A DNA stretch of 64,000 nt from Synechococcaceae cyanobacterium (GTDB lineage: Bacteria > Cyanobacteriota > Cyanobacteriia > PCC-6307 > Cyanobiaceae), in contig CANCJV010000005.1 in the NCBI GenBank assembly GCA_947378425.1, positions 1-64,000 of the forward strand. The letters are read 5' to 3'. Positions 1-64,000 of this stretch are shown here, piece by piece (within the stretch, counting starts at the first letter, position 1; each line of letters starts with the position of its first letter). The notes below the pieces were generated by a model that had not been told where the DNA came from, did no database searches, and saw nothing but the letters and a program-made list of their open reading frames with translations. The position numbers were made by a program, and so were the translations under genes.

Positions 1-301
1 TTGAGAGCTGGCCGTTATGGTGTTTTCGGTACATCTGCAGCGTTCAGCAGTTGTAGCAATCGTTAATTGCTCTGTACGCGGCCAGTTTAACGGGTTTCGA
101 TCGCTGAAACAAGTTGCGCTGCAGTCGATCTGGCTTTTTCAGGAGTCCCCACCTAGGAATGGTGCCAGCCAGGCAACATGAAGCCCGATGCCCATATCTC
201 CGCCGAGAGGCGAGCTCAGAAAGCAACCATCAGAGGCTTGCGATACACCATCACAGCACAAGCCAGCCGAAAGCTTAAGCGGAAACGATTGCAAAGCTTA
301 G
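1..301. other. No gene supported
   Basis: A short open frame on the minus strand (44-226) has no recognisable features and no convincing start context. The stretch is less GC-rich than the backbone and lies downstream of the leftward small exported genes. Nothing else is supported. Confidence 0.5.
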
Positions 302-910
302 TCAGTTCACGATCTGCGGCTGACCAGGACCAGTCTGCCTGACCAGCACATCAGAACACACTTTGCGATAGGGACTATCAGCGCTGAAATAAATGCCTTG
401 CTTTTTGGCCTCACCACATCGCAGCAGGCGGACCAGTTCATAATCCAGACGGGCCTTGTCGGCTTCAGCCTGGGCTCGCTCCGTTTCGACACGGGCTCGA
501 TCTCTGCAGAGCGTCTGCAGCGATTTATCCAGCGGCAAGGACAGCCCGACGGTGAAGCCTGGATTGAGAACGTTATTGGTGAACGAATTTGGATCCGTAC
601 TGTAGGTGGAGTTACCGTACGCGAATCCCTGGATATTGAAAGTGGCCGACTGACAGCTGGTGCCACCGCCGTAGGTGTTGACCGCGTAGGGCCCCTGTAG
701 AACCTGGACCGCCTGGTTGGTGACAGCACCATTGGCCGTGGCCTGCGGACCGGCGATGTTGGTGTTCGTGGGTGGCTGCTGCTGAGCATGGCCGGCCAGC
801 TCCAGTCCCAGCAACTGGAGAGCAAGAAAAACGGCCCAAGAGAAGCGTTGGGCCAGGAAAGATTTCCGTCCTGAATGATTCAGGAGCCGGTTCGTCTTCT
901 GGGGATGCAT
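302..910 (-). CDS. Exported hypothetical protein, possibly phage-related
   Basis: Function is not recognised. The start at 910 (MHPQKTN) is preferred over an in-frame Met 11 codons upstream because it puts a basic N-terminus before the hydrophobic stretch FSWAVFLALQLLGLELAGHA, which reads as a signal peptide cleaved before QQQ. The mature part is Asn/Thr/Gly rich (VLQGPYAVNTYGGG), followed by a helical Arg/Glu/Ala segment and a C-terminal section with two Cys (RCGEAKKQG and YRKVCSDV). From memory, the VLQGPY...YGGG...C pattern resembles uncharacterised proteins of marine cyanophages; this is unverified. It is the last of three leftward exported-protein genes. Confidence 0.6.
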   Translation of the reverse strand: MHPQKTNRLLNHSGRKSFLAQRFSWAVFLALQLLGLELAGHAQQQPPTNTNIAGPQATANGAVTNQAVQVLQGPYAVNTYGGGTSCQSATFNIQGFAYGNSTYSTDPNSFTNNVLNPGFTVGLSLPLDKSLQTLCRDRARVETERAQAEADKARLDYELVRLLRCGEAKKQGIYFSADSPYRKVCSDVLVRQTGPGQPQIVN

Positions 911-1056
911 CAGTGGGCGATACCAGACGAAGCCATCAGCCAATCGAGATACGTGAACAAATAAACCTGGAACAATCAGACTGCCAAGAAAAAGGCTTTA
1001 ACGATGACGCCATCAGTAAGCCAACCCCAATCACAGGCACGGATACAAAATCTCGC

Positions 1057-1500
1057 TTACTGGTTGAAGACCGATGTGGAAGTGGTGGTGGAGGTCTGGG
1101 TTGTGGTGCGATCAATGGCCGTTTCCCTGAAAATACCGGGACCGTTGTAGGTCTCGGTCAGCTGGAAAGCCGCACCGGGATTGATCACGGAGTAGGAGGT
1201 TCCGTAGCAGAGAGTCCCAACTCCCGGCACGCAGGTGGGCGTGGCAATGGCCGTGGTGCCATTGCCGGGCACGGATACGGGAATCGGCGCTCCCGTATCG
1301 TTGGAGCGGACGTTGACACCGGTGACCACGTAGGTATAGCCGTTGGAGTAATCCTGCTGACGAATGACTTCGTTAACAGTCGTCGTTGACTGGGTGGTGG
1401 CAGTAATTGTGCCACTTGTGAACGTGGGCGTCACGGGCGCGGCTATCGCCGCGCCAGCAACACCCAATACACAAGCCCCGGCGGTCAGGGAGCGGAACAC
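1057..1500 (-). CDS. Exported hypothetical protein, paralogue of its upstream neighbour
   Basis: This is a 147-residue protein starting at GTG. Its signal peptide (FRSLTAGACVLGVAGAAIAA) has an Ala-x-Ala end near residue 20. The mature protein is Thr-rich and low in charge. Two segments, YVVTGVNVRSND and SYSVINPGAAFQLTE, align with YAVSGVNVTASGD and AFTITNPGQEFNLSE of the preceding gene, so the two are diverged tandem paralogues. The start is only 3 bases after the neighbour's stop, which implies co-transcription and possibly translational coupling. The residue pattern suggests a beta-rich surface or periplasmic protein; no family is recognised. Confidence 0.65.
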   Translation of the reverse strand: MFRSLTAGACVLGVAGAAIAAPVTPTFTSGTITATTQSTTTVNEVIRQQDYSNGYTYVVTGVNVRSNDTGAPIPVSVPGNGTTAIATPTCVPGVGTLCYGTSYSVINPGAAFQLTETYNGPGIFRETAIDRTTTQTSTTTSTSVFNQ

Positions 1501-1503
1501 TTC

Positions 1504-2034
1504 TTAGAAAGCGGTTAGGGAGACAGTACGACCAGCCGTGACAGTGGTACCGACGCCACCACCAGTGATGGTCATGGCCTGTGTCAGGGTGTTGATGGTA
1601 GCCGCTGCTGTTGCAGGGGTAGTACCAGAAGTGATATTACCGCCAACCTGAGAGGTGACAGTTCCATATGTAACAGGAGCGACTTGGCCCGAAGTAACAA
1701 CCGTAGGAGTAACTATTGCGTCACCAACAAGGAGCTTCTCGGAAAGGTTGAACTCTTGGCCGGGGTTGGTGATAGTGAAGGCTGTGGGGGCGGGAACTGC
1801 AGCCGCAGTTGCGCTAAGGCCAGTAGCAGTTGAGAGACCAAGATCACCTGAGGCTGTGACGTTCACCCCGGAAACCGCATAGCTCGTCCCCATCCGCGTG
1901 GTCTGCACGGCCGCTCCCTGCACACTGATCCCGACCGAATCCTGAATGGTCGAAGTGAAACCATCCGCCAAGGCGGGCAGCGACATCATGGGAACGCAGA
2001 GGAGAGCCGAAGCGCCCAGAATCTTTTTCAGCAC
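1504..2034 (-). CDS. Exported Thr/Ala-rich hypothetical protein
   Basis: This 176-residue protein has a clear signal peptide (MLKKILGASALLCVPMMSLPALA, cleaved before DGF). The mature protein is Ala/Thr/Val/Gly rich with almost no Lys and no Cys, as expected for a beta-structured envelope protein. It shares the GVNV and NPGxxFxLxE blocks with the gene just downstream. It is probably the first gene of the three-gene exported set, because about 200 noncoding bases lie upstream. No known family is recognised. Confidence 0.65.
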   Translation of the reverse strand: MLKKILGASALLCVPMMSLPALADGFTSTIQDSVGISVQGAAVQTTRMGTSYAVSGVNVTASGDLGLSTATGLSATAAAVPAPTAFTITNPGQEFNLSEKLLVGDAIVTPTVVTSGQVAPVTYGTVTSQVGGNITSGTTPATAAATINTLTQAMTITGGGVGTTVTAGRTVSLTAF

Positions 2035-2241
2035 AAGGAGATTAATGAAGTAATCAAACCTACCTTAGGCACGCAGCGGATCGGCTGCAGTACCGACCGC
2101 TACAAAACTGCATTATCCTGAAAGTCCAGCCCGCTCAAGAGTCAATTGCGATCAGGCGCATCTTAATCCTGCCTGATGGACGGAGGGGCCAGCAACAGAG
2201 CGGCCGCGGCTCATGGCTGACATCGCAGCTGGGGCCTGGCC

Positions 2242-2565
2242 CTAGGGGCTCAGCCCCTCATCCGACCAATCCCCCGGATCCGGCGCATCGGAGCCGGGGC
2301 AGAGATTGTCGACCAGATAACGCCAGCGGGTCACCAGAACCGGATTGTTGAGCTGGAGCCCAGCCACGACAGCACCGGACGACAGCTGCAGGATCTCGGC
2401 CATGGCCTGGGTGGCGGCCTGTTCGGCCTGAGCAACGCTGAGCCCCTGGTTTCGGATGGTGCAATAGGCCGCGGCGCCAGCCTGGGCCGGGTCGTTGTTC
2501 CATTGCGCCTGGGCCAGCTCCGGGGCCGCCAGCAGCATGGCGGCGATCAAGAGTGGGTACCGCAT
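2242..2565 (-). CDS. Small exported hypothetical protein
   Basis: The protein has 107 residues. The start at 2565 (MRYPLLIAAMLLAAPELAQA) is chosen because it yields a typical signal peptide with cleavage after AQA and places the start 7 bases after the upstream stop; a longer frame would overlap the neighbour. The mature part has two Cys (AAYCTIRNQG and DNLCPGSD) that could form a disulfide, and a helical region with AQAEQAATQAMAEIL. Small secreted proteins of this kind are common in picocyanobacteria; no function is assigned. Confidence 0.65.
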   Translation of the reverse strand: MRYPLLIAAMLLAAPELAQAQWNNDPAQAGAAAYCTIRNQGLSVAQAEQAATQAMAEILQLSSGAVVAGLQLNNPVLVTRWRYLVDNLCPGSDAPDPGDWSDEGLSP

Positions 2566-2572
2566 GGCGGAT

Positions 2573-3415
2573 CTAGCGGTTGACCAGCTCGGGTACGGCA
2601 TGAAGGCGCTGGATGCAGGAGATCAAGGGATCGAGGTTGACATCCTCTGCCGAAGCTGGGTCATCGTAGCCAAAAGGGTTGTCAAGATCCGAGATCAGGA
2701 GAATCAAGAACAGGAGCACAAAACTGATGATCAGCATGAAGACGCTCGATTCCAGCGGCGTATTCAACTGAGTGAAAACCAGCCCCGCACACATCAGTCC
2801 CGTGCCCAGCCAGGCCAACCAATACACGGAGGCGACAAATTTGGTCTCGCGGATCGTGTTGATCCTGTTGATGATGCGCAGCAGACTCTCCATCTGCTGC
2901 ATCAGCCGGCCCTGCAGCACCGGCTGGCCCTGGAGCAACACGGTTGCAGCCACCGCCTCGCGGAAACAGGCCTGGTAGGCCTGGTGGATCTGGATGGTTG
3001 TGATCTTGGCCAGTAACCAGTCCAGGAGGGCTTCAGCCAGGCCTGTGACTGAACCTTGATGCTGGCGAATCTCGGCCTGGCCGTTGTGAGCAGGAATCGC
3101 CAAGATCTCCAGACTCAGCATCTCAAGAATCGTGGCCGCTTCTGCAGGCAACTGCTCGCTCTCCCTGAAATCACCGAGAACCCCCTGAAGCAGAACCGTG
3201 AGCAGCACCAGGGTGGCCAGGATCAAGGCAATGAACAAAGGGCTTACCCTCAGAACATCCAGGTGCAGATCATGCGCAAGACGTTTAAGAGCCCAGAGGA
3301 CTGCAACAGCCAATCCGATCTTGCCAAGGAATGACAACCTTCTACGGTTTGGAATTCGGCTTGCAATCTCCCACTGAAGCCGCTTTTTCATTGACGCCCG
3401 GTTCAATTCCGACAA
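2573..3415 (-). CDS. Membrane protein with DUF4239/bestrophin-like C-terminus
   Basis: The protein has 280 residues. Hydrophobic segments lie near residues 28-45 and 60-82, followed by a soluble helical region of about 100 residues. Two more hydrophobic segments (YWLAWLGTGLMCAGLVF and VFMLIISFVLLFLILLI) come next, then SDLDNPFGYDD. The LDNPFG signature after the last helix and the 2+2 membrane layout resemble the DUF4239 bestrophin-like family; this is inferred from pattern only. It is followed within 7 bases by a small exported-protein gene and is probably transcribed with it. Confidence 0.55.
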   Translation of the reverse strand: MSELNRASMKKRLQWEIASRIPNRRRLSFLGKIGLAVAVLWALKRLAHDLHLDVLRVSPLFIALILATLVLLTVLLQGVLGDFRESEQLPAEAATILEMLSLEILAIPAHNGQAEIRQHQGSVTGLAEALLDWLLAKITTIQIHQAYQACFREAVAATVLLQGQPVLQGRLMQQMESLLRIINRINTIRETKFVASVYWLAWLGTGLMCAGLVFTQLNTPLESSVFMLIISFVLLFLILLISDLDNPFGYDDPASAEDVNLDPLISCIQRLHAVPELVNR

Positions 3416-3891
3416 ATGAATGGAAGCAAACTATACAGGGCTCACTCCATCGCCCAATCCTCTCAGCAGCGCGCCGAACGGCCAATCAGCATCCTTTCTG
3501 ACAGCAGCCTGGCGCCTGCCAACCTCCCTGAGCCGCTGATGCGCTCCGGCCGGGCACAGACTGAACCGGTGAATCGTGCCCTGGGATTGAATACGACAGC
3601 GGACCGTGCGGCCATGCCGGCAGGAGCAGCGATCAACGGCAGCCAGGTCAAGCTGCTCCAACAGCGGCACCGACCGATCCCCCTTCAGGTTGCCAACGGT
3701 TGTCCAGCAGGACAGGAATGGGGCCGCTCGGGTCTGCCCGTCCGGCCTGACCGGAGCCGGAGTCGGCATCGGGATCCGGCGCGGCAGCCAGCCCGGATGT
3801 GGCCCCGATCGCTTTGGTGGAGGAGGAAGCACGCCATCAGCCTCATGGTGCAGCAGCAGGCTGCTTACAGTGGAAGATCTGCTGTGCGTCC
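3416..3891. other. Intergenic region between divergent genes
   Basis: About 475 bases separate the leftward membrane-protein gene from the rightward regulator. Open frames here on both strands lack any protein-like composition or family motif. It should contain the promoters of both genes, but I could not identify convincing -35/-10 elements by eye. Confidence 0.4.
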
Positions 3892-4221
3892 ATGACTGAG
3901 CGCGGCCTCCCCGATCGGCCTCCGGCTCCCCGGCCGGCCCAGGCGATTCCAGCGTCGTTGCAGCTTCGGCACGACCTCTCGGAGCGGGAAGTGGAGATCA
4001 TCGAGCTGGTGGCCACCGGCCTCACCAACCAGGAAATCGCTTCCCAGCTGATGATCAGCAAGCGCACCGTCGATAACCACGTCAGCAATATCTTCACCAA
4101 GACCGGCGCCAAGAACCGGGTAGCCCTGCTCAACTGGGCCATGGACAACGGCAAGATCTGTCGCGACGGCTTCAACTGCTGCTCGCTGGACGGCCCCGAG
4201 GCCGCCCGGAACGCCGGCTGA
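3892..4221 (+). CDS. pedR: PedR-like small LuxR-type redox regulator
   Basis: This 109-residue protein consists almost entirely of a LuxR/NarL-type helix-turn-helix: LSEREVEIIELVATGLTNQE, then IASQLMISKRTVDNHVSNIF and TKTGAKNRVALL. It has no receiver domain. After the HTH comes NWAMDNGKICRDGFNCC, with conserved cysteines. This layout matches Synechocystis PedR (Ssl0564), a small LuxR-type regulator that responds to photosynthetic electron flow through thioredoxin-dependent cysteine chemistry. The start at 3892 (MTERGLPDRP) is used because sequence upstream of it in the same frame is not protein-like. The N-terminal 25 residues are Pro-rich. Confidence 0.7.
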   Translation: MTERGLPDRPPAPRPAQAIPASLQLRHDLSEREVEIIELVATGLTNQEIASQLMISKRTVDNHVSNIFTKTGAKNRVALLNWAMDNGKICRDGFNCCSLDGPEAARNAG

Positions 4222-4363
4222 GGCTGCTTGCCGTTCCGGACTCGACTGGCTCCCTCGTCTGAGGGTCTGCGGAGCGATCGCAGCAGAGCACGCGCAAGTC
4301 CACGCTGTCGCGACGGCGCCGGGACCCGAGCCCGCGACAACCAACCGGCGGCCGCCGGCCAGC

Positions 4364-4942
4364 TCAAGGCGCCAGCAACTGCTGGCGCTCGGCCTCACTC
4401 CAGAGCGCAAGCGGCCGCGCCGCCAGGGCCGCATTGCTGAGCTCGTGGCGACCGGTGAGCTCCAGGCCGCACCAGGGCGGCGGCGTCACCAGCTGATTGG
4501 GATCCTCCAGCTCCACCTCCGCCACCACCAGCGGCGCATTGTCGGCATCAAACACATCCAGCACCCAGTCGCCGCCAGCCAGATCCAGGCCGTAGCGGCA
4601 CTTGCTCAGCCGGTGGGGGGCCAGCTGCAGCAGGGCCTGGGCATCGTCCAGGGGGATGGCGTACTCGAACTCCAACCGGCTCAGGGCCTGGCCCGGGCGG
4701 GGTTCGGACCCCGGGACACTCCGGGGCGGCGCAGCCTTGAGGGTGAGCCAGGCCGAAACCGGCTCGGCCTGGGCCGTCTCGGCCGCTGCGGCAGCCTCCA
4801 GGGGCTCGCTGGTGCGCACCCGCAGGGTCAGGCCCTCGCCGCCACTGACCAGATAGCCCTGCTGCAGCCTGGCCTGCCAGGTCACATGGGCACGCCAGCC
4901 GGCGGCCACCACCAGAAAGCGCCGCTCGATCTCCAGGGCCAG
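4364..4942 (-). CDS. CYTH domain protein, possibly CTG start
   Basis: CYTH proteins (adenylate cyclase class IV/thiamine triphosphatase/inorganic triphosphatase fold) begin with a hydrophobic strand plus ExExK/R. Here the frame reads LALEIERRFLVVAAGW from 4942, so the ALEIERR signature lies upstream of the first GTG (4912). The only in-frame codon at the expected place is CTG at 4942, preceded by GGAGG five bases earlier, so a CTG start is the best fit. Later basic and acidic strands (RLEFEYAIP, LSKCRYGLDL, APLVVAEVELED) are typical of the tunnel fold. Substrate is unknown. The gene lies downstream of a small membrane-protein gene. Confidence 0.75.
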   Translation of the reverse strand: MALEIERRFLVVAAGWRAHVTWQARLQQGYLVSGGEGLTLRVRTSEPLEAAAAAETAQAEPVSAWLTLKAAPPRSVPGSEPRPGQALSRLEFEYAIPLDDAQALLQLAPHRLSKCRYGLDLAGGDWVLDVFDADNAPLVVAEVELEDPNQLVTPPPWCGLELTGRHELSNAALAARPLALWSEAERQQLLAP

Positions 4943-4992
4943 TGGAACCTCCCAGACAGGACCTCAGCCGTGATTCTGGCGGGCCTGACGCC

Positions 4993-5241
4993 TCAGAGCT
5001 GGCGCAGATCCAGACCCCACTGGGAAATCTGTTGGCGGGTGCGGCGCCGCTGCCAGGCGAACAGCAGCGGCACCACCAGCAGGGACAGACCCAGGGAATG
5101 AATCATCGGCAGCAGGGCCAGCACCGCCACCAGCCACAGGGGCGCCACCCAGATAGCCCGGTGCTCCGGGCAAAGGTGCTTGGTGCGGGCCAGCCGCACG
5201 ATGGTGCGCTGCTGGGGCGTGAGGCCAAAATCCATAGCCAC
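4993..5241 (-). CDS. Small membrane protein, unknown
   Basis: The protein has 82 residues. The N-terminal half is polar with two basic patches (LTPQQRTIVRLARTKHLCPE), followed by one long hydrophobic stretch (WVAPLWLVAVLALLPM and GLSLLVVPLLFAW), probably two short membrane helices, then a basic tail QRRRTRQQ. It lies about 50 bases upstream of the CYTH gene on the same strand and may share its transcript. No family is recognised; coding status rests on composition and position. Confidence 0.5.
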   Translation of the reverse strand: MAMDFGLTPQQRTIVRLARTKHLCPEHRAIWVAPLWLVAVLALLPMIHSLGLSLLVVPLLFAWQRRRTRQQISQWGLDLRQL

Positions 5242-5365
5242 AAAAATACAGATTCAGCAGCAAAAAATTCAATGCAGAAACGCTGAGGTTGCGCTGCATC
5301 CCTGCATCGCTTGTGGTTGGTTCGTCGATCCCTTGGCGCCGCCGCTCCAGCGGCGGCGGCTGGCT

Positions 5366-6334
5366 TCAGTTGTGGGAAGGCTCGACGCTGGTGAGACTGC
5401 CGGCCCAATGCAGCTTGCGGGTGAGGGTGCGGTAATAAGAGGGACTCTGCTCCAGCAGCAGCATCAGGGCCGGATGGGGGCCGCGCTGCACGATGCAGCG
5501 ATCGCCGGGCTCCAGCACGGTGGCATGGGCCCCATCTTTCCAGAGCTTCACGCGCCGGCTGCTCTCCCCCAGGGGCCAGACCGTCAGCCGTGCCCGCGGC
5601 GGCACCACAACCGCCCGGCTGGAGAGGCTCATCGGGCAGATCGGATTGACGACGATCGCCTCGATGCCGGGATGGAGGATCGGCCCGCCGGCCGCCATCG
5701 CATAGCCCGTGGAGCCTGTGGGGGTGGCGATGATCAGGCCATCGCCGCGGTATTGATCCACCACCTCGCCGTCGATGTCGAGCTCCAGCACGCAGGTGGG
5801 GGAGACCTCATCGAGGCAGGGGCGGAAATAAAAATCATTCAGGGCGCCGTGGGGCCCCTCGGCCGCCACATCGGCGGCGGCGCCGTCGTCGTCGTGACGA
5901 TCGCCATCGCCAGGCTGGGGCACGCCGTCACCGCGGTCGATACGGGCCTCGAGCATCATGCGGCGCTCGAGGGCGAAGCGATCGTCCCGCAGGCGCTGCC
6001 ACAGGGTGTCGTCGCCATCGAGGCGCAGCAGGGCCCGGTCATGGGTGAGGAAGCCCAGGTGGCCGCCGATGTTGAAGCTGAGGATCGGCACCTCAAAACG
6101 GGCCAGATGGCGCGCCGCTCCCAGCACCGTGCCATCACCGCCGAGCACCAGGGCCAGGTCGGGCAGGCCGGGCTCGGTGGCCAGCAGGCCCGGGAAGGGA
6201 TTGGCGGCCAGGCCACAGGAGGCCACCGTGACCTTGACCCCCTGCTGGTGGAGATCCTCGGCGCAGCGCCTGGCCTGGCGCTGCGCCGCCTGGCTGCCAA
6301 GGCGCACGATCAACCAGATCCGTTCAAGCCGCAT
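5366..6334 (-). CDS. nadK: NAD kinase
   Basis: NAD kinase phosphorylates NAD to NADP with ATP or polyphosphate in the cytoplasm. At 322 residues the length is normal. Diagnostic motifs are [13 protein letters not shown] (GGDG catalytic motif, Asp), [10 protein letters not shown], and [15 protein letters not shown] in the NAD-binding C-terminal domain. An acidic insertion rich in Asp/Gly (about residues 130-150, DDDGAAADV) interrupts the fold and is not seen in bacterial standards I recall. The gene follows ndhE on the same strand and is probably the distal gene of the ndhAIGE transcript, a sensible pairing since NDH-1 and NADP supply are both tied to photosynthetic electron flow. Confidence 0.93.
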
Positions 6335-6366
6335 CGGCTGCAGGGCGCATCAGGACTCCGACCGGG

Positions 6367-6741
6367 CTACCAGCGCAGCAGGTTGAAACGCTCCATGTCG
6401 ACCGTTTCGCGATTGCGATACAGAGACAGCAGGATCGCCAGACCCACGGCCGCTTCAGCGGCGGCCACGGTGATCACGAAGATGGCGAACACCTGGCCGC
6501 GGATCAGCTGGCCATCGAGGTAGTCAGAGAAGGCCATCAGGTTGAGGTTGACCGCATTGAGCATCAGCTCGATGCTCATCAGCACCCGCACGGCATTGCG
6601 GCTGTTGATCAGACCCCAGACCCCGGTGCAGAAGAGCAAGGCGGCCACGGCGAGGTAGGCCTGCAGGGGGATCGTGGAGCCGAAGGCAATCGTGACGGCT
6701 TCGGCGGCGTTCTGGGTGGCTGACAGGGGATCGGCGCTCAT
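6367..6741 (-). CDS. ndhE: NAD(P)H-quinone oxidoreductase subunit 4L (NdhE)
   Basis: This is the NuoK homologue, a three-helix membrane subunit of the cyanobacterial NDH-1 complex in the thylakoid. After an N-terminal stretch of about 25 residues it reads [20 protein letters not shown], followed by the [17 protein letters not shown] helix with the conserved membrane Glu (proton pathway). The third helix is [20 protein letters not shown] with the second conserved Glu. The start overlaps the stop of ndhG by 4 bases (ATGA), indicating translational coupling. The N-terminus is longer than the roughly 100 residues usual for NdhE, so a later start is possible. Confidence 0.93.
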
Positions 6742-7370
6742 GGGGTGGTCTCCAGCAGGGGTTGGCCGCCGGCGGCGGCGGAATCGATCAGCAGGGGCGT
6801 ACGGGTTTTCTCGATCAGCCCCTGATCCACGGGTTCGCCCGTGATCACATCGCTGCTGTAGACATCGCGGCGGGCCAGCACGATGGCGCCGATCATCGCC
6901 ATCAGCAGCAGCACCGAAGCCAGCTCGAAGGGGAGCAAATAGTCGCTGAAGAGATGCTCACCGATGCGGATCGTGGCCTCCTCGCCCACCGGCTGCGGCC
7001 CGGGCAGGGCCCAGTGGGTGGTGAAGGCCACCCGCAGCAGCAGCACGAACAGGCCGGCACAGACCCCGCCGGAGAGCAGGCGCCGCAGCAGCAGGCCTGG
7101 AATCACCGCCAGATTTTCCTTCTTGTTGACGAGCATGATCGCGAACAGGATCAGCACGTTCACGGCACCGACATAGACCAGGATCTGGGCCGCCGCCACG
7201 AAGCTGGCATTGAGCAGCAGGTAGAGGCCGGCCATGCCCAGGAACACTCCGCCGAGCAGGAAGGCGGAGTAGACGATGTTGGGCAGCAACACGACCCCGA
7301 GGGCCCCGAGCACCACGACGGCGGCCAGAGTCAGGAAGCAGAGCTGCTGGATGGTGGAGGCGATCGTCAT
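6738..7370 (-). CDS. ndhG: NAD(P)H-quinone oxidoreductase subunit 6 (NdhG)
   Basis: NuoJ homologue of 210 residues with about five membrane helices, a core membrane-arm subunit of NDH-1. Recognisable segments are [40 protein letters not shown] (with the family's conserved [18 protein letters not shown] signature) and [17 protein letters not shown]. The C-terminal tail of about 40 residues is polar. It overlaps ndhI by one base (TGATG) and ndhE by four, so the three genes form one translationally coupled block. Confidence 0.93.
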
Positions 7371-8056
7371 CAGGGCTGGGCTCCTTGGTCGGCGGCCGGT
7401 GGCTGGGAGGCCTTTGGCTTGCTGGCAGTTTGAACGGTCGCCGCCGGGTCGGACGCTGACGCCGTGGCGGTCGTTCTGGGCAGGGTGGCCAGCACCTGCT
7501 CGGGCAGCCGGCCGGCCCGGGGGGCATCGGCAGGCACCCCATGGGGTTCAAGCTCACCCTTGGGCAGATAGACCAGCTCCCGCAGGGCGAACACCGCCGG
7601 ATCGCTGGTGACGCTGGTGGGCAGGCGGCCGAGGGCGACGTTGTCGTAGTTGAGGCTGTGGCGATCAAAGGCCGCCAGCTCGTATTCCTCCGTCATCGAC
7701 AGGCAGTTGGTGGGGCAGTACTCCACACAGTTGCCGCAGAAGATGCACACCCCGAAATCGATCGAGTAGTTGCGCAGTTCCTTCTTCTTGGTGGCCTTGT
7801 TCATCACCCAGTCGACCACCGGCAGGTTGATCGGGCAGACCCGCACACACACCTCACAGGCGATGCACTTGTCGAACTCGTAGTGGATACGGCCCCGATA
7901 GCGCTCCGACGGGATCAGCTTCTCGTAGGGGTACTGCACCGTGATCGGCCGGCGCTTGAGATGGTCGAACGTGACCGCCAGGCCCTGACCCAGGTACTGG
8001 GCGGCGCTGACCGCGTCCTTGGTGTAGTCACCGACTTTCTTGAGGAACCCGAACAT
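7370..8056 (-). CDS. ndhI: NAD(P)H-quinone oxidoreductase subunit I, two [4Fe-4S] clusters (NdhI)
   Basis: Peripheral-arm iron-sulfur subunit that passes electrons from ferredoxin towards plastoquinone. The start at 8056 gives [16 protein letters not shown], standard for the family; the frame stays open further upstream but that part is not NdhI-like. Two ferredoxin motifs are present: [16 protein letters not shown] and [16 protein letters not shown]. After about residue 165 there is a Thr/Ala/Pro-rich tail ([15 protein letters not shown]) about 30 residues longer than compact NdhI proteins. The gene follows ndhA by 83 bases. Confidence 0.94.
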
Positions 8057-8139
8057 GGTGCTGGTGGGGAAAGGGGCGGATCCGGCGCAACGGTGCCCGG
8101 ACCATCTTGACCGGGAAAGCCCGGAGCTGACGAACGGTC

Positions 8140-9276
8140 TCAGCCTCCGAACGCCATCGGGAAGGCCAGCTTGAGGGCGGCGGTGACGAGCAGGTTGACC
8201 AGGGCGATCGGCAGCAGGAACTTCCAGCCCAGATCGAGCAGCTGGTCGATCCGCACCCTCGGCACGGTCCAGCGCAGCAGGATCGCGAAGAAGACCAGCA
8301 GGTAGGCCTTGAGCACGGTCATGACGATGCCGGTGGTGGCCGTGATCACCTGCACCACCGGGGCATCCACCGACTGACCGAGCCAGCCCGCCAGCCACTC
8401 CACCGGCAGCGGGAAACCCCAGCCGCCCAGGTACAGCACCGACACCAGCAGGGCCGAGAGCACGAGGTTGATGTAGCTGCCCAGGTAGAAGAGGGCGAAC
8501 TTCATGCCCGAATACTCGGTCTGGTAGCCGGCCACCAGCTCCTCCTCGGCCTCGGGAAGGTCAAACGGCAGGCGCTCGCATTCGGCCAGGGCACAGATCC
8601 AGAAGATGACGAAGCCCACCGGCTGGCGCCAGATGTTCCAGCTGAGGATGCCGGCGCCGTTCTGCTGGTTGACGATGTCGACGGTGCTGAGCGAATTGCT
8701 CATCATCACGATCGCCAGCACCGCCAGGGCCAGGGGAATCTCGTAGCTGATCGACTGGGCCGCCGCCCGCAGGCCACCGAGCAGCGAATATTTGTTGTTG
8801 CTGGAATAACCGCTCATCAGCAGGCCGATCGGCTGAATGCTGCTGAGCGAGATCCAGAGGAAAATGCCCACACCGACGTTGCTGATCAGCAGGTTCTGAC
8901 CGAAGGGGACCACCAGCCAGGACAGGATCACCGGCACCAGCACCAGCACCGGCCCGAGCGTGAACAGCAGGCCGTCAGCGCGGGCCGGGATGATGTCTTC
9001 CTTGAAGACGAGCTTGAGGCCGTCGGCCATCGGCTGCAGCACCCCGAGGGGGCCAGCGAATTCCGGGCCGATGCGCTGCTGCACGGCGGCGGAGATCTTG
9101 CGCTCCAGCCAGACGTTCACCAGCACACCGACCACGGCGGCCACCAGCACGGTGACCATCGGCAAAGGCAGCCACAGCAGGCGGGCCGCACCGGGGCTGA
9201 GCCCCAGGCCCTGCAGGGTGTCGACAAAGCTGGCCTGCAGATCGAGACCTGAACTCACGAGGGCGGTCGTCTCCAT
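8140..9276 (-). CDS. ndhA: NAD(P)H-quinone oxidoreductase subunit 1 (NdhA)
   Basis: NuoH homologue of 378 residues with about eight membrane helices; it forms part of the quinone site of NDH-1. Diagnostic segments are [54 protein letters not shown] and [20 protein letters not shown]. The C-terminal [20 protein letters not shown] is also typical. It lies 24 bases downstream of gltA and heads the ndhAIGE order conserved in cyanobacteria and chloroplasts. Confidence 0.95.
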
Positions 9277-9300
9277 GCGGGCGTAGGGGGTGGGGGGACC

Positions 9301-10614
9301 TTAGGAGGGGGTCGGTCGACCTTCGAGCGGCAGCCAGGGCCTCTCGATGGAACCGGTGTAGATCTGGGTCGGACGATAGATGCGATTGGCTCCCAGCTGT
9401 TCGCGCCAGTGGGCCAGCCAGCCGGCGGTGCGGGCAATGGCGAAGATCGGCGTGAACAGATCCCGCGGGATGCCGAGCTTGCGATAGACGAGGCCGGAAT
9501 AGAAGTCGACGTTGGGGAAGATGCCCTTGGGCCCCAGCCGCTCGGCCGCCACCGCCTCAAGGCGCCGGGCGACGTCGTACATGCCGTCGTGGCCGAACCG
9601 CAGGAACAGGTCCTCGGCCAGGCCCTGCAGGATCACCGCGCGCGGATCCTTGACCCGGTATTCGCGATGGCCGAAGCCCATGATCTTGCGCTTCTCGACG
9701 ATCGCCCGATCGAGCCAGCTCTCGACCCGATCGACCGAGCCGATCTCGTCGAGCATGTCGAGCACGTCCTCATTGGCGCCGCCGTGCAGGGGCCCGGCCA
9801 GGGTGCCCACCGCCGAGGCCACCACGGCGTAGGGATCGGTGAGGGTGCTGGCGGTGACGCGGGCGCTGAAGGTGCTGGCGTTGAGGCTGTGCTCGGCATG
9901 CAGGATCAGGCAGGCATCGAAGATGCGGGCCGCCAGGGGATCGGGCTCCCGCTCGGTGAGCATGTAGAGAAAGTTGGCCGAATAGGCCAGATCGTCGCGG
10001 GGCTGGATCGGATCCTGGCCTTTGCGGATCAACTGGAAGGCCGCCACCATCGTCGGGATCTTGGCGATCAACCGGACCACCGCCTCAGCGATGTACTGGG
10101 GGTCGTAGAGGGCGCGGCGGGAATAGAACAGGCCCAGGGACGCGGCGCTGGCCTGCAGCGCATCCATCGGATGGCCGCTGGCCGGGAAGCACTTCATCAT
10201 GTCGCGGATGCGGAAGCTCACCCGCCGGTGCATCTGCACCTCCTGCTCAAAATCGCGCAGCTGGAAAATGGTGGGCAACTCACCCCAGATCAGCAGATAG
10301 GCCGTCTCCAGGAAGCTGCTGTTGGAGGCGAGCTGGTTGACCGGAAAACCGCGATAGGTGAGCACACCACGGTTGCCGTCGATGTCGCAGATCGCCGACT
10401 GGGTGGCTGGCACCCCCTCCAGGCCGGGGCGAAAGACGGGGGGGCTGGCAGCACTGACCTGCTGCACAGCCGGCTCTGGCCCTCGAGTCAGCGCCGGGCC
10501 CAGGGCCGCCCTCGCATCGGCTGCCCCTGTGGGGTCGGCTGTTTCAGGGGTGATTTTTGCCGCCATCGCGATCGGGTCCGATCTGGCGAACCTAGATGGC
10601 GACGTCAAGCCCAC
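9301..10614 (-). CDS. gltA: Citrate synthase
   Basis: Condenses acetyl-CoA and oxaloacetate to citrate, feeding 2-oxoglutarate for nitrogen assimilation in a cyanobacterium. Motifs are DIDGNRGVLTYRGFPVNQLA, catalytic His regions AEHSLNASTF and GPLHGGANEDVLDML, and MGFGHREYRVKDPRA. The protein is 437 residues, longer than the roughly 380 usual for the short bacterial form, owing to an Ala/Pro-rich N-terminus. Met17 at 10566 (MAAKITPET) is an equally likely start. Only 24 bases separate its stop from ndhA, so read-through into the ndh genes is likely. Confidence 0.93.
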   Translation of the reverse strand: MGLTSPSRFARSDPIAMAAKITPETADPTGAADARAALGPALTRGPEPAVQQVSAASPPVFRPGLEGVPATQSAICDIDGNRGVLTYRGFPVNQLASNSSFLETAYLLIWGELPTIFQLRDFEQEVQMHRRVSFRIRDMMKCFPASGHPMDALQASAASLGLFYSRRALYDPQYIAEAVVRLIAKIPTMVAAFQLIRKGQDPIQPRDDLAYSANFLYMLTEREPDPLAARIFDACLILHAEHSLNASTFSARVTASTLTDPYAVVASAVGTLAGPLHGGANEDVLDMLDEIGSVDRVESWLDRAIVEKRKIMGFGHREYRVKDPRAVILQGLAEDLFLRFGHDGMYDVARRLEAVAAERLGPKGIFPNVDFYSGLVYRKLGIPRDLFTPIFAIARTAGWLAHWREQLGANRIYRPTQIYTGSIERPWLPLEGRPTPS

Positions 10615-10644
10615 GCCGTAGCGCTGGCTGCCGCCTGAGCGATC

Positions 10645-11202
10645 TCAGCCGAGCAGGCTGCGGGGGCTGAGCAGCAGCCTCAGCCTGGCGCTGCCGGGCG
10701 TGGGGCCAGCGGGCAGGGACAGCAGGGCCAATCCCGCCTTGCGCAGCTCGATCGCCCCCGGAGTGGCGCCGAGCAGGCGGGCAGCCAGCAGCCCCAGGTC
10801 GGGCTCATGCGCCACCAGCAGCAGCCGGCGCCGCTGGGGCGACAGCTCAGCGCCGCCGGAGCGGGCCGGGGCCATAGCGGCCAGGGCCGTGACCAGCAGC
10901 GGCAGGGGATCGTGACCGGGCTCCAGGGCCTCGCTCAGTTCCAGGCTTGGCGCCAGGCCCACGGATCTGGCGATCTCCGCCGTCTGGCGGGCCCGGGTGA
11001 GGGGACTCGAGAGCATCTGATCGGCCACCAGGCCCAAGGCCAGGGCCCTCTCCAGCACCGCCCTGGTGCGCTGGCGCCCCCTGTCAGTCAGCGCCCGGGT
11101 GCGATCCGGAAGCTCCGGGCTGCGCTCCTCGGCGATGCCATGGCGCAGCAACAGCAGTTCGATCGGTGCCATCGCGGTGAAGGCCATCACGGTGGGTGCC
11201 AT
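10645..11202 (-). CDS. sixA: Phosphohistidine phosphatase SixA-type
   Basis: Histidine-phosphatase-superfamily protein. The catalytic RHG motif sits in IELLLLRHGIAEE, followed by SSPLTRARQTAEI and the second His in LLVAHEPDLGLLAARLLG, which is the SixA arrangement. SixA removes phosphate from phosphohistidine. The first ATG (11202) overlaps the upstream stop by one base. Met11 (11172, MAPIELLLLRHG) gives the compact family length and may be the true start. It lies about 30 bases upstream of gltA. Confidence 0.88.
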   Translation of the reverse strand: MAPTVMAFTAMAPIELLLLRHGIAEERSPELPDRTRALTDRGRQRTRAVLERALALGLVADQMLSSPLTRARQTAEIARSVGLAPSLELSEALEPGHDPLPLLVTALAAMAPARSGGAELSPQRRRLLLVAHEPDLGLLAARLLGATPGAIELRKAGLALLSLPAGPTPGSARLRLLLSPRSLLG

Positions 11203-13412
11203 CAGGGATCAAAGCTGAGACGGGCCTGGAGGTGCACGGTGCGGCCCTCCGGCTCGAGCGCCAGGGCCAGCCCCCGCACCGCGCCATCGAGCCCGCCACC
11301 AGCCAGGGCCGAGAGCAGCTGCCAGGGCTGCCAGGACCTCAGCAACTCCCGGGTGGGCTCCTCGATCAACGCCCACTGCAGCGGTGCCTCGGCATGGTCG
11401 AGGGCCCGCAGCGCGTCCTGCAGCTGCTGACTGCCGCGGCCACCGGCGGGCTCATCGAGCACGGCCAGGTTGCGGCCCCACCAGGCCAGGGGGCCGCTGG
11501 CCAGACGCCAGGCCGCCAGCGGCGCCTGCAGGATTTCTCCGGCGCTGCCGGCCGGGGCGCTGCGCCCCGCAGTGCGCGGGCTGCGGGCCTCCAGCCTGGT
11601 CCAGACCTGAAGGGAGCGATCCCCCAGCTCCAGGGGTGCCTGGATCAGTCCCGCCGCCGCCAGGGCGGGCTCGAGCCGCTCCGGCGGCGGCTGGTCGCTG
11701 GCGGTGCCCATCTGCCAGCCGTTGGGGCCGGAGGCGAGCAGCAGCGGCCCCTCAGACCCCCGGGCCACCAGGAGGGGGAGGGGACCGGCCGCTGCTCCCC
11801 TGGCTGAACCAGGCCGCAGATCACCGGGCGCAGGGCGCTTGCCGCCAGGGGTCGGGCGCTGGCGGCCCGACCCCTGGCGTTGGTTGTCCGATGCCTGGTG
11901 TGTCCTGCCTTTGGCCGGGGCTGTCCCGTCGTTGGCCGTGCCTGCCTCGCCGCCCGCCGGCATTTCCTCAGCGCCAGCAGCGAAGTCAGCCGCGTCGGGA
12001 AAGCTGCCGCCGGCGATGGCGCTGGCCAGGGCCGGCGGCAGCAGGGGTTGCAACAGCGGGAGCTGCAACTGGGCGGCGGGATTCTGCAGCAACAGCAGGC
12101 TGGTGAGCTGGCCCCTGAGGCCACCCAGTAACTGCTGCTGCTGGGCAGGATCGGCCGGCTGCAGAGGGACTGGGGCCGCCGCCGCGGCGGCGGGCGGCTG
12201 ATGGGCGGCTGGCCTGGAGGCAGCGGGTGTTGGCTCTGTCGACGTCGGCTCTGCAGACTTTGCATCTGCAGACGTTGGGGAGCCAGGCTTGGGATCCACC
12301 AGTGTCGGATCGGCCGACATTGGATCTGCAGGCGTTGAAGCCGGGACGGCTGGGGCCGTCAGCGGAGCGGCCACCGGGGTGGTCAGCGCTGGATCGATCG
12401 GGGCGGAGCCAACAGTGATGGGGGGAACGGCGACCGTTGCTGCTTCGGTCTGGGCGGCCCCAGGGGCCATGGCGATGCCCGACGAGGCTGGGGGTGTGTT
12501 GCCGGGCACCGCAGGGAGCACGGCAGGCGGGGCCGGCAGCTGCAGATGGCCATGGAGCACCAGCGTCCGCCCCTCGGGCCGCAGCGAGGCCAGCAACTGG
12601 GTCGGCCGCTGCCCGGTTGCCGCCGGCAGGGGCCAGCCCAGCCACTGCTCCAGGGCCTGGGGCCTGGCCAGCAACAGGGCCGCTCCCTCGCCGAGGTGGT
12701 CCAGTTCGCGCTGCAGCCCCGGCTGGGAGGCCTGGTTGAGTTCCGGGATCTGGGAGACGTCGAGGGCGCGCTCCAGCAGGCCGCGCCCCGAAGCGATCAG
12801 CACCAGATCGTCATCCACGAGGGCGGTGGCCAGGGGCACGGTCCGGCTGCCCACCAGGGCGCCGCGGCCGCTGATCAACCCCATGCCGCGATAGCTGCTC
12901 ACCTGCAGATCGGTGCCCGCCAGGCTGCGGGTCTGCCAGAAGCGCTGCAAGAAATGGCGGGCGCCCTCGTCATCGCGGCTGGACAGGGCCAGCAGCCAGC
13001 CCCCGGAGGCCAGACCGCCGGTGGTGCTGCTGGCCGACTCGCTCGCCGGAGCGTCGAACAGCACCAGGGCGATCCCCGGGGCCAGCCACTGGGCCAGCTC
13101 ATCGTGGTAATCGAGGCCGGCGGCGGCGAAGGCGCCATCGCGCAGGCGGGCGATCGCCTCGCCGGCGGGCCGGCGCTGGCGGGCCGGCGCCACGGCCCGG
13201 GCATAGGCCACGGGCTGCTCGCCGTCACTGAACCAGTAGAGGCTCAGGGGAGCCTGGGCCGGCACGAAACGGGCCGCCCGGGGGATGGAGAGGGCGTGAT
13301 GGGCGAGCTGCAGCGGCCCCCGCTGCCCGATCAGCCACCAGCCCCCCAGGCCGAGGCTGAAGGTCAGCAGCACCACGGCCAGCACCACCGCCAGAAAGGG
13401 GCGGCCCTTCAT
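11202..13412 (-). CDS. DUF3352 family protein, membrane anchored
   Basis: Cyanobacterial DUF3352 protein of about 736 residues; function unknown. The start at 13412 (MKGRPFLAVVLAVVLLTFSL) gives an N-terminal signal anchor; an in-frame Met 8 codons upstream adds only Cys-rich residues. The first domain (IPRAARFVPAQAPLSLYWFS, ALVLFDAPASES, LLALSSRDDEGARHFLQRFW) is interrupted at about residues 300-460 by a Pro/Ala/Thr-rich linker with short repeats (DPMSADPTLVDPKPGSP). Related C-terminal modules follow. The linker is the least constrained part. It overlaps sixA by one base, so it probably leads the sixA-gltA-ndh series. Confidence 0.8.
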   Translation of the reverse strand: MKGRPFLAVVLAVVLLTFSLGLGGWWLIGQRGPLQLAHHALSIPRAARFVPAQAPLSLYWFSDGEQPVAYARAVAPARQRRPAGEAIARLRDGAFAAAGLDYHDELAQWLAPGIALVLFDAPASESASSTTGGLASGGWLLALSSRDDEGARHFLQRFWQTRSLAGTDLQVSSYRGMGLISGRGALVGSRTVPLATALVDDDLVLIASGRGLLERALDVSQIPELNQASQPGLQRELDHLGEGAALLLARPQALEQWLGWPLPAATGQRPTQLLASLRPEGRTLVLHGHLQLPAPPAVLPAVPGNTPPASSGIAMAPGAAQTEAATVAVPPITVGSAPIDPALTTPVAAPLTAPAVPASTPADPMSADPTLVDPKPGSPTSADAKSAEPTSTEPTPAASRPAAHQPPAAAAAAPVPLQPADPAQQQQLLGGLRGQLTSLLLLQNPAAQLQLPLLQPLLPPALASAIAGGSFPDAADFAAGAEEMPAGGEAGTANDGTAPAKGRTHQASDNQRQGSGRQRPTPGGKRPAPGDLRPGSARGAAAGPLPLLVARGSEGPLLLASGPNGWQMGTASDQPPPERLEPALAAAGLIQAPLELGDRSLQVWTRLEARSPRTAGRSAPAGSAGEILQAPLAAWRLASGPLAWWGRNLAVLDEPAGGRGSQQLQDALRALDHAEAPLQWALIEEPTRELLRSWQPWQLLSALAGGGLDGAVRGLALALEPEGRTVHLQARLSFDP

Positions 13413-13457
13413 GCACGCACAGCAGGATGGAGCCATCCTGCCGTCCTCCCGGTTCCC

Positions 13458-13832
13458 ATGCCCGACACCAGCCCAGCCGGGGAGGGTTCAGCCACGCCCC
13501 TCTCGATCAGCGCCAGCGACCTGCAGGCCCGGCTGCTGGCCGGGGAGGCCATCCAGCTGGTGGATGTGCGCGAGGACCAGGAGCTGGAGCTGGCCCGGCT
13601 GAGCCATCCGGTGCTGCATCTGCCCCTGAGCCGCTCCCAGGAGTGGTTGGGTCAGCTCGAGACCCTGATCGAGCGCCAGCGGCCGGTGGCCGTGCTCTGC
13701 CACGCCGGGGTGCGCAGCTGGCATTTCGGCTGCTGGCTGATGCAGGAACACGGCCATCGGCAGGTGTGGAATCTGCAGGGGGGCATCGATGCCTGGAGCG
13801 TGGCCGTGGACAGCTCGGTGCCCCGCTACTGA
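13458..13832 (+). CDS. Rhodanese-like domain protein
   Basis: Single rhodanese domain of 124 residues starting at MPDTSPAGEG. The domain runs from SISASDLQARLLAGEAIQLV through DVREDQELELARLSH to the active-site loop VAVLCHAGVRSWHFG, where the Cys is the sulfur or phosphate carrier and the loop is followed by GGIDAWS. Rhodanese domains of this kind transfer sulfane sulfur or act in regulation; substrate is unknown. The longer open frame upstream is antisense to the DUF3352 gene and is not coding. The gene is divergent from DUF3352, with 45 bases between the starts. Confidence 0.85.
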   Translation: MPDTSPAGEGSATPLSISASDLQARLLAGEAIQLVDVREDQELELARLSHPVLHLPLSRSQEWLGQLETLIERQRPVAVLCHAGVRSWHFGCWLMQEHGHRQVWNLQGGIDAWSVAVDSSVPRY

Positions 13833-14125
13833 GCCCCGGGCCCGCCCACGCTCACCGAGCTGACCCCCGAAGCCGGCCGAGCCCGACAGCTGGTCGACCC
13901 AGGGCAGCGGGTGCCCGCAACAGCCCGCAAACCGCTCACGGCAGCCCCTGAAAACAGCGTCGCAACATGGCCTCGGACGGCAGCCCCAGAACCGGCCAGC
14001 GCCCCCGGTGATCGCGACCACACCCCCTCGCCCCTGGTGCCTTTTGGCAACGAAAGAGTGCTGTGGCTGACGCCTTGCCGCCCGGCTGATCTCTACGATC
14101 CACTAATCACGTTGGTTCAATCGGG

Positions 14126-15130
14126 TTGGAAACCCTGCCGCGCCGGCAACAGGACGTCCTCAGGGCCACGGTCAGGCACTACGTCGACACGGTGGAGCCG
14201 GTGGGGAGCCATACCCTGGTGCGGCGTTTCGGCCTGCCGGCCAGCCCCGCCACGGTGCGCTCGGCCATGGGAGCCCTGGAACTGCGGGGCCTGCTCACCC
14301 AGCCCCACACCTCCGCTGGTCGCATCCCCAGCCAGCAGGGCTATCGGATCTACGTCGATCAGCTGCTGCCCGAACCCGGCTCGGCCGCCCGCCAGCTGGA
14401 GCGGGAGCTGGCGGGGGTGAGTCTGCAGTGGGCTGCCCTGGACGATCTGCTGCAGCATCTGGCCCGCCGCCTCGCCGATCTGACCGGTCTGCTCAGCCTG
14501 ATCACCCGCCCCCAGCGCCGCAAACCCCAACTGCAGGCGATCCGGCTGGTGGCCAGCAGTGACCGGCTGCTGGTGTTCCTGGTCCAGGGCTCGGCGCTCA
14601 CCACCAGCCTCAATCTGCGGCTGCCCAGCGGCGCCGAGCGGGAGCTGCCGATCCTGGAGCGCTGGACCAACGATCGCCTGCGTCAACAGAACGGCGAGAT
14701 CCCCTGGGAGCGGCTGCCGGAGGAGCTGCGCCGCAGCGGCGACGTGCTGCGCCAGGCCCTGGACCATCACGAACGGCTGCGCTCCGCCGAGCTGGACGGG
14801 GTGGTGGCGGCGGGGCTGGGCGGGCTGCTGGGCCAGCCGGAGTTCAGCCGCACCTCCAGCCTGCTGCCGCTGGTGCAACTGGTGGAACATCATCCCGACC
14901 AGGTGCTCGGCCCCTCGCTGGACCCGACGGCCCCCGCCGATGCCATCTGGATCGGCCGCGAGCACCCGCACCAGGCCCTGGAGGCCTGTTCGGTGGTGCA
15001 GGCTGCCTATGCCACCGCCGATGGATCCTGCGGCCATGTGGCGCTGGTGGGACCGATGCGGATGGCCTATGCCACGGCCCGCTCCGCCGTGCGCTCCGTG
15101 GCGACGATCCTGCAGCAACTCCTGAACTGA
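14126..15130 (+). CDS. hrcA: Heat-inducible transcription repressor HrcA
   Basis: HrcA binds CIRCE operators (groE/dnaK) and loses activity on heat shock. The N-terminal winged helix reads LPRRQQDVLRATVRHYVDTV, with GSHTLVRRFGLPASPATVRS and GLLTQPHTSAGRIPSQQGYR, and is followed by a GAF-like middle domain. The C-terminal part (LVGPMRMAYATARSAVRSVA) has the family's ending. The start is a TTG at 14126 because no ATG or GTG in frame fits. A full CIRCE palindrome was not found upstream. At 334 residues the length is normal. Confidence 0.92.
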   Translation: METLPRRQQDVLRATVRHYVDTVEPVGSHTLVRRFGLPASPATVRSAMGALELRGLLTQPHTSAGRIPSQQGYRIYVDQLLPEPGSAARQLERELAGVSLQWAALDDLLQHLARRLADLTGLLSLITRPQRRKPQLQAIRLVASSDRLLVFLVQGSALTTSLNLRLPSGAERELPILERWTNDRLRQQNGEIPWERLPEELRRSGDVLRQALDHHERLRSAELDGVVAAGLGGLLGQPEFSRTSSLLPLVQLVEHHPDQVLGPSLDPTAPADAIWIGREHPHQALEACSVVQAAYATADGSCGHVALVGPMRMAYATARSAVRSVATILQQLLN

Positions 15131-15151
15131 ACAAGGCGCCAGACTTCACCC

Positions 15152-15994
15152 ATGACTTATTGCGTCGCCTTCCTGCTGGAAAAGGGCCTCGTCTTCGCCT
15201 CCGACTCGCGCACCAATGCCGGCGTGGACTACATCTCCAGCTACAGCAAGCTGCACGTGTTCCAGCCGGCGGAGGATCGGCTGTTCGTGATCATGGCGGC
15301 CGGCAATCTCGGCACCACCCAGGCGGTGCTCAACCGCATCCGTCGCGACATCGACCGGCACCACGAAGCGGCGACGGACCGGGCGGATCGCAAACCGGCG
15401 GATGCCGCCCCAGCCCCCTCCTCAGCCGGCGCCCCTGGGCGCACCGCCCCGGGTGCAACGGGCGCGGCGCCGACCCTGCTGACCGCCCGCTATCTGTTCG
15501 AGGCCGCCGACTACATCGGCAAGCTGAGCGTGGAGGTGCAACGGCAGTTCAGCACCTCCCTGCGGGAGGCGGGGGCCACCGGCGAGGCCAGCTTCATCCT
15601 CGGCGGCCAGATCGCCGGCGAGAAGCATGGCCTCTATCTGATCTATCCCCAGGGCAATGCGGTGATGGCCACCACCGAAACCCCCTTTCTGCAGATCGGC
15701 GAGAGCAAATACGGCAAGCCGCCCCTCGATTACATCGGCCACAGCCGCCTCTCCCTCGAGGACGCCGCCCGCCTCTGCCTGGTGTCGCAGATCATCACCC
15801 GCCGCTCCAATCTCACCGTGGGGCCGCCCTTTGAAATCGCCCTGGTGCCGGCCAATGAGCTGCGGGTGTCACGCCGGGTGAAGCTGGAGAAAGAGTGCGA
15901 CGAAGTCAATCGCTCCATGGAGGTGTGGACCCGCACGATGCAGGAAGGCCTGCAGCGGCTGCCGCGCTTCGCCTGGGAGCAGGATCCCCTGTAA
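15152..15994 (+). CDS. Anbu-type proteasome-like protease
   Basis: Proteasome-fold peptidase of the Anbu (ancestral beta-subunit) group: MTYCVAFLLEKGLVFASDSR places the presumed N-terminal nucleophile Thr at residue 2, followed by TNAGVDYISSYSKLHVFQ and FVIMAAGNLGTTQAVL. A low-complexity insertion of about 35 residues (about 75-110, rich in Ala, Pro and Gly) interrupts the fold, then EASFILGGQIAGEKHGLYLI and later conserved strands follow. Anbu genes often sit with a transglutaminase and an ATP-grasp/alpha-E pair; none is here. It is 21 bases downstream of hrcA. Substrates are unknown. Confidence 0.85.
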   Translation: MTYCVAFLLEKGLVFASDSRTNAGVDYISSYSKLHVFQPAEDRLFVIMAAGNLGTTQAVLNRIRRDIDRHHEAATDRADRKPADAAPAPSSAGAPGRTAPGATGAAPTLLTARYLFEAADYIGKLSVEVQRQFSTSLREAGATGEASFILGGQIAGEKHGLYLIYPQGNAVMATTETPFLQIGESKYGKPPLDYIGHSRLSLEDAARLCLVSQIITRRSNLTVGPPFEIALVPANELRVSRRVKLEKECDEVNRSMEVWTRTMQEGLQRLPRFAWEQDPL

Positions 15995-16042
15995 GGAGAG
16001 GGATACTGGAGCAAGCGATCCTGATCCCATCCGCCCGGGCCC

Positions 16043-16360
16043 ATGCCCCTCGCCCTGAGCCAGACCCAGCTGGAGGCCATCAGCGCTGCCTGTCGCCGCC
16101 ACCATGTGACGCGTCTGCATGCGTTCGGCTCGGTGCTGCGGCCCGACTTCCGACCCGGCGAGAGTGACATTGATCTGCTGGTGGAGTTTGAGTCCATCAA
16201 GCCGACCGAACTGGTGGAGGCCTATTTCGGCCTTGAGCATCAACTGATGCAGATCATCGGCCCCCGCCTGGATCTTGTGATGGCCACAGCCGTTCGCAAT
16301 CGCATTGTCCAGGCGGCTATCAATGCCTCCAAGCAACTGATCTATGGAACGCGACCCTGA
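16043..16360 (+). CDS. mntA: MntA-like nucleotidyltransferase antitoxin
   Basis: Minimal nucleotidyltransferase of 105 residues. The GSx10DxD motif appears as LHAFGSVLRPDFRPGESDID, followed by the third acidic position near RLDLVMA. In the MntA/HepT type of toxin-antitoxin pair, the nucleotidyltransferase adds AMP to the HEPN RNase and silences it. It overlaps the following HEPN gene by 17 bases, the expected arrangement. It is located between the Anbu gene and trpB, outside the main defence island. Confidence 0.85.
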   Translation: MPLALSQTQLEAISAACRRHHVTRLHAFGSVLRPDFRPGESDIDLLVEFESIKPTELVEAYFGLEHQLMQIIGPRLDLVMATAVRNRIVQAAINASKQLIYGTRP

Positions 16361-16700
16361 AGCCTTTCTGAGGGACGTGGTGGAAGCGGCGGATGCCATC
16401 ACCAAAGCGACAGGAGAAATCGGGCTCGACGACTACCGCGAAAATCGACTGATCCGATCCTCTGTTGAACGCGAATTCATCATCATCGGCGAGGCACTCA
16501 CCTATCTCTCCAGGCTCGATGGCGGCATCTTCGCTCGCATCCCAGATGCGCCCAGGGTTATCAGTTTCCGCAACAAGCTCAGCCACGAATACACCAAGGT
16601 GAACGACGACCTTGTCTGGGGCTTCATCGAGACTTACCTGAAACAGCTCCGCGACCTCTGCCTCAGCCTGGCTGAGGAGCGGGCGTTGGATCGCCCCTGA
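16344..16700 (+). CDS. hepT: HepT-like HEPN RNase toxin
   Basis: HEPN (DUF86) protein of 118 residues, the toxin partner of the overlapping nucleotidyltransferase. The catalytic RX4-6H motif is present in ISFRNKLSHEYTKV (Arg, four residues, His), followed by the Tyr that is AMPylated in characterised HepT proteins. The N-terminal helix carries EAADAITKATGEI and SSVEREFIIIGEAL. Predicted to form a dimer that cleaves RNA when unmodified. Both motif residues are intact, so the pair looks functional. Confidence 0.85.
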   Translation: MERDPEAFLRDVVEAADAITKATGEIGLDDYRENRLIRSSVEREFIIIGEALTYLSRLDGGIFARIPDAPRVISFRNKLSHEYTKVNDDLVWGFIETYLKQLRDLCLSLAEERALDRP

Positions 16701-16718
16701 ACACTGGCGGCATCTGCA

Positions 16719-16738
16719 GAGGCAGTGGCACCTGCCTC
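16719..16738. terminator. Weak bidirectional hairpin between hepT and trpB
   Basis: Stem GAGGCAG pairs with CTGCCTC around the loop TGGCAC. It lies between the convergent ends of hepT (+) and trpB (-), touching the trpB stop codon. There is no clear T run on either side, so it may be only a weak or incidental terminator. Confidence 0.35.
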
Positions 16739-18023
16739 ACCCCCCCAGCCGATCCCCCAGCCGCTCGACCATGGTGTTGACATCCTTGTCGCCGCGGCCG
16801 GAGAGGTTGAGCACCACCTCGGTGCCGGGGGCCAGGGTGGGGCAGAGCTTCTCCAGCCAGGCGAAGGCGTGGGCCGTCTCCAGGGCCGGGATGATGCCCT
16901 CGAGCTGACACAGAAGCTGCAGGGCCTCGAGCGCCTCGTCATCGGTGACGGCGGCGTATTCAGCCCGGCCGATGCCCTTGAGATAGCTGTGCTCCGGGCC
17001 GACGCCGGGGTAGTCGAGGCCGGCGCTGATCGAATGGGCCTCCTGCACCTGACCCTCGCTGTCCTGCAGCAGCAGGCTCATGGCGCCATGCAGCACCCCC
17101 ACCCGCCCTTCGGTGATGGTGGCCGCATGGCGGCCGGTGGCCACACCCTCTCCGGCCGCCTCGACACCGATCAGGCGCACCGAGACATCTTCGACGAAGG
17201 GATGGAACAGGCCCATGGCATTGGAGCCGCCGCCGACGCAGGCCACCAGCACGTCGGGGAGGCGGCCGAAGGCCTGCTGGCACTGCTGTTTGGCCTCCTG
17301 GCCGATCACGGCGTGGAAATCGCGCACCAGCATCGGGTAGGGGTGGGGGCCGGCGACCGAACCGAGGATGTAGTGGGTGCTCTCGACGTTGGTGACCCAG
17401 TCACGGATGGCCTCGCTGGTGGCGTCCTTGAGGGTGGCGGTACCGGCGGTGACGGGCTGCACCGTGGCGCCGAGCAGCCGCATGCGGAACACATTCAGGG
17501 CCTGGCGGCGCATGTCCTCGGCGCCCATGTAGATGACGCACTCCAGGCCGAAGCGGGCGCACACCGTGGCGGTGGCGACGCCGTGCTGGCCAGCGCCGGT
17601 TTCGGCGATGATCCGCTGCTTGCCCATGCGCAGGGCCAGCAGGGCCTGGCCGAGGGCGTTGTTGATCTTGTGGGCGCCGGTGTGGTTGAGGTCCTCGCGC
17701 TTCAGCCAGATGCGCGGGCCGCCCTCCGGGCGGCGATAGTGCTCGCTGAGCCGCTCCGCCTCGTACAGGGGGCTGGGCCGGCCGACGTAGTCGCGCAGCA
17801 GATGGTTGAGCCGTTCGGTGAAGGCCGGATCGCGCCAGGCCTCGGCCGCCGCCGTCTCCAGTTCCGCCAGGGCCGGCATCAGCGTCTCCGGCACGTACTG
17901 GCCGCCGTAGGGCCCGAAGCGGCCGAGGGCATTGGGCCGCACGGACGGCTGCAGCGCTTCGGGCTCAGGCTGGAGCGTGAGCTCGGGACGGGCGGCGGGT
18001 ATCGGCGGGATGGTGCTGGTCAC
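16737..18023 (-). CDS. trpB: Tryptophan synthase beta chain
   Basis: PLP enzyme that joins indole and serine to make tryptophan. At 428 residues it is close to the usual 400-415. Motifs are [20 protein letters not shown], the PLP lysine in [37 protein letters not shown], the phosphate loop [11 protein letters not shown], and [14 protein letters not shown] at the C-terminus. It stands alone here without trpA, as is common in cyanobacteria where trp genes are scattered. Confidence 0.96.
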
Positions 18024-18108
18024 CGGCGGCGCTCGAAAGACGGATTGTCAGCGTAGAGACTGCGTCGGCTGGCCATGAGCCACACCTTGATCGCCCAGCC
18101 GGCCGCCC

Positions 18109-19389
18109 ATGTCCTCCACCGAGCCCGCCAGCAACCCTTCCCAGGCCAGGGCCTGGGCCGCAATCCAGCCCGGAGCAGCAAGGCTGCCACCCCTGGTGTT
18201 CTGGAGCTGGCTGCTCAGCCGCCTGCTGTTCTTCGGGCCGCTGCTGCTCGCCGTGCAGCGACAGCCGCCCGGTGCCCTGGTCTCCCGGTTGGGCCAATGG
18301 GATGGCGCCCAGTACCTGCAGATCGTGCAGCAGGGCTACGCCGGCGACAACTTCGCCTTCTTCCCCGTCTTTCCCTACCTGATCCGGCTGACGTCCAGCC
18401 TGCTGCAGCTGCCACCGCTGGCGGTGGCGCTCGTGTTCAGCAACGGCGCCTTTCTGCTCGCCCTGGTGCTGCTGCACCGGCTCAGTCGCCAGTGCCAGGG
18501 CAGCGCCATCGCCAAAAGCGTGATCCTGCTGAGCTGCTTCAACCCGATGAGCATCTTCTGCGCGATTCCCTATACGGAATCGTTCTATCTGCTGTTCACC
18601 TGCCAGGCGTTGCTGGCGTTGCTGCGGCCGCATCTGAGCGCCCCCCGGATCGCCATCGTCAGCGCCCTCAGTGCCGCCACCCGCCCCACCGGCCTCGTGA
18701 TCGCCCCGGCCATCCTGGTGGCCTACGGCCGCCGCCATCGCATCGCCGCCGGCCTGCTGGTGGCCCTGCTGGCCCTGGGTGGACTGGGCATCGTGGCCCT
18801 GATCGACCTGCAGCACAGCGGAGATCCCCTCGCCTTTGTCCATGCCCAGCAGGCCTGGGGTGTGCACCCGGGCCTCAATCTCTCTGGGCTGCCCTCCTGG
18901 CGCAAGTTGCTGTCCCAGGTGTTCCTCGGCCTGACCAACACCAGGGCCGGAGCCCTGGTCGATCGCAGCCACCCCATCGGGATGACGGTCACGTTGCTGC
19001 TGGGGCTCGGGGCCTTCGGGCTGCGCCAACGGCGGCCGCGGACCAGCTTCGTGCTGTCGCTGGTGGTGCTCCTCGCCTACTGGCTGCTGGCCGGCATGCC
19101 CGGCCTCAACCTGCTGGTGGTGGTCGGGGCCGTGCTGCTGACCGCCTGGGGCTACCGGCGACTACCGCTGGAGCTCTGGGTGTTCGGCGCCGCCAGCCTG
19201 CTGCTCTATCTGCTCAAACAGAACACGATCAGCCTCGAGCGCCACATCTTCGCCACGGTGCCGCTGCTGATGCTCTACGGCGCCTGGTTCGACGGACATC
19301 CCGGCTGGCGGCGCTTTCTGCTGGGTTTCGGCAGCCTGCTGCTGCTGCTCTACGCCCTGCGCTTCGCCAACGGCCTCTGGATCGGCTGA
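18109..19389 (+). CDS. PIG-V-like mannosyltransferase (GT-C fold)
   Basis: Polytopic membrane protein of 426 residues with the signatures of the PIG-V/GT76-like group: GQWDGAQYLQIVQQGY (WDG with catalytic Asp), FAFFPVFPYLIRL, IPYTESFYLLFT and ATRPTGLVIAP. Such enzymes use polyprenyl-phosphate sugar donors; in bacteria the acceptor is mostly unknown. About ten hydrophobic helices follow. It is divergent from trpB with 85 bases between starts. It could add a sugar to an envelope lipid or protein. Confidence 0.8.
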   Translation: MSSTEPASNPSQARAWAAIQPGAARLPPLVFWSWLLSRLLFFGPLLLAVQRQPPGALVSRLGQWDGAQYLQIVQQGYAGDNFAFFPVFPYLIRLTSSLLQLPPLAVALVFSNGAFLLALVLLHRLSRQCQGSAIAKSVILLSCFNPMSIFCAIPYTESFYLLFTCQALLALLRPHLSAPRIAIVSALSAATRPTGLVIAPAILVAYGRRHRIAAGLLVALLALGGLGIVALIDLQHSGDPLAFVHAQQAWGVHPGLNLSGLPSWRKLLSQVFLGLTNTRAGALVDRSHPIGMTVTLLLGLGAFGLRQRRPRTSFVLSLVVLLAYWLLAGMPGLNLLVVVGAVLLTAWGYRRLPLELWVFGAASLLLYLLKQNTISLERHIFATVPLLMLYGAWFDGHPGWRRFLLGFGSLLLLLYALRFANGLWIG

Positions 19390-19458
19390 GCTCGCAGCCG
19401 GGCGGCCACCACTCAAGATGGCGGCGCGAGCCATCTGCAGCAGGGGAGGACGATCGCC

Positions 19459-19785
19459 ATGGCCAACAAGGGGGGCTGGCAGGAATTCAGCCGACCGGAG
19501 AGCCTGCAGCGCGCCGTCCCGGCACCGACCGACAGCGCCAGGGCCCAGCAGCGGGTGCGGGTGCAGCGCACCAAGGCCGGCAAGGGCGGCAAGCTGGTGA
19601 CCGCCATCACCGGCCTGGAGATCGCCGAGGCCGAAGCCAAGGCCCTGCTCAAGGCGCTCAAGGCCACGGCCGGCACCGGCGGCACCCTCAAGGACGGCGT
19701 GATCGAGCTGCAGGGGGATCAGGTGGGCCCTGCCCTGGCGGCTCTTGAGAAGGCCGGCTTCCGGCCGAAGCAGGCGGGAGGGTGA
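19459..19785 (+). CDS. SUI1/eIF1-like translation factor (YciH type)
   Basis: SUI1-domain protein of 108 residues. The fold is recognised by VRVQRTKAGKGGKLVTAITG, followed by AEAKALLKALKATAGTGGTL, KDGVIELQGDQ and LEKAGFRPKQAG. In bacteria, YciH-type proteins can influence initiation fidelity, but their role in cyanobacteria is not settled. A Gly/Ala rich N-terminal extension MANKGGWQEFSRPE precedes the domain. A purine-rich GGGGAGG (19444-19450) lies about 8 bases before the ATG. Confidence 0.9.
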   Translation: MANKGGWQEFSRPESLQRAVPAPTDSARAQQRVRVQRTKAGKGGKLVTAITGLEIAEAEAKALLKALKATAGTGGTLKDGVIELQGDQVGPALAALEKAGFRPKQAGG

Positions 19786-20030
19786 AGGGGCCGCGGGCCC
19801 GCCAGCGCCGACCTTCGCGTCATCCGCAGGCATCCCCGCTCTCCGCCAGGACACGACCCGACGCCGTGCCGCGGAGCGCCGCGACCTGGGGTCATGCCGT
19901 CAGGGTGCGAAGTCGGTGCCCGCAACCGCTGCGCCCCCCGGGAATCGCTCATCTGCGGGGCGGGAGAACTGTTTCATCCAGCGGCCGACGTCGTCAGCCC
20001 TGATCATCCAGAGGCGAGCAACAGCTGTCG

Positions 20031-20407
20031 ATGGACATGGGCAACGGCATCACCATGCTCGGCTGGAGTGACGACGTCGGGCTCAGCCGCTGCCGGTCCG
20101 TCCCACCCCAGCAGCTGGCGGCGCGGCTTGAACACGGCCTTGGCTGGGCTGTCGCCGGCCAGGCGCTCACCCCCTTCACCGAGATCGCGCCCAACCCCTG
20201 GGGACCGATGGCCGAGGTCGGGCAGGTGCACGACCCCGCGGTGCATGTCTGACGCAACTGGAGGGCGATGCCATCACCAGCGCCTGGATGCCGGAGACCA
20301 TGCGGCGCTCGTCCATCGACCTCAAGCGCCTGGAGCAGGCACTGGCCGAAGCCCAGACGCCCGAGGAGGTCTGCCGGCGGCGAGGTGGCGGGCGCGTGAG
20401 GGGATAG
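20031..20407 (+). pseudogene. Possible frameshifted small hypothetical gene
   Basis: Frame one (20031-20252) encodes MDMGNGITMLGWSDD and then a protein-like sequence ending GQVHDPAVHV. A second frame continues directly with TQLEGDAITSAWMPETMRRS and LKRLEQALAEAQTPEEVC to a stop at 20405. Joining them needs a one-base correction near 20249-20258. The composition of both halves looks coding, so either the gene is broken or there is a sequence error. No family is recognised. It precedes cysC on the same strand. Confidence 0.35.
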
Positions 20408-20482
20408 GGGGGACGATCGGCGTGGTCACTCCCCCCCCAACAGGGACAATGGCCCCCGACACTCCCCCGCACCTGGCCGCCG

Positions 20483-21157
20483 ATGACCAGCTCCCAGGCC
20501 CCCGAAGGCCCCGCCGGCGCACCGGCCACCAACCCCTCGGCCGGCAAGGCCACCAATATCGTCTGGCACCACTCCACCGTGACCCGGGCCTCGAGGGCGC
20601 ACCAGCGCGGCCATCGCAGCGCCATCCTCTGGTTCACCGGGCTGAGCGGCGCCGGCAAGAGCACCCTGGCCAACGCCGTCAACTCGGCCCTGTTCGAGCA
20701 GGGGCTGGCCTGTTATGTGCTCGACGGCGACAACGTGCGCCACGGCCTCTGCGCCGATCTGGGCTTCTCCGATGCCGACCGGGAGGAGAACATCCGCCGC
20801 ATCGGCGAGGTGTCCAAGCTGTTCCTCGATGCCGGCGTGGTGGTGCTCACCGCCTTCGTCTCGCCGTTCCGGGCCGATCGGCGCCGGGCAAGGGCGCTGG
20901 TGGAGGCCGGCGACTTCATCGAGATCCACTGCGCCGCCGACCTGGAGGTGTGCGAAGGGCGCGACACCAAAGGGCTCTACGCCAAGGCCCGCGCCGGCAC
21001 CATCAAGGACTTCACCGGCATCTCCTCCCCCTACGAGGAACCGGAAGCCCCCGAGCTGCGGGTCGACACCGGCAGCCAGAGCCTGGAGGAGTCCGTGGCC
21101 CAGGTGATCAGCTACCTGGAGCAGCAGGGGGTGGTGCCGGCGCCGGGAGAAGGCTGA
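20483..21157 (+). CDS. cysC: Adenylylsulfate (APS) kinase
   Basis: Phosphorylates APS to PAPS in sulfate assimilation. The P-loop is in ILWFTGLSGAGKSTLANAVN, followed by YVLDGDNVRHGLCADLGFSD, REENIRRIGEVSKLFLDAG, FVSPFRADRRRAR and AKARAGTIKDFTGISSPYE. All are standard CysC motifs. The length of 224 residues includes a Pro/Ala-rich N-terminus of about 25 residues. It is the last backbone gene before the restriction-modification island and is followed by a strong hairpin. Confidence 0.95.
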   Translation: MTSSQAPEGPAGAPATNPSAGKATNIVWHHSTVTRASRAHQRGHRSAILWFTGLSGAGKSTLANAVNSALFEQGLACYVLDGDNVRHGLCADLGFSDADREENIRRIGEVSKLFLDAGVVVLTAFVSPFRADRRRARALVEAGDFIEIHCAADLEVCEGRDTKGLYAKARAGTIKDFTGISSPYEEPEAPELRVDTGSQSLEESVAQVISYLEQQGVVPAPGEG

Positions 21158-21180
21158 ATCGGTTGGTCAGGCACGATCTG

Positions 21181-21225
21181 CTTCTTTCTGATTGCTGCGT
21201 GAAGCAAGCAGCAATCAGAAAGAAG
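21181..21225. terminator. Strong bidirectional terminator hairpin
   Basis: An 18-bp perfect inverted repeat: CTTCTTTCTGATTGCTGC at 21181-21198 pairs with its complement at 21208-21225 across a 9-base loop. It sits between the convergent ends of cysC (+) and hsdR (-). The right arm overlaps the last codons and stop of hsdR. Confidence 0.85.
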
Positions 21226-23569
21226 CCTCATACAGGTGCCTCTGGAAGCCTGCAAAGAGCTCGCCGATCTGCTCCGGTTTGCCCAGATCGGCCACGGCAT
21301 CGGCAATGGAGTTCTGATAGCGGAGCCGCAGCAATGGCGTGAGCTTGTCCTGGGCCAATTCCTGCACGCCCGTGGTCACGTAGTGCTGCAGCACAAAATC
21401 CAGGAAGAGCTGCTGCTTGCTGGTGAACCTGGAATGGATGTAAAGGCGGGCATGCTCGGCGCGCTGCTGGCGGGGGATGGGTGGCAGCGCATAGGCCACA
21501 TGGGCCAGCACATCGAACAGATCGCTGTTTTCGGCATCGATGATGGCCTGCATCTCGGCCAGCTGATCAGCACCAAAGCCTTTTTCAGCCAGACCCTGCA
21601 GCAGCCTCGTGCGGGTGTCGGGTGCACTCCAGAGAGTCCGCAGCTCGGCCTCATCTTTGACAAATTCCGGCAACTGGCCATAGAGCAGTTCGATGAACTG
21701 CTGGGAACTCATCGGCGTGCCATCGGGATGCCAGAAGCTCGTGACCAGCATGTGCTGAATGGAGCGCTCCTTGCCGTCGCCGAGCTTGATGCGCAGCTTG
21801 GTGCGGCGCAGCGGATCACCCCCGCCATCATCGGTGTTGCCACCTTCGGCTCCGCGCTCGTCCGGGTCTGGGTCTGGCCTGGGCCGTGGCGGACGCCTGT
21901 CGATCGCTTCAAGTTCCTGGGGTTCCCCATCCCACTCGGGATCACTGAAGTGGTGGTGGGCCTGCACAAAGTCATAGATCGTGAAGTAGTCCTTGCCGTC
22001 GTAGAGGCGGGTGCCACGGCCGATGATCTGCTTGAACTCGATCATTGAGTTCACCGGCCTCAGCAGCACGATGTTGCGCACATTGCGGGCATCGACGCCG
22101 GTGGAGAGCTTCTGGGAGGTGGTGAGGATGGTGGGAATCGTCTTCTCGTTGTCCTGGAAAGCGCGCAGCCAGGTGTTACCCAGCTCGCCGTCGTCTGCCG
22201 TCACGCGGTGGCAGTAATTGGGATCGCTGTTGCCCTTGAGCTGGTTGATCAGGTCGCGGATGGCCAGGGCGTGCTCCTGGGTGGCACAGAACACCAGGGT
22301 TTTGTGGCGTGGATCAATCTGGCTGAGCAGAATCTCCACCCGCTGGCGTTCACGCCGCTCAATCTCGATGATTTTATTGAAATCCGACTCGCCATAGCGG
22401 CGGCCCTCCTGCACCTCACCCTCCACCACTGTGTCATCCGATGTGTAGATGTAGTCGTCGAGGGTGGTGGAGATCTGTTTGACGCGGAAGGGCGTCAGAA
22501 AGCCGTCGTTGATGCCATCCTTGAGGGAGTAGGTGAACACCGGCTCGCCGAAGTAGGCATAGGTGTCAATGTTGTCGTTGCGGCGCGGCGTGGCGGTGAG
22601 GCCGAGCTGCACGGCGGGGGCGAAGTAGTCGAGGATGCTGCGCCAGGTGGATTCGTTATTGGCGCCACCGCGGTGGCACTCATCGATCACAATGAAGTCG
22701 AAGAAATCAGCCGGGTACTGACCGAACCAGGGGGAGGGCTTACCCTCCAGCACCGGCCCGCTCATGAAGGTCTGGAAGATGGTGAGGAACACACTGGCGT
22801 TGGTGGGCACGCGGCCCTTTTTACGCAGGGCATCAGGCTCGAGGCGGGCCAGGGCGTTGTCTTCGAAGGCGGCGAAGCCGGTGAAGTCGTTGAAGGCCTG
22901 ATCGGCGAGGTTGTTGCGATCGGCCAGAAACAGAATGCGCGGCCGGCGGCTGGGCTGGCCTGAGAGGTTCCAGCGGGCCTGAAACAGTTTCCAGATGATC
23001 TGAAAGGCGATCGAGGTCTTGCCGGTGCCGGTGGCCAGGGTCAACAGGATGCGGTTGCGGCCGGTGGCGATCGCCTCCAGGGCGCGCGACACGGCGATGT
23101 CCTGGTAGAAGCGGATCTGCCAGCTGCCGCCCTTGTCGGCATAGGGAATGGCGGCAAAACGATCGCGCCAGGCGTTGTCTTCGGCGAAGGTGCGGGCCCA
23201 GAGCTCCTCTGGCGTGGGGAACGCTGCCACCGGCCCTTCCTCGCCGTTGCTCATGTCGATGGCATAAACGCCGAGCCCATTGCTGGCGTAGGTGAAGCGG
23301 ACTTGCAACTTGCCGGCGTAGTCCTTCGCCTGGGCCACACCTTCCGTGAGTGGCGCCGTGTCGGGCTTGGCCTCCACCACCGCCAGCTGGGTGTTGCGGT
23401 AGGTGAGCACGTAGTCGGCCGTGAGCGGCTTGCCGCGGCGGCCGCCGCCCTCGATCCGGCCCGGGGTGATCGAAAACTCGCGGCGAATGCGGCTGCCCTC
23501 CACCACGCCCCAACCGGCCGCCGTCAGCAGCGGATCGATCAGTTCGGCGCGGGTTTCGGCCTCGTTCAT
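21215..23569 (-). CDS. hsdR: Type I restriction enzyme, R (motor/nuclease) subunit
   Basis: EcoEI-like HsdR of 784 residues. The N-terminal nuclease region contains VVEAKPDTAPLTEGVAQAKD (the ExK part of the PD-ExK site). A superfamily 2 helicase follows: LATGTGKTSIAFQI (Walker A), IVIDECHRGG (DEAH-like box), GLTATPRRNDNIDTYAYFGE, and IIGRGTRLYDGKDYF (motif VI). The C-terminal part would contact HsdM/S. It lies 4 kb from hsdM and hsdS, on the same strand. The start overlaps the upstream HEPN gene by 4 bases, so its translation is coupled to toxin-antitoxin genes. All catalytic motifs look intact. Confidence 0.93.
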   Translation of the reverse strand: MNEAETRAELIDPLLTAAGWGVVEGSRIRREFSITPGRIEGGGRRGKPLTADYVLTYRNTQLAVVEAKPDTAPLTEGVAQAKDYAGKLQVRFTYASNGLGVYAIDMSNGEEGPVAAFPTPEELWARTFAEDNAWRDRFAAIPYADKGGSWQIRFYQDIAVSRALEAIATGRNRILLTLATGTGKTSIAFQIIWKLFQARWNLSGQPSRRPRILFLADRNNLADQAFNDFTGFAAFEDNALARLEPDALRKKGRVPTNASVFLTIFQTFMSGPVLEGKPSPWFGQYPADFFDFIVIDECHRGGANNESTWRSILDYFAPAVQLGLTATPRRNDNIDTYAYFGEPVFTYSLKDGINDGFLTPFRVKQISTTLDDYIYTSDDTVVEGEVQEGRRYGESDFNKIIEIERRERQRVEILLSQIDPRHKTLVFCATQEHALAIRDLINQLKGNSDPNYCHRVTADDGELGNTWLRAFQDNEKTIPTILTTSQKLSTGVDARNVRNIVLLRPVNSMIEFKQIIGRGTRLYDGKDYFTIYDFVQAHHHFSDPEWDGEPQELEAIDRRPPRPRPDPDPDERGAEGGNTDDGGGDPLRRTKLRIKLGDGKERSIQHMLVTSFWHPDGTPMSSQQFIELLYGQLPEFVKDEAELRTLWSAPDTRTRLLQGLAEKGFGADQLAEMQAIIDAENSDLFDVLAHVAYALPPIPRQQRAEHARLYIHSRFTSKQQLFLDFVLQHYVTTGVQELAQDKLTPLLRLRYQNSIADAVADLGKPEQIGELFAGFQRHLYEASF

Positions 23570-23949
23570 GGCAGGAGTGAGCTCACATGATCGAGAAGCT
23601 CAGAGCAGCGTTGGTTCCAAACGGTGCGGTCGAGGTGTTCCACATCCGGTTCTTCGTCGTAACGCCACACCACGGCATATAGGGTGAAGCGGCTGAGGCC
23701 AACGAAGGGCTCAACAGCGGCGCCCTGATCGCGCAGCATCTGAAACAGCAACCTGAGGTTGTGGCTGAAGGGTGGCTGTTCTGGCGTGAACACCAGCAGC
23801 CAGGCCTTCAGAGCCTTCTCGATCGCCTGCTGAAGATGAAATCCCCAGGTGGCTTCCTCAAAGAGCAAAGAATCCGCCATGGCCAACGCGGTACGCAGGT
23901 CACGGTGCGCGATGCGCAGAAAGCCGGTCGCCGTTTCAGCCGGGGCCAT
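23566..23949 (-). CDS. HEPN domain protein
   Basis: HEPN-type protein of 127 residues. The start at 23949 (MAPAETATGFLRIAHRD) is preferred; 17 residues of the longer frame are not protein-like. Helices read AMADSLLFEEATWGFHLQQA and IEKALKAWLLVFTPEQPPFS, then SHNLRLLFQML. This is the HEPN pattern with HLQQAxEKALKA of nucleotidyltransferase partners. A classical RX4-6H is not obvious, so it may be a substrate-binding or antitoxin-partner HEPN rather than an RNase. It overlaps the nucleotidyltransferase by 14 bases and hsdR by 4. Confidence 0.75.
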   Translation of the reverse strand: MAPAETATGFLRIAHRDLRTALAMADSLLFEEATWGFHLQQAIEKALKAWLLVFTPEQPPFSHNLRLLFQMLRDQGAAVEPFVGLSRFTLYAVVWRYDEEPDVEHLDRTVWNQRCSELLDHVSSLLP

Positions 23950-24319
23950 GCAGGGGCTCCGCAGGATCCAGACGGCGTCCATAGCGGAACGCCTCGGCAA
24001 TCACGTTCTGACGTCCATGGCGCCGCTCCTCCACCTCACTGGCGGAGAAAAGCAACAGTTCGATCGGCAGGCGGTGATAGGCCAACTTCCAGCCCAGGAC
24101 ATCCGTTTCCACAAACCGCGAATGGCTCGCCAACCATTCATCCGGCACGGTGACCAGTAGATCCAGGTCGGAATCGGGCCGTTCGGTGCCGCGGGCGCGG
24201 GAGCCGAACAGGCGCACCTGGGCGCCGGGAATGGCCGCCTGGATCTCGGCCGCGATCGTGCGCAACAGCGCTTCATCCACGACGTAGTGATAGCTGGAGG
24301 GGGTGGTAGACGCGCTCAT
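23936..24319 (-). CDS. MNT-type nucleotidyltransferase
   Basis: Small nucleotidyltransferase, about 127 residues. The start at 24319 (MSASTTPSSYHYV) avoids overlap with the upstream gene. The active-site signature GSRARGTERPDSDLDLLV gives GSx9-10DxD; a further acidic residue lies in LPIELLLFSASEVEE. It pairs with the following HEPN gene by a 14-base overlap, as in MntA/HepT-type modules. It is separated from the next upstream nucleotidyltransferase by only 4 bases. Confidence 0.82.
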   Translation of the reverse strand: MSASTTPSSYHYVVDEALLRTIAAEIQAAIPGAQVRLFGSRARGTERPDSDLDLLVTVPDEWLASHSRFVETDVLGWKLAYHRLPIELLLFSASEVEERRHGRQNVIAEAFRYGRRLDPAEPLHGPG

Positions 24320-24323
24320 GGGA

Positions 24324-24671
24324 TCAGTCTGGCGCATCCAGCCGGCGATACAGCTCCACGCCGGCACGTTCGATATGGGCGAGCAGCTCGGGGTGATCAA
24401 TCGAGGCCAGGCAAGAAAGATCGATCATCCAGGGCAGCAGCAGATCATCGAGATCGGCGTCGATGCGGGCCAGGGTGGCGGCGCTGATGGCGGGGCCGAT
24501 CAGGGTGAGGTCGATGTCGGAGGCGGGACGATGGCGGCCCAGAGCGCGGGAGCCGTAGAGGGTCGCGGACTCCACTTCGGGGTGGCCGGCCAGCACCTGT
24601 TGGATGGCCGCGATGGCCGCCTCCGGCAGGCCGGTGGCCAGGGCTGAAGTCAGCGGGGGACTGAGGGTCAT
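24324..24671 (-). CDS. Second MNT-type nucleotidyltransferase
   Basis: 115-residue nucleotidyltransferase with the signature YGSRALGRHRPASDIDLTLI. The next segment (LARIDADLDDLLLPWMIDLS) carries the third acidic residue. The N-terminal helix AAIAAIQQVLAGHPEVESAT is the usual lead-in. It forms a pair with the shortened HI0074-type HEPN gene upstream, overlapping it by 4 bases. It differs enough from the neighbouring nucleotidyltransferase that the two look like separately acquired modules rather than a recent duplication. Confidence 0.82.
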   Translation of the reverse strand: MTLSPPLTSALATGLPEAAIAAIQQVLAGHPEVESATLYGSRALGRHRPASDIDLTLIGPAISAATLARIDADLDDLLLPWMIDLSCLASIDHPELLAHIERAGVELYRRLDAPD

Positions 24672-24850
24672 GACGGCTCCTGGCTCAAGGCGGTGAAGCG
24701 ATCTCGCAGGGCGCCGAACAGGGGCGCGAAGTGTTCGATCACGTCGCGAGCGATCACCTGGGCCTGCTCGAGGTTGTAGGTGTGGGACGACTGATTGCGC
24801 CGCTCGAAGTTGTCGAACCGCTGGCGCCAGCGGCTGCCTGGATCGGCCAT
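24668..24850 (-). CDS. HI0074-family HEPN protein with apparent in-frame internal deletion
   Basis: HI0074-type nucleotidyltransferase partners are about 130-140 residues: an N-terminal RWKQRFxNFExAL helix, a long central helical region, and a C-terminal RNxxSHTYxxExA segment. Here only 60 residues remain: RWRQRFDNFER is joined directly to RNQSSHTYNLEQAQVIARDV and EHFAPLFGALRDRF. Both ends match the family, so about 70 central residues are missing in frame (junction near 24802). The RX4H motif (RNQSSH) is kept. The fold should be disrupted, so it is either a remnant or a miniaturised partner. It is the first gene of a cassette ending in hsdR. Confidence 0.7.
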   Translation of the reverse strand: MADPGSRWRQRFDNFERRNQSSHTYNLEQAQVIARDVIEHFAPLFGALRDRFTALSQEPS

Positions 24851-24919
24851 GGGGTCAGGTTAGGGAGCAAGGCAACCCGAGGCAGCTCACCCCGCGAGAG
24901 CGCTAGACCCCACTCTCAA

Positions 24920-24940
24920 CCGTACGATTCGCCGTATGAT
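24920..24940 (+). promoter_or_regulatory. Direct repeat at antitoxin start, possible operator
   Basis: CCGTACGAT (24920-24928) and CCGTATGAT (24932-24940) are two copies, one base different, with 12-base spacing. The second overlaps the antitoxin ATG. Phd-type antitoxins bind repeats at their own promoter, so this could be the autoregulatory site; that is inference. Confidence 0.3.
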
Positions 24941-25262
24941 GAAGCGAGTTGTAAAGAGCGCTTTGCAGGCCATCTCGGCAAACGACCTCAAAACCGGTGG
25001 CATCGGCGCTATCTCACGAGCGCTGGAGCACGAACGGGAGGTGGGACTGAGCGTGCGGGGCGAACTGCGGTTTGTGGTGATGGAAGCCGACGCCTATCAG
25101 CGCCTGCGGGAGTGCGAACTGGAAATTGCTCTGCAGGAAGCCCGCGCCGACCTCGCCGCCGGCCGCGTTGTTCACGAGTCGGTCGACGATCACCTCAAGC
25201 GTTTGGACGCCATGGCCATAGGCCCCGATGACGAGGTGCAAACTGCGCAGTCTCAGCCTTGA
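24936..25262 (+). CDS. Phd/YefM-like antitoxin
   Basis: Protein of 108 residues. The N-terminal half (ISANDLKTGGIGAISRALEH, then EREVGLSVRGELRFVVMEAD) has the Phd/YefM DNA-binding pattern, and the polar C-terminal helix ELEIALQEARADLAAGRVVH is the presumed toxin-binding tail. It overlaps the toxin gene by 4 bases. Two adjacent Met codons compete for the start (24936 and 24939); no Shine-Dalgarno sequence is visible, so translation may be leaderless. It is transcribed divergently from the HEPN/MNT/hsdR cassette, with 85 bases between starts. Confidence 0.78.
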   Translation: MMKRVVKSALQAISANDLKTGGIGAISRALEHEREVGLSVRGELRFVVMEADAYQRLRECELEIALQEARADLAAGRVVHESVDDHLKRLDAMAIGPDDEVQTAQSQP

Positions 25263-25540
25263 GTTGGTCGCTGGTGTTCACCGAGCGGTACAACCGCCGA
25301 GCCGCTCGTTTTCTGCGGCGCCATCCCGACAAGAAAGAGGCGTACCGCAAGACCCTGCTCTTGCTGGAAGCCAATCCGCACCATCCCTCACTGCGGCTGC
25401 ATGGACTACGAGGTCGCCTTCAGAGACTGCATTCCGTTTCTATCAATCTGAGCTATCGCATCACGCTTGAAGTTCTGATTGAAGGCCAAACGCTGATCCC
25501 GATCGACATCGGCTCCCACGATGTGGTTTACAGGGGCTGA
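25259..25540 (+). CDS. RelE/YafQ-like toxin
   Basis: RelE/ParE-superfamily protein of 93 residues starting at TTG (25259), overlapping the antitoxin stop by 4 bases. The pattern FTERYNRRAARFLRRHPDKK, then HPSLRLHGLRGRLQRLHSVS and NLSYRITLEVLIEGQTLIPI, is typical of the mRNA-interferase or gyrase-inhibitor fold. The end (DIGSHDVVYRG) is also family-like. Whether it is an RNase or a gyrase poison cannot be told from sequence. Confidence 0.82.
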   Translation: MSWSLVFTERYNRRAARFLRRHPDKKEAYRKTLLLLEANPHHPSLRLHGLRGRLQRLHSVSINLSYRITLEVLIEGQTLIPIDIGSHDVVYRG

Positions 25541-25543
25541 CTG

Positions 25544-25845
25544 TTACGGCGCGACATCAACCAGGCTGCTGAGAATGAAGGGGCGGCGGTTCTCCTTGAT
25601 CCCGTCGGCGGCCACCAGATCCACCTTGCGACCCGCCAGCACCAAGGCCGGATCCACCGCCAGCGCCTGGCGGGAGGCAGTGTCCACATCCAGCAGCACC
25701 GTGGAGGCGGCCAGCTGCTGGGCCAGGCGGGTCTTGCCGCAGGCTTTCGGGCCCTCGATCACCACCGCGCCGGCGGCGCCCAGGCAAGCGCGCAACTCGG
25801 CGTCGGCGATGCGGGGGCGGTAGGCAAGCCTTTACTGGCGGCCAT
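25544..25845 (-). pseudogene. Remnant of AAA ATPase (DUF4143-type) gene
   Basis: Reading leftward, the frame gives YRPRIADAELRACLGAAGAV and the Walker A GPKACGKTRLAQQL, then LLDVDTASRQALAVDPAL. This is the N-terminus of the ATP-binding DUF4143 family, normally about 400 residues. Only about 95 residues remain; after LVLAG the sequence departs from the family and stops. An ATG at 25845 (MAASKG) is in another frame, and a TAA lies just before LAYRPR, so a one-base frameshift near 25828-25834 also damages the 5' end. A 23-bp tandem repeat lies directly upstream. Confidence 0.7.
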
Positions 25846-25858
25846 GGCGGGGCGAGCA

Positions 25859-25973
25859 ATGCAGGAGATGCCGGGATCCTAATGCAGAAAAAACCGGCCT
25901 TCTGATGCAGATAAAATAGAGCTTCTGATGCAGGAAAAACTGGCCGGTCGATGCAGGAAAAACAGAGACGGCG
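25859..25973. repeat. Five tandem copies of a 23-bp repeat
   Basis: ATGCAG occurs at 25859, 25882, 25905, 25928 and 25951, exactly 23 bases apart. Units are degenerate. Copies 2, 4 and 5 share ATGCAG followed by an A-rich run, and copies 2 and 3 share the ending CTTCTG. The array begins 13 bases upstream of the ATG of the ATPase remnant, so it lies in that gene's promoter region. It lacks spacers and is not a CRISPR array. It may be a regulatory or protein-binding array. Confidence 0.85.
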
Positions 25974-26012
25974 GGAGTGGCTTTGGTTCGGGGCGAGGCA
26001 CGGCACCGAAGA

Positions 26013-26465
26013 TCACGCGCTCGCGATCACATGACCCTGAACTTGGGTAGGCATCAGAAACGCAAAATCCTTGTCCGTGGTCAACAGGACGGCCTGGGCG
26101 GCAACGGCAGTTGCTGCATCCCACAGGTCGTTCTTACCCATGGCTCGTGCCCCTTGTGAATGGGCGCGGGCATGGAGATCCAGCTGCACATAGGCATCAA
26201 TCACGGACGGATGGTTGATGTTCACGATCGTCAGCGAGCGGAAAGCCGTGTCCAGGGCCTGGCGTTTGGCTGCTCCCCAGTTCCCAGCTTCCGCCATTAC
26301 CCGAGCCTCAGCCAGGCTGACCACGCTCACCAGGGGCCGAGGCTGACAGTGAATCAAGTCAAAGGTGTCCTGAATCTGCTGACCCAGAGCGTTCCCCCGC
26401 ACCAGATGAAGAATCACGCTGGTGTCGAGGAGGTAAGGCCTGCCGGCACTTGCCGCCGCCGTCAT
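26013..26465 (-). CDS. vapC: PIN-domain toxin, VapC-like
   Basis: 150-residue PIN-domain RNase. The acidic residues of the active site are seen in YLLDTSVILHLVRGN (Asp), VVSLAEARVMAEAG (Glu), GKNDLWDAATAVAA (Asp) and LLTTDKDFAFL (Asp). The domain appears complete. It overlaps the preceding 316-residue gene by 4 bases, the arrangement expected for an antitoxin-toxin pair, although the partner is not a classical VapB. A region of no genes and the 23-bp repeats lie downstream. Confidence 0.88.
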   Translation of the reverse strand: MTAAASAGRPYLLDTSVILHLVRGNALGQQIQDTFDLIHCQPRPLVSVVSLAEARVMAEAGNWGAAKRQALDTAFRSLTIVNINHPSVIDAYVQLDLHARAHSQGARAMGKNDLWDAATAVAAQAVLLTTDKDFAFLMPTQVQGHVIASA

Positions 26466-27412
26466 CGAATGGCAGCGAGGGCCGTGATCAGTTCGTCGTC
26501 GGTTTCATCACCGGGCCAGGTGCCGAAAAAGGTGGCGACGCCGGATCCCGGCCCTTGAACAGCCGGCGTGAAGACGGGCATGGAGCCCCACGCTCTCGGC
26601 GCTTCGCTGAACAACTCATCGTCCCCATGGGCCGGTTGGATCTGGCTGATGCCGATCTGTTGAATGCGGCCTGATGGGCGGAACTCAGCGACGCCAGCCA
26701 CCACGACCCGCTGACCAAAAAGAGCCCTCAGGTCTTCCATGGTGACGCTGGCTGGCAGCCGGGCCTGGATCTTTTCGCCGTCATCACTGAGCAGGGTGAC
26801 GGAAGGCCTGGTGGAGGAGATGGTGTCGAACTTGCCGGTGAAGCGGATGGTCTGGGGGAGAGGCGTCTGGAGCACCAACTCCTCCAGCAAGGGAATGTCG
26901 GAGGCGTTCAAGGCCACGGTTGGCCCCGCTGCATCCAGGGGCCCAAGGCTGATGCCAGTGAAGGCTCCGGTGGGCACTCGGGCGAAGCGAAGGCACCCTT
27001 CCAACAGAGGCCGATCAGCCCTCAGGTTTGGACGATCCCCCTGCTGAATCTCCCGCAGCACGGCGGCAAACAGATCAAGGGCTGTGCTGCCCGGCGGTGC
27101 CAGGGGCTCCTCCTGCTCCAACAGGCTGATCTGCCCTGTACCGCCAAAGACTTCAGGAGCGGCCTCTTCCAGCGTGGGCGCCTCCAGCTCCAGCACAGCA
27201 GAGCCGGCGTGCAAACCCGTGATCATCTGGCTGGTGCAGGCCTCCAACCATCGGGGCCTTGGACCCGGCGGATTGCTGATGCCCTCCACCTGAAAGCGCA
27301 GCGCCAGACTTGAACCCTCCTTGAGCGCAGCCAGCAACTCAGCCAACTGATCGCCGCTGACACGGAGCTGCGCACCGTCTCCTCCTACCAGTACCAGCCG
27401 ATGTCGCTTCAA
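26462..27412 (-). CDS. 316-residue partner of PIN toxin, OB-fold-like
   Basis: Not a known family to me. Residues 1-110 are acidic and mixed. Around residues 190-265 the sequence reads IRFTGKFDTISSTRPSVTLL, then SDDGEKIQARLPASV, FGQRVVVAGVAEFRPSGRIQ and IGISQIQPA. That alternation of strands with GxAxFxPSG resembles an OB-fold nucleic-acid-binding domain (inference). The last residues, FFGTWPGDETDDELITALAA, look like the short C-terminal tail by which VapB-type antitoxins clasp a PIN toxin. The 4-base overlap with vapC supports a toxin-antitoxin pair with an unusually large antitoxin. Confidence 0.6.
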   Translation of the reverse strand: MKRHRLVLVGGDGAQLRVSGDQLAELLAALKEGSSLALRFQVEGISNPPGPRPRWLEACTSQMITGLHAGSAVLELEAPTLEEAAPEVFGGTGQISLLEQEEPLAPPGSTALDLFAAVLREIQQGDRPNLRADRPLLEGCLRFARVPTGAFTGISLGPLDAAGPTVALNASDIPLLEELVLQTPLPQTIRFTGKFDTISSTRPSVTLLSDDGEKIQARLPASVTMEDLRALFGQRVVVAGVAEFRPSGRIQQIGISQIQPAHGDDELFSEAPRAWGSMPVFTPAVQGPGSGVATFFGTWPGDETDDELITALAAIR

Positions 27413-27546
27413 GCTGAAGGCCCGACGTCCAACGATTGGGTTTCACCGTAGGTCGCTGGGGGCGCATCGGCGTCCGTGGAATCACAGATCCCAGCCTGGC
27501 TTGCCGCCTCGACCTGACCGCCCACAGTGGGGCCGCTCGCCACGGC

Positions 27547-28767
27547 TCAGAGCTCGCCGTTGAACGCCTGGTGCAGGAGGGACTTCTTCAGTTCCTCCAG
27601 GGCGGCGAGTTTGCGTTCGTAGAGGCGGGTGAGGTGTTGGGTTTCGACTGACAGCTCCTGAAGGGTTGCAACGATCACCTGTTGCGTCTCTATAGGGGGC
27701 GCCGTGATGGGGAGCGTCTTTACCGCTCCGTTACTGATCTTCTTCATTGTCGGATTGGCTCCTTGCGCCCTTCCCATAATTTCCATCCTCAATGCAGGAG
27801 TGCGCATTTGGTAGTAAAGGAACTCAGTACTCATGCGATCCGGCATGGGATTCATGCGCATGATGAGGTCGGGATAAATAGTCGGCTGCTCAATGTCGGC
27901 GGCAATTGCAACATGTCCTACCAACTCTGGCGTGTTGCTGCGCGTGACGAGAAAGTCGCCATTTTTAACCCAGTAGCTCCTATTCGGATCAGTCGGCGCC
28001 GAAGTATATTTAATTTTGTCAGATCGGAAGCGAAATCCAGTAACAGATGAAAGTGTGAGGACAGGTGTCCCCGAATCTGCGTGGTTGGCCGCTGGCGGTG
28101 ACCATCCATTCTGAGGTTGTGTAGCAAGGACTATTTCGAGCGTCGTCTCTACCCACTCCTCCCCCCGCTGACTGAAGACGGCTTGAAGGTGACTCTCAAA
28201 GATCGCGCGGGCGTTCTGGAGGTTCCGTTCGGCGTTGGCTTTGGCGGTAGCGAGGCCCGCAAACGCTTCGTCGAGCAGGGCGACGATTCGAAGCTGTTCG
28301 GGGAGTGGGGGGACAGGAACAGGAATTTCGCGAAGACTGCCTTGATTAAGCTTCGGGACAGTCAAGCCTGAAACAAACTCGTTTAGGTCAGAGTGGTTGA
28401 GGTGGTAGATGAGCCAGTTATCGAGGATCATGCTCCGATGCGGCCTCAATACATGGGCGTGATTGTTGACCCAAATCTTTCCTTCAACTGCGAAGGCGGT
28501 CTTCTCGCCTGATGCCCACTTGGCGCCATCTTCACCGACAAGCACCAGCGGTTCGTCAAACAAATATCCGGCGACTCTGTCGAGCACTCCGGTCGCACCG
28601 TAGTAGGGATACTCTCCAGCCTCGCGGTCTCGTTTGGTGATTGGCTTGCGCTTGTGGTCGAGCACATCGCAAAGCTCGCCAAGGGACATGATTTCCCACC
28701 CTTCCTTCATACCAACGCCCCGATCCGCCTCAGCACTTCCGCAGTCTCGGTCCTCAATGACGTTCAT
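27547..28767 (-). CDS. hsdS: Type I restriction-modification specificity subunit
   Basis: HsdS of 406 residues with two target-recognition domains. The first ends in KLNQGSLREIPVPVPPLPEQ followed by the coiled spacer LRIVALLDEAFAGLATAKAN. The second ends in TMKKISNGAVKTLPITAPPI followed by the second spacer ETQQVIVATLQELSVETQHL. The first ATG overlaps the KilA-N gene by 4 bases; Met20 (28710, MKEGWEIMSLGEL) is a plausible alternative start. The recognition sequence cannot be deduced. The sequence is clearly less GC-rich than the backbone, as usual for HsdS. Confidence 0.93.
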   Translation of the reverse strand: MNVIEDRDCGSAEADRGVGMKEGWEIMSLGELCDVLDHKRKPITKRDREAGEYPYYGATGVLDRVAGYLFDEPLVLVGEDGAKWASGEKTAFAVEGKIWVNNHAHVLRPHRSMILDNWLIYHLNHSDLNEFVSGLTVPKLNQGSLREIPVPVPPLPEQLRIVALLDEAFAGLATAKANAERNLQNARAIFESHLQAVFSQRGEEWVETTLEIVLATQPQNGWSPPAANHADSGTPVLTLSSVTGFRFRSDKIKYTSAPTDPNRSYWVKNGDFLVTRSNTPELVGHVAIAADIEQPTIYPDLIMRMNPMPDRMSTEFLYYQMRTPALRMEIMGRAQGANPTMKKISNGAVKTLPITAPPIETQQVIVATLQELSVETQHLTRLYERKLAALEELKKSLLHQAFNGEL

Positions 28768-29606
28768 TTTCCCTCCTTCTCCTCCGGCAATTGGGGTGTG
28801 CGTTCATCGGCCGTCAGCAGTTTCATCTGCCCGATGGCAATCTGGTTGAGGCGGGTGAGACGTTCGGATTGAGGGAGAGCTTGGCCGATGAACAGGGCGT
28901 TGAGATTTTCGAGGTTGGAGAGGCAAACGAGCTGGGCGCCGGTGGCTTGGTCGCGAATGTTGCCCTTTTCGCCAGGGTTTTGGCTGCGCCATTGGGCGGC
29001 AGTCTGGCCGAAGAGGGCCATGTTCAACAGATCGGCCTCGCTGGCATAGACAAAGCTGATCTGATCCTTACTCAGCTGGGTGGGAATCAGATGAGTCTGG
29101 ATGGCGTCGGTGTGGATGCGATAGTTGATCTTGGCAAGGTTGCGGCGAATATCCCAACCGAGAGTCTGGCGCTCACTGTCTTTGAGGCGCTGGAACTCTT
29201 TGATCAGGTAGAGCTTGAACTCCACCGAAATCCAGGCGGCGAATTCAAAGGCGATATCGGCGTGGGCATAGGTGCCGCCATAGCGGCCGGTTTTCGACTG
29301 AATGCCGATGGCGCCGGTGCGCTCGATCCATTGCTTCGGGGTCAGCGTGAAGCTGTTCAGACCGGCTTGCATTTTAATCCCGTCGAATTCGACGGGATTA
29401 AAACCGGAGTTGTTGATCTGTTCCCACAGCCCCAGAAATTCAACCGTGTTGCGGTTGCGCAGCCAGTTCCGAATCAGATCGTCAGTGGTGGCCTTGCCCT
29501 TGTAGCGGGCGATGTCCGTCAGGCAGATGTAATCCTGGCTGTTGATCGCGACGATGCGGACTTGGCTGGAGAGCACCTCGATGTTTTTCGTCGCAGGCTG
29601 ACTCAT
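28764..29606 (-). CDS. KilA-N domain protein within the hsd operon
   Basis: 280-residue protein with an N-terminal KilA-N domain (DYICLTDIARYKGKATTDDL, IRNWLRNRNTVEFLGLWEQI, GRYGGTYAHADIAFEFAAWI, SVEFKLYLIKEFQRL). The C-terminal half contains QTHLIPTQLSKDQISFVYAS and QATGAQLVCLSNLENLNALF. KilA-N domains bind DNA and occur in phages and mobile elements; a gene of this type between hsdM and hsdS is a recurrent arrangement in type I systems. It overlaps both neighbours by 4 bases. Its function may be regulation or recruitment, which is inference. Confidence 0.85.
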   Translation of the reverse strand: MSQPATKNIEVLSSQVRIVAINSQDYICLTDIARYKGKATTDDLIRNWLRNRNTVEFLGLWEQINNSGFNPVEFDGIKMQAGLNSFTLTPKQWIERTGAIGIQSKTGRYGGTYAHADIAFEFAAWISVEFKLYLIKEFQRLKDSERQTLGWDIRRNLAKINYRIHTDAIQTHLIPTQLSKDQISFVYASEADLLNMALFGQTAAQWRSQNPGEKGNIRDQATGAQLVCLSNLENLNALFIGQALPQSERLTRLNQIAIGQMKLLTADERTPQLPEEKEGK

Positions 29607-31498
29607 CCCAGAAGCCCCCGGATCCTCGCCAACACCTCAGCACTCTCCACATCCAGCGTCGCAATCTCCGCCATGATCTCCTGCGGGCTGCGGTGTGCGA
29701 TTTCATCGCCGCCGTTGGGGTTCTTCACCGAGAGATCAAACGTCTCCCGATCGATCGCCTCCACATCCACACTCCAACTCTTGGGCGAGTCAGCAAAAGT
29801 CTTCTGCAGCTCCACGAACTCCGCCAGATCCCGATCATTGAGCGGATTGGTTTTGCCCAGGTTGCGGCCGGGATCGAGCTGGTAGAACCACACGTTGCGG
29901 GTGGGCGCGCCCTTCTCGAAAAACAAGACCACCGTTTTCACCCCCGCCCCCTGGAAGGTGCCGCCGGGGCAGTCGAGCACAGTGTGAAGATTGCACTCCT
30001 GCAGCAGCTTCTGGCGCAGGGCCACCGAGGCGTTATCGGTATTCGATAAAAACGTGTTTTTGATCACCACGCCGGCGCGGCCGCCGGCCCGCAGCAGGCG
30101 GATGAAGTGCTGCAGAAACAAAAACGCAGTTTCTCCGGTGCGGATCTCGAAGTTCTGCTGCACCTCCTTGCGTTCGCTGCCGCCGAAGGGGGGATTGGCC
30201 AGGATCACATCAAAGCGATCCTTCTCCTGCACATCGCTGAGGTTTTCAGTGAGGGTGTTGGCGTGGCTGATCTTGGGCGCCTCAATGCCGTGCAGGATCA
30301 TGTTCATGATCGCGATCACATAGGCGAGGCTCTTTTTCTCCTTGCCGGTGAAGGTGCGGTTTTGCAGGGTGTCGAGATCGTCGGTGCTGAGTTCAGCGCC
30401 GCTGGCTCCACCCTGGCGCATGTACTCAAACGCTTCGCACAGGAAGCCCGCTGAGCCCACCGCTGGGTCGTAGACCGTTTCACCAATCTGCGGAGCCACC
30501 ACCTGCACGATGGCGCGAATCAAGGGCCGGGGCGTGTAGTACTCACCGCCGTTGCGGCCGGCGTTGCCCATGCGCTTGATCTTTTCCTCATAGAGCATCG
30601 AGAGCTCATGCTTCTCGGCCTGGGAGCGGAAGCGCAGGCCATCGATCACATCGATGATTTCGCGCAGGTTGTAGCCGCTGCTGATCTTGTTGTTGAGTTC
30701 ACCAAAGATCTCGCCGATCTTGTATTCAATAGTGTTTCTCTTGTCATCTGAACTCCCCTTGAATCCCTTCAGATAGGGGAAGAGCTTATTGTTGACAAAA
30801 TCCAGCAGGTCGTCACCAAGAAGGGCATCCTTTGCTGGCTGGCCGGTGGCGTCCTTTGGCGCCGCCCAGCTGTTCCAGCGGTAGGGCTCCTCCAGGATGG
30901 GCGTGGTGCTGCGGCCCTCCAGGGCGGCCACGGCGGCCTTGTCGTCTTCGAGCCCGTCGAGGTATTTGAGGAACAGCAGCCAGGAGGTCTGCTCGGTGTA
31001 ATCGAGCTCGGTGCCGCAGCCGGCCTCCTTGCGCAGGCAGTCGTCGATGGCGCGGAAGGCCTGATCAAAGCTGCTGGCGGTGGAGCTGCTGGCCGTGGCG
31101 CGGCCGGAGCCCCGAGCAGCCCGCGGGCGGCGGGCGGCGCGTTCGCCATCAGGCCCCATGGCTGCCGAGGCGCCCTCGCCCACGGATCCGCCTTCGCCAT
31201 CGGTGAGGGCGACGGACCCGCCGCGACCGCGGCCGGGCACGATCAGGCCGCGCCCGAGCAGCTGGGCTTTGACGGCGTCGTAGCTGGCCTCGTCCCACTC
31301 GAGCACGTCGCGCAAGCGGCCGTTGCCGGCCGAACCGCCCAGGGCCGCCAGGGCGCCAAGAAACTCGTCCTGCAGGTCATCGCCGGGGTCGTCCTGGGGC
31401 GACTCTTCAGGGCCGGCGTCGCGCAGGGGGCTCTCGGCGGCGAAGGTCAACGGGGCGGGGAGCTTTCGCCAAAGAATAGCCAGCGGGGTTGGCGCCAA
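29603..31498 (-). CDS. hsdM: Type I restriction-modification methyltransferase subunit
   Basis: N6-adenine methyltransferase, 631 residues. The HsdM N-terminal helical domain begins at SSFDQAFRAIDDCLRKEAGC, and the methylase has GEYYTPRPLIRAIVQVVAP, DPAVGSAGFLCEAFEYM (SAM site) and the catalytic motif ILANPPFGGSERKE. An extra N-terminal region of about 140 residues includes DEFLGALAALGGSAGNGRLR and LLGRGLIVPGRGRGGSVALT, which resembles a winged-helix DNA-binding unit, followed by an Arg/Ala/Ser-rich linker. The stop overlaps the KilA-N start by 4 bases. This gene heads the leftward operon. Confidence 0.93.
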   Translation of the reverse strand: MAPTPLAILWRKLPAPLTFAAESPLRDAGPEESPQDDPGDDLQDEFLGALAALGGSAGNGRLRDVLEWDEASYDAVKAQLLGRGLIVPGRGRGGSVALTDGEGGSVGEGASAAMGPDGERAARRPRAARGSGRATASSSTASSFDQAFRAIDDCLRKEAGCGTELDYTEQTSWLLFLKYLDGLEDDKAAVAALEGRSTTPILEEPYRWNSWAAPKDATGQPAKDALLGDDLLDFVNNKLFPYLKGFKGSSDDKRNTIEYKIGEIFGELNNKISSGYNLREIIDVIDGLRFRSQAEKHELSMLYEEKIKRMGNAGRNGGEYYTPRPLIRAIVQVVAPQIGETVYDPAVGSAGFLCEAFEYMRQGGASGAELSTDDLDTLQNRTFTGKEKKSLAYVIAIMNMILHGIEAPKISHANTLTENLSDVQEKDRFDVILANPPFGGSERKEVQQNFEIRTGETAFLFLQHFIRLLRAGGRAGVVIKNTFLSNTDNASVALRQKLLQECNLHTVLDCPGGTFQGAGVKTVVLFFEKGAPTRNVWFYQLDPGRNLGKTNPLNDRDLAEFVELQKTFADSPKSWSVDVEAIDRETFDLSVKNPNGGDEIAHRSPQEIMAEIATLDVESAEVLARIRGLLG

Positions 31499-31875
31499 TA
31501 GCTGGCCGAGTGGCCACAGGCGCAGCGATGCGCCAGGCGAAGGAGAAGCACAAGAGCATGCCGATGCCGGCCCATTGTCGGTCGTCCTGGCAGGGACGGA
31601 ATCGATCCAATCACCGTCTTGTGGACACCACGAACCTCGTCATCAACCTCCACACCAGGAGGCAATTCGGAGTCGGCCTGCTGGCCTTCAACCCGCAATC
31701 ATGGGAGCAGCCCGTAACGACCGGATCGGCACCTGGAACCATCCCGGACAGCGAAAATCCCGGACAAAAGAGCACTACCAGTCCGATCAAGGGTGCTGCG
31801 CCCGGCTTGGGCTGGGCTCGTCATCGCTGAGGGGGCGATGTCCGGGGTGCGCTGAAGGGGGAAAATCGGCTTGGA
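31499..31875. other. Intergenic region at the right end of the restriction island
   Basis: About 375 bases between the start of hsdM and the end of the AI-2E-type permease gene. A minus-strand frame (VEGQQADSELPPGVEVDDEV) might be a gene fragment, but it has no family match and poor continuity. The hsdM promoter should be here. No direct repeats or tRNA fragment that would mark an attachment site were recognised. Confidence 0.4.
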
Positions 31876-33000
31876 TTACAGCGACTGACCACCCGCCAAC
31901 CGCTCGCCCCCGCTCCCCAGCGCCTCCAGCTCCCCCCGCCGCAGCCGCCCCGCCCAGGCATCGAGAAACGTCTTGCCGCAGCTGGCCACCGGCACCGCCA
32001 GCAGCAGGCCCAGCAGTTCACCGAGCCCCAGCAGGCTGCCGAGGCGGGCGCCGATCGGCAGGCTGATCAGCAGCCAGGCGGGCTGCAGGCCGACGATGCT
32101 GCCCATCAGCCTCGGCTGGATCACCTGATCCACCACCTGTCCCACCGTGATCGCCGCCGCCAGCACCTCCACCCCCTGGCGCGGATCCTGCAGGGCCAGC
32201 AGCAGGCTCACCAGCACGATCGTCAGGGCGCTGGCGTAGGGCACCAGGGTGGTGAAACCGATCGTGACGGCGAACAACACGCCATAGGGAATGCCGAGCA
32301 AGGTGAACACCACCATCTGCAGCAGGCTGAGAATCAAGGCCAGCACCACCTGGCCGGCGAAATAGCCGCGGAAGGTGCGATAGAGGGTGCCGGTGACCAA
32401 AGAACGTACCCCTGGGGATAACCACTCCGCCAGCCCCGCGGCGATGCGCTCGCCACCCAGCAGCAGGAACACCGTCAACACCAGCACGATCACGGTGTTG
32501 ACCGTCAGCCCCACGGTGGCGCCCAGCAGGCTGAGCACTTGCTGGCTCAACTGGCTGGCCAATTTGCTGGTGCGGCTGATCAGTTCGCTGCTGAGATTGC
32601 CGAAATCGGTGGGCAACCCCTTGGCCACCGCCCAGTTCTGCAACTCCGACAGCAGGGTTTCGCCCTTGGCCAGCCAGCCCGGCAACGCGGTGATCAGTTC
32701 ATCGAGCTGGGTGACCAGGCGCGGCAGCAGCCACAGGGCCGCCAGCACCACCCCCCCGAAGCCGATGCCCAGCACCAGCAGCAGCGCCAAGGGCCGGGGC
32801 AGCCGTTGGTCCACCAGCCAGCGGGTCGGGATGTCCAGCAGGAAGGCCAGCAGCGCCGCCGTCAAGAACAGGGCCGGGAACGGCGCCAGGGGCAGCAGCA
32901 GCTGGCGCAGCACCCACAGATTGAGCACCAGCAGCGGCAGGGCCAGGCTGATCCGCAGCCAGGGAGGCAACACCAACCGCTCGAGCATCGCCTCTGCCAA
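31876..33000 (-). CDS. AI-2E/PerM-family transporter
   Basis: 374-residue inner-membrane protein of the AI-2E exporter/PerM (UPF0118) family. It has two N-terminal hydrophobic regions, an amphipathic periplasmic region (LPGWLAKGETLLSELQNWAV), then the core ending in LVPYASALTIVLVSLLLALQ, VGQVVDQVIQPRLMGSIVGL and PAWLLISLPIGARLGSLLGL. The VxQxxxxxIxPxxxGxxVxLxP block is diagnostic. Members move varied small molecules or ions; the substrate here is unknown. It follows the island in backbone orientation. Confidence 0.88.
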   Translation of the reverse strand: MAEAMLERLVLPPWLRISLALPLLVLNLWVLRQLLLPLAPFPALFLTAALLAFLLDIPTRWLVDQRLPRPLALLLVLGIGFGGVVLAALWLLPRLVTQLDELITALPGWLAKGETLLSELQNWAVAKGLPTDFGNLSSELISRTSKLASQLSQQVLSLLGATVGLTVNTVIVLVLTVFLLLGGERIAAGLAEWLSPGVRSLVTGTLYRTFRGYFAGQVVLALILSLLQMVVFTLLGIPYGVLFAVTIGFTTLVPYASALTIVLVSLLLALQDPRQGVEVLAAAITVGQVVDQVIQPRLMGSIVGLQPAWLLISLPIGARLGSLLGLGELLGLLLAVPVASCGKTFLDAWAGRLRRGELEALGSGGERLAGGQSL

Positions 33001-33109
33001 CTAGGGCCCCACAGGCGGGGCAGGAATGGGCTCAGCTTGGCGGCCGAACGGATCGGCCGCCACAGTCAGAGAACGGCGCCGCAGCCCAGAACCTGGCGTT
33101 GCCTGGGTT

Positions 33110-33463
33110 TCAGTCGGAAAACACGATCGGCGTGTTCAGGTCATCGCAGAAGTCAAAGGTGGTGGGCTCGGAGGAGGTTCCGTCGGCGAAACTGGCCCGG
33201 ATGCTCTGCTTGCAGTCCTCGTTGTCGGTGGATTTGGCCCAGTCGATGCGAACCTTCTGCCCCGCCGCGATGCCGCCATCGAGATCGAACTGACCCCAGC
33301 TGCCGCCCTTTTCGCGGACCTCCAGCCGGGTGATGGCGGACTTGCTGGCGTTCTGCACGTAGAAATACCAACCGCCCGCCTGGGCTGGGGCAACGATGCA
33401 GGCCAGCAGAGCGCTAGCAGCGGCCGTGCGTCCCGCTGTCGTCAAGAAGGACCTGGAAGACAT
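33110..33463 (-). CDS. Small exported hypothetical protein
   Basis: 117 residues with a signal peptide (MSSRSFLTTAGRTAAASALL then ACIVAPAQA, cleaved before GGWYFY). The mature part, FYVQNASKSAITRLEVREKG, KVRIDWAKSTDNEDC and FDFCDDLNTPIVF, has two Cys that could pair. This type of periplasmic protein is widespread in cyanobacteria without a known role. It stands alone, about 110 bases before the permease gene. Confidence 0.65.
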   Translation of the reverse strand: MSSRSFLTTAGRTAAASALLACIVAPAQAGGWYFYVQNASKSAITRLEVREKGGSWGQFDLDGGIAAGQKVRIDWAKSTDNEDCKQSIRASFADGTSSEPTTFDFCDDLNTPIVFSD

Positions 33464-33600
33464 GGGACGACAGTGGGCTGGGACTGGTTCCGTCCTAGGC
33501 GATGGCTCCAGGGCGCAGCGAGCACCCGGTTGGCGCCCGGGGAGTGCCGTGAGCTCAGGGGCGCTGCGCTGGCCTCAGCCCAAGGAACCGTCAGCGTTGC

Positions 33601-34200
33601 TTACATCTGCTCCAGGTAGGCGGCGCAGCCGAGCTGCCGCAGCCGTTCATCCTTGGCCACCACCTGGTCGTGCAGATCGGCCTGATAGCGGGCCAGGTGC
33701 CGGGCCAGGCCTGCATCGGCGATCGCCAGGATCCGGGCGGCCAGCAGGCCGGCATTGAGCCCATTGCCGATCGCCACCGTCGCCACGGGAATGCCCCCCG
33801 GCATCTGCACGATCGAGTGGAGCGAATCCACCCCCGACAGCGCCCGGCTCTGCACCGGCACGCCGATCACCGGCAGGGTGGTGAGCGAGGCCACCATGCC
33901 CGGCAGATGGGCGGCACCGCCGGCACCGGCGATGATCACCTTGAGGCCCCGGGCGGCGGCGGCTTCGGCGAAGGCCACCATCTCCAGTGGTGTGCGATGG
34001 GCCGAAAGCACCCGCACCTCGCAGGCCACACCGAAGCTCTCGAGGATCCGCACCGCCGGCTCCATCGTCGGCAGGTCGGAATCGCTGCCCATGATCACGG
34101 CCACCTGCGCCGTCTCGGGCTCGGGCCCTGGCCCCTCGCCCGCCGGGGCGGTGCTGACGGGAGCCGGAACCACGGCGAACGGATGCGGGGAGGGTGGCAT
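33601..34200 (-). CDS. purE: N5-carboxyaminoimidazole ribonucleotide mutase
   Basis: PurE interconverts N5-CAIR and CAIR in purine synthesis. Motifs are [60 protein letters not shown] and [20 protein letters not shown], all of class I PurE. The N-terminus (about 30 residues, Pro/Ala rich) is longer than usual and the start may be downstream. It is divergent from nagA; the starts are about 30 bases apart. Confidence 0.95.
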
Positions 34201-34229
34201 TCTCTCCCTACGCGCGCCCTTGCCCCGCC

Positions 34230-35393
34230 ATGCGCTGGCTCACCAATCTGCGGCTGCCTTCGGCCGGCAGCGAAGCCCCGCAACGCCGCTGGCGCGTGGG
34301 GCTCGATGACGAGGAGCGGATCAGCGCCATCGAGGCCCTGGATGCGGGCAGCCGGGCCGCCGGCGAGGACTGGAACGGCGACTGGCTCTCGCCCGCCGGC
34401 GTGGATCTGCAGATCAACGGCGGCCTGGGGCTGGCCTTTCCGGAGCTGACGGCGGCGGATCTGCCCCGGCTGGAGGAGCTGCTGGAGCTGCTCTGGCGCG
34501 ATGGCGTCGAGGCGATCTGCCCGACCTTGGTCACCTGTGCGGTGGCGCCCCTGCGCCAGGCGCTGACGGTGCTGGCCGAGGCGCGGTGCCGGCACCGACC
34601 GGGCCGCTGCCGCTTGCTGGGGGCCCATCTGGAGGGGCCGTTCCTGGAGCCGGCCCGCCGCGGTGCCCATCCGCTCCAGCATCTGCGCGAGCCGAGCCTG
34701 GCGGCCCTCCAGGAGCGCATCGGCGGCTTCAGCGGCGGCCCCGAGGCCGACGTCGCCCTGGTGACCCTGGCGCCGGAGCTGGCGGGCTGCGCTGCGGTGA
34801 TTGCCGCCCTGCGGGCCAGGGACGTGCTGGTGAGCCTGGGCCACAGCGCCGCCAGCGAAGCGCAGGCCCAGCAGTCCTTCGACGCCGGCGTCGGCATGCT
34901 CACCCACGCCTTCAACGCCATGCCCGACATGCACCGCCGCGCCCCGGGGCCGGTGGCCGCCGCCCTGCTGCGCCCGGATGTGGCCATCGGCCTGATCGCC
35001 GATGGCGTGCACGTGGCACCGACGATGGCGGTGCTGCTGCAGCGCCTGGCTCCCGAGCAGGTGGTGATCGTCAGCGATGCCCTGGCCCCCTACGGCCTGG
35101 CGGAGGGCCAACACCGCTGGGATGAACGGATCCTCACCGTCAGCGACGGCAGCTGCCGCCTGGAGGATGGCACCCTGGCCGGGGTGACCCTGCCGCTGCT
35201 GGAGGGGGTGGTGCGGCTGGCCCGCTGGAGCGGCCGGCCGCACCAGGCGATCGCCGCCGCCACCCTGCTGCCCCGCCGCTTGATGGGCGGCAGTGCCCGG
35301 GCCGAAACGGCGCTGTTGGGGATGGCGCTGGCCGACAGCCTGCGCTGGCAGGCCGGCGACGATGGGTCTCTCCGCTGGCGGCGCTCGGCCTGA
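34230..35393 (+). CDS. nagA: N-acetylglucosamine-6-phosphate deacetylase
   Basis: Amidohydrolase-family enzyme that deacetylates GlcNAc-6-phosphate, part of amino-sugar turnover. Metal and substrate motifs: [40 protein letters not shown] (metal Glu), [20 protein letters not shown] (His), [20 protein letters not shown] (His) and [15 protein letters not shown] (catalytic Asp). The start at 34230 ([10 protein letters not shown]) is preferred over an in-frame ATG 36 bases upstream that would run into purE. The length of 387 residues is normal. Confidence 0.92.
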
Positions 35394-35568
35394 GCCAGCC
35401 GTTCAGCGTCGGCGTCGCAGGTGGTCCTCAGATCGGCATCACTGGGGGCTGAGCCGAATTCCAGACAGGCAAGGTTGAAAGCACCTGGACCTGGAGGGCT
35501 GAGATCCGGCACAACGACCTCGCTTGGCCGGCCATCAGCCCCGGGCCGACCGAACGGATCCGGAGATC

Positions 35569-37152
35569 ATGCGCGTTCTGCTGATTTACCCGTGTTTCCC
35601 CAGGACCTTCTGGAGTTTTGATCGCGCCGTCGCCAGCATGGGCCACAAGGTGCTGCTGCCCCCTCTGGGCCTGATCACGGTGGCCGCCCTGCTGCCCCAG
35701 AGCTGGCAATTCCGCCTGGTGGACTGCAATGTCCGCGCCGTGAGTGAGGCGGAGTGGCAGTGGGCCGATCTGGTGATTCTGTCGGCGATGCTGGTGCAGA
35801 AACGGGATCTCGCCCACCAGATCAGCCTGGCGAAAACCCATGGCTGCCCTGTCGCCGTGGGCGGCCCCTTCGCCACCTCCACACCCGATGCCCCTGAACT
35901 GAAGGCGGCTGACTATCTGGTGCTCGATGAAGGCGAGATCACCCTGCCCATGCTGGTCCAGGCCCTGCAGAACGGGCTGAAGCAAGGGCGCTACACAGCT
36001 TCAGGAGAAAAGCCCGATCTCAGCGCAACACCGATCCCCCGCTTTGACCTGCTGGAGCTGGAGGCCTACGCCATGCTGGCGGTGCAATTCTCGAGAGGCT
36101 GCCCGTTTCAATGTGAATTCTGCGACATCATCGTGCTCTACGGGCGCAAGCCACGCACCAAAACAACCGGCCAACTGCTCGCCGAACTCGACGCCATCCG
36201 ACAGCTCAACTGGCGCGGCGAAATCTTCCTGGTGGATGACAACTTCATCGGCAACAAACGCAATGTCAAGCAGCTGCTGCCCGCACTCGCCGTGTGGCAG
36301 CAGGATCATGGCTTCCCCTTTTCGTTCACCACCGAGGCCTCCATCGACCTCGCCGACGATGGCGAACTGATGGTGCTGATGAGCAACAGTGGCTTCAACC
36401 GCGTCTTCCTGGGCATCGAAACACCGGATGTCTCCAGCCTGTCCACAGCCAACAAACATCAGAACACCCGCAGCCCCTTGCTCGATGCCGTCGAGACGAT
36501 CACGGCCCAGGGACTGCTGGTGATGGCGGGCTTCATCCTCGGCTTCGATGGCGAACAGGCAGGAGCCGGCGAACGCATCGTCGAGTTCGTCAATCAGAGT
36601 GCCATTCCCCTGGCCATGGTCGGCGTTCTGCAGGCCCTGCCGAACACGGCGCTGTGGCATCGGCTGGATCGGGAACAGCGACTGTTGCGGGTGGAGAGTG
36701 AGTTCGACGCAGGTGTGCAGACCAATCTGCTGAACTTCCTGCCCAGTCGCCCCATCGAGGAGATCGCCTCCGAGTTCATCGAAGCCTTTGACCAGCTCTA
36801 CGAGCCCAGCAATTACCTGAACCGCATCTACAGGTATTCCACCAGACTCGGCAGGGATCAGGTGCGGCGCAGGCCATCACTCAAGAGTTTCTTTGCCCAT
36901 CTGCAACGCCCTCAGGCCCTGATCGGCATGCTGCGCCTGCTCTGGAATCAGGGCGTGGTCCGAGAAACCCGCTGGAACTTCTGGCGTTATCTGCTGCTCA
37001 CGGCAATTCAGCGCCCCCAGCTGCTGGATCAATTCCTGTGGATGGCCCTGTTGAATGAACACTTTCTCGAATATCGCGCCCTGGTTCGTCAGCAGGTGAA
37101 CAACCAGCTGCACTGGAGCTCCAGCCACCGGCTGGCCGAGGTCGCTGCTTAG
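35569..37152 (+). CDS. B12-binding radical SAM protein, DUF4070 type
   Basis: The protein has an N-terminal cobalamin-binding domain (MRVLLIYPCFPRTFWSFDRA, LPPLGLITVAALLPQSWQFR) and a radical SAM core with the CxxxCxxC cluster motif in FSRGCPFQCEFCDIIVLYGR. EIFLVDDNFIGNKRNVKQLL, RVFLGIETPDVSSL and MAGFILGFDGEQAGAGERIV follow, then the DUF4070 C-terminal domain (about residues 390-525). Members include methyltransferases such as HpnP, but no substrate can be assigned here. The start at 35569 fits the family N-terminus. It is 31 bases upstream of chlM, so the two may be co-transcribed. Confidence 0.88.
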   Translation: MRVLLIYPCFPRTFWSFDRAVASMGHKVLLPPLGLITVAALLPQSWQFRLVDCNVRAVSEAEWQWADLVILSAMLVQKRDLAHQISLAKTHGCPVAVGGPFATSTPDAPELKAADYLVLDEGEITLPMLVQALQNGLKQGRYTASGEKPDLSATPIPRFDLLELEAYAMLAVQFSRGCPFQCEFCDIIVLYGRKPRTKTTGQLLAELDAIRQLNWRGEIFLVDDNFIGNKRNVKQLLPALAVWQQDHGFPFSFTTEASIDLADDGELMVLMSNSGFNRVFLGIETPDVSSLSTANKHQNTRSPLLDAVETITAQGLLVMAGFILGFDGEQAGAGERIVEFVNQSAIPLAMVGVLQALPNTALWHRLDREQRLLRVESEFDAGVQTNLLNFLPSRPIEEIASEFIEAFDQLYEPSNYLNRIYRYSTRLGRDQVRRRPSLKSFFAHLQRPQALIGMLRLLWNQGVVRETRWNFWRYLLLTAIQRPQLLDQFLWMALLNEHFLEYRALVRQQVNNQLHWSSSHRLAEVAA

Positions 37153-37183
37153 GATCCGCGCCAGCGAATGCCTCCCCCGTCCG

Positions 37184-38047
37184 ATGTCCGCCGACCTGCA
37201 GGAGGCTCAGCCCAACCCGGAGCGCACAGCTTCCGGGGCCACCAGCCCGGTGGCTCCTTCGGCAGCGCAGCCTCAGGACGGCACGCCGCAGGCCGCAGCG
37301 ATGGCGAAGTCCGCCGGCAGGGAGAAGTCCGCTGGCAGCGAGCAAGCCGCAGGCCTGGAAACGATGGCAGAGAAGGCCGAGGTGCAGGCCTACTTCGAGA
37401 GCACGGGCTTTGAGCGCTGGAACCGCATCTACAGCGACAGCGACGAGGTCAACAAGGTCCAGCGCAACATCCGCATCGGCCATCAGAAGACCGTCGATGA
37501 GGTGCTCCGCTGGGTTCAGGATCAGGGCAACCTGGCGGGCCGCAGCTTCTGCGACGCCGGCTGCGGTGTCGGCAGCCTCAGCCTGCCCCTGGCCCAGTTG
37601 GGGGCTGGCTCGGTGGCGGCCAGCGATCTCTCCGCGGCGATGGTGACGGAGGCGGAGCGGCGCGCCCGGGTCAGCGGCATCGATGCCGGCCAGCTCAGCT
37701 TCAGTGCCTCCGATCTCGAGAGCCTGCAGGGCCGCTACGACACGGTGATCTGCCTGGATGTGTTCATCCACTACCCCCAGGCGCCCGCCGAGGAGATGGT
37801 GCGCCACCTGGCCTCGATGGCCGAGAAGCACCTGATCGTCAGCTTCGCCCCCTACACACCCCTGCTGGCCCTGCTCAAGGGCATCGGCCAGCTGTTCCCG
37901 GGGCCCAGCAAAACCACCCGGGCCTACACCCTGCGCGAGGACGGCATCGTGGCAGCGGCCACCGCCGCCGGTTTCCGGCCTGTGCGCCGCAGCCTCAACC
38001 AGGCGCCCTTCTACTTCTCCCGCCTGATCGCCTTCGAGCGGAGCTGA
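37184..38047 (+). CDS. chlM: Mg-protoporphyrin IX O-methyltransferase
   Basis: SAM-dependent enzyme of chlorophyll synthesis. Core motifs are VQAYFESTGFERWNRIYSDS, FCDAGCGVGSLSLPLAQLGA (SAM motif I), YDTVICLDVFIHYPQAP and FAPYTPLLALLKGIGQLFPG. The frame starts 60 residues before the family N-terminus; this extension has a tandem repeat (KSAGRE then KSAGSE) and is low in complexity. Met61 at 37364 (MAEKAEVQAYF) would give the normal length of about 227 residues and may be the real start. The sequence after the extension is a standard ChlM. Confidence 0.93.
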   Translation: MSADLQEAQPNPERTASGATSPVAPSAAQPQDGTPQAAAMAKSAGREKSAGSEQAAGLETMAEKAEVQAYFESTGFERWNRIYSDSDEVNKVQRNIRIGHQKTVDEVLRWVQDQGNLAGRSFCDAGCGVGSLSLPLAQLGAGSVAASDLSAAMVTEAERRARVSGIDAGQLSFSASDLESLQGRYDTVICLDVFIHYPQAPAEEMVRHLASMAEKHLIVSFAPYTPLLALLKGIGQLFPGPSKTTRAYTLREDGIVAAATAAGFRPVRRSLNQAPFYFSRLIAFERS

Positions 38048-38851
38048 GACCAGGCAGAGGCGGAACGCTGAGCCCCTCGGCAGCCCTGGCCCGGAGCCCG
38101 CTCTAGGCCCCCCTGCAATGGCCGGTTGATGTCCCGCGCGGAGCCCAGCTGCCTCCAGAGCCGAGCAACTTCAGGCTCCCCTGAGGAGCAGCGCCGCTGG
38201 GGCCAGCGAGGGGAACCTCAAACCAGCAGCGCTCAGCCGGAGCTGGCCAACGACGGGCGGCCCTGACAAGCTCGGGATTCTCGTGCTGAAAGGAGCGTGC
38301 CCGCGAGCCATCCCAGCCCCGCCTGAGGCCGGGGGCGATTCAGCGAACGAGCCCGTGGCGGCGCCATCGAGCCGCTGGGGATCGGGGCCGATCTGCTGGC
38401 CGGCATCCACCTCCGGGTCGTCGTGCTGCCGCGCCGAAGTCCGCGCCTGAAGTCGCCACGTTCAACGCCAAGCTCGCCGAGGCTGGCGTGGTTGATCGCC
38501 GCGCCAGGCTGCTGGGTGGCCCGAATCCCAGCAGCAGCTGACCTGCATGCCCAGAGCCGAGCGAGCACAAGCCAGAAAAGCAAACGCCTCACCATCGCAA
38601 CGGGGCGACCAGCAAGGTGGACAGGAGCACCGGCAACAGAGCATGAACGGATGGCGGCCTGGGGGGGCCTGTTCGCCCACGGGCCTGGGCGATCAGGGCA
38701 AAGCCCGGCGATCGACAGGCCAGCGAAGCAGGCCCGGAGGCAGGCCACGGCGCTCAACCAAGACGCTTCACCCAGGACGGCTCAAGCAAACCTGATCTGC
38801 CTGGACTGATCTGCCTGGACGACTCAGCCGATCGGGCTCGTCCAAAGCTGC
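38048..38851. other. No intact gene; probable decayed sequence
   Basis: Several overlapping open frames on the minus strand (longest 38233-38757) contain a hydrophobic stretch (MVRRLLFWLVLARLWACRS), but no frame is protein-like throughout and none matches a family. The composition suggests an inactivated membrane or exported protein. A short tandem duplication lies at 38792-38819. Confidence 0.4.
38792..38819. repeat. Perfect tandem duplication of 14 bp
   Basis: CTGATCTGCCTGGA occurs twice in direct succession (38792-38805 and 38806-38819). It lies in the noncoding stretch between chlM and the DNA methylase and is probably a local slippage product. Confidence 0.85.
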
Positions 38852-39082
38852 TCAACCAGCGCTCGCGATCCAACGATCCAGGGACAGCTCGTGCCGGAAC
38901 CACAGCCTGGAGCCGGCAGCATTCAACGGTCTGAATGATTCATCCACCAGAGCCACACCCTTGACTTGGCCTCGCTGATTGAAGTCAACCCCTTGCAGCC
39001 CCCGACTGGAAAGCCCATCCGTCAGGACAGAAGCCAAGGAGTGGACATACGCGAGAGTGCCGGTGGCAGCAGCATGGCGCAC
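38852..39082 (-). CDS. Possible gene fragment of unknown family
   Basis: 76 codons reading GLSSRGLQGVDFNQRGQVKG, VALVDESFRPLNAAGSRLWF and ELSLDRWIASAG. The alternation GVxFxxxGxVxGVA and the terminal basic segment faintly resemble C-terminal parts of relaxase-like mobilisation proteins. This is a weak impression, and a start codon with ribosome site is not evident. It is divergent from the DNA adenine methylase, with 36 bases between. It may be a remnant of the element that brought the methylase. Confidence 0.3.
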   Translation of the reverse strand: MRHAAATGTLAYVHSLASVLTDGLSSRGLQGVDFNQRGQVKGVALVDESFRPLNAAGSRLWFRHELSLDRWIASAG

Positions 39083-39118
39083 ACTGCTACGATTATTTCT
39101 TCAGGAAAAAATCCCTGA

Positions 39119-40198
39119 GTGATCAAGTATCTTGGCTCCAAGCGCACGATTCTGCCCAGGCTGATGACAGCGCTGAGCAGCCTTGAAGGGGTGAGCTCAG
39201 TCTTTGACGCCTTTTCCGGCACATCACGCGTGGGCTATGAGCTGAAAAGAAATGGCTACCAGGTGTTCAGCAATGACATCAACAGCTATGCCCACATCCT
39301 GGCCCAATGCCACGTGGAAGCGGAAGCCAGCAGCACAACAGAAACGGCAGAGCGATTGATCGCAGAGCTCAATCAGCTGGCTGGCAAGTACGGCTACATC
39401 ACCGAGACCTACTGCATCAACAGTCGATTTTTCCAGCCCCATAACGGCGAAAAGATTGATGCCATCCGCGACCAGATCGAGGCCTGGGAGCTCTCGCCCA
39501 TCCTCAAGGCCATCTGCCTGACCGCCCTGCTGGAAGCGGCCGACCGCGTTGATTCGACAACCGGTGTGCAGATGGCCTATCTCAAACAGTGGGCCCAACG
39601 CTCCTACAACCCCCTGCAGCTGCGATTGCCAGCCATGCTCAATGCTGCAGCCGATCGCCGCTGCCGGGCCTATCAACTGGACGCACTGGCAGCCGCCAGT
39701 GCCATTGAGGCCGATTGCGCCTATCTGGACCCCCCCTACAACCAACACTCCTATCTCGGCAACTATCACATCTGGGAAAGCCTCTGCCGCTGGGATCAGC
39801 CGGAGGTTTATGGGATAGCCTGCAAGCGAATCGACTGCAAACAGAGCAAGAGCGACTACAACAGCAAGCCCAGATCACTCCCCGCCCTGACGGAACTGAT
39901 CAGCCGGTTACGCACGCCCAACCTGATCGTCTCCTTCAGCAATGAGGGCTTCATTGATCGCAATGCCATGGAGCAGCTGCTGCAAGGAAAGGGACATCTG
40001 CAAACGATCGAACTGGACCACAAGCGTTATATCGGCGCCCAGATCGGCATTTACAACCCCAAAGGCCGGCGCACGGGCGTCATCAGCCACCTGAAGAACA
40101 AAGAATACATCTACATCGTTTCCGCCCATCCTCTCAGCCAGGCCGGGCTCGATCAGCTCCAGGAGGGACTGGGTGACCAAGCCAGGCAGGCGGCCTGA
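39119..40198 (+). CDS. D12-class DNA N6-adenine methyltransferase
   Basis: 359-residue methylase starting at GTG. The order of motifs is that of the Dam/D12 class: IKYLGSKRTILPRL and FDAFSGTSRVGYELKRNGYQ (SAM site), then the catalytic DPPYN motif in CAYLDPPYNQHSYLGNYHIW. The middle includes AICLTALLEAADRVDSTTGV. No restriction endonuclease gene is recognisable beside it, so it is an orphan methylase or the survivor of a lost system. The gene and its upstream are more AT-rich than the backbone, consistent with transfer. The target sequence cannot be read off. Confidence 0.88.
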   Translation: MIKYLGSKRTILPRLMTALSSLEGVSSVFDAFSGTSRVGYELKRNGYQVFSNDINSYAHILAQCHVEAEASSTTETAERLIAELNQLAGKYGYITETYCINSRFFQPHNGEKIDAIRDQIEAWELSPILKAICLTALLEAADRVDSTTGVQMAYLKQWAQRSYNPLQLRLPAMLNAAADRRCRAYQLDALAAASAIEADCAYLDPPYNQHSYLGNYHIWESLCRWDQPEVYGIACKRIDCKQSKSDYNSKPRSLPALTELISRLRTPNLIVSFSNEGFIDRNAMEQLLQGKGHLQTIELDHKRYIGAQIGIYNPKGRRTGVISHLKNKEYIYIVSAHPLSQAGLDQLQEGLGDQARQAA

Positions 40199-40256
40199 GC
40201 CGATGCGGATCGCACCGGTGGCACCAACAGTGGTGGCGAAACCGGCAGAACGACCA

Positions 40257-40610
40257 TCAGAACTTCAACCGCAAGGACATCAGCAACAGGCCGATGCAGG
40301 CACCGATCATCAGTCCGGGGAGGCCAGCCCCCAGAAAGGCAACCACGGCGATCGTCACAGCGACCAGGCCCTGCAGAAGGCGAAGACGCTGATTCAGGTT
40401 TCGGGACTGCTCTCGCTGAAGCAACTGCCGTTTACGCCGCTCAAAGACTTGATAATCGCTGAGCGCAGCAGCTTGTCTGGATGAGCCGTCAGCCGCTCCA
40501 GTCCGATCCCTGGCTGGAGTTGGTTCTGGCGGAACATTGAAATCCGGTATCCACCAGCGAGGCACCTCGTGCCCATGTTTGATTCTGCGGTTGCTCTCTT
40601 CGGCTGTCAT
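40257..40610 (-). CDS. Small membrane protein, unknown
   Basis: 117 residues. The N-terminal part is polar (RRIKHGHEVPRWWIPDFNVP) with a Pro-rich segment, then a basic helix ERRKRQLLQREQSRNLNQRL and a C-terminal hydrophobic hairpin LQGLVAVTIAVVAFLGAGLP and GLMIGACIGLLLMSL. This looks like a two-helix membrane protein with a cytoplasmic N-terminus. It runs convergently to the methylase. No family is recognised. Confidence 0.5.
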   Translation of the reverse strand: MTAEESNRRIKHGHEVPRWWIPDFNVPPEPTPARDRTGAADGSSRQAAALSDYQVFERRKRQLLQREQSRNLNQRLRLLQGLVAVTIAVVAFLGAGLPGLMIGACIGLLLMSLRLKF

Positions 40611-40742
40611 GTTCGGCTGTCAACTTGTGCTGCCAGCTTGTGGCAGAGCCTTGCTGCTTGAGCTCCAAAGCGAGCTTACGCCAATCGCTGCATTGTTCAT
40701 GGCGATCGCCTCCACGGGACGGCGCCGCTGGCAGCAGGCTGC

Positions 40743-41756
40743 TCAGGCGTCGAGCGTCCAGCCCGCGGCCAGCGGCGCCTCCAGCACCAGCCGGCTTCCC
40801 CCGGGCCGTTGCAACTCCAGCCGCCAGGCCTGCAGCCGATAGCCGCCATCACCCGGTCGCGCCGTTGCCAGCGCCAGACCTCCGGGCCGGTAGAGCGGAT
40901 CCCCCAGCAAGGGGGCTCCAAGGGCGGCGCAATGAATGCGGATCTGGTGAGGCCGGCCACTGGCGATCGCCACCTGCACCAGGTCGGCCTCGGGCTGGCG
41001 CTCCAGCAGGGTGAGCGTGCTGCGGGCCGCCAGATCGCCGGGTTCAGTACCAGCGGCGGCACACCAGATCTGCCCCAGCTGGGGATGGTCGCGGCGGCCG
41101 ATCGCCGTGGTGATCTCAAGCGATTGCCCCGGCGCCAGCGCCAGCACCCCTGGCACGAGCAGGGCGCGATAGAGCTTGCGGCAGCCTTGATGCACCGCCG
41201 ACCCTGTCCGATCAGCAACGCCGGGGCCTGCGGCAGCGGCCCCCGTGCTCTCGCGCAGCTGCCAGCTCAGGAAGGCGCGGCTGGCGGGCCGGCGGGCACA
41301 GACCAGCAGTCCGGAGGTGAAGCGCCCGAGGCGATGCACCGGCCGGGGCAGGCCTTCCGGATCGCCCTGATGGCGGCGCTCCAGCAGCCGCAGCACGGTG
41401 TGCTCCAGCCAGCCGCCCGCCGGCAGCACCGGCAGGCCGGCGGGCTTGTCGATCACCAGCAGGTCGCCATCGTCGAACAGGGGGAGCGGCAGCTCCGGAA
41501 CGGCCTCCTCCCGCCAGGGGGGGCGATGCCAGGCCAGCCGATCGCCGGCCACCAGCTCCCCATCGGCCGTGAGCCGCTGGCCGTTCCGCTCGATCTCGCC
41601 GGTCCCCAGGCGCCGCCGCCATTCCGCCTGGCCGGAGTGGCGGTAACGGCCGGTATAGAAAGCACTGACAGCCATGCCGCCGGCACCGGCGTCGATCCGG
41701 TCGCGATAGGTCCAGCCGCCGTTGAAGGCTGGCGGCAGCCAGGCTGCGGGGGTCAT
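40743..41756 (-). CDS. RluA-family pseudouridine synthase-like protein
   Basis: Pseudouridine synthase fold of the RluA/RluD group, 337 residues, with an N-terminal S4-like part (GRYRHSGQAEWRRRLGTGEI). LLVIDKPAGLPVLPAGG and RKLYRALLVPGVLAL are typical, as is RPHQIRIHCAALGAPLLGDP. The catalytic motif is normally HRLDxxTSG, with Asp as nucleophile; here it reads VHRLGRFTSGLLVCARRP, with Gly in place of Asp. I recall similar HRLG variants in plants and cyanobacteria, so this may be a distinct subgroup with another active-site residue or no synthase activity. Confidence 0.82.
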   Translation of the reverse strand: MTPAAWLPPAFNGGWTYRDRIDAGAGGMAVSAFYTGRYRHSGQAEWRRRLGTGEIERNGQRLTADGELVAGDRLAWHRPPWREEAVPELPLPLFDDGDLLVIDKPAGLPVLPAGGWLEHTVLRLLERRHQGDPEGLPRPVHRLGRFTSGLLVCARRPASRAFLSWQLRESTGAAAAGPGVADRTGSAVHQGCRKLYRALLVPGVLALAPGQSLEITTAIGRRDHPQLGQIWCAAAGTEPGDLAARSTLTLLERQPEADLVQVAIASGRPHQIRIHCAALGAPLLGDPLYRPGGLALATARPGDGGYRLQAWRLELQRPGGSRLVLEAPLAAGWTLDA

Positions 41757-41775
41757 CGCCGCGGCGGAGCGGCCG

Positions 41776-42267
41776 TCAGCTGCATCCCTGCACGGAGATC
41801 CGGTAGCTGAAGCCGAGGGCCGCGGGCTGGGTGCTGGAGCCCACCCGGAAGTTCATCAGGTTGGTGCGCTTGCCCGGCACAGCGGCAAACGGACCGAACA
41901 TGCGTCCGCCGCCCGGCTCGAAGGTGGGGGTTTCGTTGATCACCTGCAGGCTCGAGCCATCGGTGAAGCGCATGAAGCCGGCCACCGGGAAGCTGGCCCG
42001 CTCGCTGGAGGCGGAGGTGAAGAAGAAGCGATAGCTGCGGAAGGTGCGGTCGACGACGAAATCCGTATTCCAGTTGGTGCGCCCCAGCAGGCGATCGGGC
42101 CCGATGCTCTTGCTGACCACCGCTTGGCCACCACCGCCCAGGGGCATCAGGAAGCGACAGTTGTTCTGGGCCGCTTCGGCCCGGGGGAGACCGCAGCTCA
42201 GCAGGGCTGAGGCGGCGAGGGCAGTAGCAACGGGAAGCGCCGAGGGCGAGACGAAGAACCTGGGCAT
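41776..42267 (-). CDS. Exported hypothetical protein
   Basis: 163 residues with a signal peptide (LPVATALAASALLSCGLPRA, cleavage near AEAA|Q). The mature part (TDFVVDRTFRSYRFFFTSAS, FPVAGFMRFTDGSSLQVINE, GRMFGPFAAVPGKRTNLMNF) looks beta-rich, with Cys near each end (QNNCRFL and ISVQGCS) that could form a disulfide. It probably folds as a small periplasmic or outer-surface domain. No family is recognised. It lies 19 bases upstream of the RluA-like gene. Confidence 0.62.
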   Translation of the reverse strand: MPRFFVSPSALPVATALAASALLSCGLPRAEAAQNNCRFLMPLGGGGQAVVSKSIGPDRLLGRTNWNTDFVVDRTFRSYRFFFTSASSERASFPVAGFMRFTDGSSLQVINETPTFEPGGGRMFGPFAAVPGKRTNLMNFRVGSSTQPAALGFSYRISVQGCS

Positions 42268-42347
42268 CGGCAGAGCAGCGGGGGAAAGGGAGGTTCGATT
42301 CCAGACGACGGCAGCGGATCCAGCGGCGCCGCCAGAGACGGCTGCCT

Positions 42348-43154
42348 TCAGTCCACCAGGCCGTGCTCCAGCGCAAAGCGCACCAGCTCGGTGCGGCTGG
42401 CGGTGCCGGTCTTGATGAACAGGCGGCTCACGTACTTCTCGACATTGCGGATCGAAGTTTCCAGCCGCCGGGCGATCTCCTTGTTCATCATCCCCTCGGC
42501 CACCAGCTGCAGCACGCTGGCCTCACGGGGGGTGAAGTCCAGCTTCACGTCCGAGACGGGCTTCCTGGAGCCACCGCTGCCGCTGCCGGTGCCGAGCATC
42601 GAGCGGATCTCGGTGATCTGCTTGGCCATGGCGCCGATGTCGGCATCGGCGAAACGGGCCGCCTCGGCCAGCAGCCGCTCCTGGCGCCGCACGACGTTGC
42701 GCACCCGTGCCACCAGCTCGTCGGGATCGAAGGGCTTGGGGATGTAGTCGTCGGCGCCGGCCTGGAAGCCGGCGATGCGATCGGCGGTCATCCCCTTGGC
42801 GGTGAGGAAGATCACCGGCGTGCCACCGAGGCGCTCATCGGCCCGCAGGCGCTTCAGCAGGCCGTAGCCATCACAGCGAGGCATCATCACGTCGGTGATG
42901 ACCACATCAGGCAGCAGCTCCTGGGCGGCGCTCCAGCCCTCTTCGCCGTCGTTGGCAGTGCTGACGTGGAAGCCCTCATCCTCGAGGTAGGTCTTGACGG
43001 CGGTGCGCAGGCCGGGCTCGTCATCCACCAGCAGCAGCCGCACCGGCAGCTTGACCGCCTCCTCCGCCGGGCTGCCGCTGGTGTCCGGGGCAGGGTTGGG
43101 GGGTTGATTGGCGTTGACGGATCCGGAGACGCCGGCCATGGGTTCGCTGCTCAT
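42348..43154 (-). CDS. rre1: Response regulator Rre1/Ycf29-like (NarL family)
   Basis: 268 residues: a receiver domain (VRLLLVDDEPGLRTAVKTYL, phosphate-accepting Asp in DVVITDVMMPRCDGYGLLKR, Lys in ADDYIPKPFDPDELVARVRN), a linker, then a LuxR-type DNA-binding domain (FTPREASVLQLVAEGMMNKE, RLETSIRNVEKYVSRLFIKT). Receiver and HTH match cyanobacterial Rre1 (Slr1783) and plastid Ycf29. In Synechocystis, Rre1 works with histidine kinases in stress gene control. The 35-residue N-terminal extension is Pro/Ser-rich. No histidine kinase is adjacent. Confidence 0.85.
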   Translation of the reverse strand: MSSEPMAGVSGSVNANQPPNPAPDTSGSPAEEAVKLPVRLLLVDDEPGLRTAVKTYLEDEGFHVSTANDGEEGWSAAQELLPDVVITDVMMPRCDGYGLLKRLRADERLGGTPVIFLTAKGMTADRIAGFQAGADDYIPKPFDPDELVARVRNVVRRQERLLAEAARFADADIGAMAKQITEIRSMLGTGSGSGGSRKPVSDVKLDFTPREASVLQLVAEGMMNKEIARRLETSIRNVEKYVSRLFIKTGTASRTELVRFALEHGLVD

Positions 43155-43216
43155 GGCGGAAATCTATCCGGGTCTGCCAGAACGGGACCACGCTGGCCGG
43201 ATCAGCGCCGGGGGCC

Positions 43217-43858
43217 TCAGCGCCGTGGCACCACCAGCACCTCTTCCCGTTCGACCAGCTGGCCGCTGTAGCCGAGGGAGCGGGCCAGCGTCCCGAGCGT
43301 GGCTGGATCCCTGCCGGCCTGGGCCGGGACGCAGACCGCCCACCAGATCAGATGGTCGAGGCGATTGCTGGGGGTGATCGGGCCGCCGGGATTGAGCTCC
43401 CGCACGATCAGGCGGGTGGCGGTGCCGGTGACCCGCATCGGCCCCTCCGGCCCGCAGCGGATCTTGTCGGTGGCGATCGTGACCCGATCCGATTTCTCCT
43501 CCCAGATCTGCACGCTCCAGGTGCCGGGCATCCGCGGATCGGCCTTGGCATCGAAGACACCGATCGCCACCGGACCCTCGCGGGTGATCTTGTCCTGCAG
43601 GATCACCAGACCCGCCGGCCGGGGGGCCTTGGCATCGGGGGGAGCCGGATTCTCAGCGGCACTGGCCCGGCCCAGGCCCCCAGGGCCGAGGCCCCTCGGA
43701 GGCTGGGCCACCGGCAGCAGCACCAGGGCCGTCAGGACGAGGGCTGCCGCTGGCGCCCGCCATGGGGCCCCGGCGGGGCCCCCGAAGCAGGCGAGCGGGG
43801 GATGGGGCCGCCGCAGGGCCAGCAGTCCCGGGCAGCGTGTACGGAGGAACGTCAGCAT
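43217..43858 (-). CDS. Exported or membrane-anchored hypothetical protein
   Basis: 213 residues. Start at 43858 (MLTFLRTRCPGLLALRR). A hydrophobic segment near residue 40 (AAALVLTALVLLPVAQPP) would anchor or export it, followed by RAGLVILQDKITREGPVAIG-like strands: LVILQDKITREGPVAIGVF, GTWSVQIWEEKSDRVTIATD and LIWWAVCVPAQAGRDPATLG. Two further Cys are present. The open frame continues far upstream, antisense to the cysteine desulfurase gene, but that part is not coding. Starts of the two genes are 6 bases apart and divergent. No family is recognised. Confidence 0.55.
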   Translation of the reverse strand: MLTFLRTRCPGLLALRRPHPPLACFGGPAGAPWRAPAAALVLTALVLLPVAQPPRGLGPGGLGRASAAENPAPPDAKAPRPAGLVILQDKITREGPVAIGVFDAKADPRMPGTWSVQIWEEKSDRVTIATDKIRCGPEGPMRVTGTATRLIVRELNPGGPITPSNRLDHLIWWAVCVPAQAGRDPATLGTLARSLGYSGQLVEREEVLVVPRR

Positions 43859-43864
43859 GGCCCC

Positions 43865-45007
43865 ATGCTCGCCTACCTCGACCACCACGCCACCACCCCC
43901 TGTGACAGCCGGGTTCTGGCGGCGATGGAACCCTGGTGGCGCCTGCAGTTCGCCAATCCCGCCAGCCGCCTGTACCGGCCCGCCCTGGAGGCGGCCGCCG
44001 CCGTGGAGATCGCCCGCGGCCAGGTGGCCGCCGCCCTGGCCATGCCGGCCGAGTCCGTGATCTTCACCAGTGGCGCCACCGAAGCCAACAACCTGGCCCT
44101 CAAGGGCGTGGCCGAAGCCGCCCTGGAGCGCGGTGAGCCGCGCCGCGGCCTGATCACCGTGGCCAGCGAACACCGGGCCGTGCTTGATCCGATGGCCTGG
44201 CTGGGCCGCCATGGCTTCCCGCTGACCGTGCTGCCCGTGGGGCCTGACGGTCTGCTGGACCTGCAGCGACTGGCTGACGCCATCGGCCCCGGGACGCTGC
44301 TGGTGTCGGTGATGGCCGCCAACAACGAAATCGGCGTGCTCCAGGATCTCGCCGCCATCGGGGCCCTCTGCCGCCGGCACGGCGCCCTGTTTCACTGCGA
44401 TGCGGCCCAGGCCGTGGGCCACATCCCCCTGGCGATGGCCAGCCTGGGCATCGACCTGCTCAGCCTCAGCGGCCACAAGCTCTACGGCCCCAAGGGCTGC
44501 GGCGCCCTGCTGCGCGGCGCCGGCGTGACCCTGGCCCCCCAGCAGCATGGCGGCAGCCAGGAAGGGGGCCTGCGGGCAGGCACCCTGGCCGTGCCGCTGC
44601 TGGTGGGCCTGGGGGCGGCCGTGGAACTGGCCCTGGCGGACCAGAGTGAGCGCAGCGCCCGCCTCACCGGCCTGCGGGACCGGCTCTGGCAGGGCCTGCA
44701 GGGGTTGGGGGGGGTGCAGCTCAACGGCCATCGCCAGCGGCGCCTCGGCCACAACCTCAACGTCAGCCTGGAGGGCGTCGATGGCCCGCGGCTGCACCGA
44801 CTGCTGCGCACCAGCCTGGCGGTCAGCAGCGGCTCGGCCTGCAGCCAGGGCAGTCCCTCCCATGTGCTGGCGGCCCTGGGCCGCAACCGCCGCCAGGCCG
44901 CCGCCTCGATCCGCTTCGGCCTCGGCCGCGACACCACGGCCGCCGAGATCGAACGGGCCCTGGCGGCCATGACCGCCGCCGTGGCCGAACTCCGGCATCC
45001 CACCTAG
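43865..45007 (+). CDS. Cysteine desulfurase (IscS/NifS type)
   Basis: PLP enzyme that takes sulfur from cysteine for Fe-S clusters and thiolation. Start at 43865: MLAYLDHHATTPCDSRVLAA. Motifs are VIFTSGATEANNLALKGVAE, LFHCDAAQAVGHIPLAMASL, LSLSGHKLYGPKGCGALLRG (PLP lysine) and the catalytic Cys loop AVSSGSACSQGSPSHVLAAL. The EGGLRAGTLAVPLLVG block also matches. The length of 380 residues is right for class I enzymes. Exact pathway (Suf, Isc or tRNA) cannot be stated from sequence. Confidence 0.93.
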   Translation: MLAYLDHHATTPCDSRVLAAMEPWWRLQFANPASRLYRPALEAAAAVEIARGQVAAALAMPAESVIFTSGATEANNLALKGVAEAALERGEPRRGLITVASEHRAVLDPMAWLGRHGFPLTVLPVGPDGLLDLQRLADAIGPGTLLVSVMAANNEIGVLQDLAAIGALCRRHGALFHCDAAQAVGHIPLAMASLGIDLLSLSGHKLYGPKGCGALLRGAGVTLAPQQHGGSQEGGLRAGTLAVPLLVGLGAAVELALADQSERSARLTGLRDRLWQGLQGLGGVQLNGHRQRRLGHNLNVSLEGVDGPRLHRLLRTSLAVSSGSACSQGSPSHVLAALGRNRRQAAASIRFGLGRDTTAAEIERALAAMTAAVAELRHPT

Positions 45008-45033
45008 CTTTCAGCGATCTGAAGCCCCACCTG

Positions 45034-45873
45034 ATGAGCGCCCCGTTTCCCGGTCGAACGGCCCCGCGCCTCAACATCGGCGATGCCCTGCACGATGGCT
45101 GGCAGGCCTTCTGCCGCAGCCCCCGGGCCTTCGTGTTTTACGCGGTGCTGCTCTGGGGCCTGCAGGTGTTCTTCCAGCTGCTGCAGACCCGGATCGGCCA
45201 CGGCGGAGAACTCTCCAGCCGAGCATCGGATTGGGTTCTGGCCCTGGTGGGCCTGGTGGGGGCCTGCGCCAGCTTCCTCTGGGGCCGGATCAGCCTCGTG
45301 CGGGGAGCCCTGCGCAGCCTTGAAGGCCATCGTCCCAGCTTTGCCGAGCTGTGCCGCTGGGAGGACGGCCCGATCCTGCGCCTGTTCTGGGCCTCCCTGC
45401 TGCTGGGGACGTTGCTGGTGGGGTCGGCCCTGATGATCACCGTTGGGGTTGGGGCGCCCCTGTACTTCCTGGCCTCCCTGGCCCAGGCAAGGGGAGGCAC
45501 TCTGGCGCCGATTCCGGATCAGGTGATCCTCCTGCTGCTCGTGTTGCTGGTCGCGCTGGTTGGCCTCTGGCTGGTGGCGGCGATCTACCTGAAGGTCAAT
45601 CAGCAGTTCCAGGCCCAGATCTGCCTGAGCGAACAGCTGGGCCCCTGGGCGACGCTGCGACGCGGCCGCGACCTGGCGGATCCCCACTGGCCGCTGCTGC
45701 TGCTGCTGCTGATCATCGAAGCCCTGCTCTGCCTGCTCGGCTTTCTGGCCTGCTTGGTGGGCTTCTTCGTGGCCTGGCCGGTGGTGCTGTGCGTCACCAC
45801 GGCCGCCTACCGGCAGCTGCTGGCTCTGGAGACCACCAACCGGCCCTGGCCCCAGGCCGACCCGGCTCCCTAA
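45034..45873 (+). CDS. Polytopic membrane protein, unknown
   Basis: 279 residues with about six hydrophobic segments: AFVFYAVLLWGLQVFFQLLQ, WVLALVGLVGACASFLWGRI, LFWASLLLGTLLVGSALMIT, VILLLLVLLVALVGLWLVAA and LLLLLLIIEALLCLLGFLAC, with the last near the C-terminus. The loop QISLVRGALRSLEGHRPSF-like is amphipathic, and SEQLGPWATLRRGRDLADPH is a conserved-looking cytoplasmic loop, as in other bacterial families of this size that act as transport or assembly membrane proteins. It overlaps the convergent DUF456 gene by 4 bases. No specific function can be assigned. Confidence 0.55.
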   Translation: MSAPFPGRTAPRLNIGDALHDGWQAFCRSPRAFVFYAVLLWGLQVFFQLLQTRIGHGGELSSRASDWVLALVGLVGACASFLWGRISLVRGALRSLEGHRPSFAELCRWEDGPILRLFWASLLLGTLLVGSALMITVGVGAPLYFLASLAQARGGTLAPIPDQVILLLLVLLVALVGLWLVAAIYLKVNQQFQAQICLSEQLGPWATLRRGRDLADPHWPLLLLLLIIEALLCLLGFLACLVGFFVAWPVVLCVTTAAYRQLLALETTNRPWPQADPAP

Positions 45874-46421
45874 CCCCAGCGAACGCTCAGCAGCACAAAA
45901 CCCAGCACCCCCAGCAAGGCCAGCAGCACCTGGGCCAGGCGGCTGACCAGCATGCCGGCCAGCACCGCCAGGCCCACCTGCAGGGAGCGCTGCAGGCGCT
46001 GCAGGCCGAACGGCTCCAGGGAGGTGGGGGCGCTGAGCCATTCGCCCAGGCTGGCGCCAAGCAGGGGCCCCAGCAGGGCTCCGACCAGGGGACCACCGAT
46101 CGGCAGGGCCGGCAGCAGGCCGAGCAGGCCGACCACCAGACCGATGGCCGCGCCGAGGTAAGCCCAGCGGCTGGCCTGCAGCCGAGCGGCGCCGAGCAGC
46201 AGCCCCAGGGCCTCCGCCCCCCAGCCCAGCAGCAGAATCACACTGCCGAGCAGCAGCGTGGGCCAGGCCGTGGCCCAGCCCACCGCCGCCACCCAGATCA
46301 CCGCGCCGAGCGGCAGCAGGGCCAGACCGGGCAGCACCGGCAGCAGGGTGCCCGGGATCGCCATCAGCTGCACGAGCAGGGCTACCCACCAGAGCAGATC
46401 AGTGCGGGCCAGGTCCGTCAT
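45870..46421 (-). CDS. DUF456 family membrane protein
   Basis: 183 residues, start at 46421 (MTDLARTDLLWWVALLVQLM). It carries the DUF456 pattern: AIPGTLLPVLPGLALLPLGA, LLLGWGAEALGLLLGAARLQ, and the Gly-rich IGLVVGLLGLLPALPIGGPL and VGALLGPLLGASLGEW, followed by two more helices. The Gly-rich hairpin resembles glycine-zipper regions; function unknown. Its 3' end overlaps the convergent upstream membrane protein gene by 4 bases. It starts about 55 bases after rsmH ends and may share its transcript. Confidence 0.8.
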   Translation of the reverse strand: MTDLARTDLLWWVALLVQLMAIPGTLLPVLPGLALLPLGAVIWVAAVGWATAWPTLLLGSVILLLGWGAEALGLLLGAARLQASRWAYLGAAIGLVVGLLGLLPALPIGGPLVGALLGPLLGASLGEWLSAPTSLEPFGLQRLQRSLQVGLAVLAGMLVSRLAQVLLALLGVLGFVLLSVRWG

Positions 46422-46476
46422 GGCAGGCAGGACAAGCGACAGGAACAGCGGCAAAGCAGGCGGGGGGATTTGGTCG

Positions 46477-47370
46477 TCAGCCACGGCGCCGGGCCAGCCG
46501 CAGCTTGGCGGAGCGGCTGCGGGGATTGGTCTCGGCCTCAGCCGCCTCGGCCACCAGGGGTCGCCGGGTGATCCGCTCCAGCCGCTCATCCGCCAGGAAG
46601 GCCTGCTTGACGCGCCGATCCTCGAGCGAATGGAAGCTGATGATCGCCAGGATGCCGCCGGGCACCAGCCAGTCGGGAGCCCGCTGCAGCAGCCGATCGA
46701 GCTGGCCGAGTTCGTCGTTGACCGCGATCCGCAGAGCCTGGAAGGTGCGGGTGGCCGGATGGAGGCGGCCGCGCCGGGCCGGGGGCGGGAAACAGCCGCC
46801 GATCGCATAGGCCAGATCCGCGCTGCTGCGGCCGCTGCCGCTCCAGGGGCGCTCCGCCACCAGGCGCCGGGCGATGCGGCGCGACAGGCGCTCCTCGCCG
46901 TAGGCATAGATCAGGTCCGCCAGCTCGTTTTCCTCCAGCCGGTCGATCAGCTCCGCCGCCGTCTCGCCGGCCTCGGGATTCATGCGCATGTCGATCGGCC
47001 CATCGGCACGAAAACTGAAGCCCCGGGCGGCCACATCGAGCTGGGGGCTGCTCACCCCCAGATCCGCCAGCACGGCCACGGCCGGTTGCGTCGGGGTGTG
47101 ATCGGCAAAGGTGGTGGCCAGGATCGTGACGCGATCGCCGTAGGCGGCCAGGCGCTCGGCGGCGGCGGCGCGGGCGGTGGGATCGCGATCCAGACCGATC
47201 AGCCGCAGCTGCGGATGGGCCGCCAGCAGCAGGGCGCTGTGGCCGCCGCCGCCGAGGGTGGCATCGAGCAGCAGGGGCGGCTCGCCACCTGGTGCGAGCG
47301 GCAATTCGGCGAAGGCGGCCAGCACCTCGGTGGCGAGCACCGGGAGATGGGAATAGGAGGCGGAGTCCAT
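46477..47370 (-). CDS. rsmH: 16S rRNA (cytosine1402-N4)-methyltransferase
   Basis: RsmH (MraW) methylates C1402 in the ribosomal P-site. Motifs are [73 protein letters not shown] and [20 protein letters not shown]. The C-terminal block reads [35 protein letters not shown]. The 297 residues match the family. It is not part of a division/mur cluster here, which is normal in cyanobacteria. Confidence 0.95.
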
Positions 47371-47561
47371 CGATCCGTCCTAGACCCAGCCCCCTTCTGA
47401 GCCGTTGCCCGTCAGCCCCAGCCATCCGGGCCAAACCCACTCCGGGCGAGCCGGGAGGACCAGAGATGAGCTCGGTCCCTTGATTCATGCTCTGCGGTTG
47501 GCCGCACGCGCTGCAGCTCCGGTTTGCTACCACTCTTCGGCAGGCAACCAGCGGGGCGAGG

Positions 47562-48455
47562 TCAGCGCAGCGGAGCCAGCGCCCTCGCAGCAAACTGCCT
47601 GGACCCCCCCAACGCCGGACCCCACTGCCGCCGCTGCCGAAGGGCTGCTTCAGCACCCCCACACTGCCGACGCTCCAGCCGCTGGGCGCTCAGCCAGGCG
47701 CCGGTGTCATCCAGGGGCGCCGCCTCCGCCTCGCGACCGAGGTTGCGCAGGGCGAGGCAGCGCAAGGCCAGGTCGTAGCCGTCGTAAGGCCGCTGCCGGC
47801 GATGGGCCTCCACCCGCTGCAGGGCCAGCTCCGCTTCGCCGCGCTGCAGATGCAGGCCCACCAGCGCCTGATGGGCGGCGCCATCGCCGGGCTGGAGGGT
47901 CAGGGCCTGACGCAGGCTGATTTCCGCTTCCGCCAGCCGGCCCTGCACCAGGTGCGCATGGCCGAGGTGGTAGTGGGCCTGCGGCAACCGGGGCCAGCGC
48001 CGGGCCAGGGCGCCATACCCCTCGGCCGCGGTCTCAAGCCCGCCGAGGTCCTGCTCCAGCAACCAGCGGTTCAGCTGCACCAGCGGCTCATTCGGCAACA
48101 GGGCACTGGCCTGCAGCGCCAGCGGCAAGGCCTTGGCACTGCGGCCCAGCACCCTCAGCAGGCCGGCCAGATTCACGGCCACATAAGGATCCCCCGGCGC
48201 CAGGCAGCGGGCCTGCTCCAGCGCCTCCTGGGCCAGCCGGTAGCGCTTCTGCTCCAATGCCGCGATCCCCAGCCCCAGCCAGGCCTGGACGGCGGTGGGT
48301 TCGGTGCGCACCAGTTGGCCAAAGACCCGGGTGGCCTGCGGCCAGTCACGCCGCTCCAGGGCCTGCTGCCCCAGCGGCAGGAGGGTTTCAAGGCTGCAGG
48401 GGTTGCTCTGCGGGGGCGTGCTGCCGGTCACGGCCGGCCCCGACGGTGTCGCCAT
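47562..48455 (-). CDS. TPR repeat protein
   Basis: 297 residues from MATPSGPAVTGSTPPQ at 48455; the frame stays open further upstream but that part looks noncoding. Tetratricopeptide-type helices repeat at about 34-residue spacing: LLPLGQQALERRDWPQATRV, AWLGLGIAALEQKRYRLAQE, VAVNLAGLLRVLGRSAKALP, AHYHLGHAHLVQGRLAEAEI and AHQALVGLHLQRGEAELALQ. It is a protein-interaction scaffold; partners are unknown. No signal peptide is evident. The C-terminal 45 residues are Arg-rich. Confidence 0.75.
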   Translation of the reverse strand: MATPSGPAVTGSTPPQSNPCSLETLLPLGQQALERRDWPQATRVFGQLVRTEPTAVQAWLGLGIAALEQKRYRLAQEALEQARCLAPGDPYVAVNLAGLLRVLGRSAKALPLALQASALLPNEPLVQLNRWLLEQDLGGLETAAEGYGALARRWPRLPQAHYHLGHAHLVQGRLAEAEISLRQALTLQPGDGAAHQALVGLHLQRGEAELALQRVEAHRRQRPYDGYDLALRCLALRNLGREAEAAPLDDTGAWLSAQRLERRQCGGAEAALRQRRQWGPALGGSRQFAARALAPLR

Positions 48456-48841
48456 CGAGCAGACCAGATCCGAGGGGCTCCCGGGCCGAGAGCCGCGTTC
48501 AACGGCCGGCGTCGCTCGAGCGGGCTGAGTGCGCTGGTCGGCATGGACCACAAATCCAGTGAGCCAGCGTGTTTCGCAGGCAAATCGATCGCTGAAGGAT
48601 AGGTCCAGCACAGGCTCGACCGGCTTCAGACGCTGATCCAGCAGGCCCGCAGCATCCAGGGTCGAATCGACCGACTGAGATTTCCCGATGACATTCGGAG
48701 GGGGGTGTTGCCGCTGACACCCCATGTCCCAGAATCGTTCCGCTGAGGAGATTCCGGCCTCGGCCTGCTGCTCCATCCGATCAGACACCGGAAACCAAAC
48801 GCTGCGCATCAGCCCGGTAGCCGGCTTAAGGGGGCCGGCCG
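48456..48841. other. Intergenic stretch without a supported gene
   Basis: The minus-strand frame of the TPR gene stays open through here, with an in-frame ATG at 48809, but the translated sequence (SSAERFWDMGCQRQHPPPN) has no repeat structure and reads like noncoding sequence. If the TPR protein starts at 48809 it would gain 118 unrelated residues. Otherwise nothing is supported. Confidence 0.4.
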
Positions 48842-49747
48842 TCAGCCTGCCGCTGCCAGCCAGGCCTCGAGGTCGCTGGGGCCCTTGAAATCGAGCAGAG
48901 CTTCCGCCAGGGTTTCCAGTTGCTCCAGGCGCAGGCTGCGGATGCGAGCCTCCTGCTGTGGGTTCAGCTCACCGCAGCGGCGCCGGAGCAGGCGGAGGGC
49001 CATCTCCAGCTCGCCCTCCTGGCGGCCTTCCTGATGGCCTTCCTGATGGCCTTCCTGATGGCCTTCCAGACGACCCTGCCCAAAGATCTCGCGGTACGCA
49101 ACGCTCTGCGTGAAGTCTTCAAGAGTGATGCCGCCCATGGCGCAGAGCTCCTCCAGCGAACGTCCGTTGAACCACGTGATCACGATAGCGGCGATCACAT
49201 CGCCGATCGCCCCCGCGTCGGCTGTCCCGTCCACCTCCGCCTGGATGGCGGCGCTGCTGGCCGGCACCTGCTCCTCCGGCTGCACCAGCAGCGCCAGGGC
49301 GCGGAGCAATGGCGCTGCCGTGGGGTCGGCAGCGGCGGGCTGCAGCTCAATCCAGTGCACCCGCTCCCGCACAAACTCCGCCACCGCCGCCGGCCGGCCG
49401 AAGTTGAGATTCCGGTGCGGGCAGATCACCACCACCCGCCAGTGATCGAGGCTGGCTTCCTGCTGCAGCCAGCGGCCGCACTCGGCATACAGCCGCCGCA
49501 GGAAGGTCGGATCGGCGGCCATCTGCGCCTCCAGAATCACCGCCGGCAGCTCCGGCCGCTGTGGCGGTGGCAGAAACAGCCCATCCAGTCGGTATTCCCG
49601 CTCTTTGAGCACCGGTGCAGTGAAGCGGTATCCGCCGGCATCGGCCGGCAGGTCAGCCTGGAGCTGCAGGATCCAGTCGGGCTGGTTCTGGAACACCCAG
49701 TAGAAGAGCTTGTCGCTGACGCTCACAGCACCACACCCCAGCCCCAT
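48842..49747 (-). CDS. Rpn-family nuclease-like protein (DUF2887-type)
   Basis: Rpn/PD-D/ExK-type protein common in cyanobacteria. The N-terminal domain reads SDKLFYWVFQNQPDWILQLQ, TAPVLKEREYRLDGLFLPPP (active-site Asp) and LPAVILEAQMAADPTFLRRL (acidic motif with ExQ in place of ExK). DHWRVVVICPHRNLNFGRPA follows. Near residue 230 is a repeat of EGHQ units (three EGHQ then EGRQ), the product of a 12-bp tandem repeat, that links to a helical C-terminus. Start is 49747 or the GTG at 49726. Related proteins promote recombination or are counted as transposase-like; the role here is unknown. Confidence 0.75.
   Translation of the reverse strand: MGLGCGAVSVSDKLFYWVFQNQPDWILQLQADLPADAGGYRFTAPVLKEREYRLDGLFLPPPQRPELPAVILEAQMAADPTFLRRLYAECGRWLQQEASLDHWRVVVICPHRNLNFGRPAAVAEFVRERVHWIELQPAAADPTAAPLLRALALLVQPEEQVPASSAAIQAEVDGTADAGAIGDVIAAIVITWFNGRSLEELCAMGGITLEDFTQSVAYREIFGQGRLEGHQEGHQEGHQEGRQEGELEMALRLLRRRCGELNPQQEARIRSLRLEQLETLAEALLDFKGPSDLEAWLAAAG
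49024..49067. repeat. 12-bp tandem repeat inside the Rpn-like gene
   Basis: GGCCTTCCTGAT is repeated three full times (49024-49059) with a partial fourth copy to 49067. On the minus strand it encodes EGHQEGHQEGHQEG-type repeats. Length variation by slippage would stay in frame, since the unit is four codons. Confidence 0.9.
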
Positions 49748-49943
49748 GAAGGGCCCAGGATCTCACCCCTGAGACACGAAAACAGCTCCATGGTGCGGCA
49801 GCGGTCCCGCCAGGGCCTGGGCCAGGCCGGGCTGGCGCTGAAAGCAGCGGATGGGTTGGGAGTCCCACTCGGAGTGCAACACCAACCCTTCCGGCATCGG
49901 GACCTTCCTAAGATCCCCGCATCCATGAGCAGCCCACGGCCCC

Positions 49944-51128
49944 ATGACGCAGCTGGAAACGCGCACGGAGCCGATGGTGATCAACTTCGGGCCCCATCAC
50001 CCCTCGATGCACGGGGTGCTGCGGCTGGTGGTCACCCTGGATGGCGAGGACGTGGTGGATTGCGAGCCGGTGATCGGCTATCTCCATCGCGGCATGGAGA
50101 AGATCGCCGAGAACCGCACCAGCGTGATGTACGTGCCGTACGTCAGCCGCATGGACTATGCCGCCGGCATGTTCTACGAAGCGATCGTGGTCAATGCGCC
50201 GGAACGGCTGGCCAACGTGCCGGTGCCGAAGCGGGCCAGCTATATCCGGGTGCTGATGCTGGAACTGAACCGCATCGCCAATCATTTGTTGTGGCTCGGT
50301 CCTTTCCTCGCCGATGTGGGTGCCCAGACCCCCTTCTTCTACATCTTCCGCGAGCGGGAGATGATCTATGACCTCTGGGAAGCCGCCACCGGCCAACGCT
50401 TGATCAACAACAACTACTTCCGCATCGGCGGGGTGGCGGTGGATCTGCCCTATGGCTGGCTGGAGAAATGCGAAGACTTCCTCAATTGGTTTGGCCCCAA
50501 GATCGATGAATACGAGAAACTGATCACCAACAACCCCATCTTCCGCAAGCGCGTCGAAGGCCTGGGGGTGGTCAGTCGCGAACAGGCGATCAACTGGAGC
50601 CTTTCAGGGCCGATGCTGCGCGCCTCCGGCGTGCCCTGGGATCTGCGCAAGGTGGATCACTACGAGTGCTACGACGACTTCGACTGGAACGTGGCCTGGG
50701 AGAAGGAGGGCGATTGCTACGCCCGCTATCGGGTGCGCCTGCAGGAAATGCGCGAATCATTGAAAATCCTGCGCCAGGCGATCACGATGATTCCCGGCGG
50801 CCCCACCGAAAACCTCGAGGCCCATCGCCTGGCCGAAGGCAAGGGCAGCGAGTGGTTTGGGTTTGACTACCAGTACGTGGCCAAAAAAGTGGCGCCCACC
50901 TTCAAGATTCCCTCAGGTGAGCTCTACACCCGGCTCGAATCCGGCAAGGGCGAAATCGGCGTGCTCATCCAGGGCAACGACGACGTCACCCCCTGGCGCT
51001 TCAAGATCCGGGCTGCCGATTTCAACAACCTCCAGATCCTGCCCCACATCCTCAAGGGAGCCAAGGTGGCCGACATCATGCCGATCCTGGGCTCGATCGA
51101 TGTGATCCTGGGTTCGGTGGATCGCTGA
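49944..51128 (+). CDS. ndhH: NAD(P)H-quinone oxidoreductase subunit H (NdhH)
   Basis: NuoD homologue, 394 residues, the 49-kDa subunit that lines the plastoquinone site of NDH-1. Motifs are [80 protein letters not shown] and [14 protein letters not shown]. The middle and end ([58 protein letters not shown]) are standard. It is separated from ndhAIGE by about 40 kb, as usual in cyanobacteria. The C-terminal DR marks the family end. Confidence 0.96.
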
Positions 51129-51148
51129 ACCGCCTGCCGCCCTTCCCC

Positions 51149-51637
51149 ATGGGTCCAGGCCCCGATCGACACCGCACCCGTCGTCAGCTCCAGCAGGTTC
51201 GGCTCTTTCGCCCGAGCACCTGGCTACGGCCGTTGGGCCGCAGCAGACACCTGCTTCCCGCAGCCCTCACCGGCTATCTGGCGATCAAGGGCCTGCATCC
51301 GGAGTTGCCCGGCTGGTCCTGCCCGCTGCGCCAGCTCACCGGCATCCCCTGCCCCACCTGCTATCTCACCCGGGCCACCAGCCAGGCACTGGTGGGTCAT
51401 CTGGGCGACGCGATCCAGCTGCATGCCTTCGGGCCGCTGCTGGCGGCCGGCCTGCTGATCTGGAGCTTCGCCAGCTGGCGCAGCGGCCGGCTGCAGCCCT
51501 GGCCGACCCAGGCCCGCTGGCCGGGGCCGCTCGCCGTCGGCACTGCTGTGGCCCTGCTGCTCTACTGGCTGCTGCGGCTGTGGAACCGGAGTGCTGGGCT
51601 AGCGCCGTTTGCCGCTCTGGCGTTTCCGGGCGGCTGA
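51149..51637 (+). CDS. DUF2752 membrane protein
   Basis: 162 residues. The DUF2752 signature LPGWSCPLRQLTGIPCPTCY with the CPxRxxTGxPCPxCxxTR pattern is present, followed by LTRATSQALVGHLGDAIQLH. Hydrophobic helices lie on each side (LLAAGLLIWSFASWRSG and LAVGTAVALLLYWLLRLW). The conserved Cys pairs may bind a metal or form disulfides; function unknown. It begins 20 bases after ndhH and is likely co-transcribed. Confidence 0.8.
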   Translation: MGPGPDRHRTRRQLQQVRLFRPSTWLRPLGRSRHLLPAALTGYLAIKGLHPELPGWSCPLRQLTGIPCPTCYLTRATSQALVGHLGDAIQLHAFGPLLAAGLLIWSFASWRSGRLQPWPTQARWPGPLAVGTAVALLLYWLLRLWNRSAGLAPFAALAFPGG

Positions 51638-51728
51638 GGCAGGGGAAACGGCGCCGAGGCCCAGGCTCTGTTGACGCGTCAAGGCTGAATTCGCCCATTA
51701 GCGTGATTGCAGCAGAAGATCTGGTGCC

Positions 51729-51938
51729 ATAAACCGCTACACCGCCGTCATCAAGCAAGACGGCGATTGCTGGATCGGCTGGGTGGAAGAGGTGCCTGGT
51801 GTCAACGCCCAGGAAACCAGCCGCGACGAGCTCCTGGCGTCCCTGAAGGTGGTGCTCCAGGAAGCCCTGGCCATGAATCGGGCCGATGCCCGCGCCGCAG
51901 CCGGCAGCTCTTTTGAGGAGTTGGCACTGGCCCTGTGA
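51729..51938 (+). CDS. hicB: HicB-like antitoxin, start codon apparently lost
   Basis: The reading NRYTAVIKQDGDCWIGWVEE, VPGVNAQETSRDELLASLKV and VLQEALAMNRADARAAAG is a clear HicB antitoxin of about 69 residues. The codon where ATG is expected is ATA (51729-51731), and the in-frame TAG upstream excludes an extended start. Either ATA is used, expression is lost, or there is a sequence error. The gene overlaps the hicA-like sequence by 4 bases (TGA within GTGA). Confidence 0.65.
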   Translation: MNRYTAVIKQDGDCWIGWVEEVPGVNAQETSRDELLASLKVVLQEALAMNRADARAAAGSSFEELALAL

Positions 51939-52119
51939 AGCGCCGGGATCTGCTTCACCATCTCCGAAACACCGCTGCACGCTGCTGCGTGAAGGCAGCA
52001 ACCATTCTTGCTGGCACCTGCCAGAGCTCAACCGTCGCAGTGCCATTCCCGGGCACAGTGAAATCAAAGAGCTTCTTGTACGAAAAATCTGTACAGATCT
52101 GGGGATACCTCAGCCCTGA
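51935..52119 (+). pseudogene. hicA: hicA toxin with a one-base frameshift
   Basis: The first frame begins GTGAAGCGCC and encodes VKRRDLLHHLRN, the HicA N-terminus. After that it departs. The adjoining frame encodes HRCTLLREGSNHSCWHLPEL and RSAIPGHSEIKELLVRKICT, the HicA body with the catalytic-type His in EGSNHS. One missing A in the run at 51967-51969 would restore a full HicA of about 62 residues. The toxin is therefore probably inactive, unless the missing base is a sequencing artefact. Confidence 0.75.
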
Positions 52120-52335
52120 ATCAGCTCCGTGAAGCAACGATGTCGCCGGCCTGGGGGCCATCAGCGAGCGTGGGCGCTGCGCCCCCCCCAGCTGATCACC
52201 CGTTGCGGGTCGTCCCAGCGTCTTGAGTGCGCACGGCTCTTGCTTCAGTCACCGCTCGCCGTGGAGAGCGGCTCGGCCGTTTCACTCAGGGTGAAGGAAC
52301 CATGGGTGGGATTACCCCGATTCGGTGGACAGGCG

Positions 52336-53202
52336 TCAGGGCTCCACGGGTGTGAGTGTACGGGTGTTGATGGACACTTGCTCGTAGTTGATCGGGCTGA
52401 GGTAGCCAATCGTTGAGTGACGACGCTCGCGGTTGTAGTAACCATCGATCCAGAAGGCCAAGTGCCTGATCAGCTGCTGGGGGCTGTTCAGGGTCACAGC
52501 ATCGTCATCGAGGCTCATCTCATGTTTGAGGGTGGAGAAAAAGCTTTCCACCACTGCGTTGTCCCAGCAGCAGCCCTTAGCCGACATGCTGCAGCTGATC
52601 TTGTGGTCTTCCAGCAGCTGCCGGTAGGCCGTCGCCCGGTATTGGCTCCCTTGGTCCGTGTGGATCAGGAGTTGATCGGGTTCGATCTGGCGGTGTCCCA
52701 GGGCCCTGTTCAGGGCCTCCAGCACCAACGTGGCCTCCATGGTGGCGCCCATGGCCCAGCCGACCACGCGGCGGCTATACAGGTCGATCCATACAGCCAG
52801 GTACCGCCAGCCGTTGCTGGTGCGGATGTAGGTGATGTCACCTGCCCAGCAGCGGTTGGGTGTTGCTGGGCTGAACTCCTGCCGCAGCAAGTTTTCAACT
52901 ACTCCAGCAGCCTTGGTGCTGCTGTTGCTGCATGGCCTGAACCCGCGACGGGTCTTGGCCTTGAGCGCCGCCTTGCGCATGAGACGAGCGACACGATGGC
53001 GCCCAACCTTGAGGCCAGCGGACTTGAGCTCCTGATGGACGCGTGGTGCCCCGTAGAAGCCACGATGACGATCGAAAACCGTCCTCACCTGGCCCGTGAG
53101 CGCCTCGTTTTCCCGAGCCCGTCGGCCTGGCTTCAGGTGCCGTTGACGCCAGGGATAGAAGCCGCTGCGGGCCACAACCAACTGCTTGCACAGCCAGGAC
53201 AC
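52336..53202 (-). CDS. IS3-family transposase OrfB (DDE catalytic domain)
   Basis: 288 residues from GTG at 53202. The catalytic triad is visible in WAGDITYIRTSNGWRYLAVW (Asp), LIHTDQGSQYRATAYRQLL (Asp) and AVVESFFSTLKHEMSLDDDA (Glu), with the usual spacing. The N-terminal region FDRHRGFYGAPRVHQELKSA is the HTH_21 domain. In IS3 elements OrfB is mainly made as an OrfAB fusion by -1 frameshifting; the -1 frame is open back to a run of six T on the coding strand (A run at 53287-53292). Confidence 0.92.
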   Translation of the reverse strand: MSWLCKQLVVARSGFYPWRQRHLKPGRRARENEALTGQVRTVFDRHRGFYGAPRVHQELKSAGLKVGRHRVARLMRKAALKAKTRRGFRPCSNSSTKAAGVVENLLRQEFSPATPNRCWAGDITYIRTSNGWRYLAVWIDLYSRRVVGWAMGATMEATLVLEALNRALGHRQIEPDQLLIHTDQGSQYRATAYRQLLEDHKISCSMSAKGCCWDNAVVESFFSTLKHEMSLDDDAVTLNSPQQLIRHLAFWIDGYYNRERRHSTIGYLSPINYEQVSINTRTLTPVEP

Positions 53203-53228
53203 AGAAAAGCGGTCCGCCAGGGTCTCGA

Positions 53229-53558
53229 TCAGGCGAAACCTCTCGGCGGCAGCTGCTCCTTGGCAAAGTGCGCTGCCGCCAGCCTGAAAAAATCCTTTTC
53301 TCTCCGGAGCTCACGGTTCTCCTGGCGCAGCCGGGCCAGTTCAGCCCTCTCCTCACTGGTGAGCTGCCCCTGATCAGGAGGGCCGAAATCACCACGGTCA
53401 ATGCGGGCCTGGCGGACCCACTTGGCCAGGCTGCTGACGGGAATGCCAAGCCGCTGGGCCACAGCAGTGCAGCTGAGGCCCTCACTAAGGCAGAACTCAA
53501 TAGCCTCCTGCTTCTGCAGAGGCGTGAACCGGCGCCTGGTCTTGGTTGGGTTGGTCAT
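53229..53558 (-). CDS. IS3-family transposase OrfA (HTH)
   Basis: 109-residue OrfA with the helix-turn-helix region FTPLQKQEAIEFCLSEGLSC, TAVAQRLGIPVSSLAKWVRQ and the leucine-zipper-like ELARLRQENRELRREKDFFR near the C-terminus. The slippery run TTTTTTC in EKDFF codons (53287-53292) lies just before the end and would allow a -1 shift into OrfB. The two frames look complete, so the element may still be able to move. Confidence 0.92.
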   Translation of the reverse strand: MTNPTKTRRRFTPLQKQEAIEFCLSEGLSCTAVAQRLGIPVSSLAKWVRQARIDRGDFGPPDQGQLTSEERAELARLRQENRELRREKDFFRLAAAHFAKEQLPPRGFA

Positions 53559-53701
53559 CGATGGACAGTCTGAGGGTCATGGCGTGACTCCTATCGACCT
53601 GTCCACGAAACCGGGGCAACCCCATGGGCCTTCCCCGGCTGGCAAGGCCAAGCCCACCGGAGCCAGCCAGCCGAACGATCCGCAATGACAGCATGAGATC
53701 C

Positions 53702-54190
53702 ATGGCCTCTCCCTCCTGGCTGCTGCTCCTCCGCACCGTGCGCTTCGGCGACACCGATGCTGCTGGCGTGATGCACTTCCATCAGCTGCTGCGCTGGTGC
53801 CATGAGGCCTATGAGGAGAGCCTGGAGACCTTCGGCGTGGAGCCCGCCAGCGTGTTTCCGATGGCAGCGGCGGATCGGCCCGCCGGCCTGGAAGCGCCGA
53901 CCGTGGCCCTGCCGATCGTGCACTGCAGCGCCGACTTCCGCCGTCCCCTCGTCTGCGGCGATCCGCTGGTGATCGCACTGGAGCCCTTGCGGCTGGAGCC
54001 CGGCAGCTTCGAGGTGCGCTATCGCTTCGCGCGCAGCCGCTCCGGCGAGGAGCCCCAGGAAGTGGCCCGAGCTCTCAGCCGCCATCTGGCCATCGAGGCG
54101 GCCAGCCGCCTCCGCTGCCCCCTGCCCGAGGCGATCGGGCGCTGGCTGGAGGCCTCCGCCGTCGCCGCTGGTGGCATCCGGCCGCTCTGA
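53702..54190 (+). CDS. 1,4-dihydroxy-2-naphthoyl-CoA thioesterase-like
   Basis: 4HBT hot-dog-fold thioesterase of 162 residues, start at 53702 (MASPSWLLLLRTVRFGDTDA). The active-site Asp is in VRFGDTDAAGVMHFHQLLRW, the signature of the cyanobacterial DHNA-CoA hydrolase (Slr0204 type). CHEAYEESLETFGVEP and LPIVHCSADFRRPLVCGDPL follow. The enzyme hydrolyses DHNA-CoA before phytylation to phylloquinone. It lies beside menE, menC, menA and menF, which fits that step. Another start at 53693 is possible. Confidence 0.88.
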   Translation: MASPSWLLLLRTVRFGDTDAAGVMHFHQLLRWCHEAYEESLETFGVEPASVFPMAAADRPAGLEAPTVALPIVHCSADFRRPLVCGDPLVIALEPLRLEPGSFEVRYRFARSRSGEEPQEVARALSRHLAIEAASRLRCPLPEAIGRWLEASAVAAGGIRPL

Positions 54191-54232
54191 GGGCGCCTGG
54201 CTCACCGGAATCCTGAGCACTGTCGCGAGGCT

Positions 54233-54511
54233 TCAGAACCACTCCCTGTGGCCATCGACATAGAGGCGGCGGAACTCCTCGGGGCTGAGCGCCATGTAGC
54301 GCAGCCCTTCGACCAGGGCGATGGCGCTCATCACCAGGCTGGAGAGGCCGAAACTGAGCAGGCTGCCCGGCAGGGCCACCAGCAGCATGATCCAGCCGGC
54401 CCGCCGATAGCCCAGCACGAACTTGTGCACCCCGAAGGCCCCGAGCAGCAGGGCCAGGCAGCCGGCCCGCAGCTTGAGGCGGGCCAGCTCTCTGTCCGTC
54501 AGCCTGCTCAT
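54233..54511 (-). CDS. TM2-domain membrane protein
   Basis: 92 residues from the ATG at 54511. Two hydrophobic helices joined by a short polar loop: LRAGCLALLLGAFGVHKFVL, GYRRAGWIMLLVALPGSLLS and LSSLVMSAIALVEGLRYMAL. The GxxGxHxFYxGxxxxG-like pattern (GAFGVHKFVLGYRRAG) is the TM2 family hallmark. The start overlaps menE stop by 4 bases, so it is translationally coupled to the phylloquinone genes; role unknown. Confidence 0.75.
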   Translation of the reverse strand: MSRLTDRELARLKLRAGCLALLLGAFGVHKFVLGYRRAGWIMLLVALPGSLLSFGLSSLVMSAIALVEGLRYMALSPEEFRRLYVDGHREWF

Positions 54512-55779
54512 GGCCTCAGGCGCTGCGGCCCGCTCGTCGTATGCCGCAACCACTGGCGCCAGCGGCCTCGCTGCCATTTGCCGGCGGCGCTGGCGGCCAG
54601 CTCCGGGCAGGGCCACCAGGAGCGGGGCCGCTCAGCGGCGGGCCAGGCAGCCACCAGCTGCTGCAGAGCGTCGATCAGGACACCGGCATCGGCTCCGGTG
54701 TGGGCCCGCACCAAAGCCACCAGCCGCTGACCCCAGAGGGCATCGTCCACGCCCAGCAGCAGCACCGCCGCCAAGGGCAGGCCCCGGGCTCCGGCCTGGG
54801 CCTGCAACCGCGCCTCCAGCTGCTCGGGGAAGACGGTTTCACCGCCACTGCTGATGGCGCCATCCAGACGGCCGAGCACCTCCAGCCCGGCGGATCCAAG
54901 CCGGCCGGCGTCGCCGCTGCGCCACCAGCCATCGACGGTGAGCGGCAGACGCCTCAGCCCGCCGGCCTCCAGCCAGCCCAGCGCCAGCCGGGGGCAGCGC
55001 ACCTCCACCGCCCCATCGCTCTCTGCCAGCTGCAGGGCCACATCGTCGAGCGGCTGGCCGCAGCCCTGCTCCCCCGCCAGAAAGCGCTGCGGCGGCAGGG
55101 CACAGACCATCGCCGCCGTTTCGGTGGCGCCGTAGCAGGGGGCCAGGGGCAGGCCCTCCGCCCGCGCCCGCGCCGCCAGCTCCGTCGGCAGGGCTGCCCC
55201 ACCCACCCAGATCAGGGCACAGCCCCGCAACCAGGCCACCCCGGCCGGCTCGGCCAGCAGCCGGGCCAGCTGGGTCGGCACCAGGGAGAGCACGGCCGGA
55301 CGATCGGGGCACAGGGGCAGGGCTTCGTGCAGGGCAGCAGGCTGGCGCATCAGCGCCGGCGCCAACCAGCGCAGCTCGGCGCCGCTGTGACGCGCTCGCA
55401 GCAGGGGCAGCAGGCCGCTGACGTGGTGCAGGGGCAACGGATTGAGATGGACGCAGGCCGCCGGATCCAGCCCCAGAGCCGCCAGCCAGCGGGCGCTCGC
55501 CGCCGCCGCCGCCTGCAGATGGCTCAGGGGCTGCAGGCAGCAGCGCCGCGCCCCCGAGCTGCCGCCACTGCCGAGCAGCACCGCGGGCAGCCCCGGCGCC
55601 AGGGCCAGGCCTAGGGCCGCAGCGACGCCGTCCTGCTGGAGGGCCTCAGCCAGGCGCCTCTGCTCCCCCCGCCCCGCCAGCGCCACGAGGCGTCCCTGGC
55701 CCCAGGCGGCCTCCAGGGCCGCGGCCCCGGCGGCCGGCTCACCATCCAGTGCCAGCAGCAGGGGCTCCGCGGCCGTCAT
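54508..55779 (-). CDS. menE: o-Succinylbenzoate-CoA ligase
   Basis: Acyl-CoA synthetase (AMP-forming) of phylloquinone synthesis, 423 residues. Motifs are LLGSGGSSGARRCCLQPLSH (ATP loop), NPLPLHHVSGLLPLLRARHS, APCYGATETAAMVCALPPQR, DGWWRSGDAGRLGSAGLEVL and GRLDGAISSGGETVFPEQLE. The C-terminal lysine region is AGKWQRGRWRQW. It overlaps menC by 4 bases. The protein is shorter than E. coli MenE and has Ala-rich N-terminal divergence, typical for GC-rich picocyanobacteria. Confidence 0.92.
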   Translation of the reverse strand: MTAAEPLLLALDGEPAAGAAALEAAWGQGRLVALAGRGEQRRLAEALQQDGVAAALGLALAPGLPAVLLGSGGSSGARRCCLQPLSHLQAAAAASARWLAALGLDPAACVHLNPLPLHHVSGLLPLLRARHSGAELRWLAPALMRQPAALHEALPLCPDRPAVLSLVPTQLARLLAEPAGVAWLRGCALIWVGGAALPTELAARARAEGLPLAPCYGATETAAMVCALPPQRFLAGEQGCGQPLDDVALQLAESDGAVEVRCPRLALGWLEAGGLRRLPLTVDGWWRSGDAGRLGSAGLEVLGRLDGAISSGGETVFPEQLEARLQAQAGARGLPLAAVLLLGVDDALWGQRLVALVRAHTGADAGVLIDALQQLVAAWPAAERPRSWWPCPELAASAAGKWQRGRWRQWLRHTTSGPQRLRP

Positions 55780-56906
55780 CGGCAGCTCCCGGGGGCCGGC
55801 GAATCGGTGCTCACCGCCTGCCTGGCCCTGGCTGAGGCTGCCTCGTCAGGACCCGCGTCTGCCGATGCCCTCCCTTGTTCTGCAGCTGCCCAGACCACCA
55901 CCGGATCGCTGTCGAACAGCGCTCCGGCCGGCCGCCAACCGGGAGCCAGCCCTGGGGCCGTGGGGGTCGGTCCGTCCTGCTGCAGCGCCGCCAGATGGGC
56001 CAGACAGCGCCGGCCGATGCCCGTCTCGAAGGCCGTGCTCAACATCAGATGGGGCACCCCCGCTGTGAGCGCCTGCAGCAGCGGCCTGGGATCCCCCTCC
56101 AGGCTCGGCCGCCGCACCTGCCAGCCCGACCAGCCATGGCCCAGCTGAGGATCGAGCCGCAGGGATTCATCGAGGGCCACCGGCACCACAGCCGCCAAGG
56201 CCGCCAGCCCCGCCTGATCCGCCGGGCCCAGGGGTTGCTCCAGCCACTCCAGCCGGGACTCCAGCCGCAACCGCTGCGCCCAGGTCATCGCCGTGCTGCG
56301 GTCCCAGCCGCCATTGGCATCCAGTCGCAACCTGGAGCCGGCGGGCAACCGCGCCAACAATTGCTCCAGCACGGCCCTCTCTTCGGAATCAGCCCCGGCC
56401 GCCACCTTCCATTTGACCGTGAGCAGCCCAGGCTGCGGCTCCTCTGCCCGCTCCAGCACCAGCTCCAGGGCCGCAAGCGCCGCCGCCCCCGCCGGCAACA
56501 ACCAGGCGGAGGGGGGAGCCGCTCGCCAGGGAGCCCCGAGACCATCCAGCTCGGCCAGGGCCAACCCCAACGCAAAACCCAGACAGGCCGGCAGAGCCGG
56601 CAACTGCTGCTCCAGCTCCCGGCGCCCCAGCCCTGGGCCCAGGTCGGCGATCGTGGCGGCCACGGCGGCGAGCTGGGCCTCGGACAGCACCTGGGCTGGA
56701 GGCGTCGATGCCGGGCTTGATTGCTCCGCCGACGGCGGCCAGGGGGCCGCTTCACCCCAGCCGACGGCACCATCGGCCCGGCTCAGCCGCAGCAGCCAGC
56801 CCCGCCGCTCCACCAGGCTGCCGTGGGCCGTGACCAGGGCCCTGGGCAAGCGGAACCGGAAGGGCCGCCAGGCGAGCTGCAGGCGTTCGCTGCCGGGGGG
56901 CATCAC
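55776..56906 (-). CDS. menC: o-Succinylbenzoate synthase
   Basis: Enolase-superfamily enzyme that dehydrates SHCHC to o-succinylbenzoate; 376 residues. Active-site features are the KxK motif (LLTVKWKVAAGADSEER), LRLDANGGWDRSTAM (metal Asp), WLEQPLGPADQAGLAALAAV (metal Glu) and VPVALDESLRLDPQLGHGWS (metal Asp). Where most OSBS enzymes have a second Lys in a KPxxxG segment, this reads QVRRPSLEGDP, with Arg in its place. It overlaps menE and menA by 4 bases each. Confidence 0.88.
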   Translation of the reverse strand: MMPPGSERLQLAWRPFRFRLPRALVTAHGSLVERRGWLLRLSRADGAVGWGEAAPWPPSAEQSSPASTPPAQVLSEAQLAAVAATIADLGPGLGRRELEQQLPALPACLGFALGLALAELDGLGAPWRAAPPSAWLLPAGAAALAALELVLERAEEPQPGLLTVKWKVAAGADSEERAVLEQLLARLPAGSRLRLDANGGWDRSTAMTWAQRLRLESRLEWLEQPLGPADQAGLAALAAVVPVALDESLRLDPQLGHGWSGWQVRRPSLEGDPRPLLQALTAGVPHLMLSTAFETGIGRRCLAHLAALQQDGPTPTAPGLAPGWRPAGALFDSDPVVVWAAAEQGRASADAGPDEAASARARQAVSTDSPAPGSCR

Positions 56907-57862
56907 CGGCCGGAGAGGGCCAGAGCCCAGGGAGCGATGGCCAGTCCGGCCGCCAGACCCAGGCCATTGAGCGCCTGAAAGCGCAACGCCAGAAACTTGC
57001 TGCCGACGATCCGCTCCGGCTGGTCATGGTGGGCCCCCAGCAGGGCGATCAGCTGGCGGGCCGGCGGCAGGCCGATCACCCCCAGCAGCGCCGTCAGCGG
57101 CCACTGGCCCAGCAGCACCGGCGCCCACTGCAGGGCCAGGCTGCCGGCCACGAACCAGGGCACCAGGGCCGCGGCCCGATCGGTGCCGAGGTGCACCACC
57201 GGCGAGCGCTTGCCGTGGGCAGCGTCCTCCTGCACCTGGTGGAAATGGGAGCAGAACAGCACCAGGGTGGTGGCCAGGGCCGGGCCGCTGCCGAGGGCCA
57301 GGGCCGGCAGCCAGGGGATCACCACCGGCGTGGCCGAGACGGGGGCCAGGGCCAGCAGCGCCGCCGCCGTGGCGCAGGGCCCGAAGGCCAGCCAGCACAG
57401 CGGTTCGCCCAGCCCCCGGTAACCCAGGCGGAACGGGGGTCCCTGGTAGAGATAGCCGAGACCGCAGCAGGCCAGTACCAGGGTCAGCACCAACGGGCTG
57501 CTGCGCAGGGCCACCAGGGCCATCAGGGCCAATCCCAGCAGCAGGGCGCCATGGGCCCACCAGGCCACCCGATCGCGACGACCGGTGAGATTGACCAGCG
57601 AATGGGGTTTGCCGTTGGTGTCGACCCCCGTATCGGCGTCAAAGACATCGTTGGCCAGGTTCTCCCAGGCCAGCAACAGCACCGCCGCCAGCAGGAACAG
57701 CACCAATTGATCCAGGCGCAGCGGCAATCCCCTGGACAGGCTCCAGCCGGCCGCCAACAGCACCGGCATCACCGCCACCGCATACATGGGCCACTTGATC
57801 GCGGCCTTCCAGAGCTGCCGGCGCTGGGCGTAACGGCTTGCGACGACCTCGGGCTCGGACAT
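56903..57862 (-). CDS. menA: 1,4-dihydroxy-2-naphthoate phytyltransferase
   Basis: UbiA-family prenyltransferase of phylloquinone synthesis, 319 residues from MSEPEVVASRYAQRRQLWKA at 57862. The first Asp-rich motif is in WENLANDVFDADTGVDTNGK (NDxxDxxxD), the second in VQEDAAHGKRSPVVHLGTDR. At least seven hydrophobic helices surround them. The open frame upstream of 57862 is antisense to menF and is not coding. In Synechocystis the homologue adds a phytyl chain; the donor is inferred from that. Confidence 0.92.
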   Translation of the reverse strand: MSEPEVVASRYAQRRQLWKAAIKWPMYAVAVMPVLLAAGWSLSRGLPLRLDQLVLFLLAAVLLLAWENLANDVFDADTGVDTNGKPHSLVNLTGRRDRVAWWAHGALLLGLALMALVALRSSPLVLTLVLACCGLGYLYQGPPFRLGYRGLGEPLCWLAFGPCATAAALLALAPVSATPVVIPWLPALALGSGPALATTLVLFCSHFHQVQEDAAHGKRSPVVHLGTDRAAALVPWFVAGSLALQWAPVLLGQWPLTALLGVIGLPPARQLIALLGAHHDQPERIVGSKFLALRFQALNGLGLAAGLAIAPWALALSGR

Positions 57863-57937
57863 GGCGCTGGCTGGCTTCTGGCCGACAAAGACCCATACAT
57901 TTGAGCAGCCTTCGGCCCTGGCCCCCAGCCCCCTCCG

Positions 57938-59359
57938 GTGCAGGCCCCCTCGTCCTTCTCCGAGCTGCTGGCGATTGCCAGCGCAACGGCCCGCCGGCTG
58001 GAGGAGGCCGCCTGCCGCCGTGGCGAGGAAGACGGGGTGCTCAGCCTGGCGCTGCCCCTGGCCGCTCTCGATCCACTCGAGCTGTTGCCCCAACTGGGCC
58101 ACCCGGGGGACAGCGATGGCTTCCGCTTCCTCTGGGATGGGGCTCCCGGGCTCTGCCTGGCCGCCCAGGGCCGCTGCAACAGCCTGGAACTGAGCGGTCC
58201 GCGCCGCTTCGAGCTGGCCCAGCGCTTCAGTGGCCTCAGCCTCAGCCGCCTGGCCGCCGCCCCCCACCCCTGCCCGCCCCTGGCCCGTCCGCGGGTGCTG
58301 CTGGCCTTTGCCTTCTTCGACAGCCCCCTGCACCCGGGCACCGGCGCCGCCGGCGTCCAGGCGGTGCTGCCGCGCTGGCAGCTCAGCCGCCAGGGGCGCC
58401 ATTGCTGGTTGCGATTGCAGCGCAACCTCGGCGGTGGCATCACCGCCCGCAGCCTGGCCGAGGAGCTGTGGGAGATGGCCCAGCAACTGGAACGGGCTGC
58501 CGCCGCTGGCGAGTCCATGGCCAGCCCGACGGAGGGCGCCCGCATCACCCATGGCTCCAGCTGGCAGCACGGCTATCGGGCAGCCCTGGAGAAGGCCCTG
58601 GAACTGGTCGAGGGCGGCGAGCTGAGCAAGCTGGTGCTGGCGGTGCGCCAGCAGCTGCACCTCGATCGCCCCCTGGATCCCCTGAGCCTGTTGCGCCATC
58701 TGCGCCGCAGCCAGAGCGGCAGCTGCCGCTTCCTGTGGCAGCAGGCCGACGGGGAGGCGCTGCTGGGGGCCTCCCCCGAGCGGCTGCTGACGCTGCGCCA
58801 GGGGCAGCTACGCAGCGATGCCCTGGCCGGCACCGCCCCCCTGGGTGAGGCCGCAGCCGAACTGCTGCGCTCCCAGAAGGACCGTCACGAACACGAGCTG
58901 GTGGTCGAAACGATCACCGCCGTGCTGCAGCGGCTGGGCCTGGAGCCGCGGCGACCCCGCCATCCACGGCTGGCGCGCCATGGCTCCCTCGTGCACCTGC
59001 ACACCCCGATCACCGCCTCCCTGGCGAAGCACCAGCCCCTGGCCCTGGCCGAAGCGCTCCATCCCACTCCGGCGGTGGCCGGCCTGCCGCGGCGCGAGGC
59101 GATGGCCTGGCTGCGCAGCCTCGAACCGTTCGAGCGGGGCCACTACGCCGCGCCGATCGGCTGGATCGACAGCGAAGGTGACCTCGACCTGCGGGTGGCG
59201 ATCCGCAGTGGCATCCTGCGCGGCCAGCAGCTGGAACTCACCGCCGGCGCCGGCCTGGTGCGGGGCTCCCTGGCGGAGCGGGAGCTGCAGGAGGTGGCCC
59301 TCAAGCTGGGGGTCCTGCAACAGCAGCTGAACCTGCCGGCGTCAGTGCGACTGAGCTGA
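57938..59359 (+). CDS. menF: Isochorismate synthase
   Basis: Chorismate-utilising enzyme, 473 residues, GTG start at 57938. The domain begins around LELVEGGELSKLVLAVRQQL, then FLWQQADGEALLGASPERLL, SDALAGTAPLGEAAAELLRS, KDRHEHELVVETITAVLQRL and LHPTPAVAGLPRREAMAWLR. The C-terminal GHYAAPIGWIDSEGDLDLRV and GAGLVRGSLAERELQEVALK are standard. It is divergent from menA, so the 75-base gap holds both promoters. Isochorismate feeds MenD, which is not in this window. Confidence 0.93.
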   Translation: MQAPSSFSELLAIASATARRLEEAACRRGEEDGVLSLALPLAALDPLELLPQLGHPGDSDGFRFLWDGAPGLCLAAQGRCNSLELSGPRRFELAQRFSGLSLSRLAAAPHPCPPLARPRVLLAFAFFDSPLHPGTGAAGVQAVLPRWQLSRQGRHCWLRLQRNLGGGITARSLAEELWEMAQQLERAAAAGESMASPTEGARITHGSSWQHGYRAALEKALELVEGGELSKLVLAVRQQLHLDRPLDPLSLLRHLRRSQSGSCRFLWQQADGEALLGASPERLLTLRQGQLRSDALAGTAPLGEAAAELLRSQKDRHEHELVVETITAVLQRLGLEPRRPRHPRLARHGSLVHLHTPITASLAKHQPLALAEALHPTPAVAGLPRREAMAWLRSLEPFERGHYAAPIGWIDSEGDLDLRVAIRSGILRGQQLELTAGAGLVRGSLAERELQEVALKLGVLQQQLNLPASVRLS

Positions 59360-59375
59360 AACGTCGGGGCCCTGC

Positions 59376-61013
59376 TCAGGGATGGGGCGAGCGCTGGGAT
59401 TGGGCCCAAGCCCGGGAGCCAGAAGGCCGCACCTCGCCCAGGCAGATCCAATCCATCCCAACGCGCTGTCGTTCCAGCACCGACACCGGCCAGGCACCAA
59501 CCCCGGGGAATCGGGACCTGATCGTCGTGCAGCGGGTCAGGGTCTGGACCGAGGCGAGCGGCGCGATGATCTGCGGCCGCGTCCACTTCTGGCGGGCTGC
59601 CATCAGCTCGAGGAAAGAGATGGGATACAGACGGGGATAGTCGTGGAGAACGATTCCCATTGCGGCATCATCCACCACCAGCTGGGACAAGGCCTTTGAG
59701 GGTGGGCGCAGCCGGCGGAAATTGGAGACAGGGGTGTGCTTGGCCGCCTGCCATGTAGCCAGAGACGTACTCAGGCCGACATAACCGATGCGATACCAAG
59801 GAGCAATCACCCCGTAGGCCAGGCCCAGGCTCACCAGGGCGGCCGCCCCGTAGCTCAGCAACAGGAGCCGGGCCCCAACCGAGATCACAGGGGGGCGATA
59901 GGGCGTCAACACCCACAACACGGCCAATCCATACCAGGAGACGGCCACATACGAGATGCTCCGATAAAAGGCATCTTGATGATCGAGCCCCATCAGCACA
60001 GGGCCAGGCAGCAGGACCAGCAACAACACAATGCGAGGCATCAACTGCCGCCAGGATGGCCAGCCCTTGCGCCCCGGAGCCATCAGGGAGAGAGCACAGA
60101 GAAGAGGCGCCAGGACCACAGCCGCCAGCAGAATCCTGGCCAGGACATGGAGGATGCCCACCAACCATGGCGAGAGGAACAGCGGGGGGATAACAAACAT
60201 CTCCAGTGGTCCTGCGACCATGTTTTCAATCTGAACATCGAAATCAGGCAGGCGCAGGCTGTGGCCGCCCACAGCCTGGAGATAGTGCTCAAAGCCGTGA
60301 TAGCCCGGACAACCAATGGACTGCTCCAGATGTTGCTGAGCGAACGACGAACTGATCACGACCATGGCAGCGATGGCCAGCAACCAGAGTGGCGCCAGTC
60401 GGCGGCTGAGAACCATCCAGCTCGCCAGCGCCAGGAGGGCAGGCGCCAGCAACACAAATTGCGGATGAATAAAAATTCCAAAGTAAAAAATAGCCACTGC
60501 GATCGCCAACAGACCTGGCTGGGGCGATCCACCCACCACAGCCCGCAACAGCAGCAGGGCCAGCATGATCCACAGCGGCTCCGGCCTGAGCAATTGCCAA
60601 TAGGCCGGCAGAACCCCGAACGTCACGACCACGGCCGGCACCGCAGCCACCAGCCACCGGCCAGACACTCGGGCCATCAGCCGCGAGAGCATGAAGAACA
60701 TTGCCGCCAGCAGCGGAGCGAACAGGCAGCGCTCCAGCGAAAAGCGTTCGATCAACCCGTACACGGCCGACACCCCGATTGAGGCCGGCCAGAAGATCAG
60801 CGGCAGGGGAATGGACTGGGGGTGGCAGAGGGGATGGGGGGTGGCGACCGCAGCACCCTCCTCAAACCAGCGACCGGCGATCAGACGAAAGGTCACCTCA
60901 TCGGGGTAGATGGGCAGATCGTGATACGAAGCCGCCGCGAGGGCCAACAGGACAGCCAGCCCCCAGGGCGGGGCCGCTCGCCTCAGCGCCGCCAATCGAG
61001 GCCATCCGATCAC
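59376..61013 (-). CDS. GT-C-like polytopic membrane protein
   Basis: 545 residues with about ten hydrophobic helices. The N-terminal part reads HDLPIYPDEVTFRLIAGRWF, with an acidic pair (DE) after the first helix, the position of the catalytic Asp in GT-C glycosyltransferases. Later sections are LLRPEPLWIMLALLLLRAVV and GIFIHPQFVLLAPALLALAS. The C-terminal soluble region holds LVVDDAAMGIVLHDYPRLYP and TRCTTIRSRFPGVGAWPVSV. It may add sugars to lipid-linked or surface glycans. The family cannot be named with certainty. Confidence 0.6.
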   Translation of the reverse strand: MIGWPRLAALRRAAPPWGLAVLLALAAASYHDLPIYPDEVTFRLIAGRWFEEGAAVATPHPLCHPQSIPLPLIFWPASIGVSAVYGLIERFSLERCLFAPLLAAMFFMLSRLMARVSGRWLVAAVPAVVVTFGVLPAYWQLLRPEPLWIMLALLLLRAVVGGSPQPGLLAIAVAIFYFGIFIHPQFVLLAPALLALASWMVLSRRLAPLWLLAIAAMVVISSSFAQQHLEQSIGCPGYHGFEHYLQAVGGHSLRLPDFDVQIENMVAGPLEMFVIPPLFLSPWLVGILHVLARILLAAVVLAPLLCALSLMAPGRKGWPSWRQLMPRIVLLLVLLPGPVLMGLDHQDAFYRSISYVAVSWYGLAVLWVLTPYRPPVISVGARLLLLSYGAAALVSLGLAYGVIAPWYRIGYVGLSTSLATWQAAKHTPVSNFRRLRPPSKALSQLVVDDAAMGIVLHDYPRLYPISFLELMAARQKWTRPQIIAPLASVQTLTRCTTIRSRFPGVGAWPVSVLERQRVGMDWICLGEVRPSGSRAWAQSQRSPHP

Positions 61014-61014
61014 C

Positions 61015-62010
61015 TCATCGCACCAGCCGCTCGATTGTCAGATCTGCCAGCGGAATGCCGCCCAGTCGCTCCACCTCGCGCACCCCGGTGGGGCTGGTGA
61101 CGTTGATCTCGCTGAGACGGCCGTCGATCACGTCGATGCCGACGAAGAACAGGCCCTCCGCCCGCAGCGCCGGCGCCAGTTCGGCACAGATCCGACGCTC
61201 CGCCTCCGTCAGGTCGGTGGCCTCCGGGGAGCCGCCCACCGCCAGATTGCTGCGGAACTCCTCGCCGCTGGGCACCCGGTTGACGGCGCCCAGCGGCTCG
61301 CCATCCACCAGCAGGATGCGCTTGTCGCCAGCGCTCACCCCCGGCAGGAAGGCTTGCACCATCACCGGCAGCTGCTGCTGAGCGGTGACCAGCTCCAGCA
61401 GGGCACGCAGGCCGGGCGTGGCGGCCGAGGCGAACACCACCCCCTGGCCAGCCCGACCACCCAGCGGCTTGAGCACCACCTCGCCATGCTCCCGGGCGAA
61501 GCCGGCCAACTGCTCCACCCGGCTGCTCACCATCGAGGCGGCCATCAGGTGGCTGAAGCGCAGGGAGCTGAGCTTTTCGTTCCAGGCCCGCAACGAGGAG
61601 GGCCGATTGACCACCCGCACCCCGCGTCGCTCGGCGATGTCGAGCAAATGGGTGGCGTACAGGTAGGCCTCATCCACCGGCGGATCCTTGCGCATCCAGA
61701 CCACCTGGAACTGCTCCAGCGGCACCAAGGTGACCTCGCCCAGCTCGAACCAGGGGCTGGGCACCCGCCAGCTGCCAGCCGCCAGCTCGATGGCGCCGAG
61801 GCGCAGGGGCTGGGCCAGGGCCCAGGTGCCGTGGCCGCCGGCCCCCTGGCTGGCCGGGGGCGCCACGGCGGAGAGGTCGGCGGGGGTGCACACCCACACC
61901 GCCTGGCCAGCCCGCTGAACCGCCTGCATCAAGGCCACACTGGAATCCTTGGCGGGATTGAGGCGCGCGATCGGATCGATCACGAACAGCTGGGAGGCGA
62001 ACACAGGCAA
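61015..62010 (-). CDS. gshB: Glutathione synthetase
   Basis: ATP-grasp enzyme joining gamma-glutamylcysteine and glycine. It has [80 protein letters not shown] (ATP loop) and [20 protein letters not shown]. The length of 331 residues fits. The start at 62010 is TTG ([13 protein letters not shown]); a GTG two codons later is possible. It follows the glutaredoxin gene on the same strand, an arrangement that ties GSH supply and use. Confidence 0.94.
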
Positions 62011-62068
62011 CGAGCGGGAGGATTGGAACCAGATTCAAGGAATGGGCCCGATCAGGCCGAAGCAGCGA

Positions 62069-62416
62069 TCACTCCTTGATGCGAGGGCGGGGCAACTCAC
62101 GGGGCCCGCCAGAAGCTGCCCGTTGAGCCTTGGGATGCGGCGGCGACTGGGACAGCAACAGATCCAGCTGCCCGCCGTCCTCCAGGGCCAGCAGTTCATC
62201 AAAGCCGCCGACCGGCCGACCATTGATGAAGATCTGGGGAACGCTGGTGCGCCCGCCGGAGCGCTTGAGCATCACCGTGCGACTCTGCTCATCGCGATCA
62301 ATGAAAAACTCGTTATAAGTGACTTCCTTGCGATCCAGCAGGGCCTTGGCCTCCATGCACGGGGGAGAGAAACGGGACGTATAGACGTCAACCTTGGCCT
62401 TCTGGAAATCTTCCAT
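62069..62416 (-). CDS. grxC: Glutaredoxin-like protein lacking the first active-site Cys
   Basis: 115 residues. The family's core is present: AKVDVYTSRFSPPCMEAKAL, LLDRKEVTYNEFFIDRDEQS, SGGRTSVPQIFINGRPVGGF (cis-Pro region and GSH site) and DELLALEDGGQLDLLL. The expected CPYC/CPFC motif is SPPC: the nucleophilic first Cys is Ser (codon TCT), and only the second Cys remains. This should prevent normal dithiol and monothiol glutaredoxin chemistry, which use the first Cys. The C-terminal 25 residues are a basic extension. It precedes gshB on the same strand. Confidence 0.85.
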   Translation of the reverse strand: MEDFQKAKVDVYTSRFSPPCMEAKALLDRKEVTYNEFFIDRDEQSRTVMLKRSGGRTSVPQIFINGRPVGGFDELLALEDGGQLDLLLSQSPPHPKAQRAASGGPRELPRPRIKE

Positions 62417-62543
62417 GTCTGGATCGGAAACAATGTTCGAAGCGGCCCTGCCCTACGACATCGATTGATCCCACGATCTTACGAGGCAGGCTCCAATGGC
62501 AGAGCCTGCGGCGATAGGCTCCGACATCACACCGTTGTCCAAC

Positions 62544-63669
62544 GTGCTCGACCTCACCGACTTCAAGCGCGACCTCTCCGAGCTCACCGACCGCCTGGGC
62601 GATGCCCAGGACTGTCTTTGACGTACCGGCCCTCCATGCCCGTCAACAGGATCTGGAACAATTGGCCTCCCAGCCGGACTTCTGGGACGACCAGAAGCAG
62701 GCCCAGGCCAGGATGCGCCAACTGGATGAGGTGAAGGCCCAGCTCGACCAGCTGCGGCGCTGGCAGAGCTGGATCGACGACGGCCGCGCCACCCTGGAGC
62801 TCTACGAGCTGGAAGCCGACAACGACCTGCTCGCCGAAGCCAACACCGGCCTGCAGACCCTCAAGGCGGAACTGGACCGCTGGGAACTGGAGCGTCTGCT
62901 CAGTGGCCCCTACGACAAGGAGGGGGCGGTGATCTCGATCAACGCCGGCGCCGGCGGCACCGACGCCCAGGACTGGGCCCTGATGCTGATGCGCATGTAC
63001 ACCCGCTGGGCCGAGGACCACGGCATGAAGGTGAGCGTCGATGAGCTCTCCGAGGGGGAGGAGGCGGGCATCAAGAGCTGCACGATCGAAATCGATGGCC
63101 GCTATGCCTATGGCTATCTGCGCAACGAAAAAGGCACGCACCGGCTGGTGCGGATCTCGCCCTTCAATGCCAATGACAAACGCCAGACGAGCTTCGCCGG
63201 CGTCGAGGTGATGCCCAAGCTGGAGGAGGAGGTCAAGCTCGACATCCCGGAGAAAGATCTGGAGGTGACGACGTCCCGCTCCGGCGGCGCCGGCGGCCAG
63301 AACGTCAACAAGGTGGAGACGGCGGTGCGCATTCTCCACATCCCCACTGGCCTGGCGGTGCGCTGCACCCAGGAGCGCTCCCAACTGCAGAACAAAGAAA
63401 AGGCAATGGCGCTGCTGATGGCCAAGCTGCTGGTGATCGCCCAGGAGCAACGGGCCTCCGAGATCGCCGACATCCGCGGCGACATCGTCGAGGCGGCCTG
63501 GGGCAACCAGATCCGCAACTACGTCTTCCATCCCTACCAGATGGTCAAGGATCTGCGCACCCAGCAGGAAACCACCGATGTGCAGGGCGTCATGGACGGC
63601 GATCTCGATCCCTTCATCCAGTCCCTGCTGCACCAGGGGGTGGCGGTGGGAGCGGAAAGCGACGGCTGA
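62544..63669 (+). CDS. prfB: Peptide chain release factor 2, programmed +1 frameshift
   Basis: RF2 terminates at UAA/UGA. The first part (62544-62618, GTG start) reads [20 protein letters not shown] then AQDCL and meets CTT TGA C. Skipping T62619 gives GAC GTA in the second frame (62620-63669), the classic RF2 autoregulatory shift. The full protein would be about 374 residues. The codon-recognition tripeptide SPF is in [15 protein letters not shown], and the catalytic GGQ in [18 protein letters not shown]. No strong internal Shine-Dalgarno enhancer is visible before the shift site. Confidence 0.92.
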
Positions 63670-63762
63670 AGTCCGCCGCGGCCCCGACCCGCGATCCGCC
63701 GGGCCGGATGCCAGCATCGTGATCGGCACCCAGCCGATCACTGCCAGGGCAGCCTGCCAACG

Positions 63763-63996
63763 ATGAGCCCGTCTTCCACCAGCCCCAGCGAGCCTTCCGG
63801 CCAGCCGTCAGCCAGCGCCGGGGGCCCCTCCGGCAGTGAGCTCAAGGCGGCTCCGGCCAGTTTCATCAAGCTCGCCATGCGCAACATGGTGCGCAAGGGC
63901 CGCCAGAGCCTGTTCCATTTCGGCCTCACCGCCCTGGGGCTCACGGGCTTCCTGGTGCTGATCGCCTGGCTGGGCCGCCCCAGCCTGCCCCAATGA
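63763..63996 (+). CDS. DUF3188 family membrane protein
   Basis: 77 residues. The N-terminal half is Ser/Pro/Gly rich. The conserved end reads FIKLAMRNMVRKGRQSLFHF and GLTALGLTGFLVLIAWLGRP, with one membrane helix. I recall DUF3188 being found in picocyanobacteria next to prfB. It begins about 90 bases after prfB and ends close to the window edge. Function unknown. Confidence 0.75.
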   Translation: MSPSSTSPSEPSGQPSASAGGPSGSELKAAPASFIKLAMRNMVRKGRQSLFHFGLTALGLTGFLVLIAWLGRPSLPQ

Positions 63997-64000
63997 CCAG

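Follow-up and report, generated by a model that had tools for sequence, protein, structure and literature searches.

Three adjacent genes at the edge of the window (the whole 64,000-nucleotide stretch of a Synechococcaceae cyanobacterium contig analysed here) correspond to the gene clusters T4-GC 237, 236 and 235, arranged in the order and orientation that they have in T4-like cyanophages. We hold it very probable that this cassette is of phage origin and has been retained by its host. The best overall reading, to which we give a probability of about 0.45, is that the cassette serves late opening of the cell envelope in phages and was captured and kept by a cyanobacterium. If true, this would supply a function for one of the most widespread hypothetical gene clusters of cyanophages.

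Three putatively exported proteins and their neighbors

The three reading frames are open at the coordinates that an earlier note on this DNA had given, all on the minus strand, with 3 bases between the members of the tandem pair (GC237 and GC236). The features discussed below are:

1 to 149: end of an IS element, probably lying between GC235 and a GC234-like gene outside the window (contig C32:457-1266); the repeat occurs elsewhere in the genome
302 to 910, minus strand: GC235-like putatively exported protein, 202 aa; phrog_848 (E 2e-42) and phrog_1755 (E 7.6e-39); 460 phage records by tblastn
1057 to 1500, minus strand: GC236-like putatively exported protein, 147 aa, second of the tandem pair; Pfam DUF6322 (PF19847) at 63.1 bits, curated cut-off 30.6; phrog_650 (E 6.5e-31); 377 phage records by tblastn
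1504 to 2034, minus strand: GC237-like putatively exported protein, 176 aa, first of the tandem pair; phrog_564 (E 4.1e-15); 28 cyanophage records by tblastn
2242 to 2565, minus strand: small exported-looking protein, 107 aa; orthologues in L015 and L016
2573 to 3415, minus strand: bestrophin-like membrane protein inside the inserted block; Pfam Bestrophin-like at E 2.5e-4, below the curated cut-off
3799 to 4221, plus strand: LuxR-type regulator, left flank of the insertion; adjoins metF in all 12 of the fetched genomes that lack the block

The tandem pair are paralogues, as had been proposed from the GVNV block (SGVNV and TGVNV) and the NPGxxFxLxE block (NPGQEFNLSE and NPGAAFQLTE) that they share. 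Profiles of 85 and 81 sequences align over 97 columns in hhalign with a probability of 97.8 and E 8e-13, and GC236 profiles also match the GC237 gene at 6.4e-5 and 1.3e-5. In GC235, the VLQGPY...YGGG pattern that had been linked to marine cyanophage proteins belongs to a genuine family, within which it is the most strongly conserved stretch. Of the signal peptides claimed for the pair, the hydrophobic N-termini are there, as 19-residue stretches with a mean hydropathy of 1.91 (GC236) and 1.89 (GC237); GC235 carries a 12-residue hydrophobic core of hydropathy 2.07 followed by GHA-QQQ. From this hydropathy, rather than from a signal-peptide predictor, we infer that all three proteins are likely exported.

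The 107-aa protein travels with the block in three host genomes and matched neither a PHROG family nor a phage. Its bestrophin-like neighbor is 79% identical to a protein at the same locus in the genome G472; such proteins form a paralogous family in the genus, with at least one match in 16 of 21 genomes. What we take to be a LuxR-type regulator was named from its own sequence rather than by a family search. It resembles the gene often called csgD, and curli-like secretion was considered for that reason. We rejected this candidate, as there was no family match and neither 'csgG' nor 'curli' was found in Sullivan et al. 2010 (PMC3037559). A defence system was likewise set aside: a single Cas4 row, at E 0.045, was taken as noise.

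A cassette shared with cyanophages

All three proteins belong to PHROG families by whole-protein profile matches, and by name the tblastn records come from Synechococcus and Prochlorococcus phages, from cyanophages and from a small number of marine or uncultured viruses. The suspected phage ancestry is borne out by family matches, hundreds of cyanophage records, a common gene order and a rooted tree (below). The outcome that the note had named as refuting its idea, no phage relatives and no common fold in the pair, did not occur: phage relatives were found, and the pair is homologous by comparison of profiles, not of folds, the structure models having covered GC236 and GC235.

In P-SSM2 and S-ShM2, T4-GC 237, 236 and 235 are adjacent and GC234 follows on the opposite strand (PSSM2_239-242 in P-SSM2). 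Across 242 loci with a match, a count that includes overlapping loci and host loci, 213 have the order GC237, GC236, GC235 and the rest hold one or two of the three. The window copy differs from the phage cassette in that it sits on a bacterial chromosome, probably with an IS element between GC235 and the GC234-like gene, and in that GC236 and GC235 do not overlap and the motif NTAAATA is absent upstream. Clusters 218, 219, 234, 235 and 237 are described by Sullivan et al. 2010 (PMC3037559) as a cluster of hypothetical genes that shows signs of mobility and occurs in all the cyanophages of that study except S-PM2. We found no function for the T4-GC cluster in the literature searched, a scope that excludes most subscription papers.

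Annotated neighbors of the cassette in S-H38, S-ShM2 and P-SSM2 are replication or metabolism genes, with no annotated lysis gene in the stretch around it in these three phages. In DSL-LC03, two annotated endolysin genes lie within 5 kb of the cassette, the only such case among the four.

The fourth gene links host and phage blocks weakly. At a cut-off of 1e-5, a profile of two host GC234 proteins matched in 30 of the 118 dereplicated phage loci, located downstream on the same strand in 12, downstream on the opposite strand in 10 and upstream in 8. In DSL-LC03 the gene has the host arrangement, downstream on the other strand (E 1e-21), and in S-H38 it is far away. At 1e-5 the profile matched nothing in P-SSM2 or S-ShM2; compared directly, the host proteins matched the GC234 proteins of these phages at E 7e-6 and 0.001 (four sequences, no composition correction), and phrog_9426 at 2.1e-4 and 6.3e-4. 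All four phage GC234 proteins scanned have one transmembrane (TM) segment in the C-terminal half; host GC234 has none at threshold.

Insertion into the host chromosome

Two lake genomes carry the same genes at the same chromosomal place (L015, JAPLIB010000153.1; L016, CAMBZX010000080.1). The cassette is preceded there by ndh genes, NAD kinase, a CYTH-type gene, the LuxR-type gene, the bestrophin-like gene and the small exported-looking protein, several of these presumptive names having been assigned by eye, and is followed by a GC234-like gene on the opposite strand. In our genome the contig end at 1-149 is an IS repeat that recurs at five other places (C28, C59 twice, C21 and C8) and breaks the assembly. 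The opposite end of this IS opens contig C32 (1-147); behind it come a GC234-like gene that shares 64% identity with its L015 counterpart, and then metF. Because these are two ends of one IS, it probably lies between GC235 and the GC234-like gene here. The outer flanks of both ends read TAGGTG, possibly a target duplication.

The block sits between the LuxR-type gene and metF, the latter forming the right flank on C32. Empty sites were located through metF, the bestrophin-like gene being unsuited to this use because of its paralogues. Searches of 21 genomes located metF in 20, and 13 of the loci were fetched. Twelve came from genus members lacking the cassette, and in all of these metF stands immediately next to the LuxR-type gene; the thirteenth came from the carrier G472, which has metF on another contig. 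Among the 42 genomes of the genus, three have GC236: this one, G472 and G488. Reading frames and tblastn showed host-type genes on both sides and no integrase or virion genes adjoining the cassette in the assembled sequence outside the IS gap, as would be sought in a prophage. A contaminating phage contig was rejected for this genome by the shared locus in L015 and L016 and by the empty sites.

Composition, selection and direction of transfer

The cassette genes have a G+C content of 53-60%, against 69-72% in the NAD kinase and CYTH genes. Host copies are mostly under purifying selection: pairwise dN/dS is 0.06-0.13 in GC235 and GC236 and 0.10-0.22 in GC234, with a value of 0.35 in GC237 from the sole unsaturated pair. 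Between this genome and L015/L016, dS reaches 1.2-1.9 in GC235/GC236 (window positions 305-1500) and about 0.4 in NAD kinase (5369-6334). This excess counts against our preferred reading, since a single vertical history does not explain it simply; it may reflect repeated acquisition, recombination or codon bias.

In a concatenated tree of 97 rows with a midpoint root, the host copies and 37 phages form one group, opposed to the remaining 57 (support 100/100). A GC235 tree of 58 rows rooted on T7-like phages nests the host copies among T4-like rows: L061 falls outside a 52-row set that holds them (95/85), and a 46-row set that holds them has support of 91/99. In this tree the T4-like rows were thinned, G664 forms a very long branch apart from the other outgroup rows, and the bootstrap had not settled. 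The host copies likewise fell among phages when cellular relatives served as outgroup in an earlier GC235 tree, although that tree had branches near 10 and a support of 91. The nested position and the empty sites together lead us to favor transfer from phage to host.

Gene overlap and a late-type promoter motif in phages

Taking as the GC235 start the nearest possible start codon upstream of the hydrophobic core, GC235 begins inside GC236 in 115 of 119 phage loci, 113 of them in the same relative frame, with a median overlap of 139 bases over all 119; the core itself starts before the GC236 stop codon in 102 of the 119. The host genes lack this phage-type overlap and are separated by gaps of 146 bases here and 155 in L015. 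Gene overlaps lead gene callers to miss or shorten spanin genes, according to PMC6139136. The annotated GC235 genes of S-H38 (L002:9049) and P-SSP7 (L308:6660) start 3' of the region matched by tblastn, so that the signal sequences appear to have been lost from both annotations; in S-H38 the annotated start also lies downstream of the hydrophobic core.

Upstream of the phage cassette we detected a recurrent motif. In the 100 bases 5' of GC237, NTAAATA occurs in 74 of 95 phage loci (13.2 expected on average, with a maximum of 22, in 200 first-order resamplings) and CTAAATA in 41 (2.2 expected); the reverse strand has them in 43 and 10 of the 95. The last motifs ([AC]TAAATA or CTAAATG) number 71, and 45 start at -35 to -26. 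NTAAATA is found 5' of GC236 in 5 of 87 loci and 5' of GC235 in 2 of 116. One such motif stands upstream in each of S-H38, DSL-LC03, P-SSM2 and S-ShM2, though not as CTAAATA in S-H38 and DSL-LC03. A late promoter of S-PM2 has been published as NATAAATA (PMC2984593), and the cassette would accordingly be a candidate for late expression in phages. Our genome has no NTAAATA 5' of GC237.

Position beside terminase in T7-like phages

In P-SSP7 the order is tail fibre genes, a one-TM protein, a two-TM protein, GC236 (noted as a possible SignalP in the record), GC235, a small ORF, the small terminase and, further on, the large terminase. These genes (PSSP7_042-045) resemble the window cassette in having adjacent GC236 and GC235 homologues, with the one-TM protein, GC234-like by resemblance, and the two-TM protein in front; they differ in that GC237 was not seen and in forming a single phage operon that ends in the small terminase. 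The contig from G066 runs from tail fibre through a GC234-like gene (phrog_9426), a membrane protein (phrog_2714/721), GC236 and GC235 to the small and large terminases, and the same T7-like order recurs on phage-like contigs among the matches in family genomes.

The two-TM protein belongs to a family of unassigned function (phrog_2714/721), in which a hydropathy scan of four members found a single segment in three and no segment in the other. Of the 204 viral loci with GC237, 152 also contain an ORF that matches the profile of this family, at a median distance of 2.9 kb, a raw count in which chance proximity is uncontrolled. On the G664 contig, a homologue (a small membrane protein) stands directly before GC237, followed by GC235, with a GC234-like gene on the opposite strand. 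That contig (L301, G664:C13:3000-20000) is low in G+C and looks like a third kind of phage.

Coliphage T7 keeps the holin gene 17.5 and the spanin genes 18.5 and 18.7 around the terminase genes 18 and 19. Gene 17.5 is named as a holin in PMC8365609. By analogy, GC236 and GC235 of T7-like cyanophages would lie near where T7 keeps its lysis genes.

Structure models

Both structure models are weak. The GC235 model (pLDDT 68.5, pTM 0.41) has one confident helix, 129-170, and the GC236 model (pLDDT 68.4, pTM 0.33) has two very long strands. Against the PDB, GC236 had no match at E 0.001 or better, the best being 0.053, with phage tail parts and pore-forming toxins in the top rows; VIA gave Z of at most 2.7 for GC236 and, for GC235 (VIA only), two helix-only rows with Z of at most 2.6. 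Viral models yielded four matches at E 0.001 or better, the two named ones being from an uncultured phage and Synechococcus phage S-SCSM1. Profile searches with A5, A6 and A7 found no solved chain at E 0.1. GC235 scored 16.6 bits against the OEP/TolC family PF02321, below the cut-off of 22, with 20 of 83 members matching at E up to 1 (best 0.0026). A membrane pore was not concluded for GC236, its long strands being rich in Thr/Ser and outside the windows of strongest alternation.

A candidate lysis function and its rivals

Many cyanophages have no identifiable spanin, for which a perhaps fragile host outer membrane has been considered and another route asked about, as stated by Kongari et al. 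2018 (PMC6139136), whose Table 10 lists 24 spanin-less phages of cyanobacteria. Leaving out A-4L, GC235 is present in 17 of 23 of these: 14 of 20 searched as whole genomes (E 1.9e-39 to 2.8e-94), with S-SM2, S-SSM7 and P-SSM7 added by tblastn. It was absent from the whole genomes of S-PM2, P60, Syn5, S-CBS4, PSS2 and Pf-WMP4, and is therefore not a universal lysis tool. Its presence in most spanin-less cyanophages, both T4-like and T7-like, and its place beside terminase in the latter make the cassette a concrete lysis candidate that is open to knockout.

Like two-component spanins of the Rz/Rz1 type (PMC6139136), the cassette of phages has apparently overlapping genes for putative envelope proteins and, in T7-like phages, a place near a membrane protein and terminase. 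It differs in having neither a lipobox (no pattern match in the first 45 residues of 15 proteins scanned) nor an inner-membrane partner with an N-terminal TM segment (none found among the GC234 proteins scanned). As both hallmarks were looked for and not found, the cassette is not a spanin by definition; at best it would work like one. A late envelope or lysis role in phages is what we tentatively propose. More tentative still is the idea that GC235-GC237, with GC234-type and two-TM proteins, are in many cyanophages the outer-envelope lysis module that had been missing, a lipoprotein-free spanin replacement used by phages of both the T4-like and the T7-like kind. It would probably derive from an envelope system of cyanobacteria and would here have come back to a cyanobacterial chromosome.

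In the reading that we prefer, the phage proteins would act late on the cell envelope: GC236, GC237 and GC235 would reach the periplasm or the outer membrane and, aided by membrane proteins from neighboring genes, help the outer layers to open at release, as spanins do elsewhere. A freshwater picocyanobacterial lineage very probably took up the cassette from a T4-like cyanophage, together with the GC234-like gene beyond the IS, and holds it between the LuxR-type gene and metF under selection. Beside the host cassette no holin or endolysin gene was seen, the overlapping start has been separated, and this genome lacks the promoter motif of the phages; in the host the proteins are therefore probably ordinary exported components of the envelope or surface. 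The host copy shows that a living cell can keep these proteins, and its naturally separated genes are usable for expression.

As for the surface or extracellular structure suggested in the earlier note, export is likely, but the T7-like gene position, the reading-frame overlap and the late-type promoter motif fit an envelope or lysis role at least as well as a structure. A surface or exclusion coat ranks next after lysis, as a rather unlikely alternative in which exported, beta-rich GC236 and GC237 would assemble on the cell surface and GC235 would anchor them in the outer membrane or form a pore there. Phages would use this coat to change the surface of the cells they infect, for example against superinfection, and the host would keep it as a surface layer or phage shield. 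Such a coat would account for host retention under selection without visible lysis genes, and is consistent with the two very long strands of the weak GC236 model, the weak OEP similarity of GC235 (20 of 83 members) with its alternating strand FTVGLSLPLD, and the diverged cellular GC235 relatives beside other small exported proteins; yet alone it leaves the T7-like place between the two-TM protein and terminase unexplained, and it meets low-confidence models with no fold match and no match to a defence family. Because the cassette genes come after the tail fibre genes in T7-like phages, minor tail or fibre-assembly proteins are also conceivable. Tail fibre genes just upstream in P-SSP7 and L303 and the late-type motif would suit this improbable role, which is hard to square with signal-peptide-like N-termini and with annotation as hypothetical rather than structural in P-SSM2 and S-ShM2.

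Still less probable is an origin of the cassette in cells, with later passage from cyanobacteria into phages and the host copy as the older form. Diverged GC235 relatives do exist in several cyanobacterial families, three of them matching phrog_1755, and separate genes could be the older arrangement; against this, the window block occurs in 3 of 42 genus genomes, faces empty sites, has a foreign composition and is nested inside T4-like copies. Phage origin with later capture thus remains the preferred reading for the block itself. The deepest root of the GC235 family may well be cellular, given those phrog_1755 matches, and may have been a cyanobacterial envelope system adopted by phages.

Diverged cellular relatives of GC235

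A first profile found diverged GC235 relatives in 7 of 339 phylum genomes, this genome included and two of the matches weak; those of G101, G126 and G315 match phrog_1755 at 6.4e-9, 5.9e-12 and 1.1e-13. Within the family, GC235 occurs in 12 of 400 genomes, which we classed by eye as three cassette carriers, five phage-like contigs (G066, G593, G659, G664 and G682) and four diverged copies on host-like contigs (G101, G083, G456 and G478). The last two genomes are cassette-free genus-mates (G478:C46:47334-47765 and G456:C8:62548-62775), and the stretches fetched from them gave no GC236 or GC237 profile match.

The chromosomal clusters L278-L281 resemble the cassette in having a GC235 homologue beside small exported proteins; they differ in being very diverged, and three neighbor proteins tested had no PHROG match. 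We found no known function for these clusters. Small exported-looking proteins surround the diverged GC235 at L278:4275-8926, L279:2676-6604, L280:6081-7119 and L281:6569-8097, and several of them end in motifs such as SLTVFDQ or FAQSF that resemble GC236.

Follow-up and report, generated by a model that had tools for sequence, protein, structure and literature searches.

The ORF at positions 24668-24850 of the window (the whole stretch of 64,000 nucleotides analysed, contig CANCJV010000005.1 of a freshwater Synechococcaceae cyanobacterium, genome G000) is very probably a toxin gene that has been inactivated, in a type VII (HEPN-MNT) toxin-antitoxin module whose MNT motifs are intact; both the loss of activity and the lack of function are what we infer. 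Repeated loss of HEPN is common in the genus, and 24668-24850 is a case of ordinary gene decay. The elements of the locus are:

24668-24850, minus strand: 60-codon remnant of a gene for a HEPN toxin of the PF08780/HI0074 type.
24668-24671, minus strand: ATGA stop/start overlap of the HEPN remnant and the MNT gene, retained from the full-length arrangement.
24324-24671, minus strand: gene for the MNT (MntA-like minimal nucleotidyltransferase) antitoxin, 115 amino acids, full length, with GSX10DXD intact.
24799-24800, minus strand: deletion junction, at which 240 bp of the syntenic gene of a related genome (G014, L036:3908-4147) are absent.

The minus-strand ORF (24850-24668) translates as MADPGSRWRQRFDNFERRNQSSHTYNLEQAQVIARDVIEHFAPLFGALRDRFTALSQEPS. 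In Pfam it matches PF08780 alone, along the last third of the profile (positions 84-124 of 126). The 30.5 bits fall just below the curated cut-off of 31.8, and the domain is not matched as a whole. TIGR01987 gave a score of 18, far below its cut-off of 55.8. The motif RX4HXY persists in the short form (RNQSSHTY, residues 18-25, equivalent to R98, H103, and Y105), in agreement with the RX4H reported in a preliminary description of this DNA. That description had also found the start region and the 4-base overlap intact, and the sequence bears this out: the MNT ORF (24671-24324) overlaps the stop of the remnant by the four bases ATGA, and start codon and frame are preserved with no stop gained over 60 codons, which counts against decay. 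The adjoining MNT carries the motif GSX10DXD as GSRALGRHRPASDID. Its polymerase-beta-like fold was recognised by PF18765 (48 bits, cut-off 26.9), and the NCBIfam equivalog NF047752 scored 39.6 bits, below its cut-off of 60.

In the close relative G014 (CAIJRN010000026.1, locus L036), the locus is syntenic and the DNA about 93-95% identical (93% over window positions 22000-24799), and the HEPN gene has the normal full length of 140 codons. The alignment of the two genomes contains a gap of exactly 240 bp, or 80 codons, corresponding to residues 18-97, such that R17 abuts R98 and the remnant consists of residues 1-17 joined directly to residues 98-140 of the 140-residue form. The remnant thus derives from a HEPN gene that once stood here at full length, the syntenic G014 gene being 240 bp longer. 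Alignment with full-length relatives confirmed the fusion of an N-terminal block to a distant C-terminal block and a clean loss of the part in between; the loss of the central region had been correctly recognised, and only its size, put at 70 residues, needs correction to 80 codons. This central region is present in most orthologues, so that it is not absent throughout the subfamily.

The window genome is a draft assembly of 84 contigs, and collapse or misassembly of a full-length gene could in principle produce such a gap. We consider the probability of this practically negligible. The missing 240 bp were not found elsewhere in the G000 assembly, where the best match (80%) is a full-length HEPN paralogue on contig C29 that has its own MNT. 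No microhomology or repeat is visible at the breakpoint against extant full-length copies. Finally, the identical junction occurs in G007 (JAPLID010000064.1, a Lake Pavin MAG), a genome assembled independently, which makes an assembly artefact very unlikely.

What the deletion removes was assessed on an AlphaFold2 model of the full-length G014 protein (mean pLDDT 92), in which helices span residues 4-31, 36-63, 71-81, 88-101, and 107-137. Set against these boundaries, residues 18-97 take up helix 1 from its middle onward (its C-terminal half), helices 2 and 3 entirely, and helix 4 for the most part. The G014 protein aligns with the HEPN toxin of Legionella pneumophila, its closest characterised homologue and nearest solved structure, without gaps over residues 2-136 (E 9e-45), and the Legionella residue numbering therefore carries over. 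In the Legionella protein, Mg2+ is bound by Q44 and E47 of helix 2, both of which the RNase activity and the toxicity require. Helix 2 also supplies most of the dimer interface, and MNT docks on alpha3/alpha4, with R73 as the key residue (PMC11586414). The AMP acceptor is Y105, and the substitutions R98A and H103A have a negligible effect (PMC11586414). Neither Q44 nor E47 varies among the 18 full-length relatives aligned, and this helix-2 metal site is gone from the remnant. By homology, the RNase active site, the main dimer helix, and the face that binds MNT would all lie within the deleted stretch. The residues that the short form keeps (R98, H103, and Y105 of the AMP-acceptor loop) include none of those shown to matter for activity. 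Retention of RX4H is thus no sign of activity, because R98A and H103A are negligible in Legionella and the lost Q44 and E47 make up the active site.

We propose that one internal deletion of 240 bp cut out this helical stretch (residues 18-97). Judged by homology to the Legionella HEPN, this would have cost the protein its Mg2+-dependent RNase site, the dimer interface on helix 2, and the surface on which MNT docks. The 60-residue product, if made, would probably be neither a nuclease nor a normal partner of MNT. Because the deletion preserved the frame and the ATGA overlap, the MNT may still be translated by coupling. The loss of a toxin is harmless to the cell, and the antitoxin of such a pair cannot go first. 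Decay of the module would have started with the toxin, HEPN being inactivated and MNT outlasting it.

An alternative is that the short form is a functional miniature, retaining the Tyr105 acceptor loop together with helix 5 and acting as a substrate of AMPylation, a decoy, or a regulator of the MNT or of the full-length paralogue on C29. The intact frame, start, and overlap, the retained RX4HXY with its acceptor tyrosine, and the identical junction in a second species would agree with this, but the dimer interface and the MNT-docking helices are absent and AlphaFold2 predicts only two helices for the 60 residues, with a pTM of only 0.43. The relatives also speak against it: the short form in G007 has no start codon and its MNT is frameshifted, and other HEPN deletions in the genus fall at different points, with Tyr105 replaced by Asp in G013, so that no particular miniature is conserved. 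We regard such a function as very unlikely.

The second copy of the junction bears on both readings. The preliminary description had proposed looking for the same short form in related strains, and the G007 junction is indeed identical, in a second species, although there about 64 nt of the HEPN gene, the start codon among them, are also absent relative to G014 and the MNT has a 44-nt frameshifting deletion that eliminates the DxD residues. The HEPN-MNT of G007 is plainly a pseudogene pair. On the other hand, an allele common to two species is no accident of one strain, which counts against simple decay. That the 60-residue form common to the two species is a working mini-HEPN, with its AMP-acceptor loop acting as a decoy substrate or regulator of the MNT, nevertheless appears most improbable. 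Of the two alternatives originally offered for the ORF, inactivation of the toxin by an in-frame deletion that leaves the MNT an orphan is well supported by the G014 comparison, the loss of Q44 and E47, and the decay in G007, whereas for a miniature version with altered function we found no positive evidence.

G000 and G007 are identical over 84 nt spanning the junction, a stretch that is generally conserved. Simple shared ancestry of the junction was rejected, since a tree of the flanks groups G000 with the full-length G014 (97% UFBoot) and places G007 outside, though the deletion is in G000 and G007 and not in G014. The deletion allele was therefore either passed by recombination or the full length was restored in G014. 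Distances in the HEPN middle place G014 closer to V. limneticus and those in the MNT place it closer to G034, which points to mosaicism in this region. A single deletion followed by recombination, in which either the short allele was transferred or G014 regained the full length, explains this better than the same deletion arising twice. The retained HEPN codons have a low dN/dS (0.19-0.46), which is no proof of current selection because most of the differences are older than the deletion or follow recombination. Pairwise dN/dS was accordingly discarded as a measure of selection on the short form, as only a few changes are younger than the deletion and the tracts are mixed by recombination.

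A survey of the genus, anchored on the MNT side to avoid bias, covered 26 loci, at which HEPN was full length in 15, had an in-frame deletion in four, was frameshifted in three, and was lacking in four. The affected loci are:

In-frame internal HEPN deletions: G000, G007, G029, and G013.
Frameshifted HEPN: G022, G025, and G021.
No HEPN found within 1.2 kb upstream of MNT: G017, G039, G005, and G018.

Two further cases lie outside the 26-locus set. L056 has another in-frame HEPN deletion and came from a protein search, which is biased toward open frames. In G099 (L035:4201-5680), HEPN is split by about 1.5 kb containing two ORFs, one TnpB-like and one small and ribbon-helix-helix-like, both identified by eye. 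With shared junctions counted once, there are about four in-frame and three frameshifting deletion events, plus one IS insertion. Given a chance of 1/3 that a deletion leaves the frame open, at least four in-frame events of seven are expected with p about 0.17, in a rough count of few events that includes L056. A clean in-frame loss had been called unusual for random decay, and these numbers do not uphold that view, four against three being compatible with the 1/3 chance. An in-frame bias as evidence of function was likewise rejected (4/7, p about 0.17, with L056 biased toward open frames).

The HEPN of G013 (L040:3883-4257) has 125 codons and a 15-codon in-frame deletion, and its acceptor Tyr105 is changed to Asp (SHTDN). 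G025 (L080) and G022 (L088), two species, have nearly the same frameshifting HEPN deletion, from residue 55 to 85, suggesting that broken alleles spread by descent or recombination.

The MNT retains GSX10DXD in most loci of the genus in which HEPN is broken or missing. Its dN/dS to the nearest intact relative is 0.14-0.48 at loci with broken HEPN and 0.06-0.47 at intact loci. Relaxation of the MNT after loss of the toxin was rejected because these ranges overlap. The values are compatible with either ongoing selection on orphan MNTs or recent loss of the toxin. Selection could also keep the in-frame remnant as a leader ORF whose translation is coupled to that of an MNT itself still selected, for example for neutralising HEPN paralogues, a reading that is compatible with a dead toxin. 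The intact ATGA overlap, the similar dN/dS of broken and intact loci together with the kept catalytic motif, and the presence of two further HEPN-MNT loci of the same family in the G000 genome are in line with this. However, loci with frameshifted HEPN (G022, G025, and G021) and one lacking HEPN (G017) also keep the MNT motif, which argues that an in-frame remnant is not needed, the excess of in-frame events is not significant, and the full-length MNT comparison between G000 and G014 gives a high dN/dS of 0.68 (9 N, 5 S). We therefore consider selection for a leader unlikely, and inactivation of the toxin remains the preferred reading.

The HepT toxin of Shewanella oneidensis HepT-MntA presumably belongs to a different HEPN subfamily from the window gene. 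That system follows the same type VII logic, its MNT adenylylating the HEPN tyrosine of RX4HXY, and has an intact toxin, unlike the window locus (PMC7641770, PMC4621449). The HEPN-MNT type VII system of Legionella pneumophila (PDB 8xdj, 8xeh, 8xem, and 8yuf; PMC11586414) has the same RX4HXY loop and the same pairing with a GSX10DXD MNT, whereas in the window gene the loss of residues 18-97 has taken away Q44/E47 along with the dimer helix and the region where MNT docks. In HI0074/HI0073 of Haemophilus influenzae (PDB 1jog; TIGR01987, PF08780), a HEPN gene of the same Pfam family is coupled to an MNT gene; compared with HI0074, the window gene retains only PF08780 profile positions 84-124. A literature search, judged by titles and abstracts, brought up no recognisable paper on orphan MNTs or on mini-HEPN forms. 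Our results add a documented case in which, within one genus, the toxin of a HEPN-MNT pair has disappeared repeatedly and the antitoxin has remained, and a conserved RX4H alone should not serve to call HEPN genes active. If the orphan MNTs are under selection, they would be candidates to test as neutralisers of related HEPN toxins.

In the window, a second HEPN-MNT pair of another subfamily follows directly after the first in the order MNT-HEPN, so that the two MNT genes adjoin (PF01909 MNT within 23936-24400, PF05168 HEPN at 23566-24000). The toxin-antitoxin cluster lies within a type I restriction-modification locus (21215-31498) with the following genes:

29603-31498: hsdM.
28764-29606: PDC-S22-like gene.
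27547-28767: hsdS, followed by the toxin-antitoxin cluster.
21215-23569: hsdR, beyond the cluster.

On the plus strand, a Phd/YafQ-like pair with weak scores lies upstream of the HEPN remnant (24936-25540), and related DNA is found upstream in G007 and G099. Positions 25544-25965 contain a fragment that by eye resembles an ATPase N-terminus, followed by repeated GATGCAG(A/G)AAAA-like strings, and DNA similar to this stretch is present at related loci of several relatives.
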